Of a DNA stretch of 64,000 bases, positions 1-64,000 are shown piece by piece. Source of the DNA: Haloglomus litoreum (lineage in GTDB: Archaea > Halobacteriota > Halobacteria > Halobacteriales > Haloarculaceae). The position numbers were made by a program, and so were the translations under genes. The notes under the pieces are model-generated. The model searched no databases. It was given only the letters and a program-made list of their open reading frames with translations, and was not told the origin of the DNA. Each line of letters begins with the position of its first letter. Position 1 is the stretch's first letter. The stretch covers positions 992,001-1,056,000 of the forward strand of contig NZ_CP119988.1 of assembly GCF_029338515.1 (NCBI RefSeq). The letters run 5' to 3'.

Positions 1-2
1 GT

Positions 3-914
3 AGCCACGAGTTCTCCGGCGGCCAGGGGTTCGGTGACCCGTACGAGGAGGGGTTCGATCTCGAACCGCCGGAGCTGAAGGTGGACGCCGGCAAGGTCGA
101 CCCCGTCGACTCCCGGGTCGTGGCCGACACGCTCGACGACCGGCAGGTCGGCGCCGACCAGGTCGACGCCGACGACCTGCTCGACGTGGGCCTCTCGTAC
201 ATGCGCATCAACCGCCACGAGCAGGCCGCCGACGCGTTCGAGCGTGTCGCCCGTTTCACCGACGACGAGCGCCTCGAACAGGAGGCCTGGGTGAACAAGG
301 GTGTCGCCCACGCCGAACTGGAGGAGTGGGACCAGGCCATCGGCTCGCACCGGGAGGCGCTCCGCATCGACGGCGACAACGACCACGCCGCCAGCGCGCA
401 GACGAACCTGGCGTACGCGCTGTACGAGGCCGGCCAGGGCGAGCAGGCGCTCGAACACGCCGAGAAGGCCGTCGAACTCGACCCGCGCTTCGCCCAGGCG
501 TGGTACAATCGCGGGTTCTTCCTGCTGGAGCGGGGCCTCGCCGAGGACGCGCTCAACGCGTTCGACAACGCGCTCCGGCTGGGCTTCCGGAACACGGAGA
601 TCCTGGAGGAGAAGGCCCGCGCGCTCGACGAACTCGGCCAGTACGACCGTGCCGAGGAGGTCGCCTCCGAGGCCGAGGAACTGCGCAAGCAGGCCGAGCA
701 GGACCTCGTCGACGAGCACGGCCGCGGCGGTGCGACGGGCGGTGCTCCTGGCGGGGCGGCCGGTGGCGGGCAGGCCCCGGGCGGCGCCGGTGGTGAGGCT
801 CCCGGCGGCCCCGGCGGCGGGCTGGCCGAGGAACTCGCAGAGGAGTTCGCGAGCGAGCCGAGCGGGAGTGAACCGGCCGAGGACGAGCGCGACCGCGAGC
901 GCCTGGACGAATGA
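3..914 (+). CDS. TPR protein, 5' end outside the window
   Basis: Soluble tetratricopeptide-repeat protein, probably a protein-interaction scaffold. The frame is open to the left edge with no stop, and residues read before the first GTG (position 81) look like normal coding sequence (FSGGQGFGDPYEEGF), so the true start lies upstream and position 81 is internal. Several TPR units follow, with the usual W/L/G/Y/A/F spacing (for example WYNRGFFLLERG and the repeat after it). The tail is a Gly/Ala/Pro-rich linker (about 730-830) ending in an acidic stretch, probably disordered. Its stop overlaps the start of the DUF424 gene in an ATGA junction, so the two are probably co-translated. The partners are unknown. 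Confidence 0.85.
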   Translation, partial: SHEFSGGQGFGDPYEEGFDLEPPELKVDAGKVDPVDSRVVADTLDDRQVGADQVDADDLLDVGLSYMRINRHEQAADAFERVARFTDDERLEQEAWVNKGVAHAELEEWDQAIGSHREALRIDGDNDHAASAQTNLAYALYEAGQGEQALEHAEKAVELDPRFAQAWYNRGFFLLERGLAEDALNAFDNALRLGFRNTEILEEKARALDELGQYDRAEEVASEAEELRKQAEQDLVDEHGRGGATGGAPGGAAGGGQAPGGAGGEAPGGPGGGLAEELAEEFASEPSGSEPAEDERDRERLDE

Positions 915-1207
915 CGCTCCTCCTGAACGAGCGGGAGACGCCGGAGGGAACCATCGTGGCGGTCTGTGACGAGGCGACGCTGGGCGAGTCGTACGCGAAC
1001 GGCCGCGTGTCGCTCACCGTGACCGAGGAGTTCTACGGCGGCGAGGTCGCCGACGACGAGACGGTGCTGGCGGCGCTGGCCCGCGCCTCGACGGCGAACC
1101 TCGTCGGGGAGCAGGCCGTCGAGACGGCCATCGAGGGCGGCTTCGTCGATCCGGAGAACGTCCTCGACCTCGACGGCACCGTCCACGCACAGTACGTCCG
1201 GTTCTGA
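911..1207 (+). CDS. DUF424 family protein
   Basis: A 98-residue protein matching the archaeal DUF424 family in size and pattern: an N-terminal strand region (LLLNERETPEGTIVAVCDE), a middle V-EFYGG segment, and a C-terminal Ala-rich helix with an NLVGEQAVE motif. The family is widespread in archaea and of unestablished biochemical function, although it often sits near translation genes. The ATG overlaps the upstream TPR stop codon by 4 nt, which fixes the start and implies coupled translation. Confidence 0.85.
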   Translation: MTLLLNERETPEGTIVAVCDEATLGESYANGRVSLTVTEEFYGGEVADDETVLAALARASTANLVGEQAVETAIEGGFVDPENVLDLDGTVHAQYVRF

Positions 1208-1281
1208 GTGACGGAGCGGTTTCGGGCGGCGAAAGTGGTCACTAGGTATAAACTGACTGACCCCTCAGTTCCGACCGAGAG

Positions 1282-3036
1282 ATGGTCGATTCGACAGCGG
1301 CGAGTGTCTCGCTGCTGTACGCCGTGGCGACGGCCCTCCCAGCGCTGTTGCTGGGGTATGCCCTCCGTACCCGGCGGGATTCGCCGACAGCCCGGGCGTT
1401 CGCGGCGACGATGGGGGGACTCATCTGCTGGTCGGGTGCCTACCTGCTTCGGCTGTTCGTCGACGGCACCGCCCAGTTCGCCCTGACCGTCGCCGCCTTC
1501 GTCGGCGTCGCCGGCGTCCCGGTCGCCCTCCTGACCTTCACCCTCCGCTACACCGACCGCGAGCGCTACGTCACCGCGAACACGGTGGCGCTCCTGTCGG
1601 TCCTCCCGGCGACGACCGTGCTGGTGCTGGCCACGAACCCGCTCCACGGACTGTTCTACCGCTCGATGGGCGCCGCCGCCGTGGGGTCGCTGTCGACGAT
1701 CACGGCCGAGGCCGGGCCGTGGTTCTGGGTCCACACGGCCTACAGCTACGGCCTGCTCGCGGTCGCGTCGGCGCTCCTGGTGGCGTTCGGGGTGAGCCGA
1801 CGACGGCTGTACCGGGCGCAGGCGGCCGGCCTCATCCTGGGGGTGTTCGTGGCGTGGGCGACGAACGCCGCGTTCCTGGTCGGGCTCACCCCGTTCCCCG
1901 ACATCGACCTCACGCCGGTCGGGCTGGCTGCGGGCGTGACCTGCCTCGGCGTCGCGGTGTTCCGGGCCCGCCTCGTCGACGTGACCCCCATCGCCCGGAA
2001 CGCGGTGGTCGAGGCGCTCGACGACGGGGTCGTCGTCATCGAGGGCGGACGGATCGTGGACGCGAACCCCGCTGCCCGTGCCATCCTCCGGGTGGAGGCG
2101 CCCGTCGGCGAGGCGGCCGCCGCCGCGCTCCCGGGGCCCGTGGTGGATGCCGCACGGCGTGGCGTCCAGACCGCGGACGGCGGCGAGGGCGTCGTCGACA
2201 TCGTCCAGGACGGGAAGCGCCGGTGGTACCGCGTCCGGGCCATCCCGCTCGACCGCGGGGGCGTCGCCGGGAGCGACCGGGCGCAGGTGCCGCTGTCGAC
2301 CGCCATCGACGCCGGTCGCGAGGGGCCCCCCGCGACGGTCCTGCTGCTGACGGACGTGACCGCCCGCCGACACCACCTCCGCCGGCTCCGCAAGCAGAAC
2401 GAACAGCTGGAGGAGTTCGCCGCCGCCGCCGCACACGACCTCCGGAACCCGCTGAACGTCATCGACGGCTACACCGAGCTGGCCCGCGAGTCCGGCGACC
2501 CCGCCCACTTCGACCGCATCGAGCAGGCATCCGACCGGATGAGTCGGCTCGTCGAGGACCTGCTCGCGCTCGGTCGCCGGGGGCGGCTGGTCGAGTCGAC
2601 GAGCGCGGTGTCGCTCCCGGAGGTCGCCGAGCGGGCCTGGCAGAGCATCGAGTCCCAGGACGCCACGCTGGCGGTCAGTGCGAGTGACACCGTTCCGGCG
2701 GACGCGGACCGGCTGGTGCAGCTGCTGGAGAACCTCTTCGCCAACGCGGTCCAGCAGGACCCGGGGGTGACCGTGACGGTGGGTCGGATGCCGGACGGGT
2801 TCTACGTCGCCGACGACGGCCCCGGCATCCCCCAGGACGAGCGCGAGCAGGTGTTCGATTACGGCTACACCACCCGGGAGACGGGGAGCGGCTTCGGGCT
2901 GTCCATCGTCGAGACGGTCGCCGACGCCCACGGCTGGGAGGTCCAGGTCACCGAGAGCGAGGACGGTGGTGCCCGCTTCGAGATCACCGGCGTCACCGGG
3001 TTCGACGACGTCCCGGAGCCGGTCAGTGCGGACTGA
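1282..3036 (+). CDS. membrane sensor histidine kinase (7TM-PAS-HisKA-HATPase)
   Basis: Two-component sensor kinase of 584 residues. The first ~215 residues hold about seven hydrophobic helices, typical of the histidine-kinase 7TM sensor region. A PAS-like domain follows (about 230-345). The H-box reads AAAAHDLRNPLNVIDGY with the phospho-acceptor His at residue 385. The ATPase domain has an N-box (LLENLFANAVQQD), a G1 motif (VADDGPGIP) and a G2 motif (GSGFGLSIV). No response regulator is adjacent, so its partner must be encoded elsewhere. It is separated from DUF424 by ~75 nt with an A/T-rich patch at about 1244-1258 and is probably transcribed on its own. The ligand cannot be inferred. Confidence 0.9.
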   Translation: MVDSTAASVSLLYAVATALPALLLGYALRTRRDSPTARAFAATMGGLICWSGAYLLRLFVDGTAQFALTVAAFVGVAGVPVALLTFTLRYTDRERYVTANTVALLSVLPATTVLVLATNPLHGLFYRSMGAAAVGSLSTITAEAGPWFWVHTAYSYGLLAVASALLVAFGVSRRRLYRAQAAGLILGVFVAWATNAAFLVGLTPFPDIDLTPVGLAAGVTCLGVAVFRARLVDVTPIARNAVVEALDDGVVVIEGGRIVDANPAARAILRVEAPVGEAAAAALPGPVVDAARRGVQTADGGEGVVDIVQDGKRRWYRVRAIPLDRGGVAGSDRAQVPLSTAIDAGREGPPATVLLLTDVTARRHHLRRLRKQNEQLEEFAAAAAHDLRNPLNVIDGYTELARESGDPAHFDRIEQASDRMSRLVEDLLALGRRGRLVESTSAVSLPEVAERAWQSIESQDATLAVSASDTVPADADRLVQLLENLFANAVQQDPGVTVTVGRMPDGFYVADDGPGIPQDEREQVFDYGYTTRETGSGFGLSIVETVADAHGWEVQVTESEDGGARFEITGVTGFDDVPEPVSAD

Positions 3037-3105
3037 CCGACGGGGCGAGAGGACCCGTGCAAGACAGGCGCAAGCTATTCCTCGCCCCCCTTCCCGTCCT
3101 CGCGC

Positions 3106-4218
3106 ATGCAGATCACCGGCATCGAGCAGACGCACCTCGACGGCGCCGTCGACGGGATGTTCTACCCGACGTGGATTCCCGGCTACCCGCAGAGCACGCA
3201 CGAACTCGAACTGTTCGAGGTGAAGACCGACGAGGGGATCACGGGCTACGCCGCCAGCCCCTCGTTCGCCGGCGGGCTGGAGTACGGCGACCAGCTGGGG
3301 CTGTTCCTGACGGGCGAGGACCCGCACAACGTCGACGGCATCCTCCAGAAGCTGGAGACGGTCAATCTGGTGGGGCCGCGCCCGTGGCACCTGGAGATGG
3401 CGCTCTGGGACATCATCGGCAAGGACGCCGGCAAGCCCGTCTACGAACTGCTGGGTGCGGAGGCGACGGACATCCCCTGCTACGCCTCGACGGGCGAGTA
3501 CAAGCCCGCCGACGAGCGCATCGACTACATCGAAGCGCGGATCGACGAGGGGTTCGAGGCCGTCAAGCTCCGTGTGACGGAGGTCGAGCACATCGAGATG
3601 GTCAAGGAGATCCGCGACCACTTCCCGGACCTCCCGCTGATGGTGGACGCCAACAAGGGCTGGGCGGTGCGGGTGATGGAGGAGGAGACGAAGTGGTCGC
3701 TCTCGGACGCCGTCGAGTTCGCCCGCGGGCTGGAGGAGGTGGGCAACGTGAAGTGGCTGGAGGAGCCGCTCCCGCGCCACGACTACCGGGCGTACGCTCG
3801 ACTGCGGGAGAAGGTGGACGTGCCCATCGCGGGCGGGGAGTTCAACAACGACACCCACCACTTCCGCGAGTTCGCCAAGCACGAGTCGCTGGACGTGTTC
3901 CAGCCCGACGCCGCGCTCGCGACCGGCATCAAGCAGGGCGTCGAGGTCGCGGCGATGGCCCAGGAGTTCGGCGCGAAGTTCGTCCCCCACACCTGGACGA
4001 ACGCGCTCGGGTTCGCCGCCAATCTGCACACGATGACCGCCGCCGGCTCGGACTGGTGCGAGTACCCCATGGAACCGCCGTGGACGCCGGACGTCTGGTC
4101 GTTCATGCTGGAGGAGGGCTTCGAGCACGAGAACGGGTACATCCGGGCGCCGGACGAACCGGGACTGGGGGTGCAGCTGGACGAGGACGTGGTGGCCGAG
4201 GCGAAGGCCGAGGACTGA
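3106..4218 (+). CDS. mandelate racemase/muconate lactonizing enzyme family (enolase superfamily)
   Basis: A 370-residue TIM-barrel enzyme of the enolase superfamily, which abstracts a proton alpha to a carboxylate using Mg2+. Metal ligands are visible: D181 (MVDANKGW), E219/E220 (WLEEPL) and E245 (IAGGEF). The D-H dyad is D268 (FQPDAA) and H295 (VPHTWTN). The other acid/base position, usually KxK, reads K154-L-R156. The pattern suits a sugar-acid dehydratase or racemase, but the substrate cannot be read from sequence and no sugar-pathway genes flank it. It lies 70 nt after the kinase gene, and repeat copy A follows its 3' end. Confidence 0.85.
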   Translation: MQITGIEQTHLDGAVDGMFYPTWIPGYPQSTHELELFEVKTDEGITGYAASPSFAGGLEYGDQLGLFLTGEDPHNVDGILQKLETVNLVGPRPWHLEMALWDIIGKDAGKPVYELLGAEATDIPCYASTGEYKPADERIDYIEARIDEGFEAVKLRVTEVEHIEMVKEIRDHFPDLPLMVDANKGWAVRVMEEETKWSLSDAVEFARGLEEVGNVKWLEEPLPRHDYRAYARLREKVDVPIAGGEFNNDTHHFREFAKHESLDVFQPDAALATGIKQGVEVAAMAQEFGAKFVPHTWTNALGFAANLHTMTAAGSDWCEYPMEPPWTPDVWSFMLEEGFEHENGYIRAPDEPGLGVQLDEDVVAEAKAED

Positions 4219-4260
4219 CGCTTCGGTTTCCCGGTCGTTCTACCGAATCAACGGATTCTC

Positions 4261-4812
4261 TCACGACGACGGCGGTTACGACGAGGGAGACACCTACGAA
4301 GCCCTCGCGCTCTCGACCATCCAGGCCTCGCTGCGGTCCTCGGTCGCTGCGCTCCCTGCGGTCCTTACGTCGTCCGGGATGGGTCGAGAGCGCTCGCCCT
4401 TCGAGTCCACCAGGAGATTGAACGTGTCACGGGCGCTGTGGCCCTGCCCTTCCCCGAGGTCGCGCGGGCCTCGCGGTGCTCGGCCACGCGCTCCCGGCCA
4501 GAGAGCGGTTGCTCGGCCGGCCGGTTCCGAGATTAGGAAGCGCGCTCGCGCCCCCGCTGTGGAGGCCGCGACCGCAGGGAGCGTGCCGGAACACGCCAGC
4601 GCGAGCGCGGGGAGGTGTGGGGACACCAACACTCCGCTGGAACCACCACGCGCGTCGCTCGACCGAACAGGCAACAGGGCGGGACTGAAAGGGGCCGCCC
4701 GCCTCGACGAAGGCGGCCGAAGTAAGCACCGCAGCGACCGCAGGGAGCGAGGAGCGCAGCGAGGCCCCCGAGTCGAGCGGGCGGGGGCTTTCAACAGGAG
4801 TCTGTCGTCAGG
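4261..4812 (+). repeat. non-coding repeat element, copy A
   Basis: A ~550 bp gene-free element between the convergent 3' ends of the enolase-type and thioredoxin-fold genes. Copies recur at 8200-8582 (same orientation) and 52655-53231 (inverted). Shared boxes: CCGCTGGAACCACCACG at 4634-4650, identical in all three; AGGAAGCGCGC at 4534-4544, also in all three; and GGGACTGAAAGGGGCCGCCC at 4681-4700, shared with copy C. Each end can fold as a long hairpin: a left arm opening with CCTACGAAGCCCTCG, and a right arm between GCCGCCCGCCTCGACG and CGAGCGGGCGGGGGC. Open frames here lack any credible protein signature and are not conserved between copies. No transposase is present. Confidence 0.8.
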
Positions 4813-4920
4813 TCGGTGTGGGTGGGGGAGGGGCCCACAGCCAGCAGTGGCTTAATCGAGATATATCGCGACTACGGTACGAAAATAATATTTTGGGGGT
4901 GAATATCCAAATTTGAATAC
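4813..4920. other. A/T-rich spacer between repeat A and the next gene
   Basis: About 108 bp that become strongly A/T-rich toward the right (4855-4920, with runs such as AAAATAATATTTTGGGGG). It lies just past the 3' end of the minus-strand gene ending at 4921, so it may hold that gene's terminator. Reading leftward, T-rich stretches would follow the stop codon. No gene is seen. Confidence 0.4.
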
Positions 4921-5439
4921 TTATCTGGCGTAGTGCTCCTCGAGGTACGCCACAATATCATCACTCTCGTACAGCGACTCGCCGCGCTCGCGGTCCACCA
5001 GCAGCGGGACCTGGTCCTGGCCGTAGCCCTCCAGTTCGGTGTGGCGGTCGCGGTTCGTAACGGTGCCGTCGGTGAACATCGTCCCCGCGGTCCGGGGGTT
5101 GTGGCAGGTGTAGCTGATGCCGTTGCGGGTGCAGAGCCGTCGGACCTTCCGGCAGTGGGGGCAGTCCTCCGCCTGGTAGAGGACGAGCGCGTCGGCGGTC
5201 GCCGGGCGGCCGCCCTCGTCGGGGTCGAGGCCGAACTCGCGCTGGACGGTCAGGCCGAGCGTGACCACCACCACGGCCAGCGCGATGGCGCCGACGGGGA
5301 GCAGGCTCCCCTCGGTGAGCGTGTCGAGCCGACCGGTGAGGCCGGCGACCGTCGCGAACGCGCCGATGAACGCAAGCAGCCAGGTCGCGCCGTCGCGGAG
5401 GCGCTCCGGCCCGCCGAGTCGCTGGAGGGGTGTCGTCAT
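4921..5439 (-). CDS. membrane-anchored glutaredoxin/GST-N-like thioredoxin-fold protein
   Basis: A 172-residue protein with two N-terminal membrane helices (about 18-37 and 46-64) followed by a thioredoxin-fold domain. The domain carries a CPHC redox motif (C93, C96) near its start, a cis-Pro-type VPLLVD segment, and a C-terminal SDDIVAYLEEH helix as in the N-terminal domain of glutathione S-transferases. Probably a membrane-bound thiol/disulfide or thiol-conjugating protein. Its substrate is unknown. Haloarchaea generally use gamma-glutamylcysteine rather than glutathione, so a GST activity is not implied. It stands downstream of, and parallel to, the cobalamin genes, 87 nt after cbiZ. Confidence 0.75.
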   Translation of the reverse strand: MTTPLQRLGGPERLRDGATWLLAFIGAFATVAGLTGRLDTLTEGSLLPVGAIALAVVVVTLGLTVQREFGLDPDEGGRPATADALVLYQAEDCPHCRKVRRLCTRNGISYTCHNPRTAGTMFTDGTVTNRDRHTELEGYGQDQVPLLVDRERGESLYESDDIVAYLEEHYAR

Positions 5440-5526
5440 GACGGAAGGCGCGGGGGCCGGTGACTTGAACCCCCGCCGAGTCGGCCGTCGGTCCTGGCAC
5501 GGCCGACGCCGACGCGCTGGACGGAC

Positions 5527-6300
5527 TCACTCCGCCCGGTCCGGCTCGAACACCCGTGCTGTCTCGTCCGTGACGACGCCGTACTCGGCCACTGCGACCG
5601 AATCCGGAAGCTCGCCGGCTCGGCCGTCGTAGCGCGCATCGAGACTCGCCAGGAGCGCGTCCCTGACGCAGGCCCGGGTCGCCGCGCCGACGGCCGTCGC
5701 GCTGCCGGCGAACTCGGCCGGGTCGCCGCCCGGGTCGCATCCGACGGCGACGGCGTCCGAGGTCGTACCAGTGAACCCCGTCGTCGCCAGCAGCGTCGCG
5801 GTCTTGGCCTCCACCGCGGTCGCCAGCAGCTCCGCGAGCGTCCCCTCGGCGAGCGCCCGGTCGGTCGCGACGACGAGGTTGACCGTGCCGACCGGCGGGT
5901 CGTCGTCGGCACCGGCCTCGTCGGCGAGGGACGACGAGTCGCCACCGACCAGCGGGAGCGTCGCGGGGTTCGACAGCCCGCCGGTCGCGAGCACCGTCAC
6001 CGGGCCCCGGACTGCGAGGCGGGCGTGGGCCATCGAGACACCCGTCAGCAGCGTCGGGCCGTCGTCCTCGAAGCCCGCCTCCCGGCGGCGGCCCCGTGCG
6101 TAGGCGTCGAGGTCGGTACGGCCGAACCCCTCCGGAACGGTGAGGTTGTACGCTGCGCGGGCACGACGCGTGCCGCCACGGCCCCCGGTGACGAGCCAGT
6201 GCCACTCGGCGGGCGCGCCGACCCGGCACACGTCGGCGCGGACCGTCGCCGTCACGCCGGCGCCCGCGCTCGTGCCGCCGTCGGGTCCCCCCTCAGACAT
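5527..6300 (-). CDS. cbiZ: adenosylcobinamide amidohydrolase CbiZ
   Basis: Cuts the aminopropanol arm from adenosylcobinamide to give adenosylcobyric acid, letting archaea salvage external cobinamide. The 257-residue product fits CbiZ in length and shows family features: GRTDLDAYARGRRRE, a LTGVSMAHA segment, GTVNLVVATDRALAEG, and ATTGFTGTTSDAVAVG near the C terminus. The ATG at 6300 overlaps the end of cobD by 8 nt; a longer open frame upstream lies inside cobD and was rejected. It is the last gene of a cobY-cobD-cbiZ operon. CbiB and CobS, needed to finish the pathway, are not in the window. Confidence 0.9.
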   Translation of the reverse strand: MSEGGPDGGTSAGAGVTATVRADVCRVGAPAEWHWLVTGGRGGTRRARAAYNLTVPEGFGRTDLDAYARGRRREAGFEDDGPTLLTGVSMAHARLAVRGPVTVLATGGLSNPATLPLVGGDSSSLADEAGADDDPPVGTVNLVVATDRALAEGTLAELLATAVEAKTATLLATTGFTGTTSDAVAVGCDPGGDPAEFAGSATAVGAATRACVRDALLASLDARYDGRAGELPDSVAVAEYGVVTDETARVFEPDRAE

Positions 6301-7312
6301 CGAGCGCCTCCAGCAGTCGGTCGTTCTCGTCGGGCAGGCGGACCGCGACCCTGATGTGCCGGTCCAGCCCGCGGAAGGTGGTGGCGTCCCGGACGGCGAT
6401 GCCCCCGGCTTCGAGTCGCGCGGCGAGCGCGTCGACGCTCCCATCCGGATCGGCGTCGCGCAGCCGGCAGAGCAGGAAGGGCGCCTCGGAGTCGTGGACG
6501 TCGAAGCGGTCGGCGAGGCGGTCGCGCATCCGGTCGCGTTCGGCGGCGACGCGGTCGCGTGTCTCCGCTACGAACTCGTCCGCGCGCATGGCGTGGGCGC
6601 CCACGGCGGCCGCGGGCGTCCCGAGCGCCCACGCGGGCACGGCCGTCCGCAGGCGGTCGAGCGCCCGCCCCCGGGCGACCGCGAAGCCAGCGCGGAGTCC
6701 CGGCAGGCCGAACAGCTTCGTGAGCGAGCGCGCCGCGACGACGCCCTCGCGCCCGGCGAGCGAGTCGCGGTCGGTGAACCCGAGGAAGGCCTCGTCGGCA
6801 AGCAGGAGCGTGTCGGCCTCGCGACAGCGACGGGCGAACGCCCGGAGCGCGTCGGGCGTGGGGGCGTCGCCGGTCGGGTTGTTCGGCACGCAGACGACGG
6901 CCATCGCGTGCGGGGACGGGTCGGCGTCGACGAGTCCGTCGTGGGCGACGAACTCCGGGTCACCGCCCTGCAGCCGGATTTCGCGGGCGTACTCGCCGAA
7001 GCTGGGCGCCGGGACGAGCACGCTGTCGCCGGGTTCGACGTGGGTGGCGACCGTCAGGCGGATGGCCTGCAGGCCCCCGGCGGTCGGAACCACGCGGTCC
7101 GGCTCGCAGCCGGCGTACGCCGCGGCCGCGCGGCGGTAGTCCGGATACCCTCGAGGGGGGTACGAGCGCGCGGCGTCGAGCGCGTCCTCGTACACCGCGC
7201 GCGTCCCGGGCGGCGTGCGCGGATTGATGTTGGCGCTGAAGTCCAGCACCGCGGGGTCGTCGCTGGAGCCGTGCGGGACGCGCTCGGTCCGGTCGACGCT
7301 TTGTGGGTCCAT
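6293..7312 (-). CDS. cobD: threonine-phosphate decarboxylase-like aminotransferase CobD
   Basis: PLP enzyme of fold type I, 339 residues, closest in pattern to CobD, which makes (R)-1-aminopropan-2-ol phosphate for the cobalamin lower-loop linker. Landmarks are DFSANINPRTPP at the N terminus, PNNPTG (143-148), D173 in LLADEAF, the Schiff-base lysine K199 in SLTKLFGLPGLRAGF, and an arginine-containing C terminus. Histidinol-phosphate aminotransferase is related, but the position between cobY and cbiZ supports CobD. It overlaps cobY by 1 nt and cbiZ by 8 nt, indicating one transcript. Confidence 0.88.
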   Translation of the reverse strand: MDPQSVDRTERVPHGSSDDPAVLDFSANINPRTPPGTRAVYEDALDAARSYPPRGYPDYRRAAAAYAGCEPDRVVPTAGGLQAIRLTVATHVEPGDSVLVPAPSFGEYAREIRLQGGDPEFVAHDGLVDADPSPHAMAVVCVPNNPTGDAPTPDALRAFARRCREADTLLLADEAFLGFTDRDSLAGREGVVAARSLTKLFGLPGLRAGFAVARGRALDRLRTAVPAWALGTPAAAVGAHAMRADEFVAETRDRVAAERDRMRDRLADRFDVHDSEAPFLLCRLRDADPDGSVDALAARLEAGGIAVRDATTFRGLDRHIRVAVRLPDENDRLLEALDV

Positions 7313-8001
7313 CAGCGACCCTCCGCCCCGAGTCGCTCGGCGACCGCCGCGTCCGCGAGCCGGTTCACGTTCACCGCCAGCCGGGCGTCGTGGGTCACGT
7401 ACAGTCGCTCGTCGTACTCGGGGGTCGTGTCGCTTTCGCCGGCGTCCGGGTCACCGCTGGGGGGGTCGTCGCCCCCGCCCTCGTCGTCGGCGACCCTCCC
7501 GACGACGTTCACGCCGGTCGGCGCCAGTTCCCGGCCGCCGTGTGCCCGGGTGGTGTCGGCCGAGACGCCGAGCGCGTCCTTCAGCGCCGTCGGCACACAG
7601 ACGGTGAGCGACGGGGTGGCGGTCGGTTCCGGGTCGAGTGCGGCGTAGTGGTTGCAGATGTCGTCGACGGCGTCGGCGGCCAGCAGCGGGAGGTCGGCGG
7701 CGACGGTCAGGGCGGGCGTCGAGACACGGGGGTCGTCGAGTGCGCGGCCGAGGTCGGCGACGTACCCCTCGCCCGCCGCGTCGATGACCGTCTCGTGTGG
7801 GTCGGCGGTCTCTGCGGCGTGGCGGGCCGTCCGGGGCGCCCCGGGTGCGGTGACGAGGTGGACCCTCGAGACGCGCTCGGCACGCCGCAGGGCCGTCCGG
7901 ACCCGGTCGAGCATCGGCCGGCGGCCGACCTCGTGGAGTGGTTTCTCGGTCGCGCTGTCGAGGCGCGTCCCGCGGCCGCCGCACATGAGGAGCGCGTTCA
8001 T
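7312..8001 (-). CDS. cobY: GTP:adenosylcobinamide-phosphate guanylyltransferase CobY
   Basis: Nucleotidyltransferase that activates adenosylcobinamide phosphate with GTP; archaea use CobY in place of bacterial CobU. The 229-residue sequence opens with the NTP-transferase signature MNALLMCGGRGTRL and K20, has the metal-binding region LTVAADLPLL, and ends with a LAVNVNRLADA segment typical of this family. A hydrophilic Gly/Asp/Pro-rich insert (about 170-190) is probably a halophilic loop. It is first in the cobY-cobD-cbiZ operon, with a TATA-like box ~35 nt upstream. No known cobalamin riboswitch fold was recognised in the leader. Confidence 0.88.
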   Translation of the reverse strand: MNALLMCGGRGTRLDSATEKPLHEVGRRPMLDRVRTALRRAERVSRVHLVTAPGAPRTARHAAETADPHETVIDAAGEGYVADLGRALDDPRVSTPALTVAADLPLLAADAVDDICNHYAALDPEPTATPSLTVCVPTALKDALGVSADTTRAHGGRELAPTGVNVVGRVADDEGGGDDPPSGDPDAGESDTTPEYDERLYVTHDARLAVNVNRLADAAVAERLGAEGR

Positions 8002-8035
8002 CTGGTGAGTTGTTCGTCTTCGTCAGATAACTGGG

Positions 8036-8042
8036 TATTTAT
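8036..8042 (-). promoter_or_regulatory. TATA-like box for the cobY operon
   Basis: Read on the minus strand this is ATAAATA, 35-41 nt upstream of the cobY ATG and inside a markedly A/T-rich island (8035-8062) in otherwise GC-rich DNA. The spacing fits an archaeal TATA box with a short leader. It is the only plausible promoter for the three cobalamin genes. Confidence 0.55.
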
Positions 8043-8199
8043 CGATATATTACTATATTACACGTTCAAACTGCGTCTCAGACGACGTGGGTGCGTTGCT
8101 GTGGGCTCTTGCTGGAGCCCTCTGCCGCCGGGACGATATCTCTGGCGACGAGGAATCCACACTCGGCGCGCGCTGGTTCGACTGGCGGGAGTGGCACGC

Positions 8200-8582
8200 A
8201 CCAGCCGAGCGGCTGGGTCGGCTACCGGTTCCACCGACAGGAAGCGCGCGCGCGCCCTCACTGGCGGAGCCGGCGCGCCAGCGCCGTGCGGAGCCACAAC
8301 TGCGCCCGCGCGGGGAGGTTCGGGGACCCTGCAGCCCGCTGGAACCACCACGTGCGAACGCTCGGTGGAACAACCGGGCCCTGGCGGACTCGAAGGGCGA
8401 GTGCTCTCAATCCGGCCCCGGCGACGCAAGCACCGCAGCGGAAGCTCGGAACGGCCCCGAGCGAAGCGAGGGGCCGCACGCCCGGACCGCGAGGAGCGCA
8501 GTGAGTCGCGGCCGGTTGAGAGCGCGAGGGCTTCGTAGGAGTTCCTGTCGCCGTTGTCGTCGCTGTCGTCGTGAGGAGACGA
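8200..8582 (+). repeat. non-coding repeat element, copy B
   Basis: Diverged copy of the element at 4261-4812, in the same orientation, lying between the divergent cobY and SPOUT methyltransferase genes. It keeps the 17-base box CCGCTGGAACCACCACG exactly (8336-8352), AGGAAGCGCGC (8239-8249) and the preceding CCGGTTCCACC. Its right end is not the GGGGGCTTTC type of copy A but the other arm (ACTCGAAGGGCGAG ... GAGGGCTTCGTAGG), which sits at the left end of copy A in inverted form. The rest of the 8002-8831 gap (8043-8199 and 8583-8767) shows no convincing gene. Confidence 0.7.
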
Positions 8583-8767
8583 GGATTTCGCAGGGTTCCC
8601 CATGGTCAGCGGACCCACCGTTTCCGCGAGCGAGGACGACCTGAACCACCCTCAACTGGGTACCCCCATCCTACCGCACCTAGCGGCACCGCTTACCGGA
8701 ACCACGACACGCGTTCCCACGGCGAAACCCCTGCGAAACCGCCACAGACGCGCCGTAGAAACACTAT

Positions 8768-8776
8768 CCTTTTATG
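8768..8776 (+). promoter_or_regulatory. TATA-like box upstream of the SPOUT/ribosomal gene run
   Basis: CCTTTTATG, about 56-64 nt before the methyltransferase ATG, the only A/T-rich spot near that start. It could drive the methyltransferase and, by read-through, the ribosomal genes, since no clearer box is visible between 9783 and 9919. Confidence 0.5.
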
Positions 8777-8831
8777 CGCGGATTCGGTACGACCGGCACA
8801 GTCTAGTGGCCCGGCGTGGAAGCGCCACGGC

Positions 8832-9782
8832 ATGACACGCAGCGTGCTCGTGCCGTCGTCACTGGTCCGGGAGGCCGAGGACAAGCGGGCTGCGACCCGC
8901 AAGCTCGGCTACGTCGCCCGCGCGGCGGCGGTCTTCCGGATCGACCGGCTGGTCGTCTACCCCGATCCGCTCGGGGAACCGGACGCCGGCTGGGGTGACG
9001 GCGGGTTCGTGCACACCGTACTCGCGTACGCCGCCACGGCGCCCTTCCTCCGAAAGGAGGTCTGGGGCAGGCGGAGCGAACTGGAGTACGCGGGCGTGCT
9101 GCCGCCGCTCCACCTGGGTACACGGACCGGCTCCGGATCTACCGGTTCGGGGTCGTCAAGACAGGGCATCGTGACCGAGGTCGGACCTGAGGAGCGCGTC
9201 CGGGTCAATTGCGGCCTGCAACACCCGATCTCCCTGCCGGTCCCTCCGGGAATGGAGGTACCGCGCGAGGGGGAGCGCGTAACTATCAGGGTTTCCTCAC
9301 GCGAACCGGTCCGCGCGAAGCTCGTCGACGAACCCCAGCCGGGGTTCGACGTCGAACGCGCGGGCCTCGCTCGGCAGCTCGCCCGGGTCGACGCCGGCGT
9401 CCGTATCGCCGCGTCGCGCTTCGGCGAGCCGCTGACCGTCGCCCGGCTCGACTCCCTTCGCGGGGAGTGCGAGGCGGCCGGCGGCTGGACGATGGCGTTC
9501 GGCGCCCCCGAACGGGGGCTCCCGGACATCCTCGGCGAGGACGCCGAGGCCATCAGCCGGGCTGCGCGCGAGGGAACTCACAGTGAGACTGGTACCGTGG
9601 CCGTGGCCGGCCACACCGACACCGACGACGGCGCACCCACCGCGGGTGCCGCCACCGACAACGAACCGCGCGACCCGCGGTTCGACCTCTGGCTCAACAC
9701 GGTCCCCGACCAGGGCAGCGAGACGGTGCGAACCGAAGAGGCGATGTTCGCGTCGCTCTCGCCCCTGCGTCTCCCCCGCTAG
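8832..9782 (+). CDS. SPOUT-class RNA methyltransferase (C9orf114/DUF171 family)
   Basis: A 316-residue putative SAM-dependent RNA methyltransferase of the SPOUT superfamily (Pfam Methyltrn_RNA_3 type). It starts MTRSVLVPSSLVREAEDKR, has the FRIDRLVVYPDP strand-loop, and a central small beta-barrel insert (about 110-170, GIVTEVGPEERVRVNCG). The SAM-site region reads WTMAFGAPERGLPDIL, and the C terminus has WLNTVPDQGSETVRTEEAM. An acidic linker (about 250-280) splits the C-terminal part. The ATG at 8832 was chosen over earlier in-frame starts that fall in the repeat region. In many haloarchaea this gene precedes rpl3, as here; the target RNA is not determined. Confidence 0.85.
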   Translation: MTRSVLVPSSLVREAEDKRAATRKLGYVARAAAVFRIDRLVVYPDPLGEPDAGWGDGGFVHTVLAYAATAPFLRKEVWGRRSELEYAGVLPPLHLGTRTGSGSTGSGSSRQGIVTEVGPEERVRVNCGLQHPISLPVPPGMEVPREGERVTIRVSSREPVRAKLVDEPQPGFDVERAGLARQLARVDAGVRIAASRFGEPLTVARLDSLRGECEAAGGWTMAFGAPERGLPDILGEDAEAISRAAREGTHSETGTVAVAGHTDTDDGAPTAGAATDNEPRDPRFDLWLNTVPDQGSETVRTEEAMFASLSPLRLPR

Positions 9783-9821
9783 GGGGTTCGGGGGCGCCGA
9801 GTTCCACGGTGCGACGAGGGA

Positions 9822-9847
9822 CGCCCACGCGCGTTGTTGCGCGGGCG
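9822..9847 (+). promoter_or_regulatory. stem-loop in the leader of rpl3
   Basis: CGCCC-AC-GCGC, then loop GTTGTT, then GCGC-GGGCG forms about nine G-C pairs with a two-base bulge, 40 nt after the methyltransferase stop and ~70 nt before the rpl3 ATG. It could end part of the upstream transcript or act in the leader of the ribosomal operon. High GC makes chance hairpins likely, so support is modest. Confidence 0.35.
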
Positions 9848-9919
9848 GACGACGATACCGAGGTCCCTCTCGCCCCACCGGCACGAGGCGCCCACCAGCA
9901 AGACAGAGGAACACAACAC

Positions 9920-10927
9920 ATGCCACAACCGAGCAGACCACGCAAGGGCTCGCTGGGCTACAGCCCCCGGTCGCGGACGGACAGCGAGGTGCCCCGCATC
10001 TCGACCTGGCCGGACGACGGCGACCAGGCTGCCATCCAGGGGTTCGCCGGCTACAAGGCCGGCATGACGCACGTCGTCATGATCAACGACGAACCCGACT
10101 CCCCCCGCGAGGGGATGGAGGAGACCGTCCCCGTGACGGTCGTGGAGACGCCGCCCGTCCGGGCGGCGGCCCTGCGAGCCTACGAGTCGACGCCGTACGG
10201 ACAGCGACCGATCACCGAGGTATGGGCCGACGCCGAGAACCGTCACGACGACCTCTCGCGTGCGGTCTCCGCCCCGGACGAGATGGACGATTCGGACCTC
10301 CAGACGGCCCTCGACGAGGGCCGCGTGGACGACGTGCGCCTCATCACGCACACTGTCCCCGGCGAGCTCCCGAGCGTCCCGAAGACGACGCCCGACGTCA
10401 TGGAGACGCGGGTCGGCGGCCCCTCGGTCGACGACCGCGTCGAGTTCGCCATGGACCTCCTCGAGGAGGGTGGCGCACACGACGTGACCGACGTCTTCCG
10501 CGCCGGCGAGTACGCCGACATCGCGGGCGTCACGAAGGGCAAGGGCACCCAGGGCCCGGTCAAGCGCTGGGGCGTCCAGAAGCGGAAGGGCAAGCACGCA
10601 CGCCAGGGGTGGCGCCGACGCATCGGCAACCTCGGCCCGTGGAACCCCTCCCGCGTCCGCTCGACGGTCCCGCAGCAGGGCCAGATGGGCTACTCCCAGC
10701 GGACGGAACTGAACAAGCGACTCCTCGCGCTGGACGAGGGCGAGATGGCGCCGGACGGCGGCTTCGTCAACTACGGCGAGGTCGACGGCCCGTACGCGCT
10801 GGTCAAGGGCTCCGTTCCGGGCCCGGACAAGCGCCTCCTGCGTCTCCGCCCCGCGGTCCGCGCGACGAAGCAGCCGCCCCTCGACCCCGAGGTGCGGTAC
10901 GTCTCCACGGAATCCAACCAGGGATAG
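9920..10927 (+). CDS. rpl3: large ribosomal subunit protein uL3
   Basis: A 335-residue L3, an early-assembly 50S protein near the peptidyl transferase centre. Typical archaeal features: start MPQPSRPRKGSLGYSPR, the FAGYKAGMTHVV segment, TKGKGTQGPVKRWGVQ, and the loop with RRIGNLGPWNP that reaches toward the catalytic centre. The ATG at 9920 is the conserved start; an in-frame GTG/ATG stretch from 9809 was rejected. A purine-rich AGAGGA lies 11-16 nt upstream and could serve as a ribosome-binding site. First gene of the ribosomal run. Confidence 0.97.
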   Translation: MPQPSRPRKGSLGYSPRSRTDSEVPRISTWPDDGDQAAIQGFAGYKAGMTHVVMINDEPDSPREGMEETVPVTVVETPPVRAAALRAYESTPYGQRPITEVWADAENRHDDLSRAVSAPDEMDDSDLQTALDEGRVDDVRLITHTVPGELPSVPKTTPDVMETRVGGPSVDDRVEFAMDLLEEGGAHDVTDVFRAGEYADIAGVTKGKGTQGPVKRWGVQKRKGKHARQGWRRRIGNLGPWNPSRVRSTVPQQGQMGYSQRTELNKRLLALDEGEMAPDGGFVNYGEVDGPYALVKGSVPGPDKRLLRLRPAVRATKQPPLDPEVRYVSTESNQG

Positions 10928-10930
10928 ATC

Positions 10931-11677
10931 ATGGAAGCAACAGTACGCGACCTGGACGGCGCGGACGACGGCAGCATCGAGCTGCCCGACGTGTTCGAGA
11001 CGGTCCACCGACCGGACCTCATCAAGCGAGCCGTGCTCGCCGCCCAGGCCAACCGACGACAGGACTACGGTACCGACGAGTTCGCGGGCCTGCGGACGCC
11101 CGCCGAGTCCCCCGGCTCCGGCCGCGGGATGGCGCACGTCCCCCGGCAGAACGGCGTCGCGAAGCGCGTCCCCCAGACGGTGGGCGGCCGCGTGGCGCAC
11201 CCGCCGAAGGCCGAGAAGGACCGCACGCTCGACATCAACGACAAGGAGCGCCAGCTCGCCGTTCGCTCGGCGCTGGCGGCCACCACGGACGGCGACCTCG
11301 TGGCCGAGCGCGGCCACGACTTCGACGACGACGTCGAGTTCCCGCTCGTCGTCTCGGACGAGTTCGAGGACCTGCAGAAGACCCAGGAGGCCCTGGGCGT
11401 GCTGGAGGCCCTCGGCGTCGCTCGTGACGTCGAGCGCGCCGACGCGGGCCGCAAGGTCCGCGCCGGCAAGGGCAAGGGCCGCGGCCGGAAGTACAAGCAG
11501 CCCAAGTCCGTGCTCGTCGTGACCAGCGAGGAGCCGTCGCGCGCCGCCCGCAACCTCGCGGGCGTCGACGTCGCGACGGCCGACGAGGTCAACGCCGAGG
11601 ACCTCGCGCCCGGCACGCACGCGGGCCGCCTGACGCTGTTCACCGAGTCCGCCATCGAGGAGGTGAGCGGTCGATGA
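10931..11677 (+). CDS. rpl4: large ribosomal subunit protein uL4
   Basis: A 248-residue archaeal L4 lining the peptide exit tunnel. The long basic loop (SPGSGRGMAHVPRQ ... GGRVAHPPKAEK) that enters the tunnel wall is recognisable, as are FETVHRPDLIKRAV near the start and KSVLVVTSEE in the C-terminal half. It begins 3 nt after the uL3 stop and overlaps uL23 by 4 nt. Confidence 0.97.
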   Translation: MEATVRDLDGADDGSIELPDVFETVHRPDLIKRAVLAAQANRRQDYGTDEFAGLRTPAESPGSGRGMAHVPRQNGVAKRVPQTVGGRVAHPPKAEKDRTLDINDKERQLAVRSALAATTDGDLVAERGHDFDDDVEFPLVVSDEFEDLQKTQEALGVLEALGVARDVERADAGRKVRAGKGKGRGRKYKQPKSVLVVTSEEPSRAARNLAGVDVATADEVNAEDLAPGTHAGRLTLFTESAIEEVSGR

Positions 11678-11931
11678 CGGGCGACGTCGTCAAGCACCCG
11701 CTCGTCACGGAGAAGGCGATGAACAAGATGGACTTCGAGAACAAGCTCGAGTTCGTCTGTGACATGGGCGCGACCAAGGACGAGATCGCGACGGCCGTCG
11801 AGGACCGCTTCGACGTCCGCGTCGTGGACGTCAACACGCAGAACACGATGCAGGGCCACAAGAAGGCGACCATCACGCTACACGAGGACGACGACGCACA
11901 GGACGTCGCGTCCCGCGTGGGGGTGTTCTAG
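11674..11931 (+). CDS. rpl23: large ribosomal subunit protein uL23
   Basis: An 85-residue protein at the tunnel exit, where the signal recognition particle and translocon dock. It shows the family pattern HPLVTEKAM followed by FVCDMGATKDEI and VNTQNTMQGHKKATITL. The ATG overlaps the uL4 stop (ATGA), and the stop is directly followed by the uL2 ATG with no spacer. Confidence 0.97.
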   Translation: MTGDVVKHPLVTEKAMNKMDFENKLEFVCDMGATKDEIATAVEDRFDVRVVDVNTQNTMQGHKKATITLHEDDDAQDVASRVGVF

Positions 11932-12669
11932 ATGGGGCGTCGCATCCAGGGCCAGCGGCGTGGGCGCGGTACCCCCACGTTCCGTGCGCCCTCGCACCGC
12001 TACAAGGCGGACCTCTCCCACCGGAAGGTGGAGGACGGCGACGTGGTCGCCGGGGAGGTCGTCGACATCGAGCACGACCCTGCCCGGTCGGCGCCGGTCG
12101 CGGACGTCCAGTTCGAGGACGGCGACCGCCGGCTCGTGCTCGCCCCCGAGGGCATCGCCGTCGGGGACACGCTCCAGCTCGGCGTCTCCGCCGAGGTGGC
12201 ACCCGGGAACACGCTCCCGCTGGCCGAGATCCCCGAGGGGGTCCCGGTCTGCAACGTCGAGCGCCAGCCCGGTGACGGTGGGAAGTTCGCGCGCGCCTCC
12301 GGCGTCAGCGCGGACCTGCTGACCCACGACCGCAACGCGGCCGTGGTCCAGCTCCCCTCCGGCGAGGTCCGACGCCTCAGCCCGGACTGTCGGGCCACCA
12401 TCGGCGTGGTCGCCGGCGGCGGCCGGACGGAGAAGCCGTTCGTCAAGGCCGGCAACAAGTACCACAAGATGCGTGCCCGCGGTGGGAAGTACCCCACCGT
12501 CCGTGGTGTGGCGATGAACGCCGTCGACCACCCGTTCGGTGGCGGCGGCCGCCAGCACCCGGGCAAGCCGAAGAGCATCTCCCGGAACGCCCCGCCGGGA
12601 CGCAAGGTCGGTGACATCTCCTCGCGACGGACGGGTCGCGGGGGCAAAGGGGGCCGAGACAAGTCATGA
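11932..12669 (+). CDS. rpl2: large ribosomal subunit protein uL2
   Basis: A 245-residue L2, needed for subunit joining and peptidyl transfer. It opens [20 protein letters not shown], has the SH3-like/OB core, and carries the invariant C-terminal segment [19 protein letters not shown] with the functionally important histidine. It ends in a basic tail and overlaps uS19 by 4 nt. Confidence 0.98.
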
Positions 12670-13094
12670 GTTCCGAATACCAGATCGGCCGCGACAAGGA
12701 CGAGGAGTTCACGTACCGCGGTCACACGCTCGACGAGCTGCAGGACATGAGCCTGGAGGACGTCGCCGAACTGCTACCCGCCCGCCAGCGGCGGAGCATC
12801 ACCCGAGGGCTGACGACCGAGCAGGAGAAGCTGCTCGAGGACGCCCGCGAGGCCGAGGAGGAGGCCACGGCCAACGACCCGATCCGGACGCACCTGCGTG
12901 ACATGCCGATCGTCCCCGAGATGGTCGGCCTCACCTTCGAGGTGTACAACGGTCACGAGTTCGACCGCGTCCTGGTCGAGCCGGAGATGCTGGGCCACTA
13001 CCTGGGCGAGTTCGTCCTCACCCGCACCTCGGTCGAACACGGCCAGGCCGGCATCGGCGCGACCCGGTCCTCGAAGTTCGTGCCCCTCAAGTAA
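12666..13094 (+). CDS. rps19: small ribosomal subunit protein uS19
   Basis: A 142-residue archaeal S19 of the 30S head. The N-terminal part ([19 protein letters not shown] ... [10 protein letters not shown]) and the core motif [14 protein letters not shown], then [11 protein letters not shown] and [14 protein letters not shown], are diagnostic. The start overlaps the uL2 stop (ATGA). Confidence 0.97.
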
Positions 13095-13097
13095 ACC

Positions 13098-13562
13098 ATG
13101 GGAATCAGCTACTCGGTCGACGCCGACCCGGACTCGACGGCCAAAGCGATGCTCCGGGAGCGGCACATGAGCCACAAGCACAGCAAGGAGATCGCCCGCG
13201 AGATCAAGGGCATGACGGCCGGCGACGCCGTCGATTACCTCGAACAGGTGATCGCCGGCGAGCGCTCGGTCCCGTTCAAGTCCCACAACTCCGGGGTCGG
13301 TCACCGCAACGACATCGATGGCTGGGACGCGGGGCGCTACCCCGAGAAGGCCAGTAAGGCCTTCCTCGACCTGCTCGAGAACGCCATCGGCAACGCCGAC
13401 CACCAGGGATTCGACGGCGAGACCATGGCCATCATGCACGTCGCCGCCCACAAGGTGGGCGAGTCCCCGGGGCGTAAGCCGCGCGCCTTCGGCCGCGCCT
13501 CCGAGTGGAACACCCCGCAGGTCGACGTCGAGATGATCCTGACCCAGGAGGAGGACGAATAA
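13098..13562 (+). CDS. rpl22: large ribosomal subunit protein uL22
   Basis: A 154-residue protein whose beta-hairpin extends into the exit tunnel. It shows the opening MGISYSVDADPDSTAKAM, the conserved KHSKEIAREIKGMTAGDAV, and the basic hairpin GRKPRAFGRASEWNTP. The stop codon shares one base with the uS3 ATG (TAATG). Confidence 0.97.
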   Translation: MGISYSVDADPDSTAKAMLRERHMSHKHSKEIAREIKGMTAGDAVDYLEQVIAGERSVPFKSHNSGVGHRNDIDGWDAGRYPEKASKAFLDLLENAIGNADHQGFDGETMAIMHVAAHKVGESPGRKPRAFGRASEWNTPQVDVEMILTQEEDE

Positions 13563-14536
13563 TGGCAGACGAGCACCAGTTCATCGAGAACGGCCTCGAA
13601 CGGACCCAGATCGACGAGTTCTTCAAGTCCGAACTGTCCCGAGCGGGCTACGGCGGCATGGACGTCGCCCAGACCCCGATGGGGACCCAGATCGTCCTCA
13701 AGGCCGAGAAGCCCGGGATGGTCATCGGCAAGGGCGGGAAGAACATCCGGAAGATCACGTCCGAGCTGGAGTCCCGGTTCGACATGGACGACCCGCAGAT
13801 CGACGTCCAGGAGGTCGACGAGCCGGACCTCAACGCGCAGATCGTCGCCGACCGGCTGGCGAACGCCCTGGAGCGTGGCTGGTACTTCCGGAAGGCCGGC
13901 CACACGACCATCGACCGCATCATGGAGTCCGGCGCGAAGGGCGCCGAGATCGTCCTGAGCGGGAAGGTCACGGGGGCGCGCTCGCGCGTCGAGAAGTTCA
14001 ACCGTGGCTACATCAAGCACAACGGCGAGCCCGCCGAGACCGTGGTCGACCACGGCCAGGGTGTCGCGGTGATGAAGCTCGGCACCATCGGTGTCGACGT
14101 GAAGATCATCGGCCCCGACGCCGAGCTCCCCGACGACTTCGAGGTCTACGAGGACGTCGAGGTAGAGGACTACATCGAGGAGCCCGACGAGAGCGTCGAG
14201 GAGCTGCTCGAGGGCGAGGGCGACGCACCCGAGGACGCCGGCATGGCCGGCGAGGGCGAGCCCGAGGACCTCGCCGAGACCACCGAGGGCGACGCCGCCG
14301 ATGTCGAGGAGGAGGTCCTCGACGAGGTCGGGGAAGAGGAGGTCCTCGAGGACGAGGAGGAGCCGGCTCCGGCCGTCGAGCCCGACGAGGAGATCGAGGA
14401 CGAGCTCGAGGAGCTCGAGGAGTCCGTCGAGGAGGAGGCCGACGACCTGATGGAGCAGATGCCCGACGAGGCCGACGAGGGCGCACAGGCTCCCGCGGAC
14501 GACGAGGACGAGCCCGACGAGGAGGGTGAGCAATGA
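13562..14536 (+). CDS. rps3: small ribosomal subunit protein uS3 with long acidic tail
   Basis: A 324-residue S3 forming part of the mRNA entry channel. The KH domain has the GxxG loop VIGKGGKN (GKGG at 56-59), and the C-terminal ribosomal domain ends near [14 protein letters not shown]. About 120 further residues are extremely Glu/Asp-rich, far beyond the usual S3 length of ~210-240, and probably disordered. An upstream in-frame ATG (13505) lies within uL22 and was rejected. uL29 begins in the last 4 nt. Confidence 0.96.
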
Positions 14537-14733
14537 CCATCCTGCACGTCGAGGAGATCCGCGACATGACGCCCGCCGAGCGCGAATCCGAGCTCGACGA
14601 GCTCGAGACGGAGCTCCTGAACGCGCGGGCCGTACAGGCGGCCGGTGGCGCGCCGGACAACCCCGGGCGGATCCCGGAGATCCGGAAGGCCATCGCCCGC
14701 ATCAAGACGATCCAGAACGAGGAGAGCGAGTGA
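14533..14733 (+). CDS. rpl29: large ribosomal subunit protein uL29
   Basis: A 66-residue helical hairpin protein at the tunnel exit. The sequence [19 protein letters not shown] and the C-terminal [15 protein letters not shown] helix are typical. ATGA overlap with uS3. Confidence 0.96.
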
Positions 14734-14735
14734 CG

Positions 14736-15122
14736 ATGCTGACCCCCGAGACCCTGCCGCGCCACGAACTCACCGGCCTCCCGGTCCGCGTCGCCGACGC
14801 CACCCACGACGGGTACGTCGGTATCGCGGGTCGCGTGGTCGAGGAGACCGAGCGGACGCTGCTCGTCGAGAGCGGCGACGCCGGCGGTGCGGACGCAGCG
14901 GCGCCACGCGCCGCGAGCGGGACTTCGGGGGCCAGCGTGCGGCAGGTCCCGAAGGCGGCGGCGACGTTCGAGTTCCGCCTGCCCGACGACGCGAGCGATG
15001 ACGCCTCGGCGCGCCACGGCGGCGCGCGGGAGGCCGACCAGTTCGTGACCGTGGCGGGCGAGCGACTCGTCGCTCGGCCGGCCCGACGGACCGAACATAG
15101 AGGTGATTCGATATGGCGCTAG
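14736..15122 (+). CDS. rnp1: ribonuclease P protein component 1 (Rpp29/POP4 family)
   Basis: Protein subunit of archaeal RNase P, which matures tRNA 5' ends. The 128-residue product starts MLTPETLPRHELTGLPVRV, followed by the Sm-like barrel signature GIAGRVVEETERTLLVES. The usual VPK-AATFEFRLPD block follows after an Ala/Gly-rich insert (about 48-68). A GTG at 14730 overlapping the uL29 stop is an alternative start adding two residues. The 3' end overlaps uS17 by 10 nt. Archaeal S17 operons commonly carry this gene here. Confidence 0.92.
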   Translation: MLTPETLPRHELTGLPVRVADATHDGYVGIAGRVVEETERTLLVESGDAGGADAAAPRAASGTSGASVRQVPKAAATFEFRLPDDASDDASARHGGAREADQFVTVAGERLVARPARRTEHRGDSIWR

Positions 15123-15439
15123 GACTGAACGCAACCGAACCTGAGGCGGCCTGTGCCGACCCCAACTGTCCCTTCCACGGCGAACTGTCCGTGCGGGGCG
15201 GGGTCATCGAGGGACAGGTCGCTTCGACAGACATGGACAAGACCGTCGTCGTCGAGCGGGAGTACGACGTGCAGGTCCCGAAGTACGACCGGCTGATGAA
15301 GCGCCGGTCCCGGGTCTCCGCACACCACCCGCCGTGCCTCGAGGTAGAGGTCGGCGACACGGTCCGTATCGCAGAGACACGACCGCTCTCGAAGACGAAG
15401 AGCCACGTCGTGATAGACATCGAGGAGGGTGACGCCTGA
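15113..15439 (+). CDS. rps17: small ribosomal subunit protein uS17
   Basis: A 108-residue OB-fold 16S rRNA-binding protein. Archaeal features: the N-terminal C14-x4-C19 with H22 ([10 protein letters not shown]), then [14 protein letters not shown] and [12 protein letters not shown]. The start lies within the rnp1 coding end; the stop overlaps uL14 (TGATG). Confidence 0.96.
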
Positions 15440-15837
15440 TGGAGGCACTCAACGCCGACGTCACGCCCGGCCTGGAGAAGGGCTCGCTCATCCGGTGTGC
15501 GGACAACACCGGCGCCCGCGAGCTGAAGGTCATCAGCGTGTCGGGCTACTCCGGCGCGAAGAACCGACACCCGAAGGCCGGTCTGGGTGACAAGGTGACG
15601 GTCTCCGTCACGAAGGGCACCCCGGAGATGCGACGGCAGGTCCTGCCCGCCGTCGTCATCCGGCAGCGCAAGCCCATCCGTCGTCCCGACGGCACCCGCG
15701 TCAAGTTCGAGGACAACGCGGCGGTCATCGTCGACGAGAACGAGGACCCCCGCGGGACCGAACTGAAGGGCCCCATCGCCCGCGAAGTGGCCGAGCGGTT
15801 CGGCTCCATCGCGTCCACCGCGACGATGATAGTATGA
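15439..15837 (+). CDS. rpl14: large ribosomal subunit protein uL14
   Basis: A 132-residue five-stranded barrel protein at the subunit interface. It shows the diagnostic [36 protein letters not shown] and the C-terminal [17 protein letters not shown]. It overlaps both neighbours by 1 and 4 nt. Confidence 0.97.
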
Positions 15838-16214
15838 GCAAGCAGCCATCCAAACAGCGGACACGACAGCGACGTGCGCCGCTCCACGAGAAGCAGAAGC
15901 AGGTCCGAGCCCACCTCTCGGAGGACCTCCGCGAGGAGTACGGGCAGCGGTCCGTCCGCGTCAACGCGGGCGACACCGTCGAGGTCCAGCGTGGCGACTT
16001 CGCCGGCGAGACCGGCGAGGTCGTCGACGTCGACCTCCGGTCGGCGACCATCAACGTCGAGGACGTGACCGTCGAGAAGGCCGACGGGGAGGAGGTTCCC
16101 CGTGACCTCGACGCGTCGAACCTCGTCGTGACCGACCTCGACCTCGAGGACGACCTGCGCGAGGAGCGGCTGAACCGAGCGGAAAGCGACGATGACGAGG
16201 TGAGCGACGAATGA
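15834..16214 (+). CDS. rpl24: large ribosomal subunit protein uL24
   Basis: A 126-residue assembly-initiating 50S protein. It has the archaeal N-terminal [20 protein letters not shown] and the KOW motif [20 protein letters not shown], with an acidic tail. Overlaps with uL14 and eS4 are 4 nt each. Confidence 0.96.
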
Positions 16215-17026
16215 CGCGCCACCAGAAGCGGCTCTCCGTCCCGAAGTCGTGGCCCGTCGAGCGGAAGACGGCCGCCTACACGGTCAAGGCCGACGCTGGC
16301 CCGCACGGCGAGAGCGGGGTTCCCCTGCTCATCGTCCTGCGCGACGTGCTCGGCTACGCCGACTCCCGGAAGGAGGCCCGCTACGCCCTCGACCAGGACA
16401 ACGTCCTGATCAACGGCCAGGCGGCCTCCGACGAGGAGCGTCCCATCGGGATGTTCGACATCGTGGAGTTCACCGAGCGCGACGAGCACTACCGCGTCTT
16501 CCCCGACGAGGGCGGTCGGCTCGCGCTGACCGCTATCGACGCCGAGAGCGCGGGCTCGCGGCTCGGCAAGGTCGTCGGCAAGACCCACGAGGCGGGCGGC
16601 GAGACGCAGCTCACGCTGCACGACGGCGCCACCCTCCGGACCGGTGACGACCAGATCTCGCCCAACGACTCCGTCGTCGTCTCGAACGACGACAAGTCCA
16701 TCGTGGCGCACTTCCCGTACGAGGAGGGTGCGCTGGTGACGGCCGTTCGCGGCAGTCACGCCGGCGAGATCGGTCGGATCGACGAGATCCAGGTCACGCC
16801 CGGTTCCTCGAAGAACAACGTCCTCATCGAGGGCGACGACGGCCGCTTCGAGACGGTCGAGGACTACGTCGTCGTCATCGACGAGAACTTCACCTCGGAC
16901 GAGGGCGACGAGCCCGACGCCGACGTCACCACCGGCGGCGACGAGGACGACCCGCAGTCGGCGGACGCCGACGAGGCCGAACTCGACGAGTCCGACGACG
17001 CCGAGGAGGTGAGCGACGATGAGTAG
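16211..17026 (+). CDS. rps4e: small ribosomal subunit protein eS4
   Basis: A 271-residue archaeal/eukaryotic-type S4e. It begins [18 protein letters not shown], has an S4-like RNA-binding helix pair ([18 protein letters not shown]), a central domain and a C-terminal KOW motif ([13 protein letters not shown]). About 45 acidic residues follow the usual end. It overlaps uL24 by 4 nt and uL5 by 8 nt. Confidence 0.96.
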
Positions 17027-17549
17027 CGAGGCCGAGGGCGGCGAGTTCCACGAGATGCGCAAGCCGCGCATCGAGAAGGTCGTCGTCCACATGGGCGTCG
17101 GCGAGGGTGGGCGCGAGCTCGCCAACGCCGAGGAGATCCTCGCCGAGGTGGCGGGGCAGGAACCCGTTCGGACGACCGCGAAGGGCACCATCGCCGCGTT
17201 CGGCGTCCGCGAGGGCGACCCGATCGGTGCGAAGGTGACACTCCGCGACGACCTGGCCCGCGAGTTCCTCGAGACGGCGCTGCCGCTTGTGGAGCTGTCC
17301 GAGCACCAGTTCGACGAGTACGGCAACTTCTCGTTCGGGGTCGAGGAGCACACCGACTTCCCGAGCCAGGAGTACGACCCGAGCATCGGTATCTACGGGC
17401 TGGACGTGACGGTCAACCTCGTCCGTCCGGGCTACCGGGTCCGCAAGCGCGACAAGGCAGCGAGCGACATCCCGCCGCGACACCGCCTCGATGCGGCCGA
17501 CGCGGTGGCGTTCGTCGAGACCGAGTTCGACGCGGAGGTCAACGAATGA
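17019..17549 (+). CDS. rpl5: large ribosomal subunit protein uL5
   Basis: A 176-residue 5S rRNA-binding protein of the central protuberance. Motifs are [30 protein letters not shown], and [25 protein letters not shown], which is split by the usual loop. The start lies inside the end of eS4. Confidence 0.97.
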
Positions 17550-17737
17550 GCGAGAGCGAGACCGAAGGAGAACACGAGGAACCCACCGGCGAGAACGCCG
17601 CGAAGCGCACCGGCGCGCAGGAGGCCTGCCAGCGGTGCGGTCGCGAGCAGGGCCTGGTCGGCAAGTACGACATCTGGCTCTGCCGGCAGTGCTTCCGCGA
17701 GATCGCCCGCGGCATGGGGTTCGAGAAGTACAACTGA
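17546..17737 (+). CDS. rps14: small ribosomal subunit protein uS14, zinc-binding type
   Basis: A 63-residue S14 with four zinc ligands in two CxxC pairs (C28, C31, C46, C49) and the C terminus [14 protein letters not shown]. The first ~25 residues are an acidic extension. ATGA overlap with uL5 and TGATG overlap with uS8. Confidence 0.95.
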
Positions 17738-18129
17738 TGACAGGAAACGATCCACTGGCCGCCGCGCTGTCCGGCATCGACAACGCCGAGCGCGTCGGTC
17801 ACCTGACACACGAGGTCGAGCCCGCCTCGAACGAGATCGGCTCCGTGCTCGAGGTCTTCTACGACCGCGGGTACGTCGACGGCTTCCAGTACGTCGACGA
17901 CGGGAAGGCCGGTCAGTTCGAGGTCGAACTGAAGGGTGCCATCAACCGGTGTGGCGCGGTGAAGCCGCGCTACTCGGCGGGCGCCGACGAGTACGAGCGC
18001 TGGGAGAAGCGGTTCCTCCCGGCCCGTGACTACGGCGCGCTCGTCGTCACCACCTCACAGGGGGTCATGTCCCACTACGAGGCCCGCGAGGCCGGCATCG
18101 GTGGCCAGGTCATCGCATACGTATACTGA
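17737..18129 (+). CDS. rps8: small ribosomal subunit protein uS8
   Basis: A 130-residue S8, a primary binder of the 16S central domain. The conserved start [15 protein letters not shown] and C-terminal [19 protein letters not shown] are present. The ATG at 17737 shares one base with the uS14 stop; longer upstream frames were rejected. Confidence 0.96.
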
Positions 18130-18131
18130 CA

Positions 18132-18671
18132 ATGACAACACGCATCGAACTAGACGTACCCGAGGACGTCGACGCCTCGATGGACCATCTCGACCTCACG
18201 GTCGAGGGGCCCAACGGGAGCGTCACGCGCAAGCTCTGGTACCCGGACATCGACGTCGCCGTCGAGGACGGTCAGGTCGTCATCACCTCGGAAGAGGACG
18301 ACGCGAAGACCGACGCCACCGCCGGCACGTTCGAGTCCCACGTGCGGAACATGTTCCACGGGGTGACCGAGGGCTGGGAGTACAGCATGGAGGTCTTCTA
18401 CTCCCACTTCCCGATGCAGGTGAAGGTCGAGGGCGACGAGGTCGTCATCTCGAACTTCCTCGGCGAGAAGGCACCCCGCCGGACGCCCGTCCGCGGCGAC
18501 ACGGAGGTCGAGGTGGACGGCGAGGAGGTACGGCTCCGCGGCAGCGACATCGAGGCGGTGGGCCAGACGGCCGCCGACATCGAGCAGCTGACCCGCGTGA
18601 ACGACAAGGACAACCGCGTCTTCCAGGACGGAGTCTACATCACCAGCAAGCCGTCCCGAGGTGACGCCTGA
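18132..18671 (+). CDS. rpl6: large ribosomal subunit protein uL6
   Basis: A 179-residue two-domain protein close to the factor-binding site. It shows [15 protein letters not shown] in the N-terminal repeat and [19 protein letters not shown], then [20 protein letters not shown], in the C-terminal repeat. It starts 2 nt after uS8 and overlaps eL32 by 1 nt. Confidence 0.97.
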
Positions 18672-19552
18672 TGGCAGACGACGAGCAAGGTCGTGAGGAT
18701 CAGGCGCGCGACCAGGAGGACGAGCAGGTCCGCGAGGAGACCGAGGAGGAACTCGAACGGATGGACGAAGACGAGCCCGAGGACGACGAGGAGTTCCAGT
18801 TCGGCGACGAGGACGACGAGGAGACGGCGGAATCCGAGTCCGAGTCCGAAGCGGAGGCCGACGAGGAGTACACCGACCTGACCGACATCAGCGGCGTCGG
18901 GAACGCGAAGGCCGCGGCCCTCGAGGGCGCGGGCTACGAGACGGTCGAGGACATCAAGCGGGCCTCCCAGTCCGACCTCGCGGAGGTCGACGGCATCGGC
19001 AACGCGCTCGCCGCGCGTATCAAGGCCGACGTCGGCGGCCTGGAGGTCTCCGAGGAGACCGAGGCCGAGGTCGAGGCCGACGAGGAGGAGGCCCCCGAGG
19101 AGGAGGACGTCGAGACGGAGCTCCGACCTCGCGGCCACGCCGACAAGACGCCCGACCTGTCCGAGCAGGAGGAACGGCTGCTGGCCCAGCGCAAGCGCGT
19201 GGGCAAGCCGCAGTTCTACCGCCAGGACTACCACAAGAAGAAGCGGACGCCGACCTCGTGGCGCCGTCCCCGCGGTGGCCTGTCGAAGCAGCGACGGGGC
19301 ATCAAGGGGAAGGGCGACACGGTCGAGGCCGGCTTCCGGACGCCGAAGGCGGTGCGCGGCAAGCACCCCTCGGGCTTCGAGGAGGTCCGCGTGATGAACG
19401 TGGACGACCTCGAGGGTATCGACGAGGACCGCGAGGCCGCCCGGATCGGCTCCACCGTCGGTGCCCGCAAGCGCGAGCGCATCGAGGAGGAGGCCGAGGA
19501 CCGCGGCATCCGCGTCCTCAATCCGACCTACGTGGAGGTGGAGATCGAATGA
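18671..19552 (+). CDS. rpl32e: large ribosomal subunit protein eL32 with HhH extension
   Basis: A 293-residue protein whose C-terminal ~130 residues are a typical archaeal eL32 ([18 protein letters not shown] ... [19 protein letters not shown]). The N-terminal half is an acidic stretch followed by a helix-hairpin-helix region ([19 protein letters not shown] and [16 protein letters not shown]). Haloarchaeal eL32 proteins are known to carry such an extension. It overlaps uL6 by 1 nt and eL19 by 4 nt. Confidence 0.95.
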
Positions 19553-20001
19553 CGGACCTCAAGGCACAGAAGCGACTGGCCGCCGACGTCCTCGACGTCG
19601 GCAAGAACCGTGTGAAGTTCGACCCGGACCGCCAGGCGGACCTCGCCGATGCGATCACGCGCGACGACGTGCGTGAACTCATCGAGGAGGGCGCCATCCG
19701 CGTCGAGCCCAAGCAGGGCAACAGCCGTGGCCGTGCCCGCGAGCGCGCGAAGAAGCGCGCGTACGGGCACCGCAAGGGCCAGGGCTCCCGCAAGGGCAAG
19801 GCCGGCGGTCGGAACAACGAGAAGGACGAGTGGCGGAGCAAGATCCGGGCCCAGCGGCGACGGCTCCGGAAGTACCGCCAGAACGACGAACTGACCCCCG
19901 CCGAGTACCGCCAGCTGTACAGGATGGCGGGCGGCGGCGAGTTCGACTCGGTCGCGGACGTGGAGCGGTACGTCCGGGCCAACTACGAGGTGGATGACTG
20001 A
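19549..20001 (+). CDS. rpl19e: large ribosomal subunit protein eL19
   Basis: A 150-residue, highly basic archaeal/eukaryotic-type protein near the tunnel exit and an intersubunit bridge. Typical segments are [39 protein letters not shown] and [18 protein letters not shown]. The ATG overlaps the eL32 stop; the stop overlaps the uL18 start (TGATG). Confidence 0.96.
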
Positions 20002-20561
20002 TGGCGACAGGACCACGATACAAGGTGCCGATGCGGCGTCGGCGCGAATCCAGGACGAACTACCACCAGCGGTTGCGCCTGCTGAAATCCGGCAAGCCGC
20101 GGCTGGTCGCTCGAAAGAGCAACCAGCACACCAGGGCGCAGCTGGTCGTGCGTGGTGCACAGGGGGACAACACGGTCGCATCCGCGACCTCGAACGACCT
20201 GCAGGACTTCGGCTGGGAGGCGCCCACCGGGAACCTGCCGGCGGCGTACCTGACCGGCCTGCTGGCCGGCAAGCGTGCGCTGGAGGCGGGGCTCGAGGAG
20301 GCCGTCCTCGACATCGGCCTCAACACGGCGACGCCCGGCAACAAGGCGTTCGCGGTGCAGGAGGGCGCCATCGACGCCGGGCTGGAGATCCCGCACAGCG
20401 ACGACGTGTTCGCGGAGTGGCCCCGCACGCGCGGGGAGCACATCGCGGAGTACGCCGAGATGCGCGACGAGCCGCTGTACAGCGGCGACTTCGACGCGAC
20501 GGAGCTGCCGGACCACTTCGATACGGTCCGGGAAACCATCATGGAGGACATCAATGAGTAA
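20001..20561 (+). CDS. rpl18: large ribosomal subunit protein uL18
   Basis: A 186-residue 5S rRNA-binding protein. Landmarks are [37 protein letters not shown], and [20 protein letters not shown]. Its last 8 nt overlap the uS5 start. Confidence 0.96.
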
Positions 20562-21201
20562 CGGCTGGGAACCCCAGACACGACTGGGCCGGAAGGTGGC
20601 CGAGGGCGAGATCAGCGACATGAAGACCGCCCTCGAGTCCGGGCTCCCGCTGAAGGAGCCCGAGATCGTCGACCAGCTCCTCCCGGGGCTGGAGGACGAG
20701 GTGCTGGACATCAACATGGTCCAGCGGATGACCGACTCCGGGCGCCGGGTGAAGTTCCGGTGCGTGGTGGCGGTCGGCAACCGCGACGGCTACATCGGCT
20801 ACGCCGAGGGGCGTGACGACCAGGTCGGCGGTGCCATCCAGAAGGCCATCGGGATCGCGAAGCTCAACATGATCAAGGTCGAGCGCGGCGCCGGCTCCTG
20901 GGAGGACCGATCCGAGCGGCCCCACTCGCTGGCCCGCAAGACCGAGGGCAAGGCCGGCTCCGTGACGGTGGAGCTCATCCCGGCCCCGGAGGGGCTCGGG
21001 CTGGCCGCGAGCGAGACGGTGCGGAACGTGCTCGAACTCGCGGGCATCGAGAACGCCTGGACCAAGAGCCACGGCAACACCCGGACCACCTTGAACCTCG
21101 GCAAGGCGACCTTCCGCGCACTGGAGAACGCCGCGATGGCCCGCGGGCCCCGCGCCCTGCGTGCCGAGAGCGGTGTCGAGCCCGGGGAGGTGAGCGAGTG
21201 A
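20554..21201 (+). CDS. rps5: small ribosomal subunit protein uS5
   Basis: A 215-residue S5, which helps form the mRNA entry site and decoding fidelity region. It has [32 protein letters not shown] and the C-terminal [20 protein letters not shown]. The ATG at 20554 lies within the uL18 end, and a longer frame from 20275 was rejected as a uL18 shadow. Confidence 0.96.
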
Positions 21202-21665
21202 TGCGCGCCCTCGTCCAGCTCCGCGGCGAGGTCAACCAGGGCACCGACGTGCGCGACACGCTCGGCATGCTCAACCTCCACCGCGTCAACCACGCCACGC
21301 TCGTCCCGGAGACGGACACCTACCGTGGCATGGTCAACAAGGTGAACGACTGGGTGGCCCACGGCGAGCCCTCGACCGAGATGGTCGAGACGCTCATCCG
21401 TCGGCGCGGCGAGCCCGCCGAGGGCGACGCCGACATCGACGACGAGTGGGTCGCCGAGCACACGGACTACAGCGACGTCGCGTCGCTGGCCGAGGCCCTC
21501 GTCAACGAGGAGACGAAGCTCCAGGACGAGGGGCTCTCGCCCACGCTGCGGCTCCACCCGCCGCGTGGCGGCCACGACGGCATCAAGCACCCCATCAAGG
21601 AGGGCGGGGTCCTCGGCAAGCAGTCGACCGAGGAGATCGACGCCCTGCTGGAGGCGATGCGATGA
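21201..21665 (+). CDS. rpl30: large ribosomal subunit protein uL30
   Basis: A 154-residue archaeal L30. It starts [19 protein letters not shown] and contains LNLHRVNHATLVPETDTYRG and LRLHPPRGGHDGIKHP. The ATG at 21201 shares a base with the uS5 stop; the GTG one codon earlier (21198) would only add one methionine. Overlap with uL15 is 4 nt. Confidence 0.96.
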   Translation: MRALVQLRGEVNQGTDVRDTLGMLNLHRVNHATLVPETDTYRGMVNKVNDWVAHGEPSTEMVETLIRRRGEPAEGDADIDDEWVAEHTDYSDVASLAEALVNEETKLQDEGLSPTLRLHPPRGGHDGIKHPIKEGGVLGKQSTEEIDALLEAMR

Positions 21666-22174
21666 CATCCAAGAAACGACGACAGCGCGGCTCCCGCACC
21701 CACGGCGGGGGCTCGCACAAGAAGCGACGGGGCGCCGGCCACCGCGGCGGCCGCGGCCGCGCCGGCCGTGACAAGCACGAGCAGTACCTCTACCCGCCGC
21801 TCGGCAAGTCCGGCTTCAAGCGCCCCCAGAAGGTACAGGAGCAGATCGAGACCATCAACGTCCGCGAACTCGACGAGGACGCGGTCGTCCTCGCCGCGGA
21901 GGGCGTCGCCGAGGAGACCGGCGACGGCTACGAGGTCGACGTCCGCGACGTCGTCGAGGACGGCCACGAGGTCGACGCGGTGAAGGTCCTCGCGGCGGGT
22001 CAGGTCCACGAGGCCCTGACCGTCCACGCGGACGCGTTCTCGGACGACGCCCGCGAGGCCATCGAGGCCGCGGGCGGCGAGGCGGTCCTCACCGAGCGCG
22101 GCGAGGAACGCGCCGCCGAGGCCGAGGACGAGGAGGCCGAAGGAGATACAACCGAGGAGTCCAACGAGGATTAA
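21662..22174 (+). CDS. rpl15: large ribosomal subunit protein uL15
   Basis: A 170-residue L15 with the basic, glycine-rich N terminus (KKRRQRGSRTHGGGSHKKRR ... GAGHRGGRGRAGRDKHE) that threads into 23S rRNA, a globular C-terminal domain and a Glu-rich tail. It ends 3 nt before secY, linking ribosome and translocon synthesis. Confidence 0.96.
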   Translation: MTSKKRRQRGSRTHGGGSHKKRRGAGHRGGRGRAGRDKHEQYLYPPLGKSGFKRPQKVQEQIETINVRELDEDAVVLAAEGVAEETGDGYEVDVRDVVEDGHEVDAVKVLAAGQVHEALTVHADAFSDDAREAIEAAGGEAVLTERGEERAAEAEDEEAEGDTTEESNED

Positions 22175-22177
22175 CGA

Positions 22178-23692
22178 ATGAGTTGGAAGGAGACCGCCGA
22201 ACCAGTACTCACGCGGATGCCCGGCGTCGAGCGGCCGGAGGGCCACGTGCCCTTCCGTCGGAAGCTCGGCTGGACCGCGGGCGTCCTCGTGCTGTACTTC
22301 TTCCTCACGAACGTGTTCATCTACGGACTCGCGAGTGGGGGCGGCAACGACGCGTTCGGGCAGTTCCGGACCATCCTCGCGGGTGGGCAGGGAACCGTGC
22401 TGCAGCTGGGCATCGGGCCCATCGTCACGGCCTCGATCGTGCTGCAGTTGCTCGGCGGCGCCGACCTGCTCGGACTGGACACGCAGTCGAACCCGCGGGA
22501 CCAGGTGCTCTACCAGGGCCTCCAGAAGCTGCTGGTGGTCGTGATGTGCGTCCTGACCGGGCTGCCGATGGTGTTCGCCGGTGGGTTCCTGCCCGCGGAC
22601 CCGCAGCTCGCGGCCCAGCTCGGCATCGGCCTCGCCGGGCTCAAGTGGCTGATGTTCGCCCAGGTCCTGGTCGGCGGTCTCCTCATCCTGTTCATGGACG
22701 AGGTCATCTCGAAGTGGGGCGTCGGCTCCGGGATCGGTCTGTTCATCATCGCCGGGATCAGCCAGCGCCTCATCGGCGGCTTCTTCGGCGTCCCCGGCCT
22801 CACGCGGAACCCCGGGTTCTTCTACAACTGGTACACCATCCTGACCGGCCAGCAGCAGCTCGGCGCGGTCCTCTCGACGCAGGGCCTGCTGAACCTGCTC
22901 ATCCAGCCCGGGCAGCTGTTGTTCCTGTTCACGACGGTCGCCATCTTCGCGGTCGTCGTCTACGCCGAGTCCGTGCGCGTCGAGATCCCGCTCTCGCACG
23001 CCCGGGTCAAGGGCGCGCGTGGTCGCTTCCCCGTGAAGCTCATCTACGCCAGCGTCCTGCCGATGATCCTCGTCCGTGCGCTCCAGGCCAACATCCAGTT
23101 CCTGGGCCGCATCCTGTTCAGTCAGACCGGGAACGCGAACAACGCCATCGAGCTGTTCGGCACCGCCATGCCGTGGCTTGGGGTGTACACGCGCTCGGGT
23201 GCGGGGACCGCCGAACCGGTCGGCGGGTTCTTCTACTACCTCGCACCCATCTACAGCTACCAGGACTGGATGTGGTTCCTCGGGACCACCACGAACCCGC
23301 CCAGCATGATCATGGCTCGCGTCTTCGTCGACCTGTTCATCATGGTCGTCGGCGGCGCCATCTTCGCCATCTTCTGGGTCGAGACCGCGGACATGGGCCC
23401 CGAGGCGACGGCCCAGCAGATCCAGAACTCCGGGATGCAGATTCCCGGTTTCCGGCAGTCGCCCGGCGTCATCGAGAAGGTCCTCGAGCGGTACATCCCG
23501 CAGGTGACCGTCATCGGCGGCGCCCTCGTGGGCCTGCTGGCCGTCATGGCCAACATGCTCGGGACCATCGGCGCCGTCTCCGGGACGGGCCTGCTGCTGA
23601 CCGTCTCCATCACGTACAAGCTCTACGAGGAGATCGCCGAAGAGCAGCTGATGGAGATGCATCCGATGATGCGGCAGGTCTTCGGCGACTGA
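22178..23692 (+). CDS. secY: preprotein translocase subunit SecY
   Basis: Channel-forming subunit of the SecYE-beta translocon, 504 residues with about ten membrane helices. It begins SWKETAEPVLTRMPGVERPE, as is common in haloarchaea. The plug and lateral-gate helices contain LGIGPIVTASIVLQLLGGAD, the cytoplasmic loop has YAESVRVEIPLSHARVKGARG, and the C terminus reads GTGLLLTVSITYKLYEEIAEE. Last gene of the ribosomal unit, 3 nt after uL15. The adenylate kinase gene that often follows secY in archaea is absent. Confidence 0.97.
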   Translation: MSWKETAEPVLTRMPGVERPEGHVPFRRKLGWTAGVLVLYFFLTNVFIYGLASGGGNDAFGQFRTILAGGQGTVLQLGIGPIVTASIVLQLLGGADLLGLDTQSNPRDQVLYQGLQKLLVVVMCVLTGLPMVFAGGFLPADPQLAAQLGIGLAGLKWLMFAQVLVGGLLILFMDEVISKWGVGSGIGLFIIAGISQRLIGGFFGVPGLTRNPGFFYNWYTILTGQQQLGAVLSTQGLLNLLIQPGQLLFLFTTVAIFAVVVYAESVRVEIPLSHARVKGARGRFPVKLIYASVLPMILVRALQANIQFLGRILFSQTGNANNAIELFGTAMPWLGVYTRSGAGTAEPVGGFFYYLAPIYSYQDWMWFLGTTTNPPSMIMARVFVDLFIMVVGGAIFAIFWVETADMGPEATAQQIQNSGMQIPGFRQSPGVIEKVLERYIPQVTVIGGALVGLLAVMANMLGTIGAVSGTGLLLTVSITYKLYEEIAEEQLMEMHPMMRQVFGD

Positions 23693-23755
23693 CCGCTATC
23701 TTCGCGAGCGTCCCACGTTCTCACCGGTTTCGTACGGAAGCGTACCGCTAAGGTC

Positions 23756-23764
23756 AATATATAG
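23756..23764 (+). promoter_or_regulatory. TATA-like box after secY
   Basis: AATATATAG, 27-35 nt before the ATG at 23791, so the small gene downstream is probably transcribed separately from the ribosomal unit and may be leaderless. A second A/T-rich stretch (GATATACTT, 23772-23780) lies closer to the gene. Confidence 0.5.
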
Positions 23765-23790
23765 GTGGTATTGATATACTTGCACGTCGT

Positions 23791-24102
23791 ATGTGTGCCA
23801 TGGGTTCACAGGCAGTACAGTTCGACGAAGCAGCCTACCACATCGATATCGCTCGCTCCCGCGCCCGTCTCGACGACGCGTCCGGCGTGCTGGTCGCGGT
23901 CCGGGCGGCGCTGGCGGCGGTCGCGGGGACGCCGTACGCGGGTCTGCTCGCGGAGGCGAACGCGGCCGCGGTGGACGCGGTCGGGAGCGCCCGGGCGGGC
24001 GACCCCGTGCGTGCCGACGCGGCGCTGGCGCTGTTCGCGCACCTCGTCGCGGACATGGAACGGTTCGAGTCCGCGGAGGCGGCCCGGCTGACCGCCCGGT
24101 GA
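23791..24102 (+). CDS. small hypothetical protein next to secY
   Basis: A 103-residue, alanine-rich, predicted all-helical protein that I do not recognise. It has no membrane segment, signal peptide or metal motif. The sequence from YHIDIARSRARLDD onward reads as three or four amphipathic helices, a layout seen in small adaptor or regulatory proteins. A second in-frame ATG at 23800 is an alternative start. It sits where adk is expected in many archaeal genomes and runs toward the minus-strand kinase gene, with a 1 nt gap between their stops. Confidence 0.6.
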   Translation: MCAMGSQAVQFDEAAYHIDIARSRARLDDASGVLVAVRAALAAVAGTPYAGLLAEANAAAVDAVGSARAGDPVRADAALALFAHLVADMERFESAEAARLTAR

Positions 24103-24103
24103 G

Positions 24104-24721
24104 TCACGTCCCTGGTCCCAGCTCCGTCTCCTCCTCCGTCTCGGGCAGCTCCAGTTCGTTGGTGAACGCCCCCTCGTCGTTCTCGTACGCGTACTCCTGG
24201 ACCGCCTGCATGATGATGGCCACGACCGATTCGCGCGACCAGCGCGCGGTGTTGACCGACAGGTCGTAGAACGACGTGTCGGTCACGTCGACGCCGTAGG
24301 TGCGCTCGAAGCGGCCGACCTCCTGGACCTCGCGGACCCGCATCTCGGACTCCATCTCCTCGCGGTCCGCGGTCCGGTCGACGCGGACCTCCTCGGGAGC
24401 GTTGAGCCAGATGCGGAGGTCGGCGCGGTTGCCGGCCAGCCAGCCCGCCAGCCGCGACTCCAGGACGAAGCCCTTGTTGGAGGCGCCCCAGACCTCCGCG
24501 ACGCGCTGGAGGCGGCGGTCGATGAGCTGGTCGATCTCCGGGTCCTCGTCCGCCTTCGCGGAGAACTGCGTGAGGCTCATCCCCCGCTCCTCCGCCAGCT
24601 CGCGGAAGACCTCGCCGCCGTCGACCCGCTGTACCCCGAGTGCCTCCGCCAGCGCCTGCGACGTGCTCGACGCCCCGCTGCCCGGCGGCCCCGACACCGT
24701 GATGAGGAGGTTGTGCTCCAT
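24104..24721 (-). CDS. cmk: cytidylate kinase-like P-loop protein (Walker A lysine replaced)
   Basis: A 205-residue member of the archaeal cytidylate kinase family, which phosphorylates (d)CMP. It has the family pattern VDGGEVFRELAEERGMSL, DRRLQRVAEVWGASN, a FVLESRLAGWLAGNRADLRIWL core and NTARWSRESVVAII. The P-loop reads GPPGSGASST, with alanine (residue 17) where Walker A normally has lysine; the codon is clearly GCG. Some archaeal relatives use a GTT version of this loop, so loss of activity is not certain. An acidic C-terminal tail follows. The start ATG lies at 24721; it is convergent with the small secY-adjacent gene. Confidence 0.8.
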   Translation of the reverse strand: MEHNLLITVSGPPGSGASSTSQALAEALGVQRVDGGEVFRELAEERGMSLTQFSAKADEDPEIDQLIDRRLQRVAEVWGASNKGFVLESRLAGWLAGNRADLRIWLNAPEEVRVDRTADREEMESEMRVREVQEVGRFERTYGVDVTDTSFYDLSVNTARWSRESVVAIIMQAVQEYAYENDEGAFTNELELPETEEETELGPGT

Positions 24722-24862
24722 GCGTTGTGGGGAGACGGCTCCCGCCGCTACCTAACGGTGTCGATGACCGCCACCGTCGCCGCCCCGTGGGTCCCCCGCG
24801 TCGGTCCTCTGCCGGCGCCGGCACCCGCCAGACCGAAGCCCCTCGCCACCCTACGACCGACG

Positions 24863-25279
24863 ATGCCCGCCACGACGCCTGCCGACCGCAAGCGCCTCGC
24901 CGTCCGGGCCATCGCCCGCCATCGCTCGCGCGAGGACGGCGTCGACTTCCTCGCGCGCGCCGGGGACCGGGCGGTCACCCTCTCCTACGCCGATCGGACC
25001 ATCACGATGGACCTCGCCACGGCGAGCGACGCGACCGGTGGGGCCGACATCGGCGCTGCCCGGGCGGCGCTGGACGAGTTGCTGGCGTCGTTCCCGGTGT
25101 TCAAGATACAGCAGCCCGAGACGCGGAAGGCCCGCGACGGGACGGTGTACGTCTCGGCGCTCGCCGACCCGAAGCACGCCGCGGACTTCATCGAGGCCTG
25201 CTACCGGGACGTGTTCGGCCTCGGCGAGGGCTACGAGCTGTCGGTGGCGGAGGCCGGGGACGACGGCACGCCGGATTGA
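24863..25279 (+). CDS. haloarchaeal hypothetical protein
   Basis: A 138-residue acidic soluble protein, not recognised. Visible pattern: a basic N-terminal helix (PADRKRLAVRAIARH), beta strands around TLSYADRTITMDLA, an Ala-rich helix, then FPVFKIQQPETRKARDGTVY and a helical HAADFIEACYRDVFG. The ending resembles small alpha/beta domains but no catalytic motif stands out. The start at 24863 is chosen because the upstream extension is low-complexity and rich in Pro. Divergent from the cytidylate kinase gene. Confidence 0.65.
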   Translation: MPATTPADRKRLAVRAIARHRSREDGVDFLARAGDRAVTLSYADRTITMDLATASDATGGADIGAARAALDELLASFPVFKIQQPETRKARDGTVYVSALADPKHAADFIEACYRDVFGLGEGYELSVAEAGDDGTPD

Positions 25280-25361
25280 GGCCGAATTCTAGACGAACGC
25301 CGACCGTTCTCCAGTCGGACCCTGAAAAATAGTCATCCCCTCGGGTAGCGTCCTCGGTCCC

Positions 25362-25862
25362 ATGGTCACGAGACGAACGGTTCTGGCGGGCATGGGGCTG
25401 GGATTGGCGGGTGTCGGCAGTGCGTTCGCCTACGAGCAACTGGCGCCCGAGCGCGCGACCCGGGTCGAGAATGGCGGCGGGGGGAGCGGCCCGAGCCTGA
25501 GTACGGCGGCCGAGACGCTCGCCAGCGGCCAGTTCTCCGGGAAAGCGGGCCACCGGTGCAGCGGCCGGGTCGACCTCGTCCACGACGAGGGCGCCCACTT
25601 CCTCCGCTTCGTGAACTACGAGCAGACACAGGGCCCCGACGTGTTCGTCTACGTCTGTCCCGACGCGGACCCCGACACCGCGGCGGAGATCGCGGCGGGG
25701 ACGAAGGTGCTCATCGACGGCGGTGCGGACGGGGGCGAGTCGACGAAGACGGGCACGTTCGTCCAGCGGCTTCCGGATGGGGTGGACGTGGCCTCGATCC
25801 GTGGCGTCGGCATCTGGTGCGAGAACTTCCGGACGCCGTTCGGCGCCGCGACCCTGGAGTAG
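25362..25862 (+). CDS. DM13-domain protein with twin-arginine signal
   Basis: A 166-residue exported protein. The N terminus TRRTVLAGMGLGLAGVGSA has the twin arginines (R4, R5) and hydrophobic stretch of a Tat signal, without a lipobox cysteine. The mature part matches the DM13 pattern: GKAGHRCSGRVDLVHDEG, FLRFVNYEQTQGPDVFVYV, and a C-terminal GVGIWCENFRTPFGAATL with a second key cysteine. DM13 domains are proposed to take part in extracellular redox or cytochrome-like electron transfer. An A/T-rich GAAAAATAG at 25323-25331 is a probable TATA box ~30 nt upstream. Confidence 0.8.
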   Translation: MVTRRTVLAGMGLGLAGVGSAFAYEQLAPERATRVENGGGGSGPSLSTAAETLASGQFSGKAGHRCSGRVDLVHDEGAHFLRFVNYEQTQGPDVFVYVCPDADPDTAAEIAAGTKVLIDGGADGGESTKTGTFVQRLPDGVDVASIRGVGIWCENFRTPFGAATLE

Positions 25863-26019
25863 GTCTCCGTGTCGAAGCTTGCCGGTCGTGACGGGGCGCA
25901 GCGACCGTTCCGCCGACGGGGGGCGGATTCGATACCCGCACGGGGGTAGCGACCCCGAACCGACGACGCCGGGGGGTATCCGGTCGTCTCCGACCTGTCG
26001 GAAACATTTCAACAGAAAG

Positions 26020-26027
26020 ATATTTGA
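26020..26027 (+). promoter_or_regulatory. TATA-like box upstream of an alpha/beta hydrolase gene
   Basis: ATATTTGA within an A/T-rich island (26005-26050), ~90 nt before the ATG at 26113. With a GGGAG at 26101-26105, seven bases before the ATG, this gene seems to have a true leader and a Shine-Dalgarno site, unlike many neighbours. Confidence 0.45.
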
Positions 26028-26112
26028 TAGCTGGTAGCAATTAACAAACTGGCGGTACATTCCTCTGACCACCTGGAGGAGGCAGTGTCGTCTACCAGCA
26101 GGGAGAAACATC

Positions 26113-26841
26113 ATGACAACGTTCGTATTAGTGCACGGTTCGTTCCACGACGGATCGGCATGGGAACCGGTCGTCCGGCAGTTAGAGCAGATGGGGCACA
26201 CGGCATACGCGCCGACAGTCGCTGGCCACGGACCAGACGGGAACAAGGACGTCACTCACGCTGATTGCTCCGGGTCGGTCGAGGACTACATCGTCGACAG
26301 GGAACTGGAGGACATCGTGCTGCTGGGCCACAGTTTCGGTGGCTCCATCATCCCGAAGGTAGCCGAGCGGATTCCGGACCGCATCACCCGTCTCGTCTTC
26401 CACAACGCGTTCGTGGTGGAGGACGGCAACTGCGTGCTGGACGAATGTCCGCCGCCCATACAGGAGCTCTTCCGGGCGTTGGCCGACGAATCACCGGACG
26501 GCTCGTTCACGGTCCCGTTCCCGGTCTGGCGCGATGGCTTCATCAACGACGCCGACATCGACGTCGCTCGCTCGACCTACGAGGAACTGTCGCCGACCCC
26601 GTTCCAACCGTTCGTCGACGAACTGGACATGAGCGCGTTCCACTCGCTCGAACTCCCGAGCAGCTACCTCTACGCGACGGAGGACGGGACCCTCCCACAG
26701 ACCGACGAGTGGAGCTGGCATCCACACATGTCGAGTCGGCTCGGGCTGTTCCGACTGGTGAAGATGCCCGGCAGCCACGAGGTCGTCTTCACGAACCCCC
26801 AGGGACTGGCTGCGAAGATCGTCGAGGCAGGGCGCGAGTAG
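26113..26841 (+). CDS. alpha/beta hydrolase, esterase/hydroxynitrile-lyase-like
   Basis: A 242-residue alpha/beta-hydrolase beginning with the oxyanion-loop strand TFVLVHGSFHDGSAW. The nucleophile elbow is GHSFGG with S74; D191 (YATEDGTLP) and H222 (PGSHEVVF) complete a likely triad. The pattern matches the EstC/salicylate-esterase/hydroxynitrile-lyase branch. Codon choice is a little less GC-biased than its neighbours (GTA TTA GTG near the start), and it has an A/T-rich leader with a Shine-Dalgarno, which hints at acquisition from bacteria. The substrate is unknown and no pathway genes flank it. Confidence 0.8.
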   Translation: MTTFVLVHGSFHDGSAWEPVVRQLEQMGHTAYAPTVAGHGPDGNKDVTHADCSGSVEDYIVDRELEDIVLLGHSFGGSIIPKVAERIPDRITRLVFHNAFVVEDGNCVLDECPPPIQELFRALADESPDGSFTVPFPVWRDGFINDADIDVARSTYEELSPTPFQPFVDELDMSAFHSLELPSSYLYATEDGTLPQTDEWSWHPHMSSRLGLFRLVKMPGSHEVVFTNPQGLAAKIVEAGRE

Positions 26842-26899
26842 GAGACGGATAGCAGCGCGTTCGGCCGCTTTCGGACGGGAGAACGGGAAGGACCCGGTC

Positions 26900-27874
26900 C
26901 TACGCCGGCTCCTCGACGTCGATGTCGACGCGGTCCTGGATGAGGTCGCGCAGGTCGTCCGCGTCCTCGACCTGTTCGATCTCCTCGCGCTCGACGAGCG
27001 CGGTCCCCTCGACGCTGTCCCGCGTGGCACGGTCGACGACGTACACCGACTGGGTCCGGGTGACGCGGCCGACCGATGACATGATTCGGGCCCGCTTCTC
27101 GGCCGTCCGGTCGAACGAGGAGTGCCCCGTCAGCATCGACGCGAGGCGGGAACGGCGGGCCTCGCCGACGGCCTTGAACGGTGCGCGGTCGGTCGGGTGG
27201 ACGTCGTAGCCGACCCGGGTGAGCACGGCGATGACGGGCTCGTCGTCCGGGTCGGCGTCGGGGTCGTCGGGCGTGGGGTCGCCCTCGCGGACCGCCTCGG
27301 CGCCGTCCAGCACCTCGACGGGCGAGGTGAGCGGCGCGTCGAACACGTCCTCCAGTTCCGCGGCGACCTCGACGGAGGCGTTCATGCCGTCCTCGTACTT
27401 CGAGACGGTCCGACGGGAGACGCCCAGCTCCTGTGCGAGACGGCCGAGCGACCAGTCCTTCTCCTCGCGGGCGTCGGCCAGCACCTCGCTGTCGATGTTG
27501 ACGTACAGGCCACCGGGGGCCGCGTAGATGAGCGGCGGCACCTCCTCGACGAACAGGTCCATCGCGGTGTCCGGCGAGAGGACGGGGACGCCCTGGCGGA
27601 AGTAGACGACGCCGGGCTTGAGTTCCTCGTCCCGGGTGCGCAGGCCGATGACCATCGGCGTCGCGCCCAGGTAGTGGCCGAGGCGGCGCATCTCCGCGCC
27701 GGTCGCCGCGTCGAACGCGTCGATGTTGACCAGCACCTTCAGGAGGAGCGTGTCCTCCCCCCGCCGTGCGGCCATGTCGAAGCTCTTCGGGCGGATCGCA
27801 CACCGGTCGCTGACGAGGAAGCCCGCGTCCTCGAGCATCGCGGTCACGTTCTCGACCAGTGCGGACCGGGTCAT
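26900..27874 (-). CDS. XRE-type transcriptional regulator of the archaeal putative-HTH family
   Basis: A 324-residue DNA-binding protein. The N-terminal domain (residues 1-125) resembles a nuclease-like fold found in this archaeal family ([29 protein letters not shown]). The helix-turn-helix is [20 protein letters not shown] (141-160). A C-terminal domain ([18 protein letters not shown] ... [20 protein letters not shown]) may sense a signal. One such gene is common per archaeal genome; its regulon is not known. It is divergent from tiaS, separated by ~210 bp that probably hold both promoters. Confidence 0.8.
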
Positions 27875-28086
27875 AGAGGGGTATAGGCGACTCGATGCTC
27901 ATATGTGTTGTGTCCCCGCACCCCCCGATGTCCGGCGATTCGCCGTTCGCGGGGGGACAGATTGATATATCGGATGGTATCGTGGGTCGGATCGGCCATA
28001 CGAGGCCTCTACGGCACACTCACCGTCGAATCCTCGTTCCGGCCGCCGAGCGAAACCCGTTCGTAACCGGCCCCCGTATCCCGGCC

Positions 28087-29388
28087 GTGACCGTCGTTGG
28101 CCTCGACGACACGGACTCGCGCGACGCGGGGATGTGCACCACGTACGCGGCCGCACGCCTCGCCGAGCGACTGCGCGAGGAGGGTGCGGCGGTGGCCCGT
28201 GTCTGCCTGGTCCGGCTGAACCCGGCCGTCGAGCACAAGACCCGGGGTAACGCCGCGCTCGCGGTCCACACCGACGCCGCGGTCGATGTGGCGTTCGCGG
28301 CCGCCCGCGACCTCGTGGACGCCCACGCGGTGGTCGACGACCCGCGGACGAACCCGGGCGTGGTCGCCCTCGGCGGCGCGCCCGCCTCCGTTCCCGGGAG
28401 CGTCGCCGAGTTCGCCGGCGTCGCGGTCCGTGACCTGCTGTCCCGCGAGCGGGCCCACGAGACGCTCTCCGGCGTCGAGGCCGTCGAGACGCGCCACGCG
28501 ACCTGGGGCGACGGCCGGGGCGTCGTGGGCGCGCTCGCGGCCGCCGGCGCGTGGCGCGCCTGGGACGACGCCGACCTCGACCCGACCTACGAGCACATCG
28601 TCTACCGCCCGCGCGAGCGCTGGGGCACCGAGCGCGACGTGGCCCACGAGAGCGTCTTCGCGGCCGCCGACCGCGAGTACCCGGCCGTCTGGGACACGGT
28701 CGACCACGGCGAGAACGAGACGGTCTGCGTGCCCCACACGCCCGGCCCGGTGCTGTACGGCATCCGCGGCGACGACCCCGACGCCTGCCGGGCGGTCGCG
28801 GACGCCATCGACGCGGAGCCGGCCGAGCGGGCGTGTACGTTCGTCACGAACCAGGGGACGGATGCCCACCTCCGCGAGGCACCGATCCGGGCGGTGGCGG
28901 ACGACCGCGCGTACCGTCTCGACGCCGTCGTCGCCTCGACACCCGAGACGCGCCGGGGCGGCCACGTCTTCCTCGACCTCGGGCCACCCGACGAGGGCGC
29001 CGACGTGACGCTGGGCTGCGCGGCGTTCGAGCCGACGAAGCGCTTCCGCGACCGGGTCCGGGCGCTCCGGGTGGGCGACCGACTCACTGTCTGCGGCGAG
29101 GTGAGCGACGGCACGCTGAAACTCGAGAAGTTCGCGGTCCGGGCCCTCGTCCGGACCGAGTCCGTCACCCCGGACTGCCCGGACTGCGGCCGCTCGATGT
29201 CGTCGGCGGGTCGCGGGCAGGGGTACCGGTGTCGCGACTGCGGGACCTCGGCGCCGGGCAGGGTCGAGCGACCCATCGAGCGGTCGCTGGAGCGGGGCTG
29301 GTACGAGGTGCCGCCCTGTGCCCGCCGACACATCGCGAAACCGCTGGTCAGGGGCGGGTTCGACGCGCCGACGCACCCCAAGCGATAG
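28087..29388 (+). CDS. tiaS: tRNA(Ile2) 2-agmatinylcytidine synthetase TiaS
   Basis: Attaches agmatine to C34 of tRNA-Ile(CAU), letting archaea decode AUA without misreading AUG. The 433-residue product fits the family length. It starts VVGLDDTDSRDAGMCTTYAA, has NPAVEHKTRGNAALAVH and ATWGDGRGVVGALAAAG, an OB-like domain (LRVGDRLTVCGEV), and a C-terminal zinc ribbon with two CxxC pairs (CPDC and CRDC). The GTG at 28087 is preferred because sequence further upstream, though open, is unlike the family. Confidence 0.9.
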   Translation: MTVVGLDDTDSRDAGMCTTYAAARLAERLREEGAAVARVCLVRLNPAVEHKTRGNAALAVHTDAAVDVAFAAARDLVDAHAVVDDPRTNPGVVALGGAPASVPGSVAEFAGVAVRDLLSRERAHETLSGVEAVETRHATWGDGRGVVGALAAAGAWRAWDDADLDPTYEHIVYRPRERWGTERDVAHESVFAAADREYPAVWDTVDHGENETVCVPHTPGPVLYGIRGDDPDACRAVADAIDAEPAERACTFVTNQGTDAHLREAPIRAVADDRAYRLDAVVASTPETRRGGHVFLDLGPPDEGADVTLGCAAFEPTKRFRDRVRALRVGDRLTVCGEVSDGTLKLEKFAVRALVRTESVTPDCPDCGRSMSSAGRGQGYRCRDCGTSAPGRVERPIERSLERGWYEVPPCARRHIAKPLVRGGFDAPTHPKR

Positions 29389-29492
29389 CGTCGGTGCCCG
29401 ACCCCGCAGGCCCCTGCATCTGTCGAAAATGCTGTATTATCCGATAACTTCTGGGGTTGAGCGTTTGTTCGTCGGTTCTCGGAACCGCTCGA

Positions 29493-29810
29493 TCATCGAT
29501 CCCGTCCCTTCCTCGCCTCGCGTCCCAGTTCCCGCTCGACGGCCTCGACCTTCTCGCGGGCCTCGAACTCCCGGGTCCGCTTGTCGTCGATCTTCAGGAC
29601 CGTGCTGACGCGGTCGCCGTCGACGGCCTCGTGGGCGGCCTGCGCGGCGGCGAACAGGGTCCCGATGTCGTCGGCCTCGATGACCGTCCCCATCGGGTTC
29701 GTCTCGTACGAGACGTCGAACTCGTCGAGGGCGGCGACCGCCTTCGCCACCTCGCCCGCCATGCTGTCCTCGATGACCGGTGCGACCGACAGGAGTGCGA
29801 CGACCGTCAT
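29493..29810 (-). CDS. MTH1187-family thiamine-binding protein
   Basis: A 105-residue ferredoxin-fold protein of the MTH1187/YkoF-like family (old UPF0045), reported to bind thiamine. Conserved elements: start MTVVALLSVAPV, FDVSYETNPMGTVIEAD, and RVSTVLKIDDKRTRE at the C terminus. The ATG at 29810 is preferred over an upstream frame that overlaps the divergent hydrolase gene. No thiamine-synthesis genes lie nearby. Confidence 0.85.
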   Translation of the reverse strand: MTVVALLSVAPVIEDSMAGEVAKAVAALDEFDVSYETNPMGTVIEADDIGTLFAAAQAAHEAVDGDRVSTVLKIDDKRTREFEAREKVEAVERELGREARKGRDR

Positions 29811-29862
29811 GGTCGGCCCTACGACACCCACGGCTAAGAGCGTGGGCGTCGCAGGCCCCACC

Positions 29863-30855
29863 ATGAGCGACGACTCCACGGACGCCGCGACGGCGAGCGA
29901 CCCCGAGACGCGCCCGGACGACCCGGTCGCGGCTGGCGACACGGAGGAGTACGGCAACGTCGAACTCGAGGCGAACGGCCTCACCTTCGAGTGCATCGTC
30001 GAGCAGCCCGCGACCGACGCGACCGACGAGGGCGACCTCGCGGTCTGCCTCCACGGCTTCCCGGACGACGCCGGCTCGATGGTGCCGGTTCTCGACGCGC
30101 TCGCGGAGTCGGGCTACACCGCCGTCGCCCCGTACATGCGCGGGTACGCACCAACAGACCCCGCGCCAGACGGCGAGTACACGGCCGAGGCGCTGGGCGC
30201 CGACGCGAACGCCCTGCTGGACGTGGCGGCCGACCACTTCGACCGCGACGGCGACCGCGTGCTGGTGGGCCACGACTGGGGTGCCGTCGCGACGTACGCC
30301 GCCGCGGCCGCCGACCCGGACGCGATGGACCGGCTGGTGGCGATGGCGGTCCCGCCACGGTTCGAGGCGCTGCTGACGCGCTACCCGAAGCAGATCCTCC
30401 GCTCGTGGTACATGTGGCTGTTCCAGGTCCCGGGCGCCCCGGAGCAGGCGCTCCGGTGGCGGGACTTCGAGTTCGTGGAGTTCCTCTGGGGCCTCTGGAG
30501 CCCCGGCTGGGACTACCCCCGGAGCCGCATCGAGAGCGTGAAGGCCACCCTGGAGCGCGACGACACCGTCGAGCACGCGCTCGCGTACTACCGCCAGATC
30601 GTCGGGGGCGGGCTGAAGGGGATGGTCCTCCACGGTCCGCCCTCGCCCGACGAGGGCCCGACCATCGAGGTGCCGGCGCTGCTCGTGACGGGCGAGCGCG
30701 ACGGCTGTATCGGGACCGGGTTGTACGAGGGGGCCGAGCGGGCGTTCGACGGGCCCTGCCGCGTCCTCCGGGTCAGCGACGCGGGCCACTTCGTCCACCA
30801 GGAGCGGCCCGCGCTGGTCGGCGACGAGATCCGGCGCTTCGTCGACGACGGCTGA
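29863..30855 (+). CDS. alpha/beta hydrolase, epoxide-hydrolase type
   Basis: A 330-residue alpha/beta-hydrolase with an aspartate nucleophile: LVGHDWGAVATY with D138, the arrangement of epoxide hydrolases and haloalkane dehalogenases. It has the HGFPD oxyanion loop near residue 64 and H309 in DAGHFVHQERP. A Trp/Tyr-rich cap region (LRSWYMWLFQVPGAPEQAL) follows the nucleophile. The first ~30 residues are an acidic extension. The ATG at 29863 is 52 nt from the divergent thiamine-binding gene. The natural substrate is unknown. Confidence 0.82.
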   Translation: MSDDSTDAATASDPETRPDDPVAAGDTEEYGNVELEANGLTFECIVEQPATDATDEGDLAVCLHGFPDDAGSMVPVLDALAESGYTAVAPYMRGYAPTDPAPDGEYTAEALGADANALLDVAADHFDRDGDRVLVGHDWGAVATYAAAAADPDAMDRLVAMAVPPRFEALLTRYPKQILRSWYMWLFQVPGAPEQALRWRDFEFVEFLWGLWSPGWDYPRSRIESVKATLERDDTVEHALAYYRQIVGGGLKGMVLHGPPSPDEGPTIEVPALLVTGERDGCIGTGLYEGAERAFDGPCRVLRVSDAGHFVHQERPALVGDEIRRFVDDG

Positions 30856-30895
30856 GGCGCCCCGCGCTCGCTACCGGGCGCCGCCCGCGGGTCGC

Positions 30896-31276
30896 TCACT
30901 CCTGCTCGGCAGCCCCCTCCACGGCTGTCGACAGGTGGTAGTGCATCCCCTGGAGGAGTTCGGATACCTCTGTGAGCGCGTCCGGCTCCGCCGTGACGAG
31001 CGTCCCCTGGTCCGGTCCCTCGGGGAGATCTACCAGCACGACGTCCTCGTACCGTTCGACGGTCCCCCGGCGTGCCCCGAGCGTGTCGCGGACGGCCGGT
31101 CCGGCCGAGGCAGGGTCCGTCCCGGAGCGCGGCGCGCACCTCGTCGGACAGGCCGGTCTCGCAGTACAGTCGGTCGTAGTCGTTCCCGTCGTACCGGACC
31201 ACGGTCCGGAGCCCGCGACCGAGCCACGGAGGAACGGGCCCAGCCGCTCGGGTGCTCCCGGCGCCGTCGCTGTCAT
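30896..31276 (-). pseudogene. frameshifted small conserved haloarchaeal protein (DUF7522-like)
   Basis: Reading the minus strand, PERLGPFLRGSVAG is in one frame, LRTVVRYDGNDYDRLYCETG in a second, and VRDTLGARRGTVERYEDVV then VVLVDLPEGPDQGTLVTAEP, ending GMHYHLSTAVEG, back in the first. Joining them needs one missing base near 31209-31216 (a GCGGG run) and one extra base near 31119-31125 (a CGGG run). The joined product is ~126 residues and has the flow of a small haloarchaeal DUF7522-type protein. Total length from ATG to stop is a multiple of three, so the two shifts cancel. It may be a decayed gene, two sequencing errors in G runs, or a real protein with a scrambled middle. Confidence 0.6.
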
Positions 31277-31393
31277 CCCGGTGTGCGTCGAGGCTCCGGG
31301 CCGAGAGGGTTCGCCGGCCAACAGTTTGGTGGTTGTCGAGCGGGTGCGGCCGTCATCCCGGGTGGTAATACGGGGCCGTGCGAAGGGGTCGCC

Positions 31394-32527
31394 ATGAGCA
31401 GTCGGGTGTTCGACGACCCGCGCCTCCGGCGCGCGCGGACCGTCCTGGAGGCCATCGTCCGGGAGGTCCGGGCGGAGAACGTCACGTTCATGGCCGGGAG
31501 CATCGCCTACCACGCCTTCGTCTCGCTGGTACCGTTCCTGTTGCTGGTGCTGTTCCTCATCAATCGGATCGGCGACGAGGCGCTCGCGCGGGCGTTCCTC
31601 GCGGCCATCGCGGCCAACCTCACGCCCGCCGGCGCGACGGAGGGGGGCGTCATCGGGCAGTTCACGGAGCTCCTGCTCCAGGCGGCCACCAGCGGCACGC
31701 AGAACGCCAGCATCTCGCTGCTCTCGCTCGTCGCGCTCGTCTGGGGGACCCTGCGCATCTTCCGTGGGCTCGACCAGGCGTTCTCGGACATCTACGAGTC
31801 CGAGTCGCTGAACACGTTCCTCGACCAGGTGCTCGACGGCGTGGTCGTCTTCGGCGCCCTCGGCGTCGCCCTCTTCCTCGTCAGCGCGGCCGAGCGCTTC
31901 GTCGGGCTCCCGTCGCTCGGCGCCGCCGACGCCGTCCTCCGACCGCTCATCTCGGTCCTCAGCGTCGGCGTCGCGCTCCTTCCGATGTACTACGTCTTCC
32001 CCGACGAGGACGTGAGCGTCCGCGAGATCGTCCCGGGCGCGCTGGTCGCCGCGCTGGGGTGGGTCGCACTCAGCGGGGTGTTCCGCTACTACGTCGCGGC
32101 CTCCTCGACCTCCTCGTACGGTATCGTCGGCGTCATCATCCTCCTCATCACCTGGCTCTACTTCGGGGGGCTGATCCTGCTCGTCGGGGCCTCGGTCAAC
32201 GCGGTGCTGGCCGGCCGCAGCGAGGACGTCGAGAACATCGCCTGGGGCGCTGCCCCCGGAACCCACCACTCGTACAACGACGACGCGTTCGTCGAGCCGC
32301 TCCGCGAACTGAAGTCGGCTCTCGACGCCGCCGAGGCGGAGGGCTACGACGAGGTCCGTGTCGCCGTCGGTGACCACGAGGTGACGATCCCCCGCGCGGA
32401 CGAGGCCACGGTCCGGGTCAAGACCGTCGACCGCCCCCGGATCCTCGGCGGCGACCACGAGACAGGGGAACTCCTGTTGCGCTGGGACTCGCGCGCCGGC
32501 GGCCGCGACGACGAGACCGACACGTGA
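31394..32527 (+). CDS. YihY/BrkB-family inner membrane protein
   Basis: A 377-residue polytopic membrane protein of the YihY/virulence factor BrkB family. The signature FMAGSIAYHAFVSLVPFLLL opens the domain, LSLVALVWGTLRIFRGLDQAF marks the middle, and WLYFGGLILLVGASVNAVLAG closes it, with about six helices. The C-terminal ~100 residues are soluble and acidic. The ATG at 31394 is the family-like start. The family's transport or envelope function is unproven. It is divergent from the broken gene at 30896-31276. Confidence 0.88.
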   Translation: MSSRVFDDPRLRRARTVLEAIVREVRAENVTFMAGSIAYHAFVSLVPFLLLVLFLINRIGDEALARAFLAAIAANLTPAGATEGGVIGQFTELLLQAATSGTQNASISLLSLVALVWGTLRIFRGLDQAFSDIYESESLNTFLDQVLDGVVVFGALGVALFLVSAAERFVGLPSLGAADAVLRPLISVLSVGVALLPMYYVFPDEDVSVREIVPGALVAALGWVALSGVFRYYVAASSTSSYGIVGVIILLITWLYFGGLILLVGASVNAVLAGRSEDVENIAWGAAPGTHHSYNDDAFVEPLRELKSALDAAEAEGYDEVRVAVGDHEVTIPRADEATVRVKTVDRPRILGGDHETGELLLRWDSRAGGRDDETDT

Positions 32528-32568
32528 TCGGCGAGAGGGTTATGATTCCCTGTGACATGAGTTACATT

Positions 32569-32748
32569 ATGTCATCAGTCGGGTCTACCACCATCGTCGG
32601 CCAGTTCGAGGACGCCTCGCTCGGGTTGCTGGTGCTCATCGGTGCGATGCTCCTGACAGCCCTGATCGGGTTCGGCCTCAGTGTCCTGCTCTGGTTCCGC
32701 AATCGGTCGGGGAGACGCCGTCGCAGGAAGCGCAGGGGCCCGGCGTAG
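32569..32748 (+). CDS. small single-helix membrane protein
   Basis: A 59-residue product: a short exposed N terminus, one or two hydrophobic segments (LGLLVLIGAMLLTALIGF, SVLLWF) and a strongly basic tail (NRSGRRRRRKRRG). This positive-inside arrangement puts the tail in the cytoplasm. The start is uncertain: ATG at 32569 lies ~25 nt after a TATA-like GGTTATGA (32538-32545), suiting a leaderless transcript. ATG 32557 or 32542, or the GTG at 32524 overlapping the YihY stop, are alternatives. No family recognised. Confidence 0.45.
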   Translation: MSSVGSTTIVGQFEDASLGLLVLIGAMLLTALIGFGLSVLLWFRNRSGRRRRRKRRGPA

Positions 32749-32817
32749 ACACTCCGGGCGGACACGGCTGACCGCACGACAGGGCCAGCGGTCGCTCGCG
32801 GGTGGGTTCGGGAGAAG

Positions 32818-32888
32818 TGCGCTGGCGGGGATTTGAACCCCGGTTGTGACCATGGCAAGGTCACGTGATACCACTACACTACCAGCGC
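32818..32888 (-). tRNA. tRNA-Gly (anticodon GCC)
   Basis: The minus strand folds as a complete cloverleaf: acceptor GCGCTGG pairs with CCAGCGC, the D-arm lies in GTGTAGTGGTATCAC, the anticodon stem TGACC/GGTCA encloses loop TTGCCAT with anticodon GCC, and the T-arm is CGGGG-TTCAAAT-CCCCG. The discriminator base is A. No intron is present and the CCA end is not encoded. Confidence 0.95.
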
Positions 32889-32981
32889 CCTGTGCATTCG
32901 AGACGAGGCCGGTGTTGCACAAAAGGATTCCGGAACCCCGCCGTCGCCGGGTTGATACGGGCTGCGGGCGGAGCCCTCGCC

Positions 32982-33368
32982 ATGCCCGCCGATGCCGGCG
33001 ATCTCGCCCGGGACTACTACCGGACCATCGACGAGGGTGCGTACGGGGAGCTGCGCGACCTGCTGGCCGACGCGTTCGTCCAGCGGCGGCCCGACCGGAC
33101 GCTGGAGGGGGCCGACCGGTTCGTCCGGTTCATGCGCGAGGAGCGCCCGGAGACCGACACCACGCACGTCGTCGAGCGCGTCTACCGGGCCGACCCGCGC
33201 GACGACGGTGACGGGGCCTCCGGCCCCATCGGGGACGTGGACGCGGACCGGTACGTGGCCGTCGAGGGGCGGCTGGAGCGGGCGAACGGGGAGCAGTGGT
33301 TCCGGTTCGTCGACACCTTCGCCGTCGTCGACGGCCGACTGGCCACGCTGAGGACGTACACGATGTAA
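32982..33368 (+). CDS. NTF2-like (SnoaL-type) protein
   Basis: A 128-residue small alpha+beta protein of the NTF2/SnoaL fold: N-terminal helices LARDYYRTIDEGAYGELRDL, the FVQRRPDRTLEGADRFVRFM segment, then strands VAVEGRLERANGEQWF and FVDTFAVVDGRLATLRTYT. Members bind small ligands or act as minor isomerases and lyases; no clear catalytic pair can be assigned. The ATG at 32982 follows the divergent tRNA-Gly gene by 93 nt. Confidence 0.75.
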   Translation: MPADAGDLARDYYRTIDEGAYGELRDLLADAFVQRRPDRTLEGADRFVRFMREERPETDTTHVVERVYRADPRDDGDGASGPIGDVDADRYVAVEGRLERANGEQWFRFVDTFAVVDGRLATLRTYTM

Positions 33369-33486
33369 CACCGCGACCGCTGGCCGCGCCGGTGGCGCGA
33401 GACGGGGTCAACAGTTATCCGGTCCCTCTGCCAACGCAGGCCATGGAACCCGGAGCCGCTCACGTCCGCCAGGGGAGGGGTCGCTG

Positions 33487-34665
33487 ATGCCGGTCGTCGA
33501 TGGGACCGCGGCGGACGGGTTCGAGCCCGTCGTGGACGCGTTCGCCGAGAACTTCCGGTCGCGCGACGAACTCGGGGCCGCGTGTGCGGTCTACCACGAG
33601 GGGGAGTGCGTCGTCGACCTCTGGGGTGGCTATCGCGACGCCGCTGGCGAGCAGCCCTGGACGGAGGAGACGATGGTGATGGTGTTCTCGGGGACGAAGG
33701 GGATGGCCGCGACGGCCGTCGCCGTCGCACTCTCCCGGGGTCTGTTCGCCCTCGACGACCGCATCGCGGACCACTGGCCCGCGTTCGCCCAGCACGAGAA
33801 GGGCGAGGTCACCGTCCGGCAGTTGCTCCGTCACCGGGCCGGACTCGCGACGCTCGACCAGCAGTTGACCGCCGAGCAGCTGGCCGACCACGACGAACTC
33901 GCCGCGGTGCTGGCGGCGCAGGAACCGGACTGGGAGCCCGGAACCCGCCACGGTTACCACACGTTCACGCTGGGCTGGTACACGAGCGAGCTGTTCCGGC
34001 GGACCGACGGCCGGACCGTCGGGCAGTTCTTCGCCGACGAGGTCGCCGATCCGCTGGATGTCGACTTCCACATCGGGCTACCCGAGGCGGTTCCGGACGA
34101 GCGGGTGGCCGAACTCGACCCGTTCGGCCCGGTCGACCTGCTCCGGAACGTCCACCGAATCCCGCCCCGGTATCTGGTACGGCTGCTGAACCCGCGGTCG
34201 CTCGCCGGGCGCGCGGCGAGCTGCGTCGCCTACGACGACCCGGTCGACCTGACGGAGCCGCCGTTGCGGTCGGTCGAGATCCCCTCGGCCAACGGCATCG
34301 GGACGGCCAGGGCCCTCGCGGGGGTGTACGACGACCTCGCGCGTGGTGGCGACGAACTGGGTCTCGACGCGGCGACTCACGAGGAACTGCGGACCGTCCC
34401 GTCGCCGCCCGCCGGCGGGGACCGGGACCTCGTCCTCGGGGTCCGGAACGAGTACAACGTGGGCTACTCGAAACCGTACGGCGAGTTCACCTTCGGGAGC
34501 TCCGACGCCGCCTTCGGGACGCCCGGCTTCGGCGGCACGTTCGGCTTCGCCGACCCGGACGCCGACCTCGCCTTCGCGTACGTCCCGAACCGGCTGGGCG
34601 TCCACCTCGTCGACGACCCGCGGGAGGTGGCGGTCCGCGAGGCCGTCTACGACTGCCTCTCGTGA
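33487..34665 (+). CDS. serine hydrolase, beta-lactamase/EstB family
   Basis: A 392-residue class C beta-lactamase-like serine hydrolase, more probably an esterase or peptidase. The S-x-x-K catalytic motif is S68-G-T-K71 (MVFSGTKGMAATAV). The Tyr of the second motif is Y157 in RHGYHTFTLGWY, a Y-x-T variant as in EstB. The third region near the end contains FGTPGFGGTFGFADP. No signal peptide is evident, so it is cytoplasmic, arguing against antibiotic defence. The ATG lies 118 nt from the NTF2-like gene. Confidence 0.85.
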   Translation: MPVVDGTAADGFEPVVDAFAENFRSRDELGAACAVYHEGECVVDLWGGYRDAAGEQPWTEETMVMVFSGTKGMAATAVAVALSRGLFALDDRIADHWPAFAQHEKGEVTVRQLLRHRAGLATLDQQLTAEQLADHDELAAVLAAQEPDWEPGTRHGYHTFTLGWYTSELFRRTDGRTVGQFFADEVADPLDVDFHIGLPEAVPDERVAELDPFGPVDLLRNVHRIPPRYLVRLLNPRSLAGRAASCVAYDDPVDLTEPPLRSVEIPSANGIGTARALAGVYDDLARGGDELGLDAATHEELRTVPSPPAGGDRDLVLGVRNEYNVGYSKPYGEFTFGSSDAAFGTPGFGGTFGFADPDADLAFAYVPNRLGVHLVDDPREVAVREAVYDCLS

Positions 34666-34718
34666 CGGCGGGCGGACGTTCCCGACCAGCACCGTTTAGC
34701 CGGCCGGCGACCCAGCAT

Positions 34719-35453
34719 ATGTCGACCGGAATGTTCGACTCGTTCGAGGTCGTGCCGGCGGTGGACGTACAGGACGGGCAGGTCGTCCAGCTCGTGGGCG
34801 GCGAACGCGGGACCGGGCGCACCTACGGCGACCCGGTCGAGGCCGCGCGGAACTGGGAGGAGGCGGGCGCACACACCCTCCACCTCGTCGACCTCGACGG
34901 GGCGTTCGAAGGCGAGCGCGCGAACGCGGGCGCCATCGAGCGCGTGGTCGCGGCCACGAGCGCGGACGTGCAGGTCGGCGGCGGCATCCGCACCGCGACG
35001 GACGCCTTCTCGCTGCTCGACGGCGGCGTCGACCGCGTCATCCTCGGGACCGCTGCCGTCGAGAACCCCGACATCGTCTCGACCATCGCGGACCGCTACC
35101 CCGACGGTGTCGTCGTGAGCCTCGACTCCCGCGGCGGGGAGGTCGTCGTCTCCGGCTGGACCGAGGGGACCGGCCTCGACCCCGCGGAGGCGGCCGCACG
35201 GTTCGTCGACGCGGGCGCAGCCGGCATCCTGTTCACCGATGTCGACGTCGAGGGACAGATGGAGGGAGTCCGGGGCGAGGAGGTCCGGCGCGTCGTCGAG
35301 GCCGCGGACGCCCCGGTCATCGCGAGCGGTGGCGTCGCCACGCTCGAGGACGTCCGGACGGTCCACGACGCGGGCGCGGCCGCCGTCGTCGTCGGGACGG
35401 CGCTGTACGAGGGGGCGTTCACGCTCGCGGAGGCCAGCGCGGCCGTCGAGTGA
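34719..35453 (+). CDS. hisA: phosphoribosylformimino-5-aminoimidazole carboxamide ribotide isomerase HisA
   Basis: Fourth-step histidine-biosynthesis enzyme, a (beta/alpha)8 barrel of 244 residues. Evidence: VVPAVDVQDGQVVQLVGGE at the N terminus with the catalytic Asp, ADVQVGGGIRTATDA, VDRVILGTAAVENP, the second catalytic Asp in ILFTDVDVEGQMEG, and VIASGGVATLEDV. A second ATG at 34731 (MFDSFEVV) matches many haloarchaeal starts equally well. It stands alone; hisB and hisI lie 4 and 10 kb away on the same strand. Confidence 0.93.
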   Translation: MSTGMFDSFEVVPAVDVQDGQVVQLVGGERGTGRTYGDPVEAARNWEEAGAHTLHLVDLDGAFEGERANAGAIERVVAATSADVQVGGGIRTATDAFSLLDGGVDRVILGTAAVENPDIVSTIADRYPDGVVVSLDSRGGEVVVSGWTEGTGLDPAEAAARFVDAGAAGILFTDVDVEGQMEGVRGEEVRRVVEAADAPVIASGGVATLEDVRTVHDAGAAAVVVGTALYEGAFTLAEASAAVE

Positions 35454-35556
35454 GCGTCGAACGAGCCCATCCGGTCCCGGAGGGAACGCCGGTCTCCGAA
35501 CCTTCTGGTCGGTGCTGGCGACGAGACGTACCTCTCCAGAAGACCGCCAGGACGAC

Positions 35557-35712
35557 TCAGCTCCGGGGACGCGGTCGCTGCTCCTGCCGGTCCAGCAGCC
35601 GGACGAGCGCGTAGACGACGGCGCCCGAGAGGGCGGCTCCCGTCGGCGAGGCGGCTGCCACCTGGGGCGCTGCCGCGACGACCGTATCCACCAGCGACTG
35701 GACGAGCGTCAC
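35557..35712 (-). CDS. small leaderless hydrophobic protein
   Basis: A 51-residue frame starting with GTG at 35712: MTLVQSLVDTVVAAAPQVAA, then a hydrophobic run with GAALSGAVVYALVRLL, and a basic end (DRQEQRPRPRS). A TATA-like box (35736-35744) sits 24-32 nt upstream, the exact spacing of leaderless haloarchaeal genes, and the product looks like a small membrane peptide. It is not similar to anything I recognise. Being short, it could be spurious. Confidence 0.45.
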   Translation of the reverse strand: MTLVQSLVDTVVAAAPQVAAASPTGAALSGAVVYALVRLLDRQEQRPRPRS

Positions 35713-35735
35713 GATGTCGGCCGCTGGGACGCGTG

Positions 35736-35744
35736 ATACATAAA
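35736..35744 (-). promoter_or_regulatory. TATA-like box for the small gene at 35557-35712
   Basis: On the minus strand it reads ATTTATGTA, 24-32 nt before the GTG start and the only A/T-rich spot in this spacer. It supports a leaderless transcript running leftward. Confidence 0.5.
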
Positions 35745-35854
35745 TTGCGGTGTCATTCCGGCTCGGTCCGGGTGGTCATGCACCAATCACACGGCGACGC
35801 CACGCTGTCGTTGTCGTTTCGAGCGTGCGGCGAGGCAGTCCAGGCCCGGCCGGT

Positions 35855-38800
35855 TCAGTCGGCGACCGCCGCCATCCGGCCCTCGCACTCCGCGACGCGG
35901 TGTGTCGCGCCGAGCGCCTGGTACTGTTCGCGAGCGGTGGCGAAGGCATCCCGTGCCGCCGTCTCGTCCCCGAGCGCCAGGAGCGCCTCGCCGCGCTCCC
36001 GGTGGGCACGAGCCGTCTCGGCGTTCCGGGTCCCCGGATCGAACGTCTCGAGGCAGGCGTCGAGGTGGTCGAGCGCCCGCTCCGGGTCACCGCGCTCGCG
36101 TGCCAGCGTGCCCAGCTCCCGGAGCGCGAGCGCGAGCGCGCGGTCGGTCTCGACCGCCGCGGCGGTCTCGTGGCTCTCGGTCAGGTGCTCCTCGGCGTCG
36201 TCGAGGTCGCCACGCTCGCGGGCGGCGACGCCGAGCCCCCGGAGACAGTGCGCGACGTTCTCACGGTTGCCGGCGTCGCGGGCGAGGTCGAGGGCCTCCG
36301 ACAGCCGTTCAGTCGCCTCCGCCGGGCGGCCGCAGTCGGCCAGCGTGTTCCCGAGTGCGCGGAGCGCGTGCGCGAGGAAGTCCCGGGTGCCGGCGTCACG
36401 GGCGAGGCTGACGGCGGTCTCGAAGCGCTCGATGGCCGCCTCGGGCCGCCCGCGGTCCCGCTCGATGACGCCCAGGTTGATGAGCGAGTCGATGAGCTGG
36501 ACCCGGGCACCGGCGCGCTCGCGGAGCGCCCGGCTCCGCTCGAAGCGCTCCAGCGCCGCGTCGAACTCGCCCCGTTCGTAGTGCACGATGCCGAGGTTGT
36601 TCTGGACGGAGGCGGCGCCCGCGGGGTCGGCCTCCGGGTCCGAGCGCTCCTCCGCGGCGCGGAGGTACTGCTCGGCGGCGTCCAGGTCGCCCGCGAGCCA
36701 CGCCGCCACGCCGCGGGCGCTGTCTGCCTTCTGTGCCCGGCGGCCGTCGCCGACCCGCTCGGCCAGCGCCAGCGCCCACGCGGCGTACCGGTCGGCGTCC
36801 TCGTAGGATCCGGTCCGGATGGCCGCCCACGCACGGTGGCGGTGTGCCGCCGACCGGAACCGCGACCGGGCGGGCTCCTCGACATCGCCCGCCAGACGGT
36901 ACAGGGCCGTCGCCTCCCGGTGCAGCGCCTCGTAGTCGCCGAGATCGTAGCGGGCGTCGCATCGGCTCTCGGCACACCGCAGCACACAGCCCGGGGAACA
37001 GACCGCCGGGAGTTCGAACGCGGGGTGGTCGCTCTCACCGAACAGCACGAGCACCCCCGGGTGGCGCTCCGCGAGGCCGAACAGCTGTGTCGCCGTCTCG
37101 TCGGCCCAGGCCGTCGGATCGTCGGCGATGCGTCCGAGGACGGCCGCTTCGGCGCCCAGCGCGTCCCGGACCGCCTCCCGGGCCGCCGGGTCGTCGGCCA
37201 GTGACCAGATGGCGGACACGACGCGCCCGACCCGGCGGCGGGCCGCGGGCTCGGGTTCGGTCGCGACCAGCGCGTCGAGGAACGCGACCGACCACTCCTC
37301 GTGCGGCATCCGGCCCTCCAGCGGCGACCCGCCGAACAGGACCCGGCCGTGGAGTGTCTCCACCGCGGCGTCGATGTCGGCGGGGTCGTATCCCGCGGGT
37401 GCCGTGACCAGTGCGTACAGGTACGCCGGCTCGACCTCGAGTCCGGCCGCGTTCAGGAGGTTCGCCAGCACGCCCAGGTCGCAGGCCACGTCGCCGTGGT
37501 CGCGGAGCTCCGCCAGTGTCGCCTCCGCGTCCGCCTGGAGCGCGCTCTGGACATCCTCGCCGGTGCCGGCGACCGTCGCCAGACAGTGCAGGAAGGCCAG
37601 CACCGACGACGGGGGGTCCGCCTCCGTCCCGTCCTCGGGTGCGACCGCACGGACGTCGGCGGCCAGATCGGCCACCGGCCGGTCGAGGTCGGCCGCCACG
37701 TGGGCGATGAACCGCTCGCGTTCGCGCTCGTCCAGTGCCGGCATCCGGACCACCTCGACCGCCTCGTCGCGGTAGCTCCGGGTGGCGGGGGCCAGCGGCT
37801 CCCCCGGGGGGTCGCCCCACTCCTCGGTCCGTGCATCCACGAGTACCGAGACGGTCGGGTCGTCGCGGAGTCGCCGCATCGCCTCGAACACCGCCGCCCC
37901 CGCCCGGACGGCGTCCTCGACGACTACCAGCGTGTGCCCCGGTTCGTGCGTGGCTGCCGCCGTCAGTGCGTCGGCGGCCTCGAACGGCCGCCCCCGGCTG
38001 CGCTGCCGGTACCAGACCGCCCCTCGCCCGGACTCGTGCCAGCGATGGGCGACCTGGCGACAGACGGTGCTCTTGCCGCTCCCGGGTGCGCCGACCAGCG
38101 CGACGTGCCGCCCCCCCTGGAGCCGTGACAGCAGCTCGTCGTCGAGCCGTTCTCGCTCACCGTCCCCGTCCGCGGGCCGCTCGCGCGGGAGAGCGTGCCC
38201 GGCAGCCACCTCCGCGAACCCGTTGCCCGTCCGGAGTGCGGTCACCCGGTCACGGGCGCGGGCCGGGTCGAACGCCCCGTCGTCGAGCCGCTCGAACCCG
38301 GCGGATGCCAGCCCTCCGGGGAGCGGTCCCCCAGGGTGGCGCTGCTCGGCCGCATCCGGGTGACCCATCCTCCCGTCCACCGTCCCCGACGTGTGGTGTT
38401 CGGGGTCGTACGCGTCCAGCCACGCCGTCGCCCACGTCAGCGCGTCCTCGTCGGTCGTCTCGACGAGCGCGTGGACTCCGCCGTCGTCGGCGTGGACGGC
38501 CGCCACGACCGCCACGGGCGTCCGGAGCAGCGAGATGGGCGGCGTGTTCGTCGCGGTGACAGCGTCCTGGATCCCCAGCTCCGGCGGGAGCAGGACCGGC
38601 CCGTCGGTGCCACTCCGGACGGCCTCGGCGAAGGCCCCGTCGGCGGTCCCCGCGATAGCCACGCGAGCCTGGTCGGCGCGCGAGCAGCGCTCCACGAACC
38701 GGTCCGCGAGTGTCGCCGCGTCGACGTCCCCGTCGGCGGTGGTGATGGCCGCACCGGTCAGCAGCGCGCTCGATACGGACACGTCGTGCGGGAGCGGCGC

Positions 38801-39076
38801 CAGTGCGGCGATCGCGCCCTCGACGGCCGCGAGCGAGGCCGTCGCGGCCCGGTACTCCTCGGCGGCGAGCCGGCCGGCGACGGTCGCGACGTACCCCCCG
38901 TCGACCCGCTCGACCAGCCCCGCGTCCTCCAGCTCGCGGACCGCCCGGTCCACCGTCGAGCGCGACCGGTCGACGGCCGCGACGAGGTCGCGCTTGTACA
39001 GCGGCTCCCCGAGCAACTGCTCGAACACCGGCCAGCGCCGCCTGACAACATCCAGTACCGACCCCCCGTCGTCCAT
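35855..39076 (-). CDS. wHTH/FilR1-like/STAND ATPase/TPR protein
   Basis: A 1073-residue soluble multidomain protein. Residues ~1-65: winged helix (VFEQLLGEPLYKRDLVAAVD, STVDRAVRELEDAGLVERVD). Residues ~75-240: a FilR1-like effector domain, ending with the typical HALVETTDEDALTWATAWLD. Residues ~310-600: P-loop ATPase with Walker A GAPGSGKST (K332) and a Walker B-like strand TLVVVEDA near 383. Around 695-715: CSPGCVLRCAESRC. The rest is about eight TPRs (NNLGIVHYERGEFDAALERF and similar). The layout recalls MalT/AfsR-like STAND regulators: ligand or TPR binding would trigger oligomerisation and DNA binding. An alternative ATG at 39091 lies too close to the TATA box for a transcript to include it. 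Confidence 0.8.
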   Translation of the reverse strand: MDDGGSVLDVVRRRWPVFEQLLGEPLYKRDLVAAVDRSRSTVDRAVRELEDAGLVERVDGGYVATVAGRLAAEEYRAATASLAAVEGAIAALAPLPHDVSVSSALLTGAAITTADGDVDAATLADRFVERCSRADQARVAIAGTADGAFAEAVRSGTDGPVLLPPELGIQDAVTATNTPPISLLRTPVAVVAAVHADDGGVHALVETTDEDALTWATAWLDAYDPEHHTSGTVDGRMGHPDAAEQRHPGGPLPGGLASAGFERLDDGAFDPARARDRVTALRTGNGFAEVAAGHALPRERPADGDGERERLDDELLSRLQGGRHVALVGAPGSGKSTVCRQVAHRWHESGRGAVWYRQRSRGRPFEAADALTAAATHEPGHTLVVVEDAVRAGAAVFEAMRRLRDDPTVSVLVDARTEEWGDPPGEPLAPATRSYRDEAVEVVRMPALDERERERFIAHVAADLDRPVADLAADVRAVAPEDGTEADPPSSVLAFLHCLATVAGTGEDVQSALQADAEATLAELRDHGDVACDLGVLANLLNAAGLEVEPAYLYALVTAPAGYDPADIDAAVETLHGRVLFGGSPLEGRMPHEEWSVAFLDALVATEPEPAARRRVGRVVSAIWSLADDPAAREAVRDALGAEAAVLGRIADDPTAWADETATQLFGLAERHPGVLVLFGESDHPAFELPAVCSPGCVLRCAESRCDARYDLGDYEALHREATALYRLAGDVEEPARSRFRSAAHRHRAWAAIRTGSYEDADRYAAWALALAERVGDGRRAQKADSARGVAAWLAGDLDAAEQYLRAAEERSDPEADPAGAASVQNNLGIVHYERGEFDAALERFERSRALRERAGARVQLIDSLINLGVIERDRGRPEAAIERFETAVSLARDAGTRDFLAHALRALGNTLADCGRPAEATERLSEALDLARDAGNRENVAHCLRGLGVAARERGDLDDAEEHLTESHETAAAVETDRALALALRELGTLARERGDPERALDHLDACLETFDPGTRNAETARAHRERGEALLALGDETAARDAFATAREQYQALGATHRVAECEGRMAAVAD

Positions 39077-39099
39077 TTGCTCCACGTTCATCCTCGACC

Positions 39100-39106
39100 G
39101 ATAAAA
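39100..39106 (-). promoter_or_regulatory. TATA-like box for the STAND regulator
   Basis: On the minus strand TTTTATC, 24-30 nt before the ATG at 39076, implying a leaderless transcript and deciding between the two possible starts of this gene. Confidence 0.5.
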
Positions 39107-39301
39107 CGTTCCCCCCGACCGTCCGCCGGGCGCACCCCTACCCCCCTCCCGTGGACACGCACGGCGGCGTCGGGTCCCGCGACCGACGGACACCGGGTCG
39201 GGGATGGAGCCGGATCGACCCGGATTCGGTCCGTCGGTGCGTGGACCACGACGTTCCGCATCTGGAACTTCGCGTCCGAGGGTATTACCTCACGTACTGA
39301 C

Positions 39302-39309
39302 TTTATATA
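39302..39309 (+). promoter_or_regulatory. TATA box upstream of hisB
   Basis: TTTATATA, a strong archaeal TATA match, ~75 nt upstream of the hisB ATG, in the ~300 bp between the divergent STAND and hisB genes. Confidence 0.55.
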
Positions 39310-39383
39310 CTGTCCGCCGCTCTCCGGCTCCCGTCGGCAACCGAGGGGGAACGGTCTTGCCGGTGGCCGCCGGACCCGCGGGT

Positions 39384-39995
39384 ATGAGCGACGAGACGAC
39401 CGAGGCCGGCGTCCGCGAGGCCGCCGTGACCCGCGAGACCACCGAGACCGATATCGAGGTGACGCTGGCGCTCGATGGCGACGGCGAGGCCACCGTCGAC
39501 ACCGGCGTCGGCTTCTTCGACCACATGCTCGGTGCGCTCGCCAAGCACGGCCTGTTCGACCTCACCGTCCAGTGCGACGGCGACCTCCACATCGACGACC
39601 ACCACACCGTCGAGGACGTGGCCATCGCGCTCGGGCGGGCGTTCGACGCCGCGCTCGGCGAGAAGCGGGGCATCGTCCGCTACGCCGACCGGCGGGTCCC
39701 GCTCGACGAGGCCGTCGCCGACGTCGTCGTGGATGTCTCCGGCCGGCCGTACTTCAACTTCGATGGCGACTTCTCACAGGAGTCGGTCGGCGAGTTCACC
39801 AGCGACATGGCCGCGCACTTCTGTCGCTCGCTCGCGATGAACGCCGGCCTCACGCTCCACGCCGGCATCACCGGCGAGAACGCCCACCACGAGGTCGAGG
39901 CGCTGTTCAAGGCACTGGCGCGCGCGCTGGACGACGCCACCCGCGTCGACGAGCGCCGGGCCGGCGACACGCCGAGCACGAAGGGCGAACTGTAG
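39384..39995 (+). CDS. hisB: imidazoleglycerol-phosphate dehydratase HisB
   Basis: Dehydrates imidazoleglycerol phosphate in histidine synthesis using manganese bound by histidines. The 203-residue protein is the monofunctional type. It has [37 protein letters not shown] (both histidine clusters), and the C-terminal [20 protein letters not shown] separate TATA box and a spacing of over 5 kb from hisA and hisI show that histidine genes are not in one operon here. Confidence 0.95.
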
Positions 39996-40179
39996 CGGAA
40001 CGCCGCTGCCGGCTGTCGGACGTAACTGTTCGGAATCGAATTTCTGGGGAAAATACACAGAGTTAGTAGTATTCTCTGGCAATATTTCATATGAATGCTG
40101 GATTGGGTAGATATACGTCTTCCTGTCCTCACTGGGTCGACCACAAGCCACTCGGTCGCTCGTCCGGAAACGGGAGACG

Positions 40180-41448
40180 ATGCCCTCCCGACGTACCCTC
40201 CTGGCCGGCGCGGCCGGTCTCGTCGCCGGTGGCGGACTGGTCGCCGACCGCGTCCGACTCGGGGAGCTGGACGCCTGGACACCGGACGTGGATACGTGGC
40301 CGCTTCCCCGCTACGACCTCGCGAACACGGCTTCGGTGCCCGACGTGTCGGTCCCGGAGGATCCGGCGGTCGACTGGACGGCGAGCGTCGAGCCCCCCTC
40401 TCACGCCCTCCTGCAGTCGCTCGTGGTGGGATCCGACCGCGTCTACGCCGGTGCCGGCTCGCTCGCGGCGGTCGACCGTACCGACGGGAGCCGGGTGTGG
40501 GAGGACGAGACGCCGGTGCGGGCGCTCTCGCGCCGGGGTGGCCGGCTGTTCGCGGCCGGCGGCACGGACGAGACCGCGAGCGTCACCGCGTACGACGCCG
40601 CGACGGGTGAGAGGGCGTGGGCCCGTGACCTCCCCGCCAGCCCGGTGGGGCTGACGGTGGCTGCCGGGATGGTTCTGACCGCGACCCGCATCGGTTCGGT
40701 CGCCCGGGAACAGGGGACGGGCATCCGTCGCTGGGGCGGCGAGGCTCCCGATCTGCAGACCCAGCCGCTCGTCCACGACGGCGCCCTGTTCGGGCACGAC
40801 GGCTACGAACTCGCACGGTTCCGGTCCCGGAGCGTCCTGGACGTCCCGCTGCGCGCGCCGCCGGCGGCCGAGTGGCGGACCGTGGCCCAGGGCGGGCGAG
40901 TCTCCGCGCCCGTCGGTGTCGGGTCGCGGGTGCTCGTGCCGGTCCAGCAGCGGGGCTTCCAGACGGACGCCGGCGCGCCGGCGCTCCGGGCCGTCGGCGC
41001 GACGACGGGCGAGGTGGCGTGGCGGGCGGTCACCACCGACGACCGGGACACGTTCCTCACGACCCAGCACGCGGCGGTCGACGCCGCTCGCAACCGGGCG
41101 TACGCCGGCGTCTACCGCCAGTGGGTGGGCGAGCCAACGAGCGGCGAGGGGTTCCGGGCGACGGTCAGGGCGTTCGCGCTCGAGGATGGGACCGTGGCGT
41201 GGACCCACGAGGCCGGGACGGGCCGGTTCGTCCGCGATGTCGTGTTCGCGGGCGGCCGCGTGCTCGTCGCGACGGCTCGGAACGAGGGAGCGACCGGCGG
41301 CCGTGCCGGCGACGTGCGCGCGCTCGACCCCGCTGACGGGCGCGAGCGCTGGCGGGTCGGGTTCGACGCGCCGGTCGGGGCACTCGCACCCGTCGACGGG
41401 ACGGTGTTCGCGCTTACCGGGACGGGAACCGTGGCGGCGCTCCGGTAG
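40180..41448 (+). CDS. exported PQQ-like beta-propeller protein
   Basis: A 422-residue protein with a twin-arginine N terminus (SRRTLLAGAAGLVAGGG) lacking a lipobox, then repeated beta-propeller blades of the PQQ-binding-like (BamB-like) type. Examples are VYAGAGSLAAVDRTDGSRVW, VTAYDAATGERAW and VRALDPADGRERWRVGFDAP. Such proteins in haloarchaea are mostly folded before export and of unknown job; a PQQ-dependent dehydrogenase is not implied because catalytic residues are not apparent. The 184 bp upstream are A/T-rich, with a box near 40080-40095. Confidence 0.82.
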   Translation: MPSRRTLLAGAAGLVAGGGLVADRVRLGELDAWTPDVDTWPLPRYDLANTASVPDVSVPEDPAVDWTASVEPPSHALLQSLVVGSDRVYAGAGSLAAVDRTDGSRVWEDETPVRALSRRGGRLFAAGGTDETASVTAYDAATGERAWARDLPASPVGLTVAAGMVLTATRIGSVAREQGTGIRRWGGEAPDLQTQPLVHDGALFGHDGYELARFRSRSVLDVPLRAPPAAEWRTVAQGGRVSAPVGVGSRVLVPVQQRGFQTDAGAPALRAVGATTGEVAWRAVTTDDRDTFLTTQHAAVDAARNRAYAGVYRQWVGEPTSGEGFRATVRAFALEDGTVAWTHEAGTGRFVRDVVFAGGRVLVATARNEGATGGRAGDVRALDPADGRERWRVGFDAPVGALAPVDGTVFALTGTGTVAALR

Positions 41449-41892
41449 CTACTGCCCGCCCTGCTGGCCCTGTCGCGCCTGCGTCCCGGGGAACCGCTGG
41501 CGGTCCAGCAGACGGAAGTTGACCGTGACGATGCCGACCTCGACGCCGTCGGCGGCCCGCTCGACGGTGCCGGAGAAGGTGACCTGGGTCGAGTGGACGG
41601 CGAACAGCTCCGTGTCGAAGCGGACGTCGACCCCCTCGGCCGCGGGCGCGCTCACCTCGAACTCCCCGTTCTGCGTGGCGATGCCGACGCCCTCGGGGAG
41701 GTACTCGCCCAGCGCGTTCCGGGCCAGGTCCTCGACCTTCCGGACCGCGCTCCCGGCGTCGAGCACCCGCACCGGCTCACCCACGTCGTCCGGGAAGACG
41801 TTCGTCCCGTTCTGGACGGTCACCGTCTCCGTGGCGGCCACCTCCGCGCTCCGGAGTTCGCGCACCGCCCGCTGGATCGCCTGGTCCGACAT
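41449..41892 (-). CDS. haloarchaeal hypothetical protein
   Basis: A 147-residue acidic soluble protein with no recognised family. It shows an N-terminal helix (AIQRAVRELRSAEVAATE), the VQNGTNVFPDDVGEPVRVL segment, then a sheet-rich C-terminal half with VHSTQVTFSGTVERAADG and a Gln/Gly-rich end. Start ATG at 41892; sequence further upstream falls in the spacer before the UDG gene. It runs opposite to and adjoins the PQQ-like gene (stop next to stop). Confidence 0.65.
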   Translation of the reverse strand: MSDQAIQRAVRELRSAEVAATETVTVQNGTNVFPDDVGEPVRVLDAGSAVRKVEDLARNALGEYLPEGVGIATQNGEFEVSAPAAEGVDVRFDTELFAVHSTQVTFSGTVERAADGVEVGIVTVNFRLLDRQRFPGTQARQGQQGGQ

Positions 41893-41972
41893 GTTCGTTG
41901 GTGTCGAATCCGCACGGGAGGGCTTGAAACCTGCCCTCCCGGCCGGTCCTGCGAGTGCTGCGCCCCCGCGCC

Positions 41973-42623
41973 TCAGGGGAGTACATCCCCCAACGCCGCC
42001 AGATACGACTCCCGCGTGTGGTCGAGTCGCGAGAGCCACACCTCCTGATAGCTGGGGTGCAGCAGTGGAACCACCAGCCCGACCTCGGTGTCGACGGGGT
42101 CGAGCACGTGCTCGAGGAAACCGTCCAGCGACCGCCCCGTCAGCGCGAGCACCGAGGTCGTCGCGTGCTTGCCCGTGGCCAGGACCGCATCGGGGTCGAC
42201 CGTCGCGAGCTCGTCGCGGAGGTAGGGCCGGCAGGACGCCCGCTCCTCGGGCGTGGGCTCGCGGTTGCTCCCCGACCCATCGCAGGGGAAGCACTTGACC
42301 GCGTTCGTGTAGTAGGCATCGTCGGCGAAGCCGGCGTCGGCGACCAGCCGGCGGACCTTCCGCCCGGAGTTGCGGGTCGTGTAGGCCATCCCCGTCAGGT
42401 TGCCGCCCCGCCAGCGGTCCGCGTCCGGGTCGCCGGCGCCGGGTGCCTCACCGACCACGACCAGCGTGGCGTCCGTCGGGCCGACGCCGTGGCTGATGTC
42501 GGTGCGGCAGTCGACGAGCGCCGGGCACCGCTCGCAGCCGGCCGCGACCGGGTTCCGCGCCGCGGGGTCGGGGTACGTGGGGTCCTCGGGCACACCGCCG
42601 CCGACGGGTGGCGCCGGTATCAA
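41973..42623 (-). CDS. uracil-DNA glycosylase, Fe-S family (type 4/5)
   Basis: Removes uracil from DNA, first step of base-excision repair. The 216-residue protein has a likely [4Fe-4S] set: C30 and C33 (CERCPAL), then cysteines in NAVKCFPCDG and RASCRPYL. Motif A is VVVGEAPGAGDPDADRWRGG, the strand YYTNAVKC follows, and the C-terminal motif is LLHPSYQEVW. GEAPG and HPS are the active-site loops of this superfamily. Start ATG 42623. Confidence 0.88.
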   Translation of the reverse strand: MIPAPPVGGGVPEDPTYPDPAARNPVAAGCERCPALVDCRTDISHGVGPTDATLVVVGEAPGAGDPDADRWRGGNLTGMAYTTRNSGRKVRRLVADAGFADDAYYTNAVKCFPCDGSGSNREPTPEERASCRPYLRDELATVDPDAVLATGKHATTSVLALTGRSLDGFLEHVLDPVDTEVGLVVPLLHPSYQEVWLSRLDHTRESYLAALGDVLP

Positions 42624-42709
42624 TCCCGTCGGCCCGGAGACCCGCTGCCGTGGCCGTACCGCCCGACGGGCCCGCAGCTTTTAGCCATCCCCGGACCCAC
42701 CCAGCCGCC

Positions 42710-43213
42710 GTGAGCGGGGACCCGACGATCAGGCGGGCGACCGAGGCCGACGCGGCCGCCATCGAGCGGGTCGCACGCGACGCGTGGCACGCGGCCTACG
42801 ACGACGAACTGGGCGCCGACCGGGTCGAGGAGACCGTCGACGCCTGGTTCGACCCCGGGCGGCTGGTCGACGACGATATCGGTGACCCCGAGCGCTCCGT
42901 CTTCGTGGCGGAGATCGACGGAGGGGTGGTGGGATTCGCCGAACTGGTCCCCGATGACGACGAGGACGCGCGCTGTCACCTCTACCGCATCTACGTGGCC
43001 TCCGCCCACTGGGGGCGTGGCGTCGGCGGGGCGCTCCTCGACCGGGCCGAGGCGGCTGCCCGAGAGCGGGGCTTCGAGCGGCTCGAACTGTCGGTCATGG
43101 CGGCCAACGAGCGGGCGGTCCGGTTCTACGAGGCACACGGCTTCGACCGCATCGGGTCCACCCATGACGACGCCATGGGTGTCCAGGTACACGAGTACGA
43201 GCAGCGGCTGTGA
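42710..43213 (+). CDS. GNAT-family N-acetyltransferase
   Basis: A 167-residue acetyl-CoA-dependent transferase. GNAT landmarks: TIRRATEADAAAIERVARDA at the N terminus, FVAEIDGGVVGFAELVP, the acetyl-CoA loop YVASAHWGRGVGGALLDRAE, and NERAVRFYEAHGFDRIG. The GTG at 42710 follows a CTTTTAG box at 42678-42684, giving normal spacing for a leaderless transcript. The acceptor substrate is unknown. Confidence 0.85.
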   Translation: MSGDPTIRRATEADAAAIERVARDAWHAAYDDELGADRVEETVDAWFDPGRLVDDDIGDPERSVFVAEIDGGVVGFAELVPDDDEDARCHLYRIYVASAHWGRGVGGALLDRAEAAARERGFERLELSVMAANERAVRFYEAHGFDRIGSTHDDAMGVQVHEYEQRL

Positions 43214-43447
43214 CGCCTCCGTGCGGTCCGGGCACGTCGCGGCAACCCCGTTCCTGTAGCAGGGGATGAATCGAGGGCCCCGTGCGGCAGCTGCGAGGCC
43301 CCCCAGGACGGAACCGGCCACCCCTCTGCCCCTCTCCTGAACGGATATTTACCGTCTTTAAGCTGTGTATTATATGTGGTGGACCGTTTAAATCACTGGG
43401 CAGAACCGGGAACAGTCTCAGGGGGGTGCTGGAACAAGCACCTGTTG

Positions 43448-43633
43448 ATGATCGAGACGAACGAACCGAACGACAGGGCGGCCGTCGACACTCCGGAGGG
43501 CGAGCAGCTCCCGCCGATCCCAGGCGCCCGGTACGGGGCCTTCGACGTCGCGGATGGGACGACGATGATCTTCGACCGCGAGGCCGACGACGCCTGGCTC
43601 CGCGCCGACTGTGCGACCGAGGTGAGCCGGTGA
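43448..43633 (+). CDS. DUF7331-type small protein 1
   Basis: A 61-residue acidic protein of the haloarchaeal DUF7331 type: a variable N terminus, PGARYGAFDVADGTTMIFD, and the ending EADDAWLRADCATEVSR. An in-frame GTG at 43376 could extend it by 24 residues, but sequence there looks non-conserved. First of three tandem paralogues; its stop overlaps the next start (TGATG). No function is known. Confidence 0.7.
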   Translation: MIETNEPNDRAAVDTPEGEQLPPIPGARYGAFDVADGTTMIFDREADDAWLRADCATEVSR

Positions 43634-43824
43634 TGTTCCGGCGTCGCGAGGGACACGATGCCGACCTGGACCCCGTCATCACCCCCGAAGACGACTCGCT
43701 GCCGAGCGTGGATCCGGAGCGCTACGGCGCCTTCGACACCCGGAACGGGGAGACAGTGCTGTACGACAGCGACGCGAAGGGGGCCTGGATCCGCGCCGAC
43801 CACTCCGTCACGGTTGACCGGTAA
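43633..43824 (+). CDS. DUF7331-type small protein 2
   Basis: A 63-residue product: basic start MFRRREG, then VITPEDDSLPSVDPERYGAF and GETVLYDSDAKGAWIRAD. Aligned by eye, the last 49 residues share 40 with paralogue 3, so the pair is a recent duplication; similarity to paralogue 1 is limited to RYGAFD and AWLRAD-type positions. Coupled to gene 1 by TGATG. Confidence 0.72.
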   Translation: MFRRREGHDADLDPVITPEDDSLPSVDPERYGAFDTRNGETVLYDSDAKGAWIRADHSVTVDR

Positions 43825-44011
43825 CGCCGTCCACCGGCGGGTCGTCCACCGACGGTGGTCGGCCGCCCGGCCACGGTCGCGACCGGTCACCGTCCGGTGG
43901 CCTCCCGGGGACGGGTGGTGACCCCGGGATGCTCAGTCTGATACCAAGCATTACCTTCTACCGGCAATTGCTGGCGTCAGGCTCAGGGTAGTGGGGCGTG
44001 TCCACATACGT

Positions 44012-44206
44012 ATGGCCACGAACGAGAGCGAGGCGGAGACGAGCGACCTGGCGGCCGTCATCACCCCGGAGGACGACTCGCTGCCGAGCATCCACCCGGA
44101 GCGATACGGGGCGTTCGAGACCCGTAACGGCGAGACGATCCTCTACGACAGCGACGCGAAGGGGGCCTGGATCCGCTCCGACACCTCGGTCGACCTCGGT
44201 CGGTAG
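44012..44206 (+). CDS. DUF7331-type small protein 3
   Basis: A 64-residue product with N terminus MATNESEAETSDLAA and core VITPEDDSLPSIHPERYGAF, then GETILYDSDAKGAWIRSD. It is separated from gene 2 by a 187 bp GC-rich spacer with no other gene seen, so it probably has its own promoter. ATG 44012 is chosen; seven further residues upstream are possible. Confidence 0.7.
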   Translation: MATNESEAETSDLAAVITPEDDSLPSIHPERYGAFETRNGETILYDSDAKGAWIRSDTSVDLGR

Positions 44207-44298
44207 ACGGGTCTTCCCGGTCACAGGCCGTCCCGCTCGGCCGCGCCGACCCGGGGAAGCCGGCAGTCTTAATCCGGTGCCGTCGCCACGGTCGGCCA

Positions 44299-45411
44299 GT
44301 GCTCGGGTCCGAACTCGCCGGGGTGGTGCCGCCACGGACCGACTACGGGACGGTGGCCGACCTGCTGCGACTGCTCGTCGTTCCCGCCTTCGGCTACGCC
44401 GCGTACCGGGACATCCGGACCCGGCGGGTCGACGGGCGGCTGTGGGCGCCGCTCGTCGTCGTCGGACTCGTCGCCCTGCTGCTTGACTTCTCGCGGGTCG
44501 GGACGACCTCGTTCTCCGGCGAGCGGTTCCTCTTCCGGGTGGGCGTCTCGCTGGGGCTCGTGGGGTCGCTGGGCTACCTGTTCTGGCGGCTGGGCGCCTT
44601 CGGCGGGGCCGACGCGAAGGCCATCATGACGCTCTCGCTGTGCTTCCCCGTCTATCCGAGCTACACGCTCCCGGTCGGGAGTGTCCCCGACCACCGGGCG
44701 CCGCTGGGCGTGTTCTCCCTGACGATCCTCACGAACACCGTGCTGGCGGGACTGGCCTACCCACTGGTGCTGGCCGCCGGCAACGCCGCTCGCGGCCGGT
44801 TCGCCCTTCCGATGGCCATCGGCCGGCCGGTGGGGGTCGAGTCGGTCACCGAGCGGTACGGCCGGCTGCTGGAGACGCCCGCCGGCTTCACGCGGAGCGG
44901 CCTCGACCTGGACACGCTGCGGATGTACCTCCGCTGGCGCGGGACGACGCTGTCGGCCGTCCGGGACGCACCGGCGGCGTTCCGCGACCCCGACTCGGTG
45001 CCCCCGCCCGGGGCGCGCAACGACCCCACCAGCGGCTCCGTCGCGGAGGGTGACCCGGTGACGGATGGCGGGTCGCCGGATGCCGAGCGGCCGAGGATCG
45101 ACGACGGCGAGGGCCGCGGAGACGGGGGCACCGTCCTGCCGGCCCCCGGTGTCCCGACGACGGACACGCCCGCGACCCCCGCGGTGCGACGGGTCGATGC
45201 ATGGGGCGCCGCGGCGTTCCTCGATGACGTGGGCCACGCCTACGGCGCGAACGCGGCGGACCTGCGTGCCGCGCTGGCGCTGCTGACCGAGTCCGACCGC
45301 GAGGCGGTGTGGGTGTCACCGGGTATCCCGTTCGTGGTGCCGATGTTCGTCGGCCTCGTCCTCGCGCTGGTCGTCGGCGACGTGTTGCTCCTGCTGCTGG
45401 GGGCGACCTGA
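44299..45411 (+). CDS. A24-family prepilin peptidase (PibD-like)
   Basis: Membrane aspartyl protease that trims class III signal peptides of archaeal pilins and archaellins. The first ~170 residues hold about five helices. The two catalytic aspartates are D38 in AAYRDIRTRRVDGRLW and D105 in the GGAD motif of LGAFGGADAKAIMTLS. The C-terminal ~200 residues are hydrophilic (Pro/Asp/Gly-rich) and end in a final membrane helix (VVPMFVGLVLALVVGDVLLL), unusually long for PibD. GTG start at 44299. It could serve the pilin at 59949-60425. Confidence 0.85.
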   Translation: MLGSELAGVVPPRTDYGTVADLLRLLVVPAFGYAAYRDIRTRRVDGRLWAPLVVVGLVALLLDFSRVGTTSFSGERFLFRVGVSLGLVGSLGYLFWRLGAFGGADAKAIMTLSLCFPVYPSYTLPVGSVPDHRAPLGVFSLTILTNTVLAGLAYPLVLAAGNAARGRFALPMAIGRPVGVESVTERYGRLLETPAGFTRSGLDLDTLRMYLRWRGTTLSAVRDAPAAFRDPDSVPPPGARNDPTSGSVAEGDPVTDGGSPDAERPRIDDGEGRGDGGTVLPAPGVPTTDTPATPAVRRVDAWGAAAFLDDVGHAYGANAADLRAALALLTESDREAVWVSPGIPFVVPMFVGLVLALVVGDVLLLLLGAT

Positions 45412-45540
45412 CGGCGACACGACCCCGGCAGCGACATGACTCCGGCAGTGGCGTGAGGGCGGGCACCGCCGACCGGCGTTGCCCGTCAGCCCACGTCTGC
45501 CACGAAAAGACCTATCCTCGGCACGGGCCTCGCTCCGGGC

Positions 45541-45945
45541 ATGAGCGAGACAGCGTCGGAGGCCGACGCCGAGGAGATCGGCGTGGACCTCGACTTCGGC
45601 GACGACGGGCTGGTCCCTGCCGTCGCACAGGACGCCGGGACCGGCGAGGTGCTGATGCTGGCCTACGTCGACCGCGAGGCGCTGGCGGCCACGCGCGAGA
45701 CGGGCTACGCCCACTACCACTCGCGGTCGCGCGACGAGCTGTGGAAGAAGGGCGGCTCCAGCGGCCACGTCCAGCGGGTCCGCGAGGTCCGGGTGGACTG
45801 CGACGGTGACGCGCTGCTCTACCGGGTCGAGCAGGAGGGTGGCGCCTGCCACACCGGGTTCGAGAGCTGCTTCTACCGCACCCTCGACGGCGACGAGGTG
45901 GGCGAGCGCGTCTTCGACCCCGACGCGGTCTACGAGGACGGATGA
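45541..45945 (+). CDS. hisI: phosphoribosyl-AMP cyclohydrolase HisI
   Basis: Third step of histidine synthesis. The 134-residue protein is the monofunctional type. It has [38 protein letters not shown], the metal-binding [11 protein letters not shown] and the cysteine pair in [14 protein letters not shown]. It overlaps the following coiled-coil gene by 4 nt, an unexpected partner. Confidence 0.95.
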
Positions 45946-47114
45946 CCAGCTCACAGCATGAGGCGGCGGACACGGACGGCGGCGAGGAGAGCGCCACCAC
46001 ACTGGTCGCGGAACTGGACGCGGCGGAGACGGAGTTCGAGCGCCTCCGCGAGCGCGTCGACGAGTACGGCGTCGACGCGCTCGACCGCGTCACGGGCGCC
46101 TGCGAACAGGTCGACCGGCTGTTCGAGCGCTACGAGGACCGCGCCACCGACTACGACGACTTCCAGGGGTACGTCGAGTTCCAGGACACCTTCGTCGAGT
46201 TCGTGGCGGACCTGCCGGAGGACCTGCCCGCCCGCGACGCGTTCGAGGCGGCCGACGAGACGTTCCAGCGCTCGCGCCTGAAGGAGAAGCACTTCGCGCA
46301 GGCGCGCGAGGACCTCCAGCCCGCTCGCGACCTGGCGCAGCTGTACGAGGACTGGCAGACCGCCCGGCAGCGCTACAGCGACGCCCGATACGCCGTCGCC
46401 CAGCGACTGGAGGCCGTCGAGGCACGCATCGCCGACCTGGAGCAGACGCTGGAGTGGGGTGCGGCCGACCTCGACGCGCCGGTCGAGCGGCTGCGCGACC
46501 CCATCGAGACGTACGACGATGCCGTCCGGGCGGCGTTCACCGACCTCCGGCGCGACGCTCCCGCACACGAGACGCTCGACACCCTCGCGGCGGCGGCCGA
46601 CGCGCCGCTGCTGGAGGCCCGCCGCCCACCCAGCCGCCTGCTGGAGTACGTCCACGATACCGAGGTCGGTGAGGAGTCGGTGACGAAACTCCTGGAGTAC
46701 GCGGGCTACTCGAACTCGAAGCTGGGGCACTACGTCGACGACCCCGCGGCGTTCCAGCGCTGCGTGGCCGCCAACGAGACCTACCTCGACCGGCTCGACG
46801 CCGACCCACTGACGGTGGGCTGGCCGCCGCCGACCGCCGCGGAGCTGCGCTGGTGGGCCGACGCCGCCGAGTCCGTCGTCCGGCGGTTCGCGCCCGAGGA
46901 CGTGGTGGCGGCGCTGCGCGAGGTCAGGGAGCTGACCCACGACGCCGACTACGACCGGCTGCAGGAGGCGGCGGTCGCGCGCGTGGAACTGGGCGAGCGC
47001 GAACGCGAGCGCCTGCGGAACGGCGACGTCGAGGCCGACCTCGCGGCGGCCCGCGAGGCCCACGACCTGCTCGATGCGGCACTGGCGGAACACCCGCCGC
47101 TGGAGGAGCGCTGA
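45942..47114 (+). CDS. DUF7118-type coiled-coil protein
   Basis: A 390-residue, strongly acidic, almost wholly helical protein. Heptad-like runs ([20 protein letters not shown] and others) fill the N-terminal half, and the C-terminal half has [20 protein letters not shown] and [20 protein letters not shown]. The pattern matches a haloarchaea-specific family (DUF7118 by recall). The ATG overlaps the hisI stop. Function unknown; a structural or chromosome-associated role is only a guess. Confidence 0.78.
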
Positions 47115-47156
47115 GCGTCGGCCTCATCCGCGCGGCTGCTTCACTCGCCCGGTGGC

Positions 47157-47675
47157 TCACTCGGCCGTCGTGTTCCCGCCGCCCCGTACGGTCGGACTCT
47201 CGGTGCGGACGTCGGTCGGCGTCATGTCTCCCCGGGAGACACTCAGCACCCGGGCGATGTTGCCGTCCCGGTAGAACAGTTCGGCGGTGTCGCCCAGGCG
47301 GACGCTGTTGAAGTCGCCCCGCGTGAGACTCGCCTCGCCACACCCCCCGTCTCCGTCGCTGTCGGGCGCGCAGTCGTGTTCGACCAGGTAATCGACGGCC
47401 GCGTACTGGTCCTCGAGGGCGTTGCCGAGCGGCTGCGAGACGACGAGCGGCCCGTCCCGCTGGAAGTCGTCGCGGTGGGCGCGGGCGATGGTCCGGGCCT
47501 CGTCGATGGCGTCGTAGACGATGCGCCCGCGGCCGTTCGCCGTCTCGACGACGACGTACTTCGCGCGGATGCGCCCCGTCTGCGTGACGCCAAGCGTGCT
47601 GAGGCAGCCGCTCAGGGCCGTCGTCGTGGCAACTGCCGTCGCGCCCAGTGCCCGGAGTGCCGCCCGTCGTCGCAT
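47157..47675 (-). CDS. putative Tat-exported lipoprotein
   Basis: A 172-residue protein whose N terminus has arginines, a short hydrophobic core and the lipobox LSGC (C24), so it is probably exported folded and lipid-anchored outside the membrane. The mature domain contains RIRAKYVVVETANGRGRIVY, a Cys-bearing segment (EHDCAPDSDGDGGCGEASL) and a beta-rich C terminus with LGDTAELFYRDGNIARVL. No family recognised. Confidence 0.75.
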   Translation of the reverse strand: MRRRAALRALGATAVATTTALSGCLSTLGVTQTGRIRAKYVVVETANGRGRIVYDAIDEARTIARAHRDDFQRDGPLVVSQPLGNALEDQYAAVDYLVEHDCAPDSDGDGGCGEASLTRGDFNSVRLGDTAELFYRDGNIARVLSVSRGDMTPTDVRTESPTVRGGGNTTAE

Positions 47676-47742
47676 GGACCCGGGTTCGAGGGGCGACGCA
47701 AGGAGGCTTGCGTTCCGGCGCGGTCGCTGCGCTCGGCGGCAG

Positions 47743-48189
47743 TCACTCGCGCTCGCGGTAGCAGGTCACGCTCCCCTCGCAGGTCGTCGTGCCGCTCGAT
47801 GACGGCCCCGCCTCGTGGAGGGTCGCCTTCGTGACCGCTCCCACATCCGGGTTCCCGGACTGGTAGACCAGCCCCTTCGACTCGACGACCTCCCCCTCGA
47901 CGGTGAACTGCAGGGCGTACGACCCGTTCCTGTACCGCGCTCTGCTCAGGTTGGCGACGTGCCACCGTTCGCCGGCATCGAGTTCGCGCGAGCGATTGAA
48001 CACGACCTCGCCGTCGAACCCGCTTTCCTTCACCCGGACGCCGAACCGTTCGGAGACGGGGTAGTCGCTCTCGACGGCGACCCCGTACCGGACCGTCTCG
48101 GTCCCCGGGTCGGCGCCCCCGAGAAGACCGCTGCACCCGGCGCAGACGACCAGCGTCCCCAGCAGCAGCCACGTGAGGTATCGGCTCAC
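47743..48189 (-). CDS. putative lipoprotein
   Basis: A 148-residue protein: signal peptide with hydrophobic core TWLLLGTLVVCAG and lipobox cysteine C19, then a beta-sandwich-like domain (VRYGVAVESDYPVSERFGVR ... YALQFTVEGEVVESKG) and a C-terminal cysteine pair (TTTCEGSVTCYRE) that could form a disulfide. Function unknown. It shares orientation with the lipoprotein gene at 47157-47675, which lies 67 nt downstream. Confidence 0.75.
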   Translation of the reverse strand: MSRYLTWLLLGTLVVCAGCSGLLGGADPGTETVRYGVAVESDYPVSERFGVRVKESGFDGEVVFNRSRELDAGERWHVANLSRARYRNGSYALQFTVEGEVVESKGLVYQSGNPDVGAVTKATLHEAGPSSSGTTTCEGSVTCYRERE

Positions 48190-48272
48190 GGTAGCGGGTC
48201 CCCCGCCGGTGGTAAGTTCCCTGTGCCGTGCATCCGCCGGTATTCATCCGGCGTGGCGGTGGTTCTCGCCGT

Positions 48273-49346
48273 TCAGATGCTGCCGGTCACGTCGCCGTAC
48301 GAGCCTTCCTCGTACTCGTCGTCGGGGACGACGACGACGCTGCCGAAGCCCTCGCGGTCCTGGAGCATCTCGTGGGCGCGAGCCGTCTCGCTCATCGGCA
48401 GGACCTCACGGACGTACGGCGTGAACGTGCCGTCCCACACCAGCGAGAGGACGTCGTCCATCTCACCCGGCGTGCCCATCGTCGAGCCCATGATGTCCAG
48501 CTGCTTCCAGAAGATCTGCGTGATGTTGGTCTCGGGCTTCGGGCCGGTGGTCGCGCCGCAGGTGACCAGGCGGGCGCCCTGCGTGCAGGCCTTGATGGAG
48601 TCCTGCCAGGTGGCCGCGCCGATGTGGTCGACCACCACGTCGGCCCCGCGGCCGTCCGTGTCGCCCTTGATGGCGCTCACGAAGTCCTCCTCGTCGTAGT
48701 TGATGAGGTGGTCGGCGCCACACTCCGCGGCCAGTTCGAGCTTGGCCTCGCTGGAGGCCGTGGCCCACACCTCGGCGCCGGCGTTGGCGGCGATCTGGAC
48801 CGCGGCGTGGCCCACGCCGCCGGAGGCGCCGTGGACGAGCACCTTCTCGCCCTGCTTGACCTCGGCGCGCGTGGTGAGCATCCGCCACGCGGTCTGGAAC
48901 ACGAGCGGCGCGGCCGCCGCGCGGACGAAGCTCACGTCGTCGGGGATGGGGACGAGGTTGTCCTCGGCGAGCGCGCTGTACTCGGAGTGGACGCCGGTCG
49001 TGTGCTCGCCGATGAGCATGAAGTTCTCACAGAGCGAGCGGTCGCCGTCCCGGCAGAACTCGCAGGTCCCGCAGGAGGTGGCCGGCGCGACGGCGACGCG
49101 GTCGCCCGCCTCGAACCGGGTCACGTCCTCGCCGACCTCCGTGACGACGCCCGCGCCGTCGCTGCCGGGGATGTGCGGGAACTCGCCCGGGCTGGGCATC
49201 CCGCGCCGGGTCCAGACGTCGAGGTGGTTCAGTCCGCCGGCCTTCATCTCGACCAGGCACTCGTCGCGGCCGACCTCGGGGTCCGGCAGCTCGTCGTACT
49301 GGATGACGTCGGTGTCGCCGTGCTCCTCGTAATAGACGGCCTTCAT
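48273..49346 (-). CDS. zinc-binding alcohol dehydrogenase/quinone reductase family
   Basis: A 357-residue medium-chain dehydrogenase. The structural zinc cluster CGTCEFCRDGDRSLCE is complete, the substrate domain starts MKAVYYEEHGDTDVIQYDEL, and the Rossmann domain has VLVHGASGGVGHAAVQIAA followed by WATASSEAKLELAAECGADH. The sequence LNHLDVWTRRGMP replaces the typical catalytic zinc ligand of true alcohol dehydrogenases, so quinone or enone reductase activity is possible. NADP or NAD preference was not assigned. Start ATG 49346, divergent from the next gene. Confidence 0.88.
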   Translation of the reverse strand: MKAVYYEEHGDTDVIQYDELPDPEVGRDECLVEMKAGGLNHLDVWTRRGMPSPGEFPHIPGSDGAGVVTEVGEDVTRFEAGDRVAVAPATSCGTCEFCRDGDRSLCENFMLIGEHTTGVHSEYSALAEDNLVPIPDDVSFVRAAAAPLVFQTAWRMLTTRAEVKQGEKVLVHGASGGVGHAAVQIAANAGAEVWATASSEAKLELAAECGADHLINYDEEDFVSAIKGDTDGRGADVVVDHIGAATWQDSIKACTQGARLVTCGATTGPKPETNITQIFWKQLDIMGSTMGTPGEMDDVLSLVWDGTFTPYVREVLPMSETARAHEMLQDREGFGSVVVVPDDEYEEGSYGDVTGSI

Positions 49347-49462
49347 AGACCGGTCGTCGTGGGCGCGGCTCAAAACGGTAGCGGTACTGTGAGCGAGTGG
49401 CATCGTCCTGGGTCGACCCCCCGACGCAAGACCCATATCGGCCTCGCGGCTATCTCCACCGG

Positions 49463-49867
49463 ATGCGGACCTCGTACCTGGGTGTGGTGGTCCTCGTGGC
49501 CGGCCTCGTCGCGATGAGCGCCGGCGGTGCGGCCTACGTCGACGCCCAGAAGTGCCGCACGGTCGCCGGCATCACGGTGACCGCCGTCGAGGAGCCACCC
49601 GAGAACCTCACGCGGGTCGCCTACGCTGACCTCACGGACGACCAGCAACAGGTGTTCGACCAGGTGCGTGGCGCGCGCCAGGCGCTCGTCCAGCGCGGCG
49701 TCTTCACCGAGGCGCTCGCGGTCACCTACGAGGGTGAGGACTACGTGGTCGCCGTCAGCGAGGAGCCCTCCTGTGGGGACCCGGCCGGCGACGGCGTGCG
49801 CGGCCCGCTGGTCGGGGGCGCGGCCCTCCTGCTCGTCGGCGCCGGCGTTGCGAAGTACGGGGACTGA
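49463..49867 (+). CDS. small membrane protein
   Basis: A 134-residue protein with an N-terminal helix (YLGVVVLVAGLVAMSAGGAA) and a C-terminal helix (GPLVGGAALLLVGAGVAKYG) flanking an external domain of ~75 residues with two cysteines (QKCRTV and EPSCGDP). The external part contains LTDDQQQVFDQVRGARQAL and an EDYVVAVSEEP strand, a layout found in some uncharacterised haloarchaeal membrane proteins. Start at ATG 49463. Confidence 0.65.
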   Translation: MRTSYLGVVVLVAGLVAMSAGGAAYVDAQKCRTVAGITVTAVEEPPENLTRVAYADLTDDQQQVFDQVRGARQALVQRGVFTEALAVTYEGEDYVVAVSEEPSCGDPAGDGVRGPLVGGAALLLVGAGVAKYGD

Positions 49868-49997
49868 TGTCGAAATATCAGTACTTCTGGCCTGTTCGGC
49901 ACACATTCCGCCAAAATCCGTGTTTCAGCTGGTATCTCCTGTCTCGCCCCTCGCCGCTCCCCGCACACTAACCTACCGCCGGGTCGAACGCCGCCCC

Positions 49998-50657
49998 ATG
50001 AGCGACGACGGACACAACCACGACCACGCACACGAGGAGGAGCCCGACCCGCACGACCACGACCACTCGCACGACCACGACCACGGTGGCCACTCGCACC
50101 ACGCCCACGACGTCGAGACCATCAGCGCGGGGGTGGTCACCGTCTCCTCGACGCGGAGCGTGAAGGACGACCCCGCCGGCGACGCCATCGTGAAGGCGTT
50201 CGAGGACGGCGGCCACGAGGTCGAGGTCCGCGAACTCGTCAACGACGACCTGGACGGCATCCAGTCCACCGTCGACCGGCTGGTCGCGCGTGACGACGTG
50301 AACACGGTCGTCACCACCGGTGGAACGGGCGTGACGCCGGACGACGTGACCATCGACGCCGTGCGACCGGTCCTGCGGACCGAGCTGCCGGGCTTCGGCG
50401 AGCTGTTCCGGCGGCTCTCATACGAGGAGGTCGGCACCCGTGTCGTCGGTACGCGTGCGCTCGCGGGCATCGCGCGCGGTGTCCCCGTCTTCTGTCTCCC
50501 CGGGAGCGAGAACGCGGCCCGGCTCGGGGCCGAGGAGATCATCGTCCCGGAGGCACCCCACCTCGCGGGCCTGGCCGACCGCGGCGCGGACCGGGAGACG
50601 GCCGCGGCTGCCGACGCGGACGCGGAGGGGTCCGGCCCCGAGTCCGACGGGGAGTGA
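49998..50657 (+). CDS. moaB: molybdenum cofactor biosynthesis protein MoaB/Mog family with His-rich N terminus
   Basis: Molybdopterin adenylyltransferase-type protein of 219 residues. The MogA/MoaB domain begins ETISAGVVTVSSTRSVKDDP and has the nucleotide-binding TTGGTGVTPDDVTIDAV and LPGSENAARLGAEEII. Ahead of it, residues 6-37 hold 14 histidines interspersed with Asp/Glu, a likely metal-binding tail of a kind normally seen on metal chaperones. A Glu/Ala-rich tail ends the protein. Start ATG 49998. Partner molybdenum-cofactor genes are not adjacent. Confidence 0.88.
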   Translation: MSDDGHNHDHAHEEEPDPHDHDHSHDHDHGGHSHHAHDVETISAGVVTVSSTRSVKDDPAGDAIVKAFEDGGHEVEVRELVNDDLDGIQSTVDRLVARDDVNTVVTTGGTGVTPDDVTIDAVRPVLRTELPGFGELFRRLSYEEVGTRVVGTRALAGIARGVPVFCLPGSENAARLGAEEIIVPEAPHLAGLADRGADRETAAAADADAEGSGPESDGE

Positions 50658-50669
50658 CCGGCCCGCGGC

Positions 50670-51716
50670 TCACCCGACGAGCGGGTCGTCACACCGGACG
50701 GTCGCTGGGTCGCCGCCGTCGAGTTCCAGGCTGCCGCCGAACGCCGCCACGAGGTCCCGGTTCGTCCGCAGGTGGTCGGTGAGCCGGCGTGTCGTCACCT
50801 CGCCGCCGGCTAGCGCCAGCACCACGGCGAGCTGGTCCGCCGTATGCACGTCGACGGCCGGGCCACCCTCGGCAGTCCCACCCGCCCGCCGGAACCGGTC
50901 GAACGCGCCGACGGCGTCGCCGGCCACGTCCTCCATCGGTTTCCCCTGCTCCCCGAGGCCGTCGAAGCCCGCGCCGGCGTCCGGGCCGTGCGCGACCACC
51001 GTCAGGACGGCGCCCGCCGAGTCCGTCTCGACGTACTCGGGGTGGGTCTCGACCGGGAGCCGGGTCAGGTCCCGGAGCGCCTGCCGGGCGGCGCGGGCGC
51101 CGCGCTCGGCCACGTCGGCGTCCGCGAGCGCCTCGGCGGCGACCGAGTGCACGGCGAGCCGTTCGGTCGGCCCGGCGCCTGTCAGTTCGAGCGGGCTGGG
51201 GTCGGCGCTCCCGAGTCGGAGGCTGGCCTCGCCCCCGCCTACCGGGAAGAACCCACGCCGTGAGAGGGCCACGCGGGCGTCGATGCCGGCCCGCCGCGCC
51301 AGCGGGAGCTTCACGCGCCGGTAGTGGTCGGTCGTCGGTGCCCACTTCACGTCCGTCCCGCCGGTCGCGCGCACGACGAGTTCCTCGTCCCGGTCGAGCG
51401 CGACCGAGAGGGGCACGAGTGCATCGAACACGAGCAGCACGCTGCCCGCGGTGTCGATGTCCACCTCGTACTCGCCCGGGCGGACGGGGCCGGGCTCGAA
51501 CGTCAGCGTCTCGGAGCCGTACTCGGCGTCCGCCACCGCGGCGTCGCAGGCGGCCGCGACGGCCTCGACCGCGGCGAGGTGCTGTGGCTTCAGCCCGGGG
51601 TCCGGGCGGTCGCCACGGATGCCGGTCATCTCGAACGACCGGCCGGTGACCGCCGACAGGCCGAGCGCCGTCCGCAGGAGCTGGCCGCCGCCGGCGCTCC
51701 CGTCGAGTTCGAGCAT
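50670..51716 (-). CDS. rtcA: RNA 3'-terminal phosphate cyclase
   Basis: Converts an RNA 3'-phosphate into a 2',3'-cyclic phosphate through an adenylylated histidine. The 348-residue product starts MLELDGSAGGGQLLRTALGL, has GIRGDRPDPGLKPQHLAAVE and FFPVGGGEASLRL, and keeps the nucleotidyl-acceptor His in VDVHTADQLAVVLALAGG near residue 290. ATG 51716; further upstream in-frame residues were rejected. Divergent from the folate ligase gene; the shared 126 bp probably carry both promoters. No RtcB ligase is nearby. Confidence 0.92.
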   Translation of the reverse strand: MLELDGSAGGGQLLRTALGLSAVTGRSFEMTGIRGDRPDPGLKPQHLAAVEAVAAACDAAVADAEYGSETLTFEPGPVRPGEYEVDIDTAGSVLLVFDALVPLSVALDRDEELVVRATGGTDVKWAPTTDHYRRVKLPLARRAGIDARVALSRRGFFPVGGGEASLRLGSADPSPLELTGAGPTERLAVHSVAAEALADADVAERGARAARQALRDLTRLPVETHPEYVETDSAGAVLTVVAHGPDAGAGFDGLGEQGKPMEDVAGDAVGAFDRFRRAGGTAEGGPAVDVHTADQLAVVLALAGGEVTTRRLTDHLRTNRDLVAAFGGSLELDGGDPATVRCDDPLVG

Positions 51717-51842
51717 ACCGGCGGTCGGGTCCCATCCGGCCTCAACCCTGCGGTGGCCCGGCACCGTCTCGCACGGTGCCGGGCCGGCCTCGGTGCGGGC
51801 CGGAGCCGGCAGGCACACGTCGCCCCGCGCCGAACCCCGACC

Positions 51843-52544
51843 ATGGACAAGCAGTCCCTCCGCGAGCGGGTGTGGGACGCGCTGGAGGACGAAGGGGTCG
51901 CGCGGTTCCCCTTCCCGCCGCACGGCCGCATCCCCAATTTCGCGGGCGCCGATGCGGCGGCCGAGCGCCTGACCGGGACCGAGGCGTGGCGCGCCGCAGA
52001 GACGGTGAAGGCGAACCCGGATGCCCCCCAGCTTCCGGTCCGCCGGGCCGCGCTCCGCGCCGGGAAGATCGTCTACATGGCGGTCCCGCGCCTGCGCGAC
52101 GAGCGGTGCTTCCTCGAACTCGACCCCGATGTGCTGGAGGATTACGATGCCGCGACCACCGTCAGCGGCATCGGCGAGCACGGCCGGCAGGTCGGGCCCG
52201 ACGAGATGCCCGAGGTCGACCTCGTCGTCTCGGGGAGCGTCGCCGTCTCGGCGTCGGGCGCACGCATCGGGAAGGGCGAGGGGTTCAGTGACCTGGAGTG
52301 GGCAGTCCTCCGGGAACTCGGCCTCGTGGACGAGGGGACGCCGGTGGCGACGACGGTCCACGAGCTACAGGTGCGCGACGAGGAGTGGGTGACTGACGAG
52401 CACGACGCGGCGCTGGATCTGGTGGTCACGCCCGAGCGGACCGTCGAGACCGGCGCGGCGGGGAAACCGAGAGGCATCGACTGGTCGCTGCTGTCCGAGG
52501 CGGATGTCGCTGAGATGCCCGTTCTGGAGAGATTTAGAGAATAA
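51843..52544 (+). CDS. 5-formyltetrahydrofolate cyclo-ligase family protein
   Basis: A 233-residue protein of the 5-FTHF cyclo-ligase superfamily, which converts 5-formyl- to 5,10-methenyl-tetrahydrofolate with ATP. It has the N-terminal KQSLRERVWDALEDEGVARF, the VKANPDAPQLPVRRAALRAG region, and GSVAVSASGARIGKGEGFSD, the classic GxGxGxxD-type segment. Members without a proven substrate are common in archaea, so the exact reaction is not certain. Start at ATG 51843. Confidence 0.82.
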   Translation: MDKQSLRERVWDALEDEGVARFPFPPHGRIPNFAGADAAAERLTGTEAWRAAETVKANPDAPQLPVRRAALRAGKIVYMAVPRLRDERCFLELDPDVLEDYDAATTVSGIGEHGRQVGPDEMPEVDLVVSGSVAVSASGARIGKGEGFSDLEWAVLRELGLVDEGTPVATTVHELQVRDEEWVTDEHDAALDLVVTPERTVETGAAGKPRGIDWSLLSEADVAEMPVLERFRE

Positions 52545-52654
52545 TTTTACTATTAGTGTATTAGTATACATATGATCTAAGTTTATTGCAAATAGGCTGT
52601 CTAAATTGACTAATCTGGCGGTAGAGACGGATTGAACGCCCTATTCTGCTCCCC

Positions 52655-53231
52655 CTGCGACGACGACTGCGACAACAGAACCGTGTAGAAAGCCCCCGCC
52701 CGCTCGACTCGCGCGACTCGCTGCGCTCCTCGGTCGCGCCTTCGGCGCTCCCTGCGGTGCTTGCGTCGTCGTGCTTCGTCGAGCGGGCGGCCCCTTTCAG
52801 TCCCGCCCTGTTGCTTGCCGCATCGAGCGTTCGTGCGTGGTGGTTCCAGCGGAGTGCTAGTGTCCCCACACCTCCCCGCGCTCGCCCCGCGTGTGTTCCG
52901 ACACGCTCGCTGGCGCTCGCGGTCTCCACAGCGGGGGTGCGAGCGCGCTTCCTGTTGGTGGAACCGGCTGGTCGACCAACCGCTCCCCGGCCGGGAGCGC
53001 GTGGCCGACCAACGGGAGGCCCGCGCGACCTGGGGAAGGGCAGGGCCACAGCGCCCGTTGAACAGGCCGCGTCCCTGGTGGACTCGAAGGGCGAGGCCGC
53101 TCGACCCGTCCCGGACGAAGCAAGGACCGCAGGGCTGCTGTGCAGCCCGAGGACCGCAGCGAGGCCCGGACGGTCGAGCGGCCGAGGGCTTCGTAGGCGT
53201 TCCGGTGGCCGCGGTCGCTGTTACCGTGAGA
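52655..53231 (-). repeat. non-coding repeat element, copy C
   Basis: A ~575 bp element, inverted relative to copy A, between the convergent 3' ends of the folate ligase and prenyl synthase genes. Copy A boxes reappear on the minus strand: CCGCTGGAACCACCACG at 52836-52852, AGGAAGCGCGC at 52943-52953 and GGGACTGAAAGGGGCCGCCC at 52785-52804. Each end folds on itself: GCGGGCGGGGGCTTTC/GAAAGCCCCCGCCCGC at the left, and GTCGAGCGGCCGAGGGCTTC near 53190 with GAGGCCGCTCGACCCGTC at about 53095 on the right. No gene is credible inside. The DNA from 52545 to 52654 is A/T-rich spacer. Confidence 0.8.
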
Positions 53232-53282
53232 GAGCGCGAGACCGTTCGAGTCATCCCCCGCACCGAGCCCCTGGCCCCGTTC

Positions 53283-54137
53283 CTACTTCTCCCGGACGAC
53301 GACGAACTCCGCGAGGTCGCGCAGGTAGTCGACCGCCCGGGAGTCCCGGCGGGTGGCGGTGTCCAGCGCCTCCAGCGCGGCGTCTGACTCGTCGCGGGCG
53401 CGCTGGTTGGCCTCCTCGGGGGAGAGGTCGGTCACCTGCACGATGGAGGGGCGCTCCATCTGTGCGTCCTGGCCGGTCGGCTTGCCCAGTTCCTCGGGGT
53501 CGGCCGTCTCGTCCAGCACGTCATCGCGGATCTGGAAGGCGACGCCGACGCGCTCTGCGTACTCGCCGAACGCCTCGACCCGGTAGGGGTCGGTGTCGGC
53601 GGCGACCGCGCCGAGTTCGGCGGCCGCCCGGAACAGGGCGCCCGTCTTCCGGCGCGCGAGGTCCATGTACTCGCCCTCGTTTGCCGGCAGCGCCGCCAGT
53701 TCCGTCGCCTCGCCCATCCCGAGTTCGACCATCGCCTCGGCGACGATCTGCGTGGCGTGCTCGTCCGCGGAGAAGAGGTGGAAGGCCTCGCCGAGCAGGC
53801 CGTCGGAGGCGATGATGGCCGGGCCGTGGCCGAACGCGACGTGGGCGGCGGTCTCGCCGCGGCGCAGGTCGGACTCGTCGATGATGTCGTCGATCACCAG
53901 CGAGGCGTTGTGGACGAGTTCGACCCCGACCGCGAAGTCGACGGCGACCGACTCCTCGGCCAGCGGGTCGCCGCCGGCGGCCTCGCAGGTGAGCATCGTC
54001 AGGGTGGGGCGGACGCGCTTGCCCCCCGACAGCGAGACGTGGCGGACCTGCTCGGCCAGCGTCGGCGGCTCCATCCCGTCGAGGACGGCCTCCAGCCGGT
54101 CCTCGACGAGCCCCCGCCGACGTTCCAGGTACTCCAT
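53283..54137 (-). CDS. polyprenyl (geranylgeranyl-type) diphosphate synthase
   Basis: Trans-isoprenyl diphosphate synthase of 284 residues, needed for archaeal lipid or quinone side chains. It has the first Asp-rich motif DDIID (83-87) and the second, FQIRDDVLDE, with the G-G-K-R-V-R-P start (SLSGGKRVRPTLTML). At 284 residues it is shorter than many archaeal GGPP synthases, so it may be a paralogue with another chain length. The residue set near the first motif (HNASLVIDDIIDE) does not fix product length. ATG 54137; a longer frame upstream overlaps the next gene. Confidence 0.87.
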   Translation of the reverse strand: MEYLERRRGLVEDRLEAVLDGMEPPTLAEQVRHVSLSGGKRVRPTLTMLTCEAAGGDPLAEESVAVDFAVGVELVHNASLVIDDIIDESDLRRGETAAHVAFGHGPAIIASDGLLGEAFHLFSADEHATQIVAEAMVELGMGEATELAALPANEGEYMDLARRKTGALFRAAAELGAVAADTDPYRVEAFGEYAERVGVAFQIRDDVLDETADPEELGKPTGQDAQMERPSIVQVTDLSPEEANQRARDESDAALEALDTATRRDSRAVDYLRDLAEFVVVREK

Positions 54138-54291
54138 CACGGTGACAGAGGCCCGGAGGCCGGAAGTACGTGACGGAGTCGGGTACCTGGGAACGCCCGA
54201 CGACCCCCGTGGCGTCCCGAGTGGGGGGTCGTTCCCCCGGACGATGCCGGCTCTCTCGCAGTCCATGTATCTAGTGTCAACGCACTCCCCC

Positions 54292-54660
54292 ATGGGACCC
54301 GTCCATCCGGATATGCAGACGCTCCCGTTCCCGGTCCTCGCGGCGACCGCGCTCGGCATCCTCGCGGCGGCGGCCGGCCTCTCGGTCGCCGTCGTCGCCT
54401 CGCTGCGCGGCGGCCGTGCCGCGGCTGCCGCTCGACGACTCGCCCCGCTTACGGTCACGCCCGCCATCGTCGCCTTCCTGCTCTCCTCGCTCGCGCTCGG
54501 CGGTCGGATCCCGGCCGCCGTGCCGCCGGCTGGCGTCGTCCTCGTGGCTGGCGGGCTCGTCCCGGTCGTCCGGTCGCTGTGGCGAACGCCCCCCGAGGAC
54601 GCCGATGCCGTCTCCGACTCCGGGGACGACCGGTACCGCTCGCCCTCCGGCGCCGACTGA
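54292..54660 (+). CDS. small membrane protein
   Basis: A 122-residue protein with three predicted membrane helices (FPVLAATALGILAAAAGLSV, TVTPAIVAFLLSSLALGG, VPPAGVVLVAGGLVPVVRSL) and an acidic tail. ATG 54292 is preferred because a TATA-like ATGTATC (54265-54271) sits ~24 nt before it; ATG 54313 is possible. Function unknown. Confidence 0.55.
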   Translation: MGPVHPDMQTLPFPVLAATALGILAAAAGLSVAVVASLRGGRAAAAARRLAPLTVTPAIVAFLLSSLALGGRIPAAVPPAGVVLVAGGLVPVVRSLWRTPPEDADAVSDSGDDRYRSPSGAD

Positions 54661-54732
54661 CCCCGGCTCCATCCGGCCGTCGTCCCGGAGGAGACCGCTG
54701 GTTTCAGGCCTCCTCCGGGACGACAGCCGGAC

Positions 54733-55029
54733 ATGGCCCTCCAGGTCACTCCGTTCCTGCTGGTCGCGGCCGGACTCGGCTGCACCGGACTCCACCTCCT
54801 CGTCGCCATCGTCGCGTTCAGCTTCGACGGCCGTCCCCGCGAGATGGCACGCCACCTCGCCCGGCTCTCGCCGCTGCCGACGCTGGCCGCGCTGGTCGTT
54901 CTCGTCGGACAGGCACTCGCCGGCGCCGTCGCGCTGCTGGTCGGCCTGGGTCTGCTGGGGCTGGCGACGCTCCTTCCGCCCGCGCTCGCGGTCGCCAGCG
55001 CGTTCGACGCCCACGCGGCCGAGTCCTGA
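54733..55029 (+). CDS. small membrane protein
   Basis: A 98-residue protein with about three hydrophobic helices: LLVAAGLGCTGLHLLVAIVA, LAALVVLVGQALAGAVALLV and a final GLATLLPPALAVASAF, with a basic loop FDGRPREMARHLARL between the first two. It lies 72 nt after another small membrane-protein gene, so they may be co-expressed. Not recognised. Confidence 0.6.
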   Translation: MALQVTPFLLVAAGLGCTGLHLLVAIVAFSFDGRPREMARHLARLSPLPTLAALVVLVGQALAGAVALLVGLGLLGLATLLPPALAVASAFDAHAAES

Positions 55030-55111
55030 GCCACCCGGCGCCGCTGCTGGTCGGCTGTCCGGCGGTGCCGCTGGTCGGCTGGCGAAAGAAGGAACGAGTG
55101 GGACGAACCGC

Positions 55112-56083
55112 CTACAGGTTGGGTGCCTCGCCGCCGAACTCCTCGATGAGCTCGGGGACGACGTCGAACAGGTCGTCGACGATGCCGTAGTCGGCGAGGT
55201 CGTAGATCGGTGCGTTGGGGTCCGTGTTGATGGCGACGATGGTGTCGGCACCCTTCATGCCGGCGACGTGCTGGACGGCGCCGGAGATGCCGATGGCGAT
55301 GTAGACGTCCGGCGTGACGACCTTGCCGGACTGGCCGACCTGCCGGTTCTTCGGCAGCCAGCCGTTGTCCACGATGGGCCGGGACGAGGAGAGCGTCGCG
55401 CCGAGCGCGTCGGCGAGTTCCTCGACGAGGGGGAGGTTCTCCTCCTCCTCGATGCCGCGGCCGATGGAGACGAGCACGTCGGCCTCCGTGATGTCCACGT
55501 CACCGCCGCCGACCTCCTCGAAGCCGGTGACCTCGGAGCCGATGGCGTCCTCGTCGATATCGACGTCGGCCGCCGCGACCTCGGCGTCACCGTCACCCTC
55601 GGCCTTCGGCCACTCGGCCGGCCGGACGGTGACGGCGAACGCCTCGCTGTCGATGTCGTAGGTCGCCTCGACCTTGCCACCGTACTGCTCGCGGATGATC
55701 TCCGTGACGTCGCCGCCCTCGAGCCCGACGGCGTCGGTCACGAGCGGCAGGTCCAGGTCGTCGGCCACGGCCGGGGCGTAGTCGAGCCCGTTGACCGTGT
55801 TCGGCATGAGCAGGATGCTCGCGCTGCTGGCCTCGAACAGCTGCGGGATGGCCTGGGCGTAGACGTCGTGGTTGAACTCCTCACCGTAGTCGACGGTGTG
55901 GATGGCGTCGACGCCGTCGCGGTTGAGGTCCTCGGCGAACGCGTCGACGTCGCCGGAGATGACACCCAGGTGGAGGTCGCCGCCGACCTCGTCGGCGAGC
56001 TCACGGCCCGCGGTGATGACCTCGAAGGAGGGATCGCGGAGCTCGCCACGACGGTGCTCGGTGATGGCGAGAACGTCCGTCAT
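55112..56083 (-). CDS. etfA: electron transfer flavoprotein subunit alpha
   Basis: FAD-binding subunit of ETF, carrying electrons from acyl-CoA and other dehydrogenases to the quinone pool. In 323 residues it has the N-terminal Rossmann-like domain ([15 protein letters not shown]) and the FAD signature [20 protein letters not shown] followed by [19 protein letters not shown] and [20 protein letters not shown]. It overlaps etfB by 4 nt. FixC and FixX homologues are not in the window. Confidence 0.94.
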
Positions 56084-56874
56084 CCGTCGACCACCCCCTT
56101 GTCGCGGAGGAAGTTAGCAAGCTCCCCGGCCGTCTCCTCCGGCGAGCCCTCCCAGAGCGTCGCGTCGCCCTCGGATTCGGGCTCGTACATCGAGGTGCGC
56201 TCGATGTCGGACTCGAGCGTGGACTCGTCGAGTCCCAGGTCGCCCAGCTCGTTGACGTCGAGTGGCTTCTGCTGGGCCTGCCGGATGCCGCGCAGGCTCG
56301 CGTAGCGCGGCTCGTTGATACCGGACTGGATGGTGAGGACGGCGGGCGTCTGCACGTCCGTCAGCTCCTCGATGCCACCCTCCAGCTCGCGGTGGACGTG
56401 GGCGACCTGCCCCTCGATATCGAGGTCGAGCGTGTTGACGACCGCGGCCCACTCCATGTCGAGCTTGTTGGCGAGCGCGACGCCGGTCGCGCCGTTGGCG
56501 TCGTCGCCGGACTGGACGCCCGAGAGGATCAGGTCGGGGTCCTCCTCCTCGGCGACCGCGGCCAGCAGCTCGGCCTTGGCCTCCGTCGAGAGGTAGTCGG
56601 CGCCCTCGAGGGCGTCGTCCCAGACGCGGATGGCCCGGTCGGCACCCTTCGCGAGCGCCATCCGGATGGTCTCCTCGGACCGTTCGGGCCCGACGGTGAC
56701 CGTGACAACTTCCACGTCGTCGTTCTCCTCGCTGGTCTGGACGGCCTCCTCGACGGCGTAGTCGTCCCACTCGTTGAGGTCGTACTCGAGGTAGCTCTCG
56801 TCGACGTCGAGCCCAGAGATCTGGAACTCGTCCTCGACCTCGGCCACCTCTTTCACGGTGACGAGTATCTTCAT
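56080..56874 (-). CDS. etfB: electron transfer flavoprotein subunit beta
   Basis: AMP-binding partner of EtfA, 264 residues. It begins MKILVTVKEVAEVEDEFQIS, has EVVTVTVGPERSEETIRMAL, GADRAIRVWD, ILSGVQSGDDANGATGVALA and the C-terminal IQSGINEPRYASLRGIRQAQ. An insert of acidic residues follows the usual end. ATG 56874; in-frame sequence further upstream is not family-like. First gene of the etfB-etfA operon. Confidence 0.94.
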   Translation of the reverse strand: MKILVTVKEVAEVEDEFQISGLDVDESYLEYDLNEWDDYAVEEAVQTSEENDDVEVVTVTVGPERSEETIRMALAKGADRAIRVWDDALEGADYLSTEAKAELLAAVAEEEDPDLILSGVQSGDDANGATGVALANKLDMEWAAVVNTLDLDIEGQVAHVHRELEGGIEELTDVQTPAVLTIQSGINEPRYASLRGIRQAQQKPLDVNELGDLGLDESTLESDIERTSMYEPESEGDATLWEGSPEETAGELANFLRDKGVVDG

Positions 56875-56904
56875 GCTAGTCGTTACAACCCAGCGGTCGT
56901 CCGT

Positions 56905-56911
56905 GAATAAA
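56905..56911 (-). promoter_or_regulatory. TATA-like box for etfB-etfA
   Basis: On the minus strand TTTATTC, 31-37 nt before the etfB ATG, giving a very short leader. It is the clearest A/T-rich element in the 179 bp spacer. Confidence 0.5.
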
Positions 56912-57053
56912 CGTTTCCGAACGCCGCGACGAGTGGCGGGAGGAGCCGGTGATAGGGGGCCTGTTCGAGCCGATTCCGGACCGCCTCCGGAACGCCCCAC
57001 AGGCCGGCCCAGACGCCGGCCTCTGTCCTCGTACCCGCTCTCCGTCGCGCCCC

Positions 57054-58349
57054 TCACTCCTCGTCGAGTTCGGTCACGTCCTCGTCCGGGAGGCTGATGA
57101 GGTTCTCGCGGCCGATCCGGAGCTTGTCGACGCGGTCGGCCTCGTCCATCGAGGAGAGGAGCTGTGAGACCTTCGCGTTCGACCAGCCCGTCTCGGAGAC
57201 GATGTTGGCCTGCTTCATCCGTCCGCCGTTGCGCTCCAGCAGCCGCTCGACCCGCTCCTCGTCGCTCAGGAGCTCCGTGTCCTCCTCGGGTTCGTCCTCG
57301 GTCGCGCCCGCAGCCGCCGCGCCGGCCGTCTCAGCGGCACCGGCCGTCTCGCCCTCGTCGGGCGTGGCCTCGCCGCCGTCGCCACCCCCGCCCGCCGCTG
57401 CCGGCGCGCCGGTGCCGTCCCCGTCGTCGCGCTGTCGCCGGAGAACCAGCAGTACGGCGCCGAGCAGGAGCAGCCCCCCGACTCCGCCGACGAACACGAG
57501 GTCGCCCGATAGCCCGCGGTCCCCGAACGGACTCGTCGCGCTGGTCGTGGGCGTGGCTGTCGGCGACCCGGGGGTGGCCGGGGTCGGCGTGGGTGTCGGG
57601 CCGCCGTTGCGCTCGTAGACGGCCGCCACGTCCCCTGGCTCGAAGGTCGTCGGACCCTTCCAGCGGAGGATCCCCGCCCGCGGGCGGGTGGTCGCGGTGA
57701 AGACCCCGTAGCCGCGCGGCGGCCGGATCTCGAGTGTCTGGTCCGCGGCCAGTCCCGGGAGCCACGTCCCGTCGGTCGTGTTGAACGCGGAGCCAAAGCG
57801 GAGGCGGCCGTCGCTGGTCCGGGCGAACGCGGTCCAGGTGAAGTTCAGCATGAGCCGACCGGTCGCGGTCCCGTTCTCCCCCGGGACGACCGCGGTGGTC
57901 CGCTCCACCGAGCGGATGGCCATCGACCGGTTGACGGTGGCGTTGGCCGCGCGGTTGGCCCGACGGAACGTCTCGATGTCGAAGCCGACGTCGGTGTCGC
58001 CGCGCTCGTACCGGCGCGCCAGGTCGTCGAAGGCGGCCCGGTCGCTCTCGTTGTCGAGTGCGAACCGCGTCATGACCGTCCACCGTGCGTTCCCGTTCGG
58101 CTGGAGGTCGACAACGAGGGACGTGCTGTCACGTGGAGGGGTCTCGGACTGTGTTGCCGCGAGCGCCGTGGACCGGCTGTCGAACGCCGGTCCCCCGTCG
58201 TCGAGGGCCGGCGTCCCGGTGTCGGCCACCCGTTCGGCCGGAGCAGGGGCTACTGCCGTGGCCGGGGCGGTCGCGGCGACAACGACCATCGCGGCGAGGG
58301 CGGCGAGGGCAAACGTCGACTGGAGGGCGGCACGCGACCTCGCCCGCAT
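57054..58349 (-). CDS. membrane-anchored winged-helix protein with exported domain
   Basis: A 431-residue protein. Signal peptide (STFALAALAAMVVVAATAPA), an outside domain of ~240 residues (GNARWTVMTRFALDNESDRA, then RGYGVFTATTRPRAGIL), a Thr/Pro-rich linker, a membrane helix (VGGVGGLLLLGAVLLVLRRQ), a cytoplasmic Gly/Ala/Glu-rich linker and a C-terminal winged helix (LLERNGGRMKQANIVSETGW, then SNAKVSQLLSSMDEADRVDK). Haloarchaea-specific families of this design (DUF7345 plus DUF7343 by recall) are probably one-component transmembrane transcription regulators. It is divergent from a secreted protein and pilin gene pair. Confidence 0.82.
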   Translation of the reverse strand: MRARSRAALQSTFALAALAAMVVVAATAPATAVAPAPAERVADTGTPALDDGGPAFDSRSTALAATQSETPPRDSTSLVVDLQPNGNARWTVMTRFALDNESDRAAFDDLARRYERGDTDVGFDIETFRRANRAANATVNRSMAIRSVERTTAVVPGENGTATGRLMLNFTWTAFARTSDGRLRFGSAFNTTDGTWLPGLAADQTLEIRPPRGYGVFTATTRPRAGILRWKGPTTFEPGDVAAVYERNGGPTPTPTPATPGSPTATPTTSATSPFGDRGLSGDLVFVGGVGGLLLLGAVLLVLRRQRDDGDGTGAPAAAGGGGDGGEATPDEGETAGAAETAGAAAAGATEDEPEEDTELLSDEERVERLLERNGGRMKQANIVSETGWSNAKVSQLLSSMDEADRVDKLRIGRENLISLPDEDVTELDEE

Positions 58350-58525
58350 ACCGTGCCGGTGGCGGTGGAGCGCGGAAAACGCTTTCCATCGGGAATGAAA
58401 CGTCTGCGGGCCGAATGAAACGTCTCGAGCACGCTCCGGGCGTCCTGTGGAGCGATGTCGGCCGGTTCCCTGGCCATCCGGGCGTGACGGACGGCTTTTT
58501 ACTCCCGGGGGCGGAGGGGGGAGAT

Positions 58526-59899
58526 ATGAGCGGTCCCCGTTCCCTCCACGTGGCGGCTGCTGTGCTCGCGGTGGTGCTCGCGCTCGCGGTGGTGCTCGCT
58601 CCGGTGGCGGGCCTGCCGTCGGTCGGTACGCCGGCCTCCCCATCGAGTTCGCCGGCCGCCTCGACCCCGTCTGCGGACCCCGGAACCGAGCGCGAGCCAC
58701 GGTCCCCGGCGACGGTACCGTCCGCCGATCTCCGTGATCCGGTCCGACCCGACCGGAACACGACTGCTTACCTCACGCTCGCGGCTGATCTGGAGACCAG
58801 GCGGACCGGGACGGCCACGTTCGACGTCGGTGGCGCGATGGCTGCCGACAACAGCGCCACGCACTCGACCTACGAGACGACCTGGCTCCGGGCGGCCTTC
58901 GAGGCCGCCGGCGAGAACCGGACCCAGCGGCGCCTCGTCGTCGAGCGCGGTGCCGACCGCATCGACACCCGGATCGAGGCCCTCGAGGACCGCGAGGCCC
59001 GGGCCCTGGAGCAGTACAACGAGGGGGTGATCTCGACCCGCACGTACCTGCGCGAGGTGGCCACCATCGACCGGGCGGCCCGGTCGCTCCGGGAGTCGGT
59101 CGACCTGCTGTACACGTACAGCTCCGCCGTGGGCAAACCGGTCACGGATCGGCGCATCGCCGCACAGAAGGCCCGTCTGCTCCCGCTCGTGGGTCCGGTT
59201 CGTTCCCGGACGGCCGCGGCCATCCGGGGTGACAAACCACCGACCAGGGTCTACGTCGAGACCTCCAGCCAGGGGGTCATCCTCGCGACCATCGACCGTG
59301 GGGCCTTCACCCAGGAGTACCTCCGCGAGGCGTACGTTCCGTCGGCCCGCAACCCCGGCGGAATCGACCAGTTCGAGCGGAGCGGCGACAGACTCGGGGC
59401 CGCCAGACAGCGGGCGGCCGAGCTCTACCCGTGGGCGTTCGACCGTGGCCCCACCTCGGCGGGGTCGTTCACCGGCGAGCCGTTCCTGTTCAACGCTGGC
59501 GTCTACTCCGTCCAGGTCGGCCACCCGCACGGGACCAGCCGGACGCACGACCTCCTGATATTCCTCGATGGCGCGACGCGTGACGTCTTCCACGAGATCC
59601 AGTACAAGGATCTCTCGGCGGTTCCGACGGTGTCCGCGGCGACGAACGCGTCCCAGGGCATCAACGTCAGCATCGATCGGACCCGGACCGGCGGCCCGAT
59701 GCTCGTCACGGTCCGGAACACGACGACCGGTGAGCCGGTCCAGGCCCAGGTGCTGGTGGACGGCGACCCGGTCGGGGTGACCGATGTCGACGGCCAGCGC
59801 TGGATCATCGCACCCGGGCCGACAGTCCAGGTCACCGCCGTCAGTGGGGAGCGGAACGTCACGACGACGGTCTTCAGCGACGGCGCCCCCACTGGCTGA
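58526..59899 (+). CDS. large exported haloarchaeal protein
   Basis: A 457-residue protein with a signal peptide (LHVAAAVLAVVLALAVVLAP) and a Ser/Pro/Ala linker, then a helical region (RIEALEDREARALEQYNEGV) and a C-terminal beta-rich part with GINVSIDRTRTGGPMLVTVR and RWIIAPGPTVQVTAVSGE, like an immunoglobulin-type or carboxypeptidase-regulatory fold. Haloarchaeal DUF7096/DUF7094-type proteins look like this by recall. Probably extracellular; function unknown. It lies 49 nt before the pilin gene in the same direction. Confidence 0.72.
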   Translation: MSGPRSLHVAAAVLAVVLALAVVLAPVAGLPSVGTPASPSSSPAASTPSADPGTEREPRSPATVPSADLRDPVRPDRNTTAYLTLAADLETRRTGTATFDVGGAMAADNSATHSTYETTWLRAAFEAAGENRTQRRLVVERGADRIDTRIEALEDREARALEQYNEGVISTRTYLREVATIDRAARSLRESVDLLYTYSSAVGKPVTDRRIAAQKARLLPLVGPVRSRTAAAIRGDKPPTRVYVETSSQGVILATIDRGAFTQEYLREAYVPSARNPGGIDQFERSGDRLGAARQRAAELYPWAFDRGPTSAGSFTGEPFLFNAGVYSVQVGHPHGTSRTHDLLIFLDGATRDVFHEIQYKDLSAVPTVSAATNASQGINVSIDRTRTGGPMLVTVRNTTTGEPVQAQVLVDGDPVGVTDVDGQRWIIAPGPTVQVTAVSGERNVTTTVFSDGAPTG

Positions 59900-59948
59900 G
59901 CGACCCGGCGCCCGTAGCTTCTTGTCCGATGGCGCGGCCAGACCCCCC

Positions 59949-60425
59949 GTGCTCGCGCGCCGTCATCGTGCCGTCTCGCCCGTCCTCGGGGTGGTCTTGC
60001 TCGTGGCCGTCACCGTCGGGCTCGCGGCCGTCGTCGGGGGTGCCGTCCTGACCGATGCTGCTCCCACGGCGCCCCCGCCGGTCGCACAGCTCGACTGCCG
60101 GGTCGACGCCGGGACCGACCGGCTCGCCTGCACCCACGGCGGCGGCGACCGGCTGGACGTGCGCGAGTTGCGGGTTCACGTGACGGTCGGTGGCGAGCCG
60201 CTGACCCACCAGCCGCCGGTGCCGTTCTTCGCGGCCCGAGGTTTCCACGCCGGGCCCACCGGTCCGTTCAACAGCGCTGCCGACCCGCACTGGTCGGCCG
60301 GCGAGACCGCTGCGGTCAGGCTCGCCGGGACGAACCGGCCAGGCCTGACCCCCGACTCGAGGGTGGTCGTCCGAGTCGTCGAGGGCGAGCACGTGGTTGC
60401 GCAGGCGGCAGCGACGGCCGAGTGA
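59949..60425 (+). CDS. archaeal type IV pilin-like protein
   Basis: A 158-residue pilin-type protein with a class III signal: basic MLARRHRAV, then SPVLGVVLLVAVTVGLAAVV, the hydrophobic scaffold used for fibre assembly and cleaved before it by an A24 peptidase. The remaining ~120 residues form a beta-rich globular domain with two cysteines (LDCRVD, LACTHG). The GTG at 59949 suits this signal. It follows an exported protein gene and is a candidate substrate for the prepilin peptidase at 44299-45411. Confidence 0.8.
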   Translation: MLARRHRAVSPVLGVVLLVAVTVGLAAVVGGAVLTDAAPTAPPPVAQLDCRVDAGTDRLACTHGGGDRLDVRELRVHVTVGGEPLTHQPPVPFFAARGFHAGPTGPFNSAADPHWSAGETAAVRLAGTNRPGLTPDSRVVVRVVEGEHVVAQAAATAE

Positions 60426-60558
60426 TGCCGGTCGGGCCGGTCGGATACCGGGGTTAACGTGCGATTAATCCGGGAACTGGCGTGATTCGTTTCCGGTGTC
60501 GCGGATGCTCGCTGCGGCCGCTCCGGGCTCCGGAGGCCGTGGTCGACCGGACGCCGTC

Positions 60559-61248
60559 TCAGTCGTCAGCCGACGCGTCGACGGGGTCGGTCTCGGCGTC
60601 GGTGGCATCTCCGGGGGTCTCGTCCGTCCCGCCCGGCACGCGTGCGATGGTGGTGATGGCGATCTCGGGGTTGTAGTCGGGCCCCATCGTCACGTGGCGG
60701 AACTCCTCGTAGCCGGCTTCGGCGAACATCCGGTCGGCCTCGGCCTCGTCGTAGAACAGCATGATGGCATCCGCGAGCTTCTGGAACACCGTCGAGCTCG
60801 GGTAGTTCGGGCCGACGACCAGCACCGGCCCGCCGGGCCTGACGACGCGGCGGAACTCCGCCAGCGCGTCGACCGGGTTCGGCCAGTACTCGATGCTGCC
60901 CGACGACCAGAGCGCGTCGAACGAGTCGTCCTTGAACGGCAGCCGCTCGGCGTCCCCGCGGTGGAACTTCACCTGTCCGCGCTTGCCGAACTTCGCGTAG
61001 GCCTTCTCGAGCTGGTGCTCGGACTGGTCGAGCCCGTAGACGTCCTCCGTGTACTCCAGCAGCCCCTCGGTCGCGAAGCCGGTCCCACACCCCACGTCCA
61101 GCACGCGGTCCCCCTCCTCGAGGCCGAACAGTTCGAGGGCCTCGTTACGCATCTCCTCGTTCCAGATGAACGGGTTGATCTCGTCGTACACCTGCGAGAG
61201 GTACCGGTAGAAGACCCGGGCGCGCCGCTTGTTCTCGAGGATTCCCAT
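60559..61248 (-). CDS. class I SAM-dependent methyltransferase
   Basis: A 229-residue methyltransferase. Motif I is VLDVGCGTGFATEG (residues 49-62), motif II region DDSFDALWSSGSIEY, with RVVRPGGPVLVVGPNYPSST after it. The pattern resembles MPBQ/MSBQ or UbiE-like quinone methyltransferases, so it may act on menaquinone or another prenylquinone; this is inferred from pattern only. An acidic tail follows. ATG 61248; frame further upstream overlaps the divergent hydrolase leader. Confidence 0.83.
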   Translation of the reverse strand: MGILENKRRARVFYRYLSQVYDEINPFIWNEEMRNEALELFGLEEGDRVLDVGCGTGFATEGLLEYTEDVYGLDQSEHQLEKAYAKFGKRGQVKFHRGDAERLPFKDDSFDALWSSGSIEYWPNPVDALAEFRRVVRPGGPVLVVGPNYPSSTVFQKLADAIMLFYDEAEADRMFAEAGYEEFRHVTMGPDYNPEIAITTIARVPGGTDETPGDATDAETDPVDASADD

Positions 61249-61359
61249 TGCCTCCGTTTTGGGTCCCAGCGGGGATAATTCCCCTGCTTCCGGGGACGTT
61301 CCGGGCGTCGAGTCCTCTCGACCGCGGGAACTAACCCCGCGCCCGACCTCCCCCGGTGC

Positions 61360-61980
61360 ATGAGCGAGGACGTGCTGGTTCCCGGGGGGCGCGACGTGCG
61401 CGGAACGCTCGACACACCCGACGGCGAGGCGACGGCCTGCGTCGTCGCCTGCCCACCACACCCACAGTACGGCGGCAGGCGGACGGACGCGCGGCTGCGG
61501 GCGCTCTCGGATGCCCTCGTCGCCGAGGGCGTCGCCTGCCTCCGATTCGACTACGGCGACTGGGACGAGGGCCACGGCGAGCGGACCGACGTGCGCCAGG
61601 CCTGCCGGTGGGCTCGCGACCGCTTCGGCGAGGACCGCGTGGGACTGTTCGGTTACTCGTTCGGCGGGGCGGTCGCGTTGCTGGCCGCGGCCGCGGACGG
61701 TGCGGACGGGCGGCCGCTGCGGGCGGTGGTCGCGCTCGCCCCAGCTGTCGGTGTCACGGGCGGCATCCGGCGCTCCGTCGACGAGGCGCTCGCGGACATC
61801 GCGGCGCCCGTGCGGGTCGTCTACGGGAGCCGGGACACGACCGCGGACTGGGAGCCGGTCGTCGAGCGCGCTCGGGAACTGGGGGTCGACACCGTCGAGA
61901 TGAGCGCCGACCACCACTTCGTCGGGCAGGCCGACAAGGCCGCCGGCCACGCCGCCGAGTTCCTGCTGACGCATCTCTGA
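61360..61980 (+). CDS. alpha/beta hydrolase (dienelactone-hydrolase-like)
   Basis: A 206-residue alpha/beta-hydrolase. It has the CPPHPQYGGRRTD oxyanion region, VACLRFDYGDWDEGHGERTD, and nucleophile elbow GYSFGG with S100, an Asp in VVYGSRDTTADWE, and the His pair DHHFVGQADKAAGHAAEF near the end. Similar small hydrolases are common in haloarchaea; the substrate is unknown. The spacer to the divergent methyltransferase is 111 bp. Confidence 0.83.
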   Translation: MSEDVLVPGGRDVRGTLDTPDGEATACVVACPPHPQYGGRRTDARLRALSDALVAEGVACLRFDYGDWDEGHGERTDVRQACRWARDRFGEDRVGLFGYSFGGAVALLAAAADGADGRPLRAVVALAPAVGVTGGIRRSVDEALADIAAPVRVVYGSRDTTADWEPVVERARELGVDTVEMSADHHFVGQADKAAGHAAEFLLTHL

Positions 61981-62036
61981 GCCCCCGCCGGGGCCGAACC
62001 GACACCACTACCCCCGGACCGCACCGACGGTCGGCC

Positions 62037-62720
62037 ATGACCCTTCGGTACGTGACGACCAACCCCGGGAAGGTGCGGGAGGCCGAGGAGTACCTCGACG
62101 ACGTGACGGCGCTGGACTACGACTACACCGAGATCCAGGCGCCCACACTCGGGCCCATCGCGGCCCACGGCGCCCGCGAGGCGTACCGACACGCGGGCGA
62201 GCCGGTCATCGTCGACGACGCCGGCCTGTTCGTCGAGGCGCTGGACGGGTTCCCGGGGCCGTACTCCTCGTACGTCGAGAACACGCTGGGCGTGGAGCTG
62301 ACGGGTCGGGTCGCCCGGGAGGCCGCCGCGGGTTCGGACGGTGACGATGCGGTCGCACGCGCGGCGTTCCGCTGTGTCATCGGCTACTGCGACGGCGACG
62401 ACTTCGCCGCGACGCCGGAACCCGTCGACCGCGGCGAGCGCCGGGGCCAGGACCTCGCGGCTGCCGACCGCGACAGTGCAACGACGGACGCGCAGGTCGC
62501 GGGCGGCGCCGCGGATGGGAGCGCCCTCCCCGTGAAGCTGTTCGAGGGTGTCGTGCCGGGCCGTATCGTCGAGCCACGCGGCGACGGCGGGTTCGGCTAC
62601 GACCCCATCTTCGAGCACGACGGGACGACCTTCGCGGAGATGGATGCGGCGGCGAAGAACGCCGTCTCGCATCGTGGGCGAGCGCTCGCGAAGTTCGCCG
62701 ACTGGTTCGCCGAGCGGTAG
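62037..62720 (+). CDS. XTP/dITP diphosphatase (RdgB/HAM1 family)
   Basis: Nucleotide-pool cleaner that hydrolyses dITP, ITP and XTP. It begins LRYVTTNPGKVREAEEYLDD, has VIVDDAGLFVEALDGFPGPY with the catalytic Asp pair, and ends with FGYDPIFEHDGTTFAEMDAA and NAVSHRGRALAKFADWF. At 227 residues it is longer than the usual ~190 because of a ~40-residue acidic insert (about 122-160, from YCDGDDFAAT to GGAADGSALP). ATG 62037. Confidence 0.92.
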   Translation: MTLRYVTTNPGKVREAEEYLDDVTALDYDYTEIQAPTLGPIAAHGAREAYRHAGEPVIVDDAGLFVEALDGFPGPYSSYVENTLGVELTGRVAREAAAGSDGDDAVARAAFRCVIGYCDGDDFAATPEPVDRGERRGQDLAAADRDSATTDAQVAGGAADGSALPVKLFEGVVPGRIVEPRGDGGFGYDPIFEHDGTTFAEMDAAAKNAVSHRGRALAKFADWFAER

Positions 62721-62760
62721 TGCCGACGCCGCCCCGGCCGGTCGGTTCCCGCGACTCTCG

Positions 62761-64000
62761 TCAGTCGGTGGTCCCGGACTGCTCACCGCCGCTCTCGGCG
62801 GTCGTCCCGGCCTCTCCTGCCGCGGTCGCACCCTCGCCGCTGTCGCTTGCCGGCTTCAGGCGAATCGTGACCGCCGTCCCGCCGGCCTCGCGCTCCTCGA
62901 ACCTGAGCTCCCCGCCCGCGTCGCTCACGATCCAGTTGACGGCCCACAGCCCGATGCCGGTCGCGTGGTTGACCTTGGAGGCAGCCGTCTCGTCGAGCAT
63001 CTCATCGATCTCCATCTCGGGGATTCCCGGGCCGTCGTCGGCCACCACGAGTTCGTAGTAGGTGCCGTCGGGCGACCGGCGGGTTCGAATCTCGACGTGC
63101 GGCGTGGTCTGGTCGCTGTGGAGGATGGCGTTCTCGACGAGCTCTCCGATGGCCGCGACGAGCGCGGTCGTCCCCTGTACGTACTCGTCGCCGGGACAGT
63201 CGATCTCCCGGGTCCAGCCGTCGTGGGTCGCGTCGACGTCCTCCAGTGCCCGGTCGACGAGCGACCGCAGTTCCATCGTCCGCAGCGTCAGGTCACCCGA
63301 GACCACCTTCTCGATGTCGACGGTCCGTTCGCTGAGCGTCGCGAGTTGCTCCGCGGATTCCGTGATGGCGGCCGCCGCCCGGGACTCCTCCAGGCGATCC
63401 GCGTGGCCCATGATGACGGTGAGCTTGTTGCGGATGTTGTGCCGGAGGATGCGCGAGAGGACCCGCAGCCGCTCCTTGCGCTGCTTGCGCTCCGTGATGT
63501 CGATGTAGATGCCGTACTTGTCCTGCTCGGTCGGCGCGCTGACGGGGGCGGTCATCCGGATGAAGTCCCGGAGCCCATCGTCGGTCTTCAGCGTGACCTC
63601 GCTCCCCTGCCACTCGCCCCGCTCGCGGTCGGCGTCGACGCTCCGTTCGGTCGTCGGCTCCACGGCCCGCCCGTCCGCGGTTCGGGGGACGACGTAGTCG
63701 TTGAGGTTCTGCCCCCGGAGTTCGCCCTCGGCGAAGCCGAACACCTCCTCGAACGCCGGGTTGACCGAGTCCACGATGGGGCTGTCGTCCTCGAGGCGGA
63801 CGGAGACGACGGAGTTCGGAACGTTCTCGAACAGTGCCGAGAACCGGTCGCGCTCTGCGCGGAGTTCCTCGCGCTTCTGCTCGACGCGGGCGTTGTAGAC
63901 CCCGACACCGAGACCGCCGACCGCACCCACGATGAGCGTGTCCCCGGCGAGCGCGAACGGCTCCAGGCCGCCCTGGGTGTAGTACTGGATGCCCACCGTC
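62761..64000 (-). CDS. PAS-domain sensor histidine kinase, N terminus outside the window
   Basis: The gene runs off the right edge: the frame is open to the last base, and a GTG at 63996 is probably internal. Visible: a membrane helix (LAGDTLIVGAVGGLGVGVYN), a PAS domain (NVPNSVVSVRLEDDSPIVDS), then the H-box LRHNIRNKLTVIMGHADRLE with the phospho-acceptor His, and an ATPase domain with LVENAILHSDQ, VADDGPGIPEME and TGIGLWAVNW. An acidic tail ends it. It is a typical haloarchaeal membrane PAS kinase; the missing part should include further membrane helices. Confidence 0.86.
   Translation of the reverse strand, partial: TVGIQYYTQGGLEPFALAGDTLIVGAVGGLGVGVYNARVEQKREELRAERDRFSALFENVPNSVVSVRLEDDSPIVDSVNPAFEEVFGFAEGELRGQNLNDYVVPRTADGRAVEPTTERSVDADRERGEWQGSEVTLKTDDGLRDFIRMTAPVSAPTEQDKYGIYIDITERKQRKERLRVLSRILRHNIRNKLTVIMGHADRLEESRAAAAITESAEQLATLSERTVDIEKVVSGDLTLRTMELRSLVDRALEDVDATHDGWTREIDCPGDEYVQGTTALVAAIGELVENAILHSDQTTPHVEIRTRRSPDGTYYELVVADDGPGIPEMEIDEMLDETAASKVNHATGIGLWAVNWIVSDAGGELRFEEREAGGTAVTIRLKPASDSGEGATAAGEAGTTAESGGEQSGTTD

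Follow-up and report, generated by a model that had tools for sequence, protein, structure and literature searches.

A histidine-rich N-terminal arm conserved on haloarchaeal MoaB proteins, a candidate metal-binding module

The window MoaB and the closest described systems

The closest described relatives of the protein analyzed here are MoaB, MogA and Cnx1G (PF00994, TIGR00177; structures 4lhb, 1y5e and 1uuy). The MoaB protein of P. furiosus has a short N-terminus, the first 9-11 residues of which are disordered in the crystal, and its Asp56 coordinates Mg2+ in a superposition-based model, as described in the structural report (PMC3896444). Histidine-rich stretches are known from other proteins, and in UreG such a stretch occurs where UreE is absent and is thought to replace it, according to Haas et al. 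(PMC2770081). In haloarchaea, PitA and Cdc48d are described as His-rich in two papers on purification from H. volcanii, and PitA binds the nickel column (PMC11169840, PMC8576121).

The window, that is, the whole stretch of 64,000 nucleotides of the Haloglomus litoreum genome that was analyzed, contains the moaB gene whose features are collected in Table 1. The preliminary description of this DNA had reported 14 histidines interspersed with acidic residues ahead of a MoaB/Mog (molybdopterin adenylyltransferase) domain, and both points were borne out, the former by translation of the gene (His at positions 6, 8, 10, 12, 19, 21, 23, 25, 27, 29, 32, 34, 35 and 37, interspersed with Asp and Glu) and the latter by profile scores above the cut-offs of PF00994 (E 1.5e-28, 99.7 bits against 26.6) and TIGR00177 (104.5 bits against a curated 85.35). 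The score for the TIGR02667 moaB_proteo equivalog, 148.2 bits, was below the required 222.4.

Table 1. Features of the moaB region (positions in the window)
Feature	Position	Strand	Evidence
moaB, 219 aa: His-rich arm, MoaB/Mog domain and acidic C-terminal tail	49998..50657, stop included	+	translation, domain search
His/Asp-rich N-terminal arm, residues 1-38, with 14 His in 6-37	49998..50111	+	translation
Anchor HHAHD, residues 34-38	50097..50111	+	alignment of 126 long-armed relatives
MoaB/Mog fold, PF00994, residues 46-187	50133..50558	+	domain search; Foldseek best hits 3iwt, 1y5e
Asp83, aligned with P. furiosus MoaB Asp56	50244..50246	+	alignment
GGTG motif, residues 108-111	50319..50330	+	alignment
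Zinc-type alcohol dehydrogenase-like gene (PF08240, PF00107), divergent from moaB	48276..49346	-	domain search

The window MoaB shares with the MoaB/MogA/Cnx1G proteins the fold (Foldseek E 1e-16 to 1e-12), the GGTG motif, the Mg-site Asp and the PGS motif, whereas in the comparison with P. furiosus MoaB the long His/Asp-rich N-terminal arm is found in the window protein alone. In an AlphaFold2 model built from a 37-row alignment (mean pLDDT 83), the core was mostly confident and the arm was a coil with block pLDDT of 53-68; the best PDB matches of this model were MoaB structures, and the MPT-bound Cnx1G structure 1uuy appeared at rank 33. The arm contains four matches to the metallochaperone-like HxHxHxH-type stretch, and it resembles in this respect the variable-length, HxHxHxH-rich stretches of COG0523/CobW, UreG/UreE and HypB, one of which, on COG0523, lies in trans to the RR lineage of MoaB proteins treated below. 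In contrast to those proteins, MoaB is not a G3E GTPase, and the stretch here is carried by a cofactor adenylyltransferase. PitA and Cdc48d also have a natural His-rich stretch like the MoaB arm, but on unrelated folds. The probability of finding at least 14 His in 32 residues was 3e-17 to 1e-13 (binomial, His frequency 1.6-3 %, uncorrected for looking everywhere).

A description of the arm on MoaB was not found in one open-access library searched for MoaB/Mo, His-rich proteins, COG0523 and haloarchaea, with subscription papers mostly outside this coverage. The tail is not mentioned in the accessible portions of a paper on a MoaC-MoaB fusion (PMC11237513) and of a haloarchaeal metal review (PMC3600143); the terms molybd, MoaB and Mog do not occur in the main text of PMC2770081, nor does MoaB in that of PMC8576121 and PMC11169840.

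The genome containing the window (4.7 Mb, one contig) gave three profile matches to PF00384, one to MoaC, five to PF00994 and one to the MoaB core, which is 92 % identical to that of another genome of the same genus (G411). The neighbours of moaB are the divergent alcohol dehydrogenase-like gene, a convergent RtcA-type gene and a 5-FTHF cyclo-ligase-type gene, and an operon logic at this locus was rejected because genes for Moco synthesis are absent among these three. The alcohol dehydrogenase-like divergent gene is a neighbour of main-group moaB not just in the window but also in 29 of the 58 named loci (L036-L093); the same gene adjoins moaB in 7 of the 10 opened loci of the lineage here called 'none', and in 0 of 13 opened RR loci.

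Distribution of the arm and MoaB lineages in Halobacteria

The MoaB core was present in 388 of the 391 sampled genomes of the class. The 245 loci examined for the sequence comparison were a non-random set made up of the 30 best matches, 59 matches of a second search, the loci of further searches and 100 chosen regions. After merging 10 rows whose first 120 core residues were identical and dropping a bacterial locus (L094), 194 distinct halobacterial cores and 40 archaeal outgroup cores from outside the class were left. Scoring of the arm covered the 30 residues preceding the core, and arms with 5 or more His but lacking the RR motif were counted as long. A main group with the arm accounted for 137 of the 194 halobacterial cores (126 long, 10 short and one frameshifted MAG copy), so that the tail, whose conservation among haloarchaeal MoaB proteins had been put forward for checking in the preliminary description, is widely present among the relatives. 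As judged from these sequences, haloarchaea have conserved the arm as a trait of the protein.

In the 126 long-armed proteins, the 30 residues before the core consisted of 34.6 % His, 25.0 % Asp, 11.6 % Gly and 6.8 % Glu, and the HHxHD anchor beside the fold is near-invariant in the alignment, with H at -6 in 121 proteins, H at -5 in 125, H at -3 in 107 and D at -2 in 120. The full length of the arm had a median of 49 and a range of 11-284 residues, values that are approximate since start codons were assigned heuristically, the upper ones possibly including upstream frame. The short-armed MoaBs carry an H-rich stub, e.g. MSHHHDHDI. In the outgroup, the N-terminus is typically short with an EHK- or EHL-like motif, and 38 of the 40 rows had 1-3 His in the 30-residue stretch scored, one had 4 and another had 6.

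Another motif at the N-terminus, MVDFQSR[DN]TRRG-like and searched as [MV][VI]DFQ, precedes the MoaB core in 23 of the 126 long-armed, 1 of the 10 short-armed, 6 of the 21 'none' and 0 of the 36 RR proteins. In the frameshifted moaB copy, from a Haloquadratum MAG (L057, 5960-6030), one extra base shifts the His-rich run out of the frame of the core, which may be a true mutation or an assembly error. The MoaB of Halolamina salifodinae (L051) has an additional long His-rich C-terminal tail, and a short one is present in L035.

In a FastTree of the MoaB core alone, the states main, RR, 'none' and outgroup required 3 changes, the minimum possible, with support values of 98 for RR (36 cores), 96 for 'none' (21 cores) and 86 for the outgroup; the RR label is based on a motif at the N-terminus, part of which falls on the first residues of the core, and is therefore not wholly independent of the tree. 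Both RR and 'none' seem to descend from the main group, a polarity that depends on the assumed position of the root. In RR, the stub before the core contained GHD in 36 of 36 and HGHD in 32 of 36 proteins, and in 'none' the 30 residues before the core had no His in 18 of 21 proteins and one in the other 3.

The residues D58, D83, G108-G111 (GGTG), D116, R138, S141 and S170 were unchanged in 137/137 main-group and 36/36 RR proteins. D83 was also present in 40 of 40 outgroup rows. The 'none' proteins had lost D83 in 21 of 21, S170 in 20 of 21 and R138 in 14 of 21 cases, and because the Mg-site Asp and other active-site residues are lost, 'none' is probably not an adenylyltransferase. A lack of molybdoenzymes had been predicted for genomes whose sole detected MoaB is of the 'none' type, and this held in G403 and G410, two genomes of one genus, which gave 0 matches to the one molybdoenzyme family searched (PF00384), while 6, 5, 1 and 3 matches were found in the comparison genomes G016, G117, G005 and G137. 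A degenerate MoaB paralog without the Mg-site Asp was seen in L127, L247, L258 and 18 other loci, belonging to many Natrialbaceae (f3) and to some genomes of the window's family, and its sequence suggests that it is possibly a pseudo-enzyme.

COG0523/CobW-type genes beside RR moaB

Among the matches listed, the RR gene was located at most 4 kb downstream of a COG0523-type gene on the same strand in at least 25 of 35 mapped loci, in comparison with 0 of 14 main-group loci from COG0523-bearing genomes (Fisher p 2.9e-6, relatedness ignored). In the remaining 10 of the 35, a COG0523 gene within 4 kb was not among the matches listed, and in the 36th RR locus (L083) it was absent from the 6 kb upstream. 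The 14 main-group loci came from 14 of the 16 genomes of the window's family holding a COG0523 gene; of the other two, G159 was left out and G408 had no MoaB match. When the flanks alone were inspected, a COG0523-type gene was directly upstream in 19 of 36 RR loci (13 of the 22 with more than 1200 nt of upstream sequence and 6 of the 14 with about 600 nt) and in 0 of the 158 non-RR loci, a set that included 113 with more than 1200 nt upstream.

In the 13 full-length GTPases neighbouring RR, the most His-rich segment of 40 residues had 6-17 His, and of six partial ones, with the locus end inside the gene, three had 9-11 His and three had 1-3. Three GTPases of L281 and L283 scored above the cut-offs of both PF02492 and PF07683, which assigns them to COG0523/CobW; for the zinc chaperone ZigA (NF038288), the RR-neighbour GTPases reached 433, 357 and 325 bits, under the cut-off of 600. 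Three RR genes are found on plasmids, in Halocatena salina, Halorubrum ezzemoulense and Halorientalis marina, each after two GTP-binding protein genes, the second of which overlaps the RR gene by 1-4 nt. These three loci also contain genes for NikR-type regulators and for transport systems, which in two of them are of the ECF cobalt/nickel type, and no annotated metal exporter was present in the three when opened. CbiL, of the cobalamin path, is annotated in two of the clusters, and a methyltransferase of the same type in the third.

A COG0523 match was found in 44 of 51 Natrialbaceae genomes, again among the matches listed. The seven without one were G204, G214, G239 and G266, which are all four sampled Natrialbaceae with a main-group MoaB, and G043, G071 and G151, without a match at 1e-25, of which G043 and G151 are RR by sequence. 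In most of the Natrialbaceae genomes read the armed copy was not found and no copy other than RR had its active site intact, as far as matches were fetched. The window's family had a COG0523 gene in 16 of 47 genomes, and the 14 of these whose MoaB was checked all have a main-group MoaB. When an RR-neighbour GTPase was used as query against the window genome, zero matches were obtained at 1e-25, and a trans chaperone of this kind in that genome was rejected; PF02492 gave three weak matches there (21.1-26.9 bits, barely over the cut-off of 20.7).

A proposed metal-binding role of the arm and alternative explanations

A His-rich module accompanies MoaB where the active site is intact; main-group proteins carry it in cis, and for RR it frequently lies in trans. 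The argument is of the same kind as that made for UreG and UreE in PMC2770081. We lean modestly toward the explanation that selection has kept the arm as a flexible transition-metal-binding module on a catalytically intact MoaB, serving as a metal buffer or chaperone. Its HHxHD end would be fixed beside the fold and the remainder would be a length-variable His/Asp run, and the arm would hold a divalent metal, most likely Zn, Ni or Co, at the enzyme making MPT-AMP. In RR the arm would be mostly lost, with an equivalent His-rich module often present on the neighbouring COG0523 GTPase, and in 'none', where the active site is decayed, the arm is gone. Metal binding itself, the identity of the metal, whether it is donated, stored or shielded, the direction of transfer and a physical partnership between MoaB and the GTPase are what we infer from this pattern.

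The link of the tail to metal handling made in the preliminary description receives independent support from the frequent location of arm-poor RR genes beside COG0523/CobW-type metallochaperone genes, and from the regulators and transport genes of the three plasmid loci. The copper that had also been considered there found no such support: neither sequence nor context evidence pointing to it as the specific metal was found, and the gene context suggests that Zn, Ni or Co fit better. Binding of molybdate by the arm was rejected by reasoning alone, His/Asp runs being suited to cations. Several observations speak against the buffer or chaperone role. The RR-neighbour GTPases may serve Co/Ni enzymes instead of MoaB, because the plasmid clusters carry CbiL or a methyltransferase of the same type; the cis and trans modules are not exclusive, since a COG0523 gene and a main-group MoaB occur in the same genomes; the short-armed members show that a long arm is dispensable; part of the RR loci have no listed COG0523 gene within 4 kb; and the proteins singled out as His-rich or Ni-binding in the H. 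volcanii purification papers are PitA and Cdc48d, with MoaB not among them (PMC11169840, PMC8576121).

If the arm binds metal, it could also do so as a shield, scavenging stray Cu, Zn, Cd or Ni and keeping the MPT dithiolene free before molybdenum insertion. Cu can replace Mo at the dithiolene, inhibiting E. coli molybdoenzymes, as stated in PMC10434068, and this capacity keeps the shield alive as an explanation, together with the position of the arm on an enzyme that handles the free dithiolene and its absence where the active site is decayed; nevertheless, the transport and chaperone genes beside RR, with no annotated exporter in the plasmid loci, suggest acquisition and favour supply over shielding, which leaves the shield unlikely. 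We regard as still less probable a metal-sparing swap, in which the armed MoaB would be ordinary and RR a metal-independent spare copy induced in metal starvation. Such a swap is likened to the zinc-independent enzyme copies near COG0523 genes in bacteria and agrees with the co-occurrence of armed and RR copies in G199, G306 and G037, where the RR copy is beside COG0523, but in most of the Natrialbaceae genomes read RR cannot be a spare, being the only intact-site copy.

Least probable of all, in our judgement, is that the arm has no metal function and is a low-complexity, soluble, acidic halophilic tail produced by expansion of CAC/GAC repeats. Acidic tails are common in Halobacteria, the 'none' lineage keeps its acidic residues (D 14.3 %, E 14.0 %) with almost no His, arm length is very variable, and the DNA is repeat-like, with a degenerate period-6/18 array detected by Tandem Repeats Finder at 50003-50085 (67-72 % matches). 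However, the HHxHD anchor is near-invariant, and in the 126 long-armed relatives the His count was independent of the G+C content of the locus (Spearman rho 0.006), whereas the CAT share of the His codons followed it (rho -0.42, p 1.3e-6). Moreover, the arm is missing from the second MoaB copy of several genomes that have two: the 30-residue segment ahead of the core had 0 His in the second copy as against 11, 8, 6 and 2 in the first copy of G016, G117, G402 and G268, and 1 His in the second (RR) copy as against 14, 11 and 11 in the first copy of G199, G306 and G037. Because of the indifference of the His count to G+C, the dependence of the CAT share on it and the armless second copies, repeat drift alone is insufficient to explain the arm, and pure drift was rejected.

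A copper-bearing MPT has reportedly been observed in plant Cnx1G, and since then the participation of metals besides Mo and W at the MPT-AMP stage has been a question. The armed, the chaperone-linked and the catalytically decayed MoaB lineages represent a class-wide natural experiment on it, and the question is testable in tractable haloarchaea. It is conceivable, although we hold it doubtful, that MPT adenylylation in haloarchaea is metal-assisted, a transition metal being brought to MoaB by the His arm or by a trans COG0523 chaperone and possibly residing transiently on the dithiolene. The clients of COG0523 metallochaperones are, to our knowledge, mostly unknown, and the neighbourhoods of RR suggest MoaB as a candidate client.

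At the DNA level, the HxHxHxH pattern occurred 44 times in the window genome and 37 times in a reversed control; the pattern alone is not rare, and what is rare is its use in plausible reading frames. Among the 30 of the 44 loci that were viewed, the plausible genes were moaB (4 matches), those for a NikR-type regulator, SBP56, an AAA protein, DUF5810 and DUF371 proteins, and the L122 frame, and three of the other 14 matches lie inside the DUF5810 run. Thus, further His-rich tails are present in this genome on the NikR-type regulator and on the SBP56, AAA, DUF371 and DUF5810 proteins (Pfam), at C1:290002, C1:331043, C1:965827, C1:3340781 and C1:3868587, and the AAA protein with the His-rich C-terminus is presumably Cdc48d-like.
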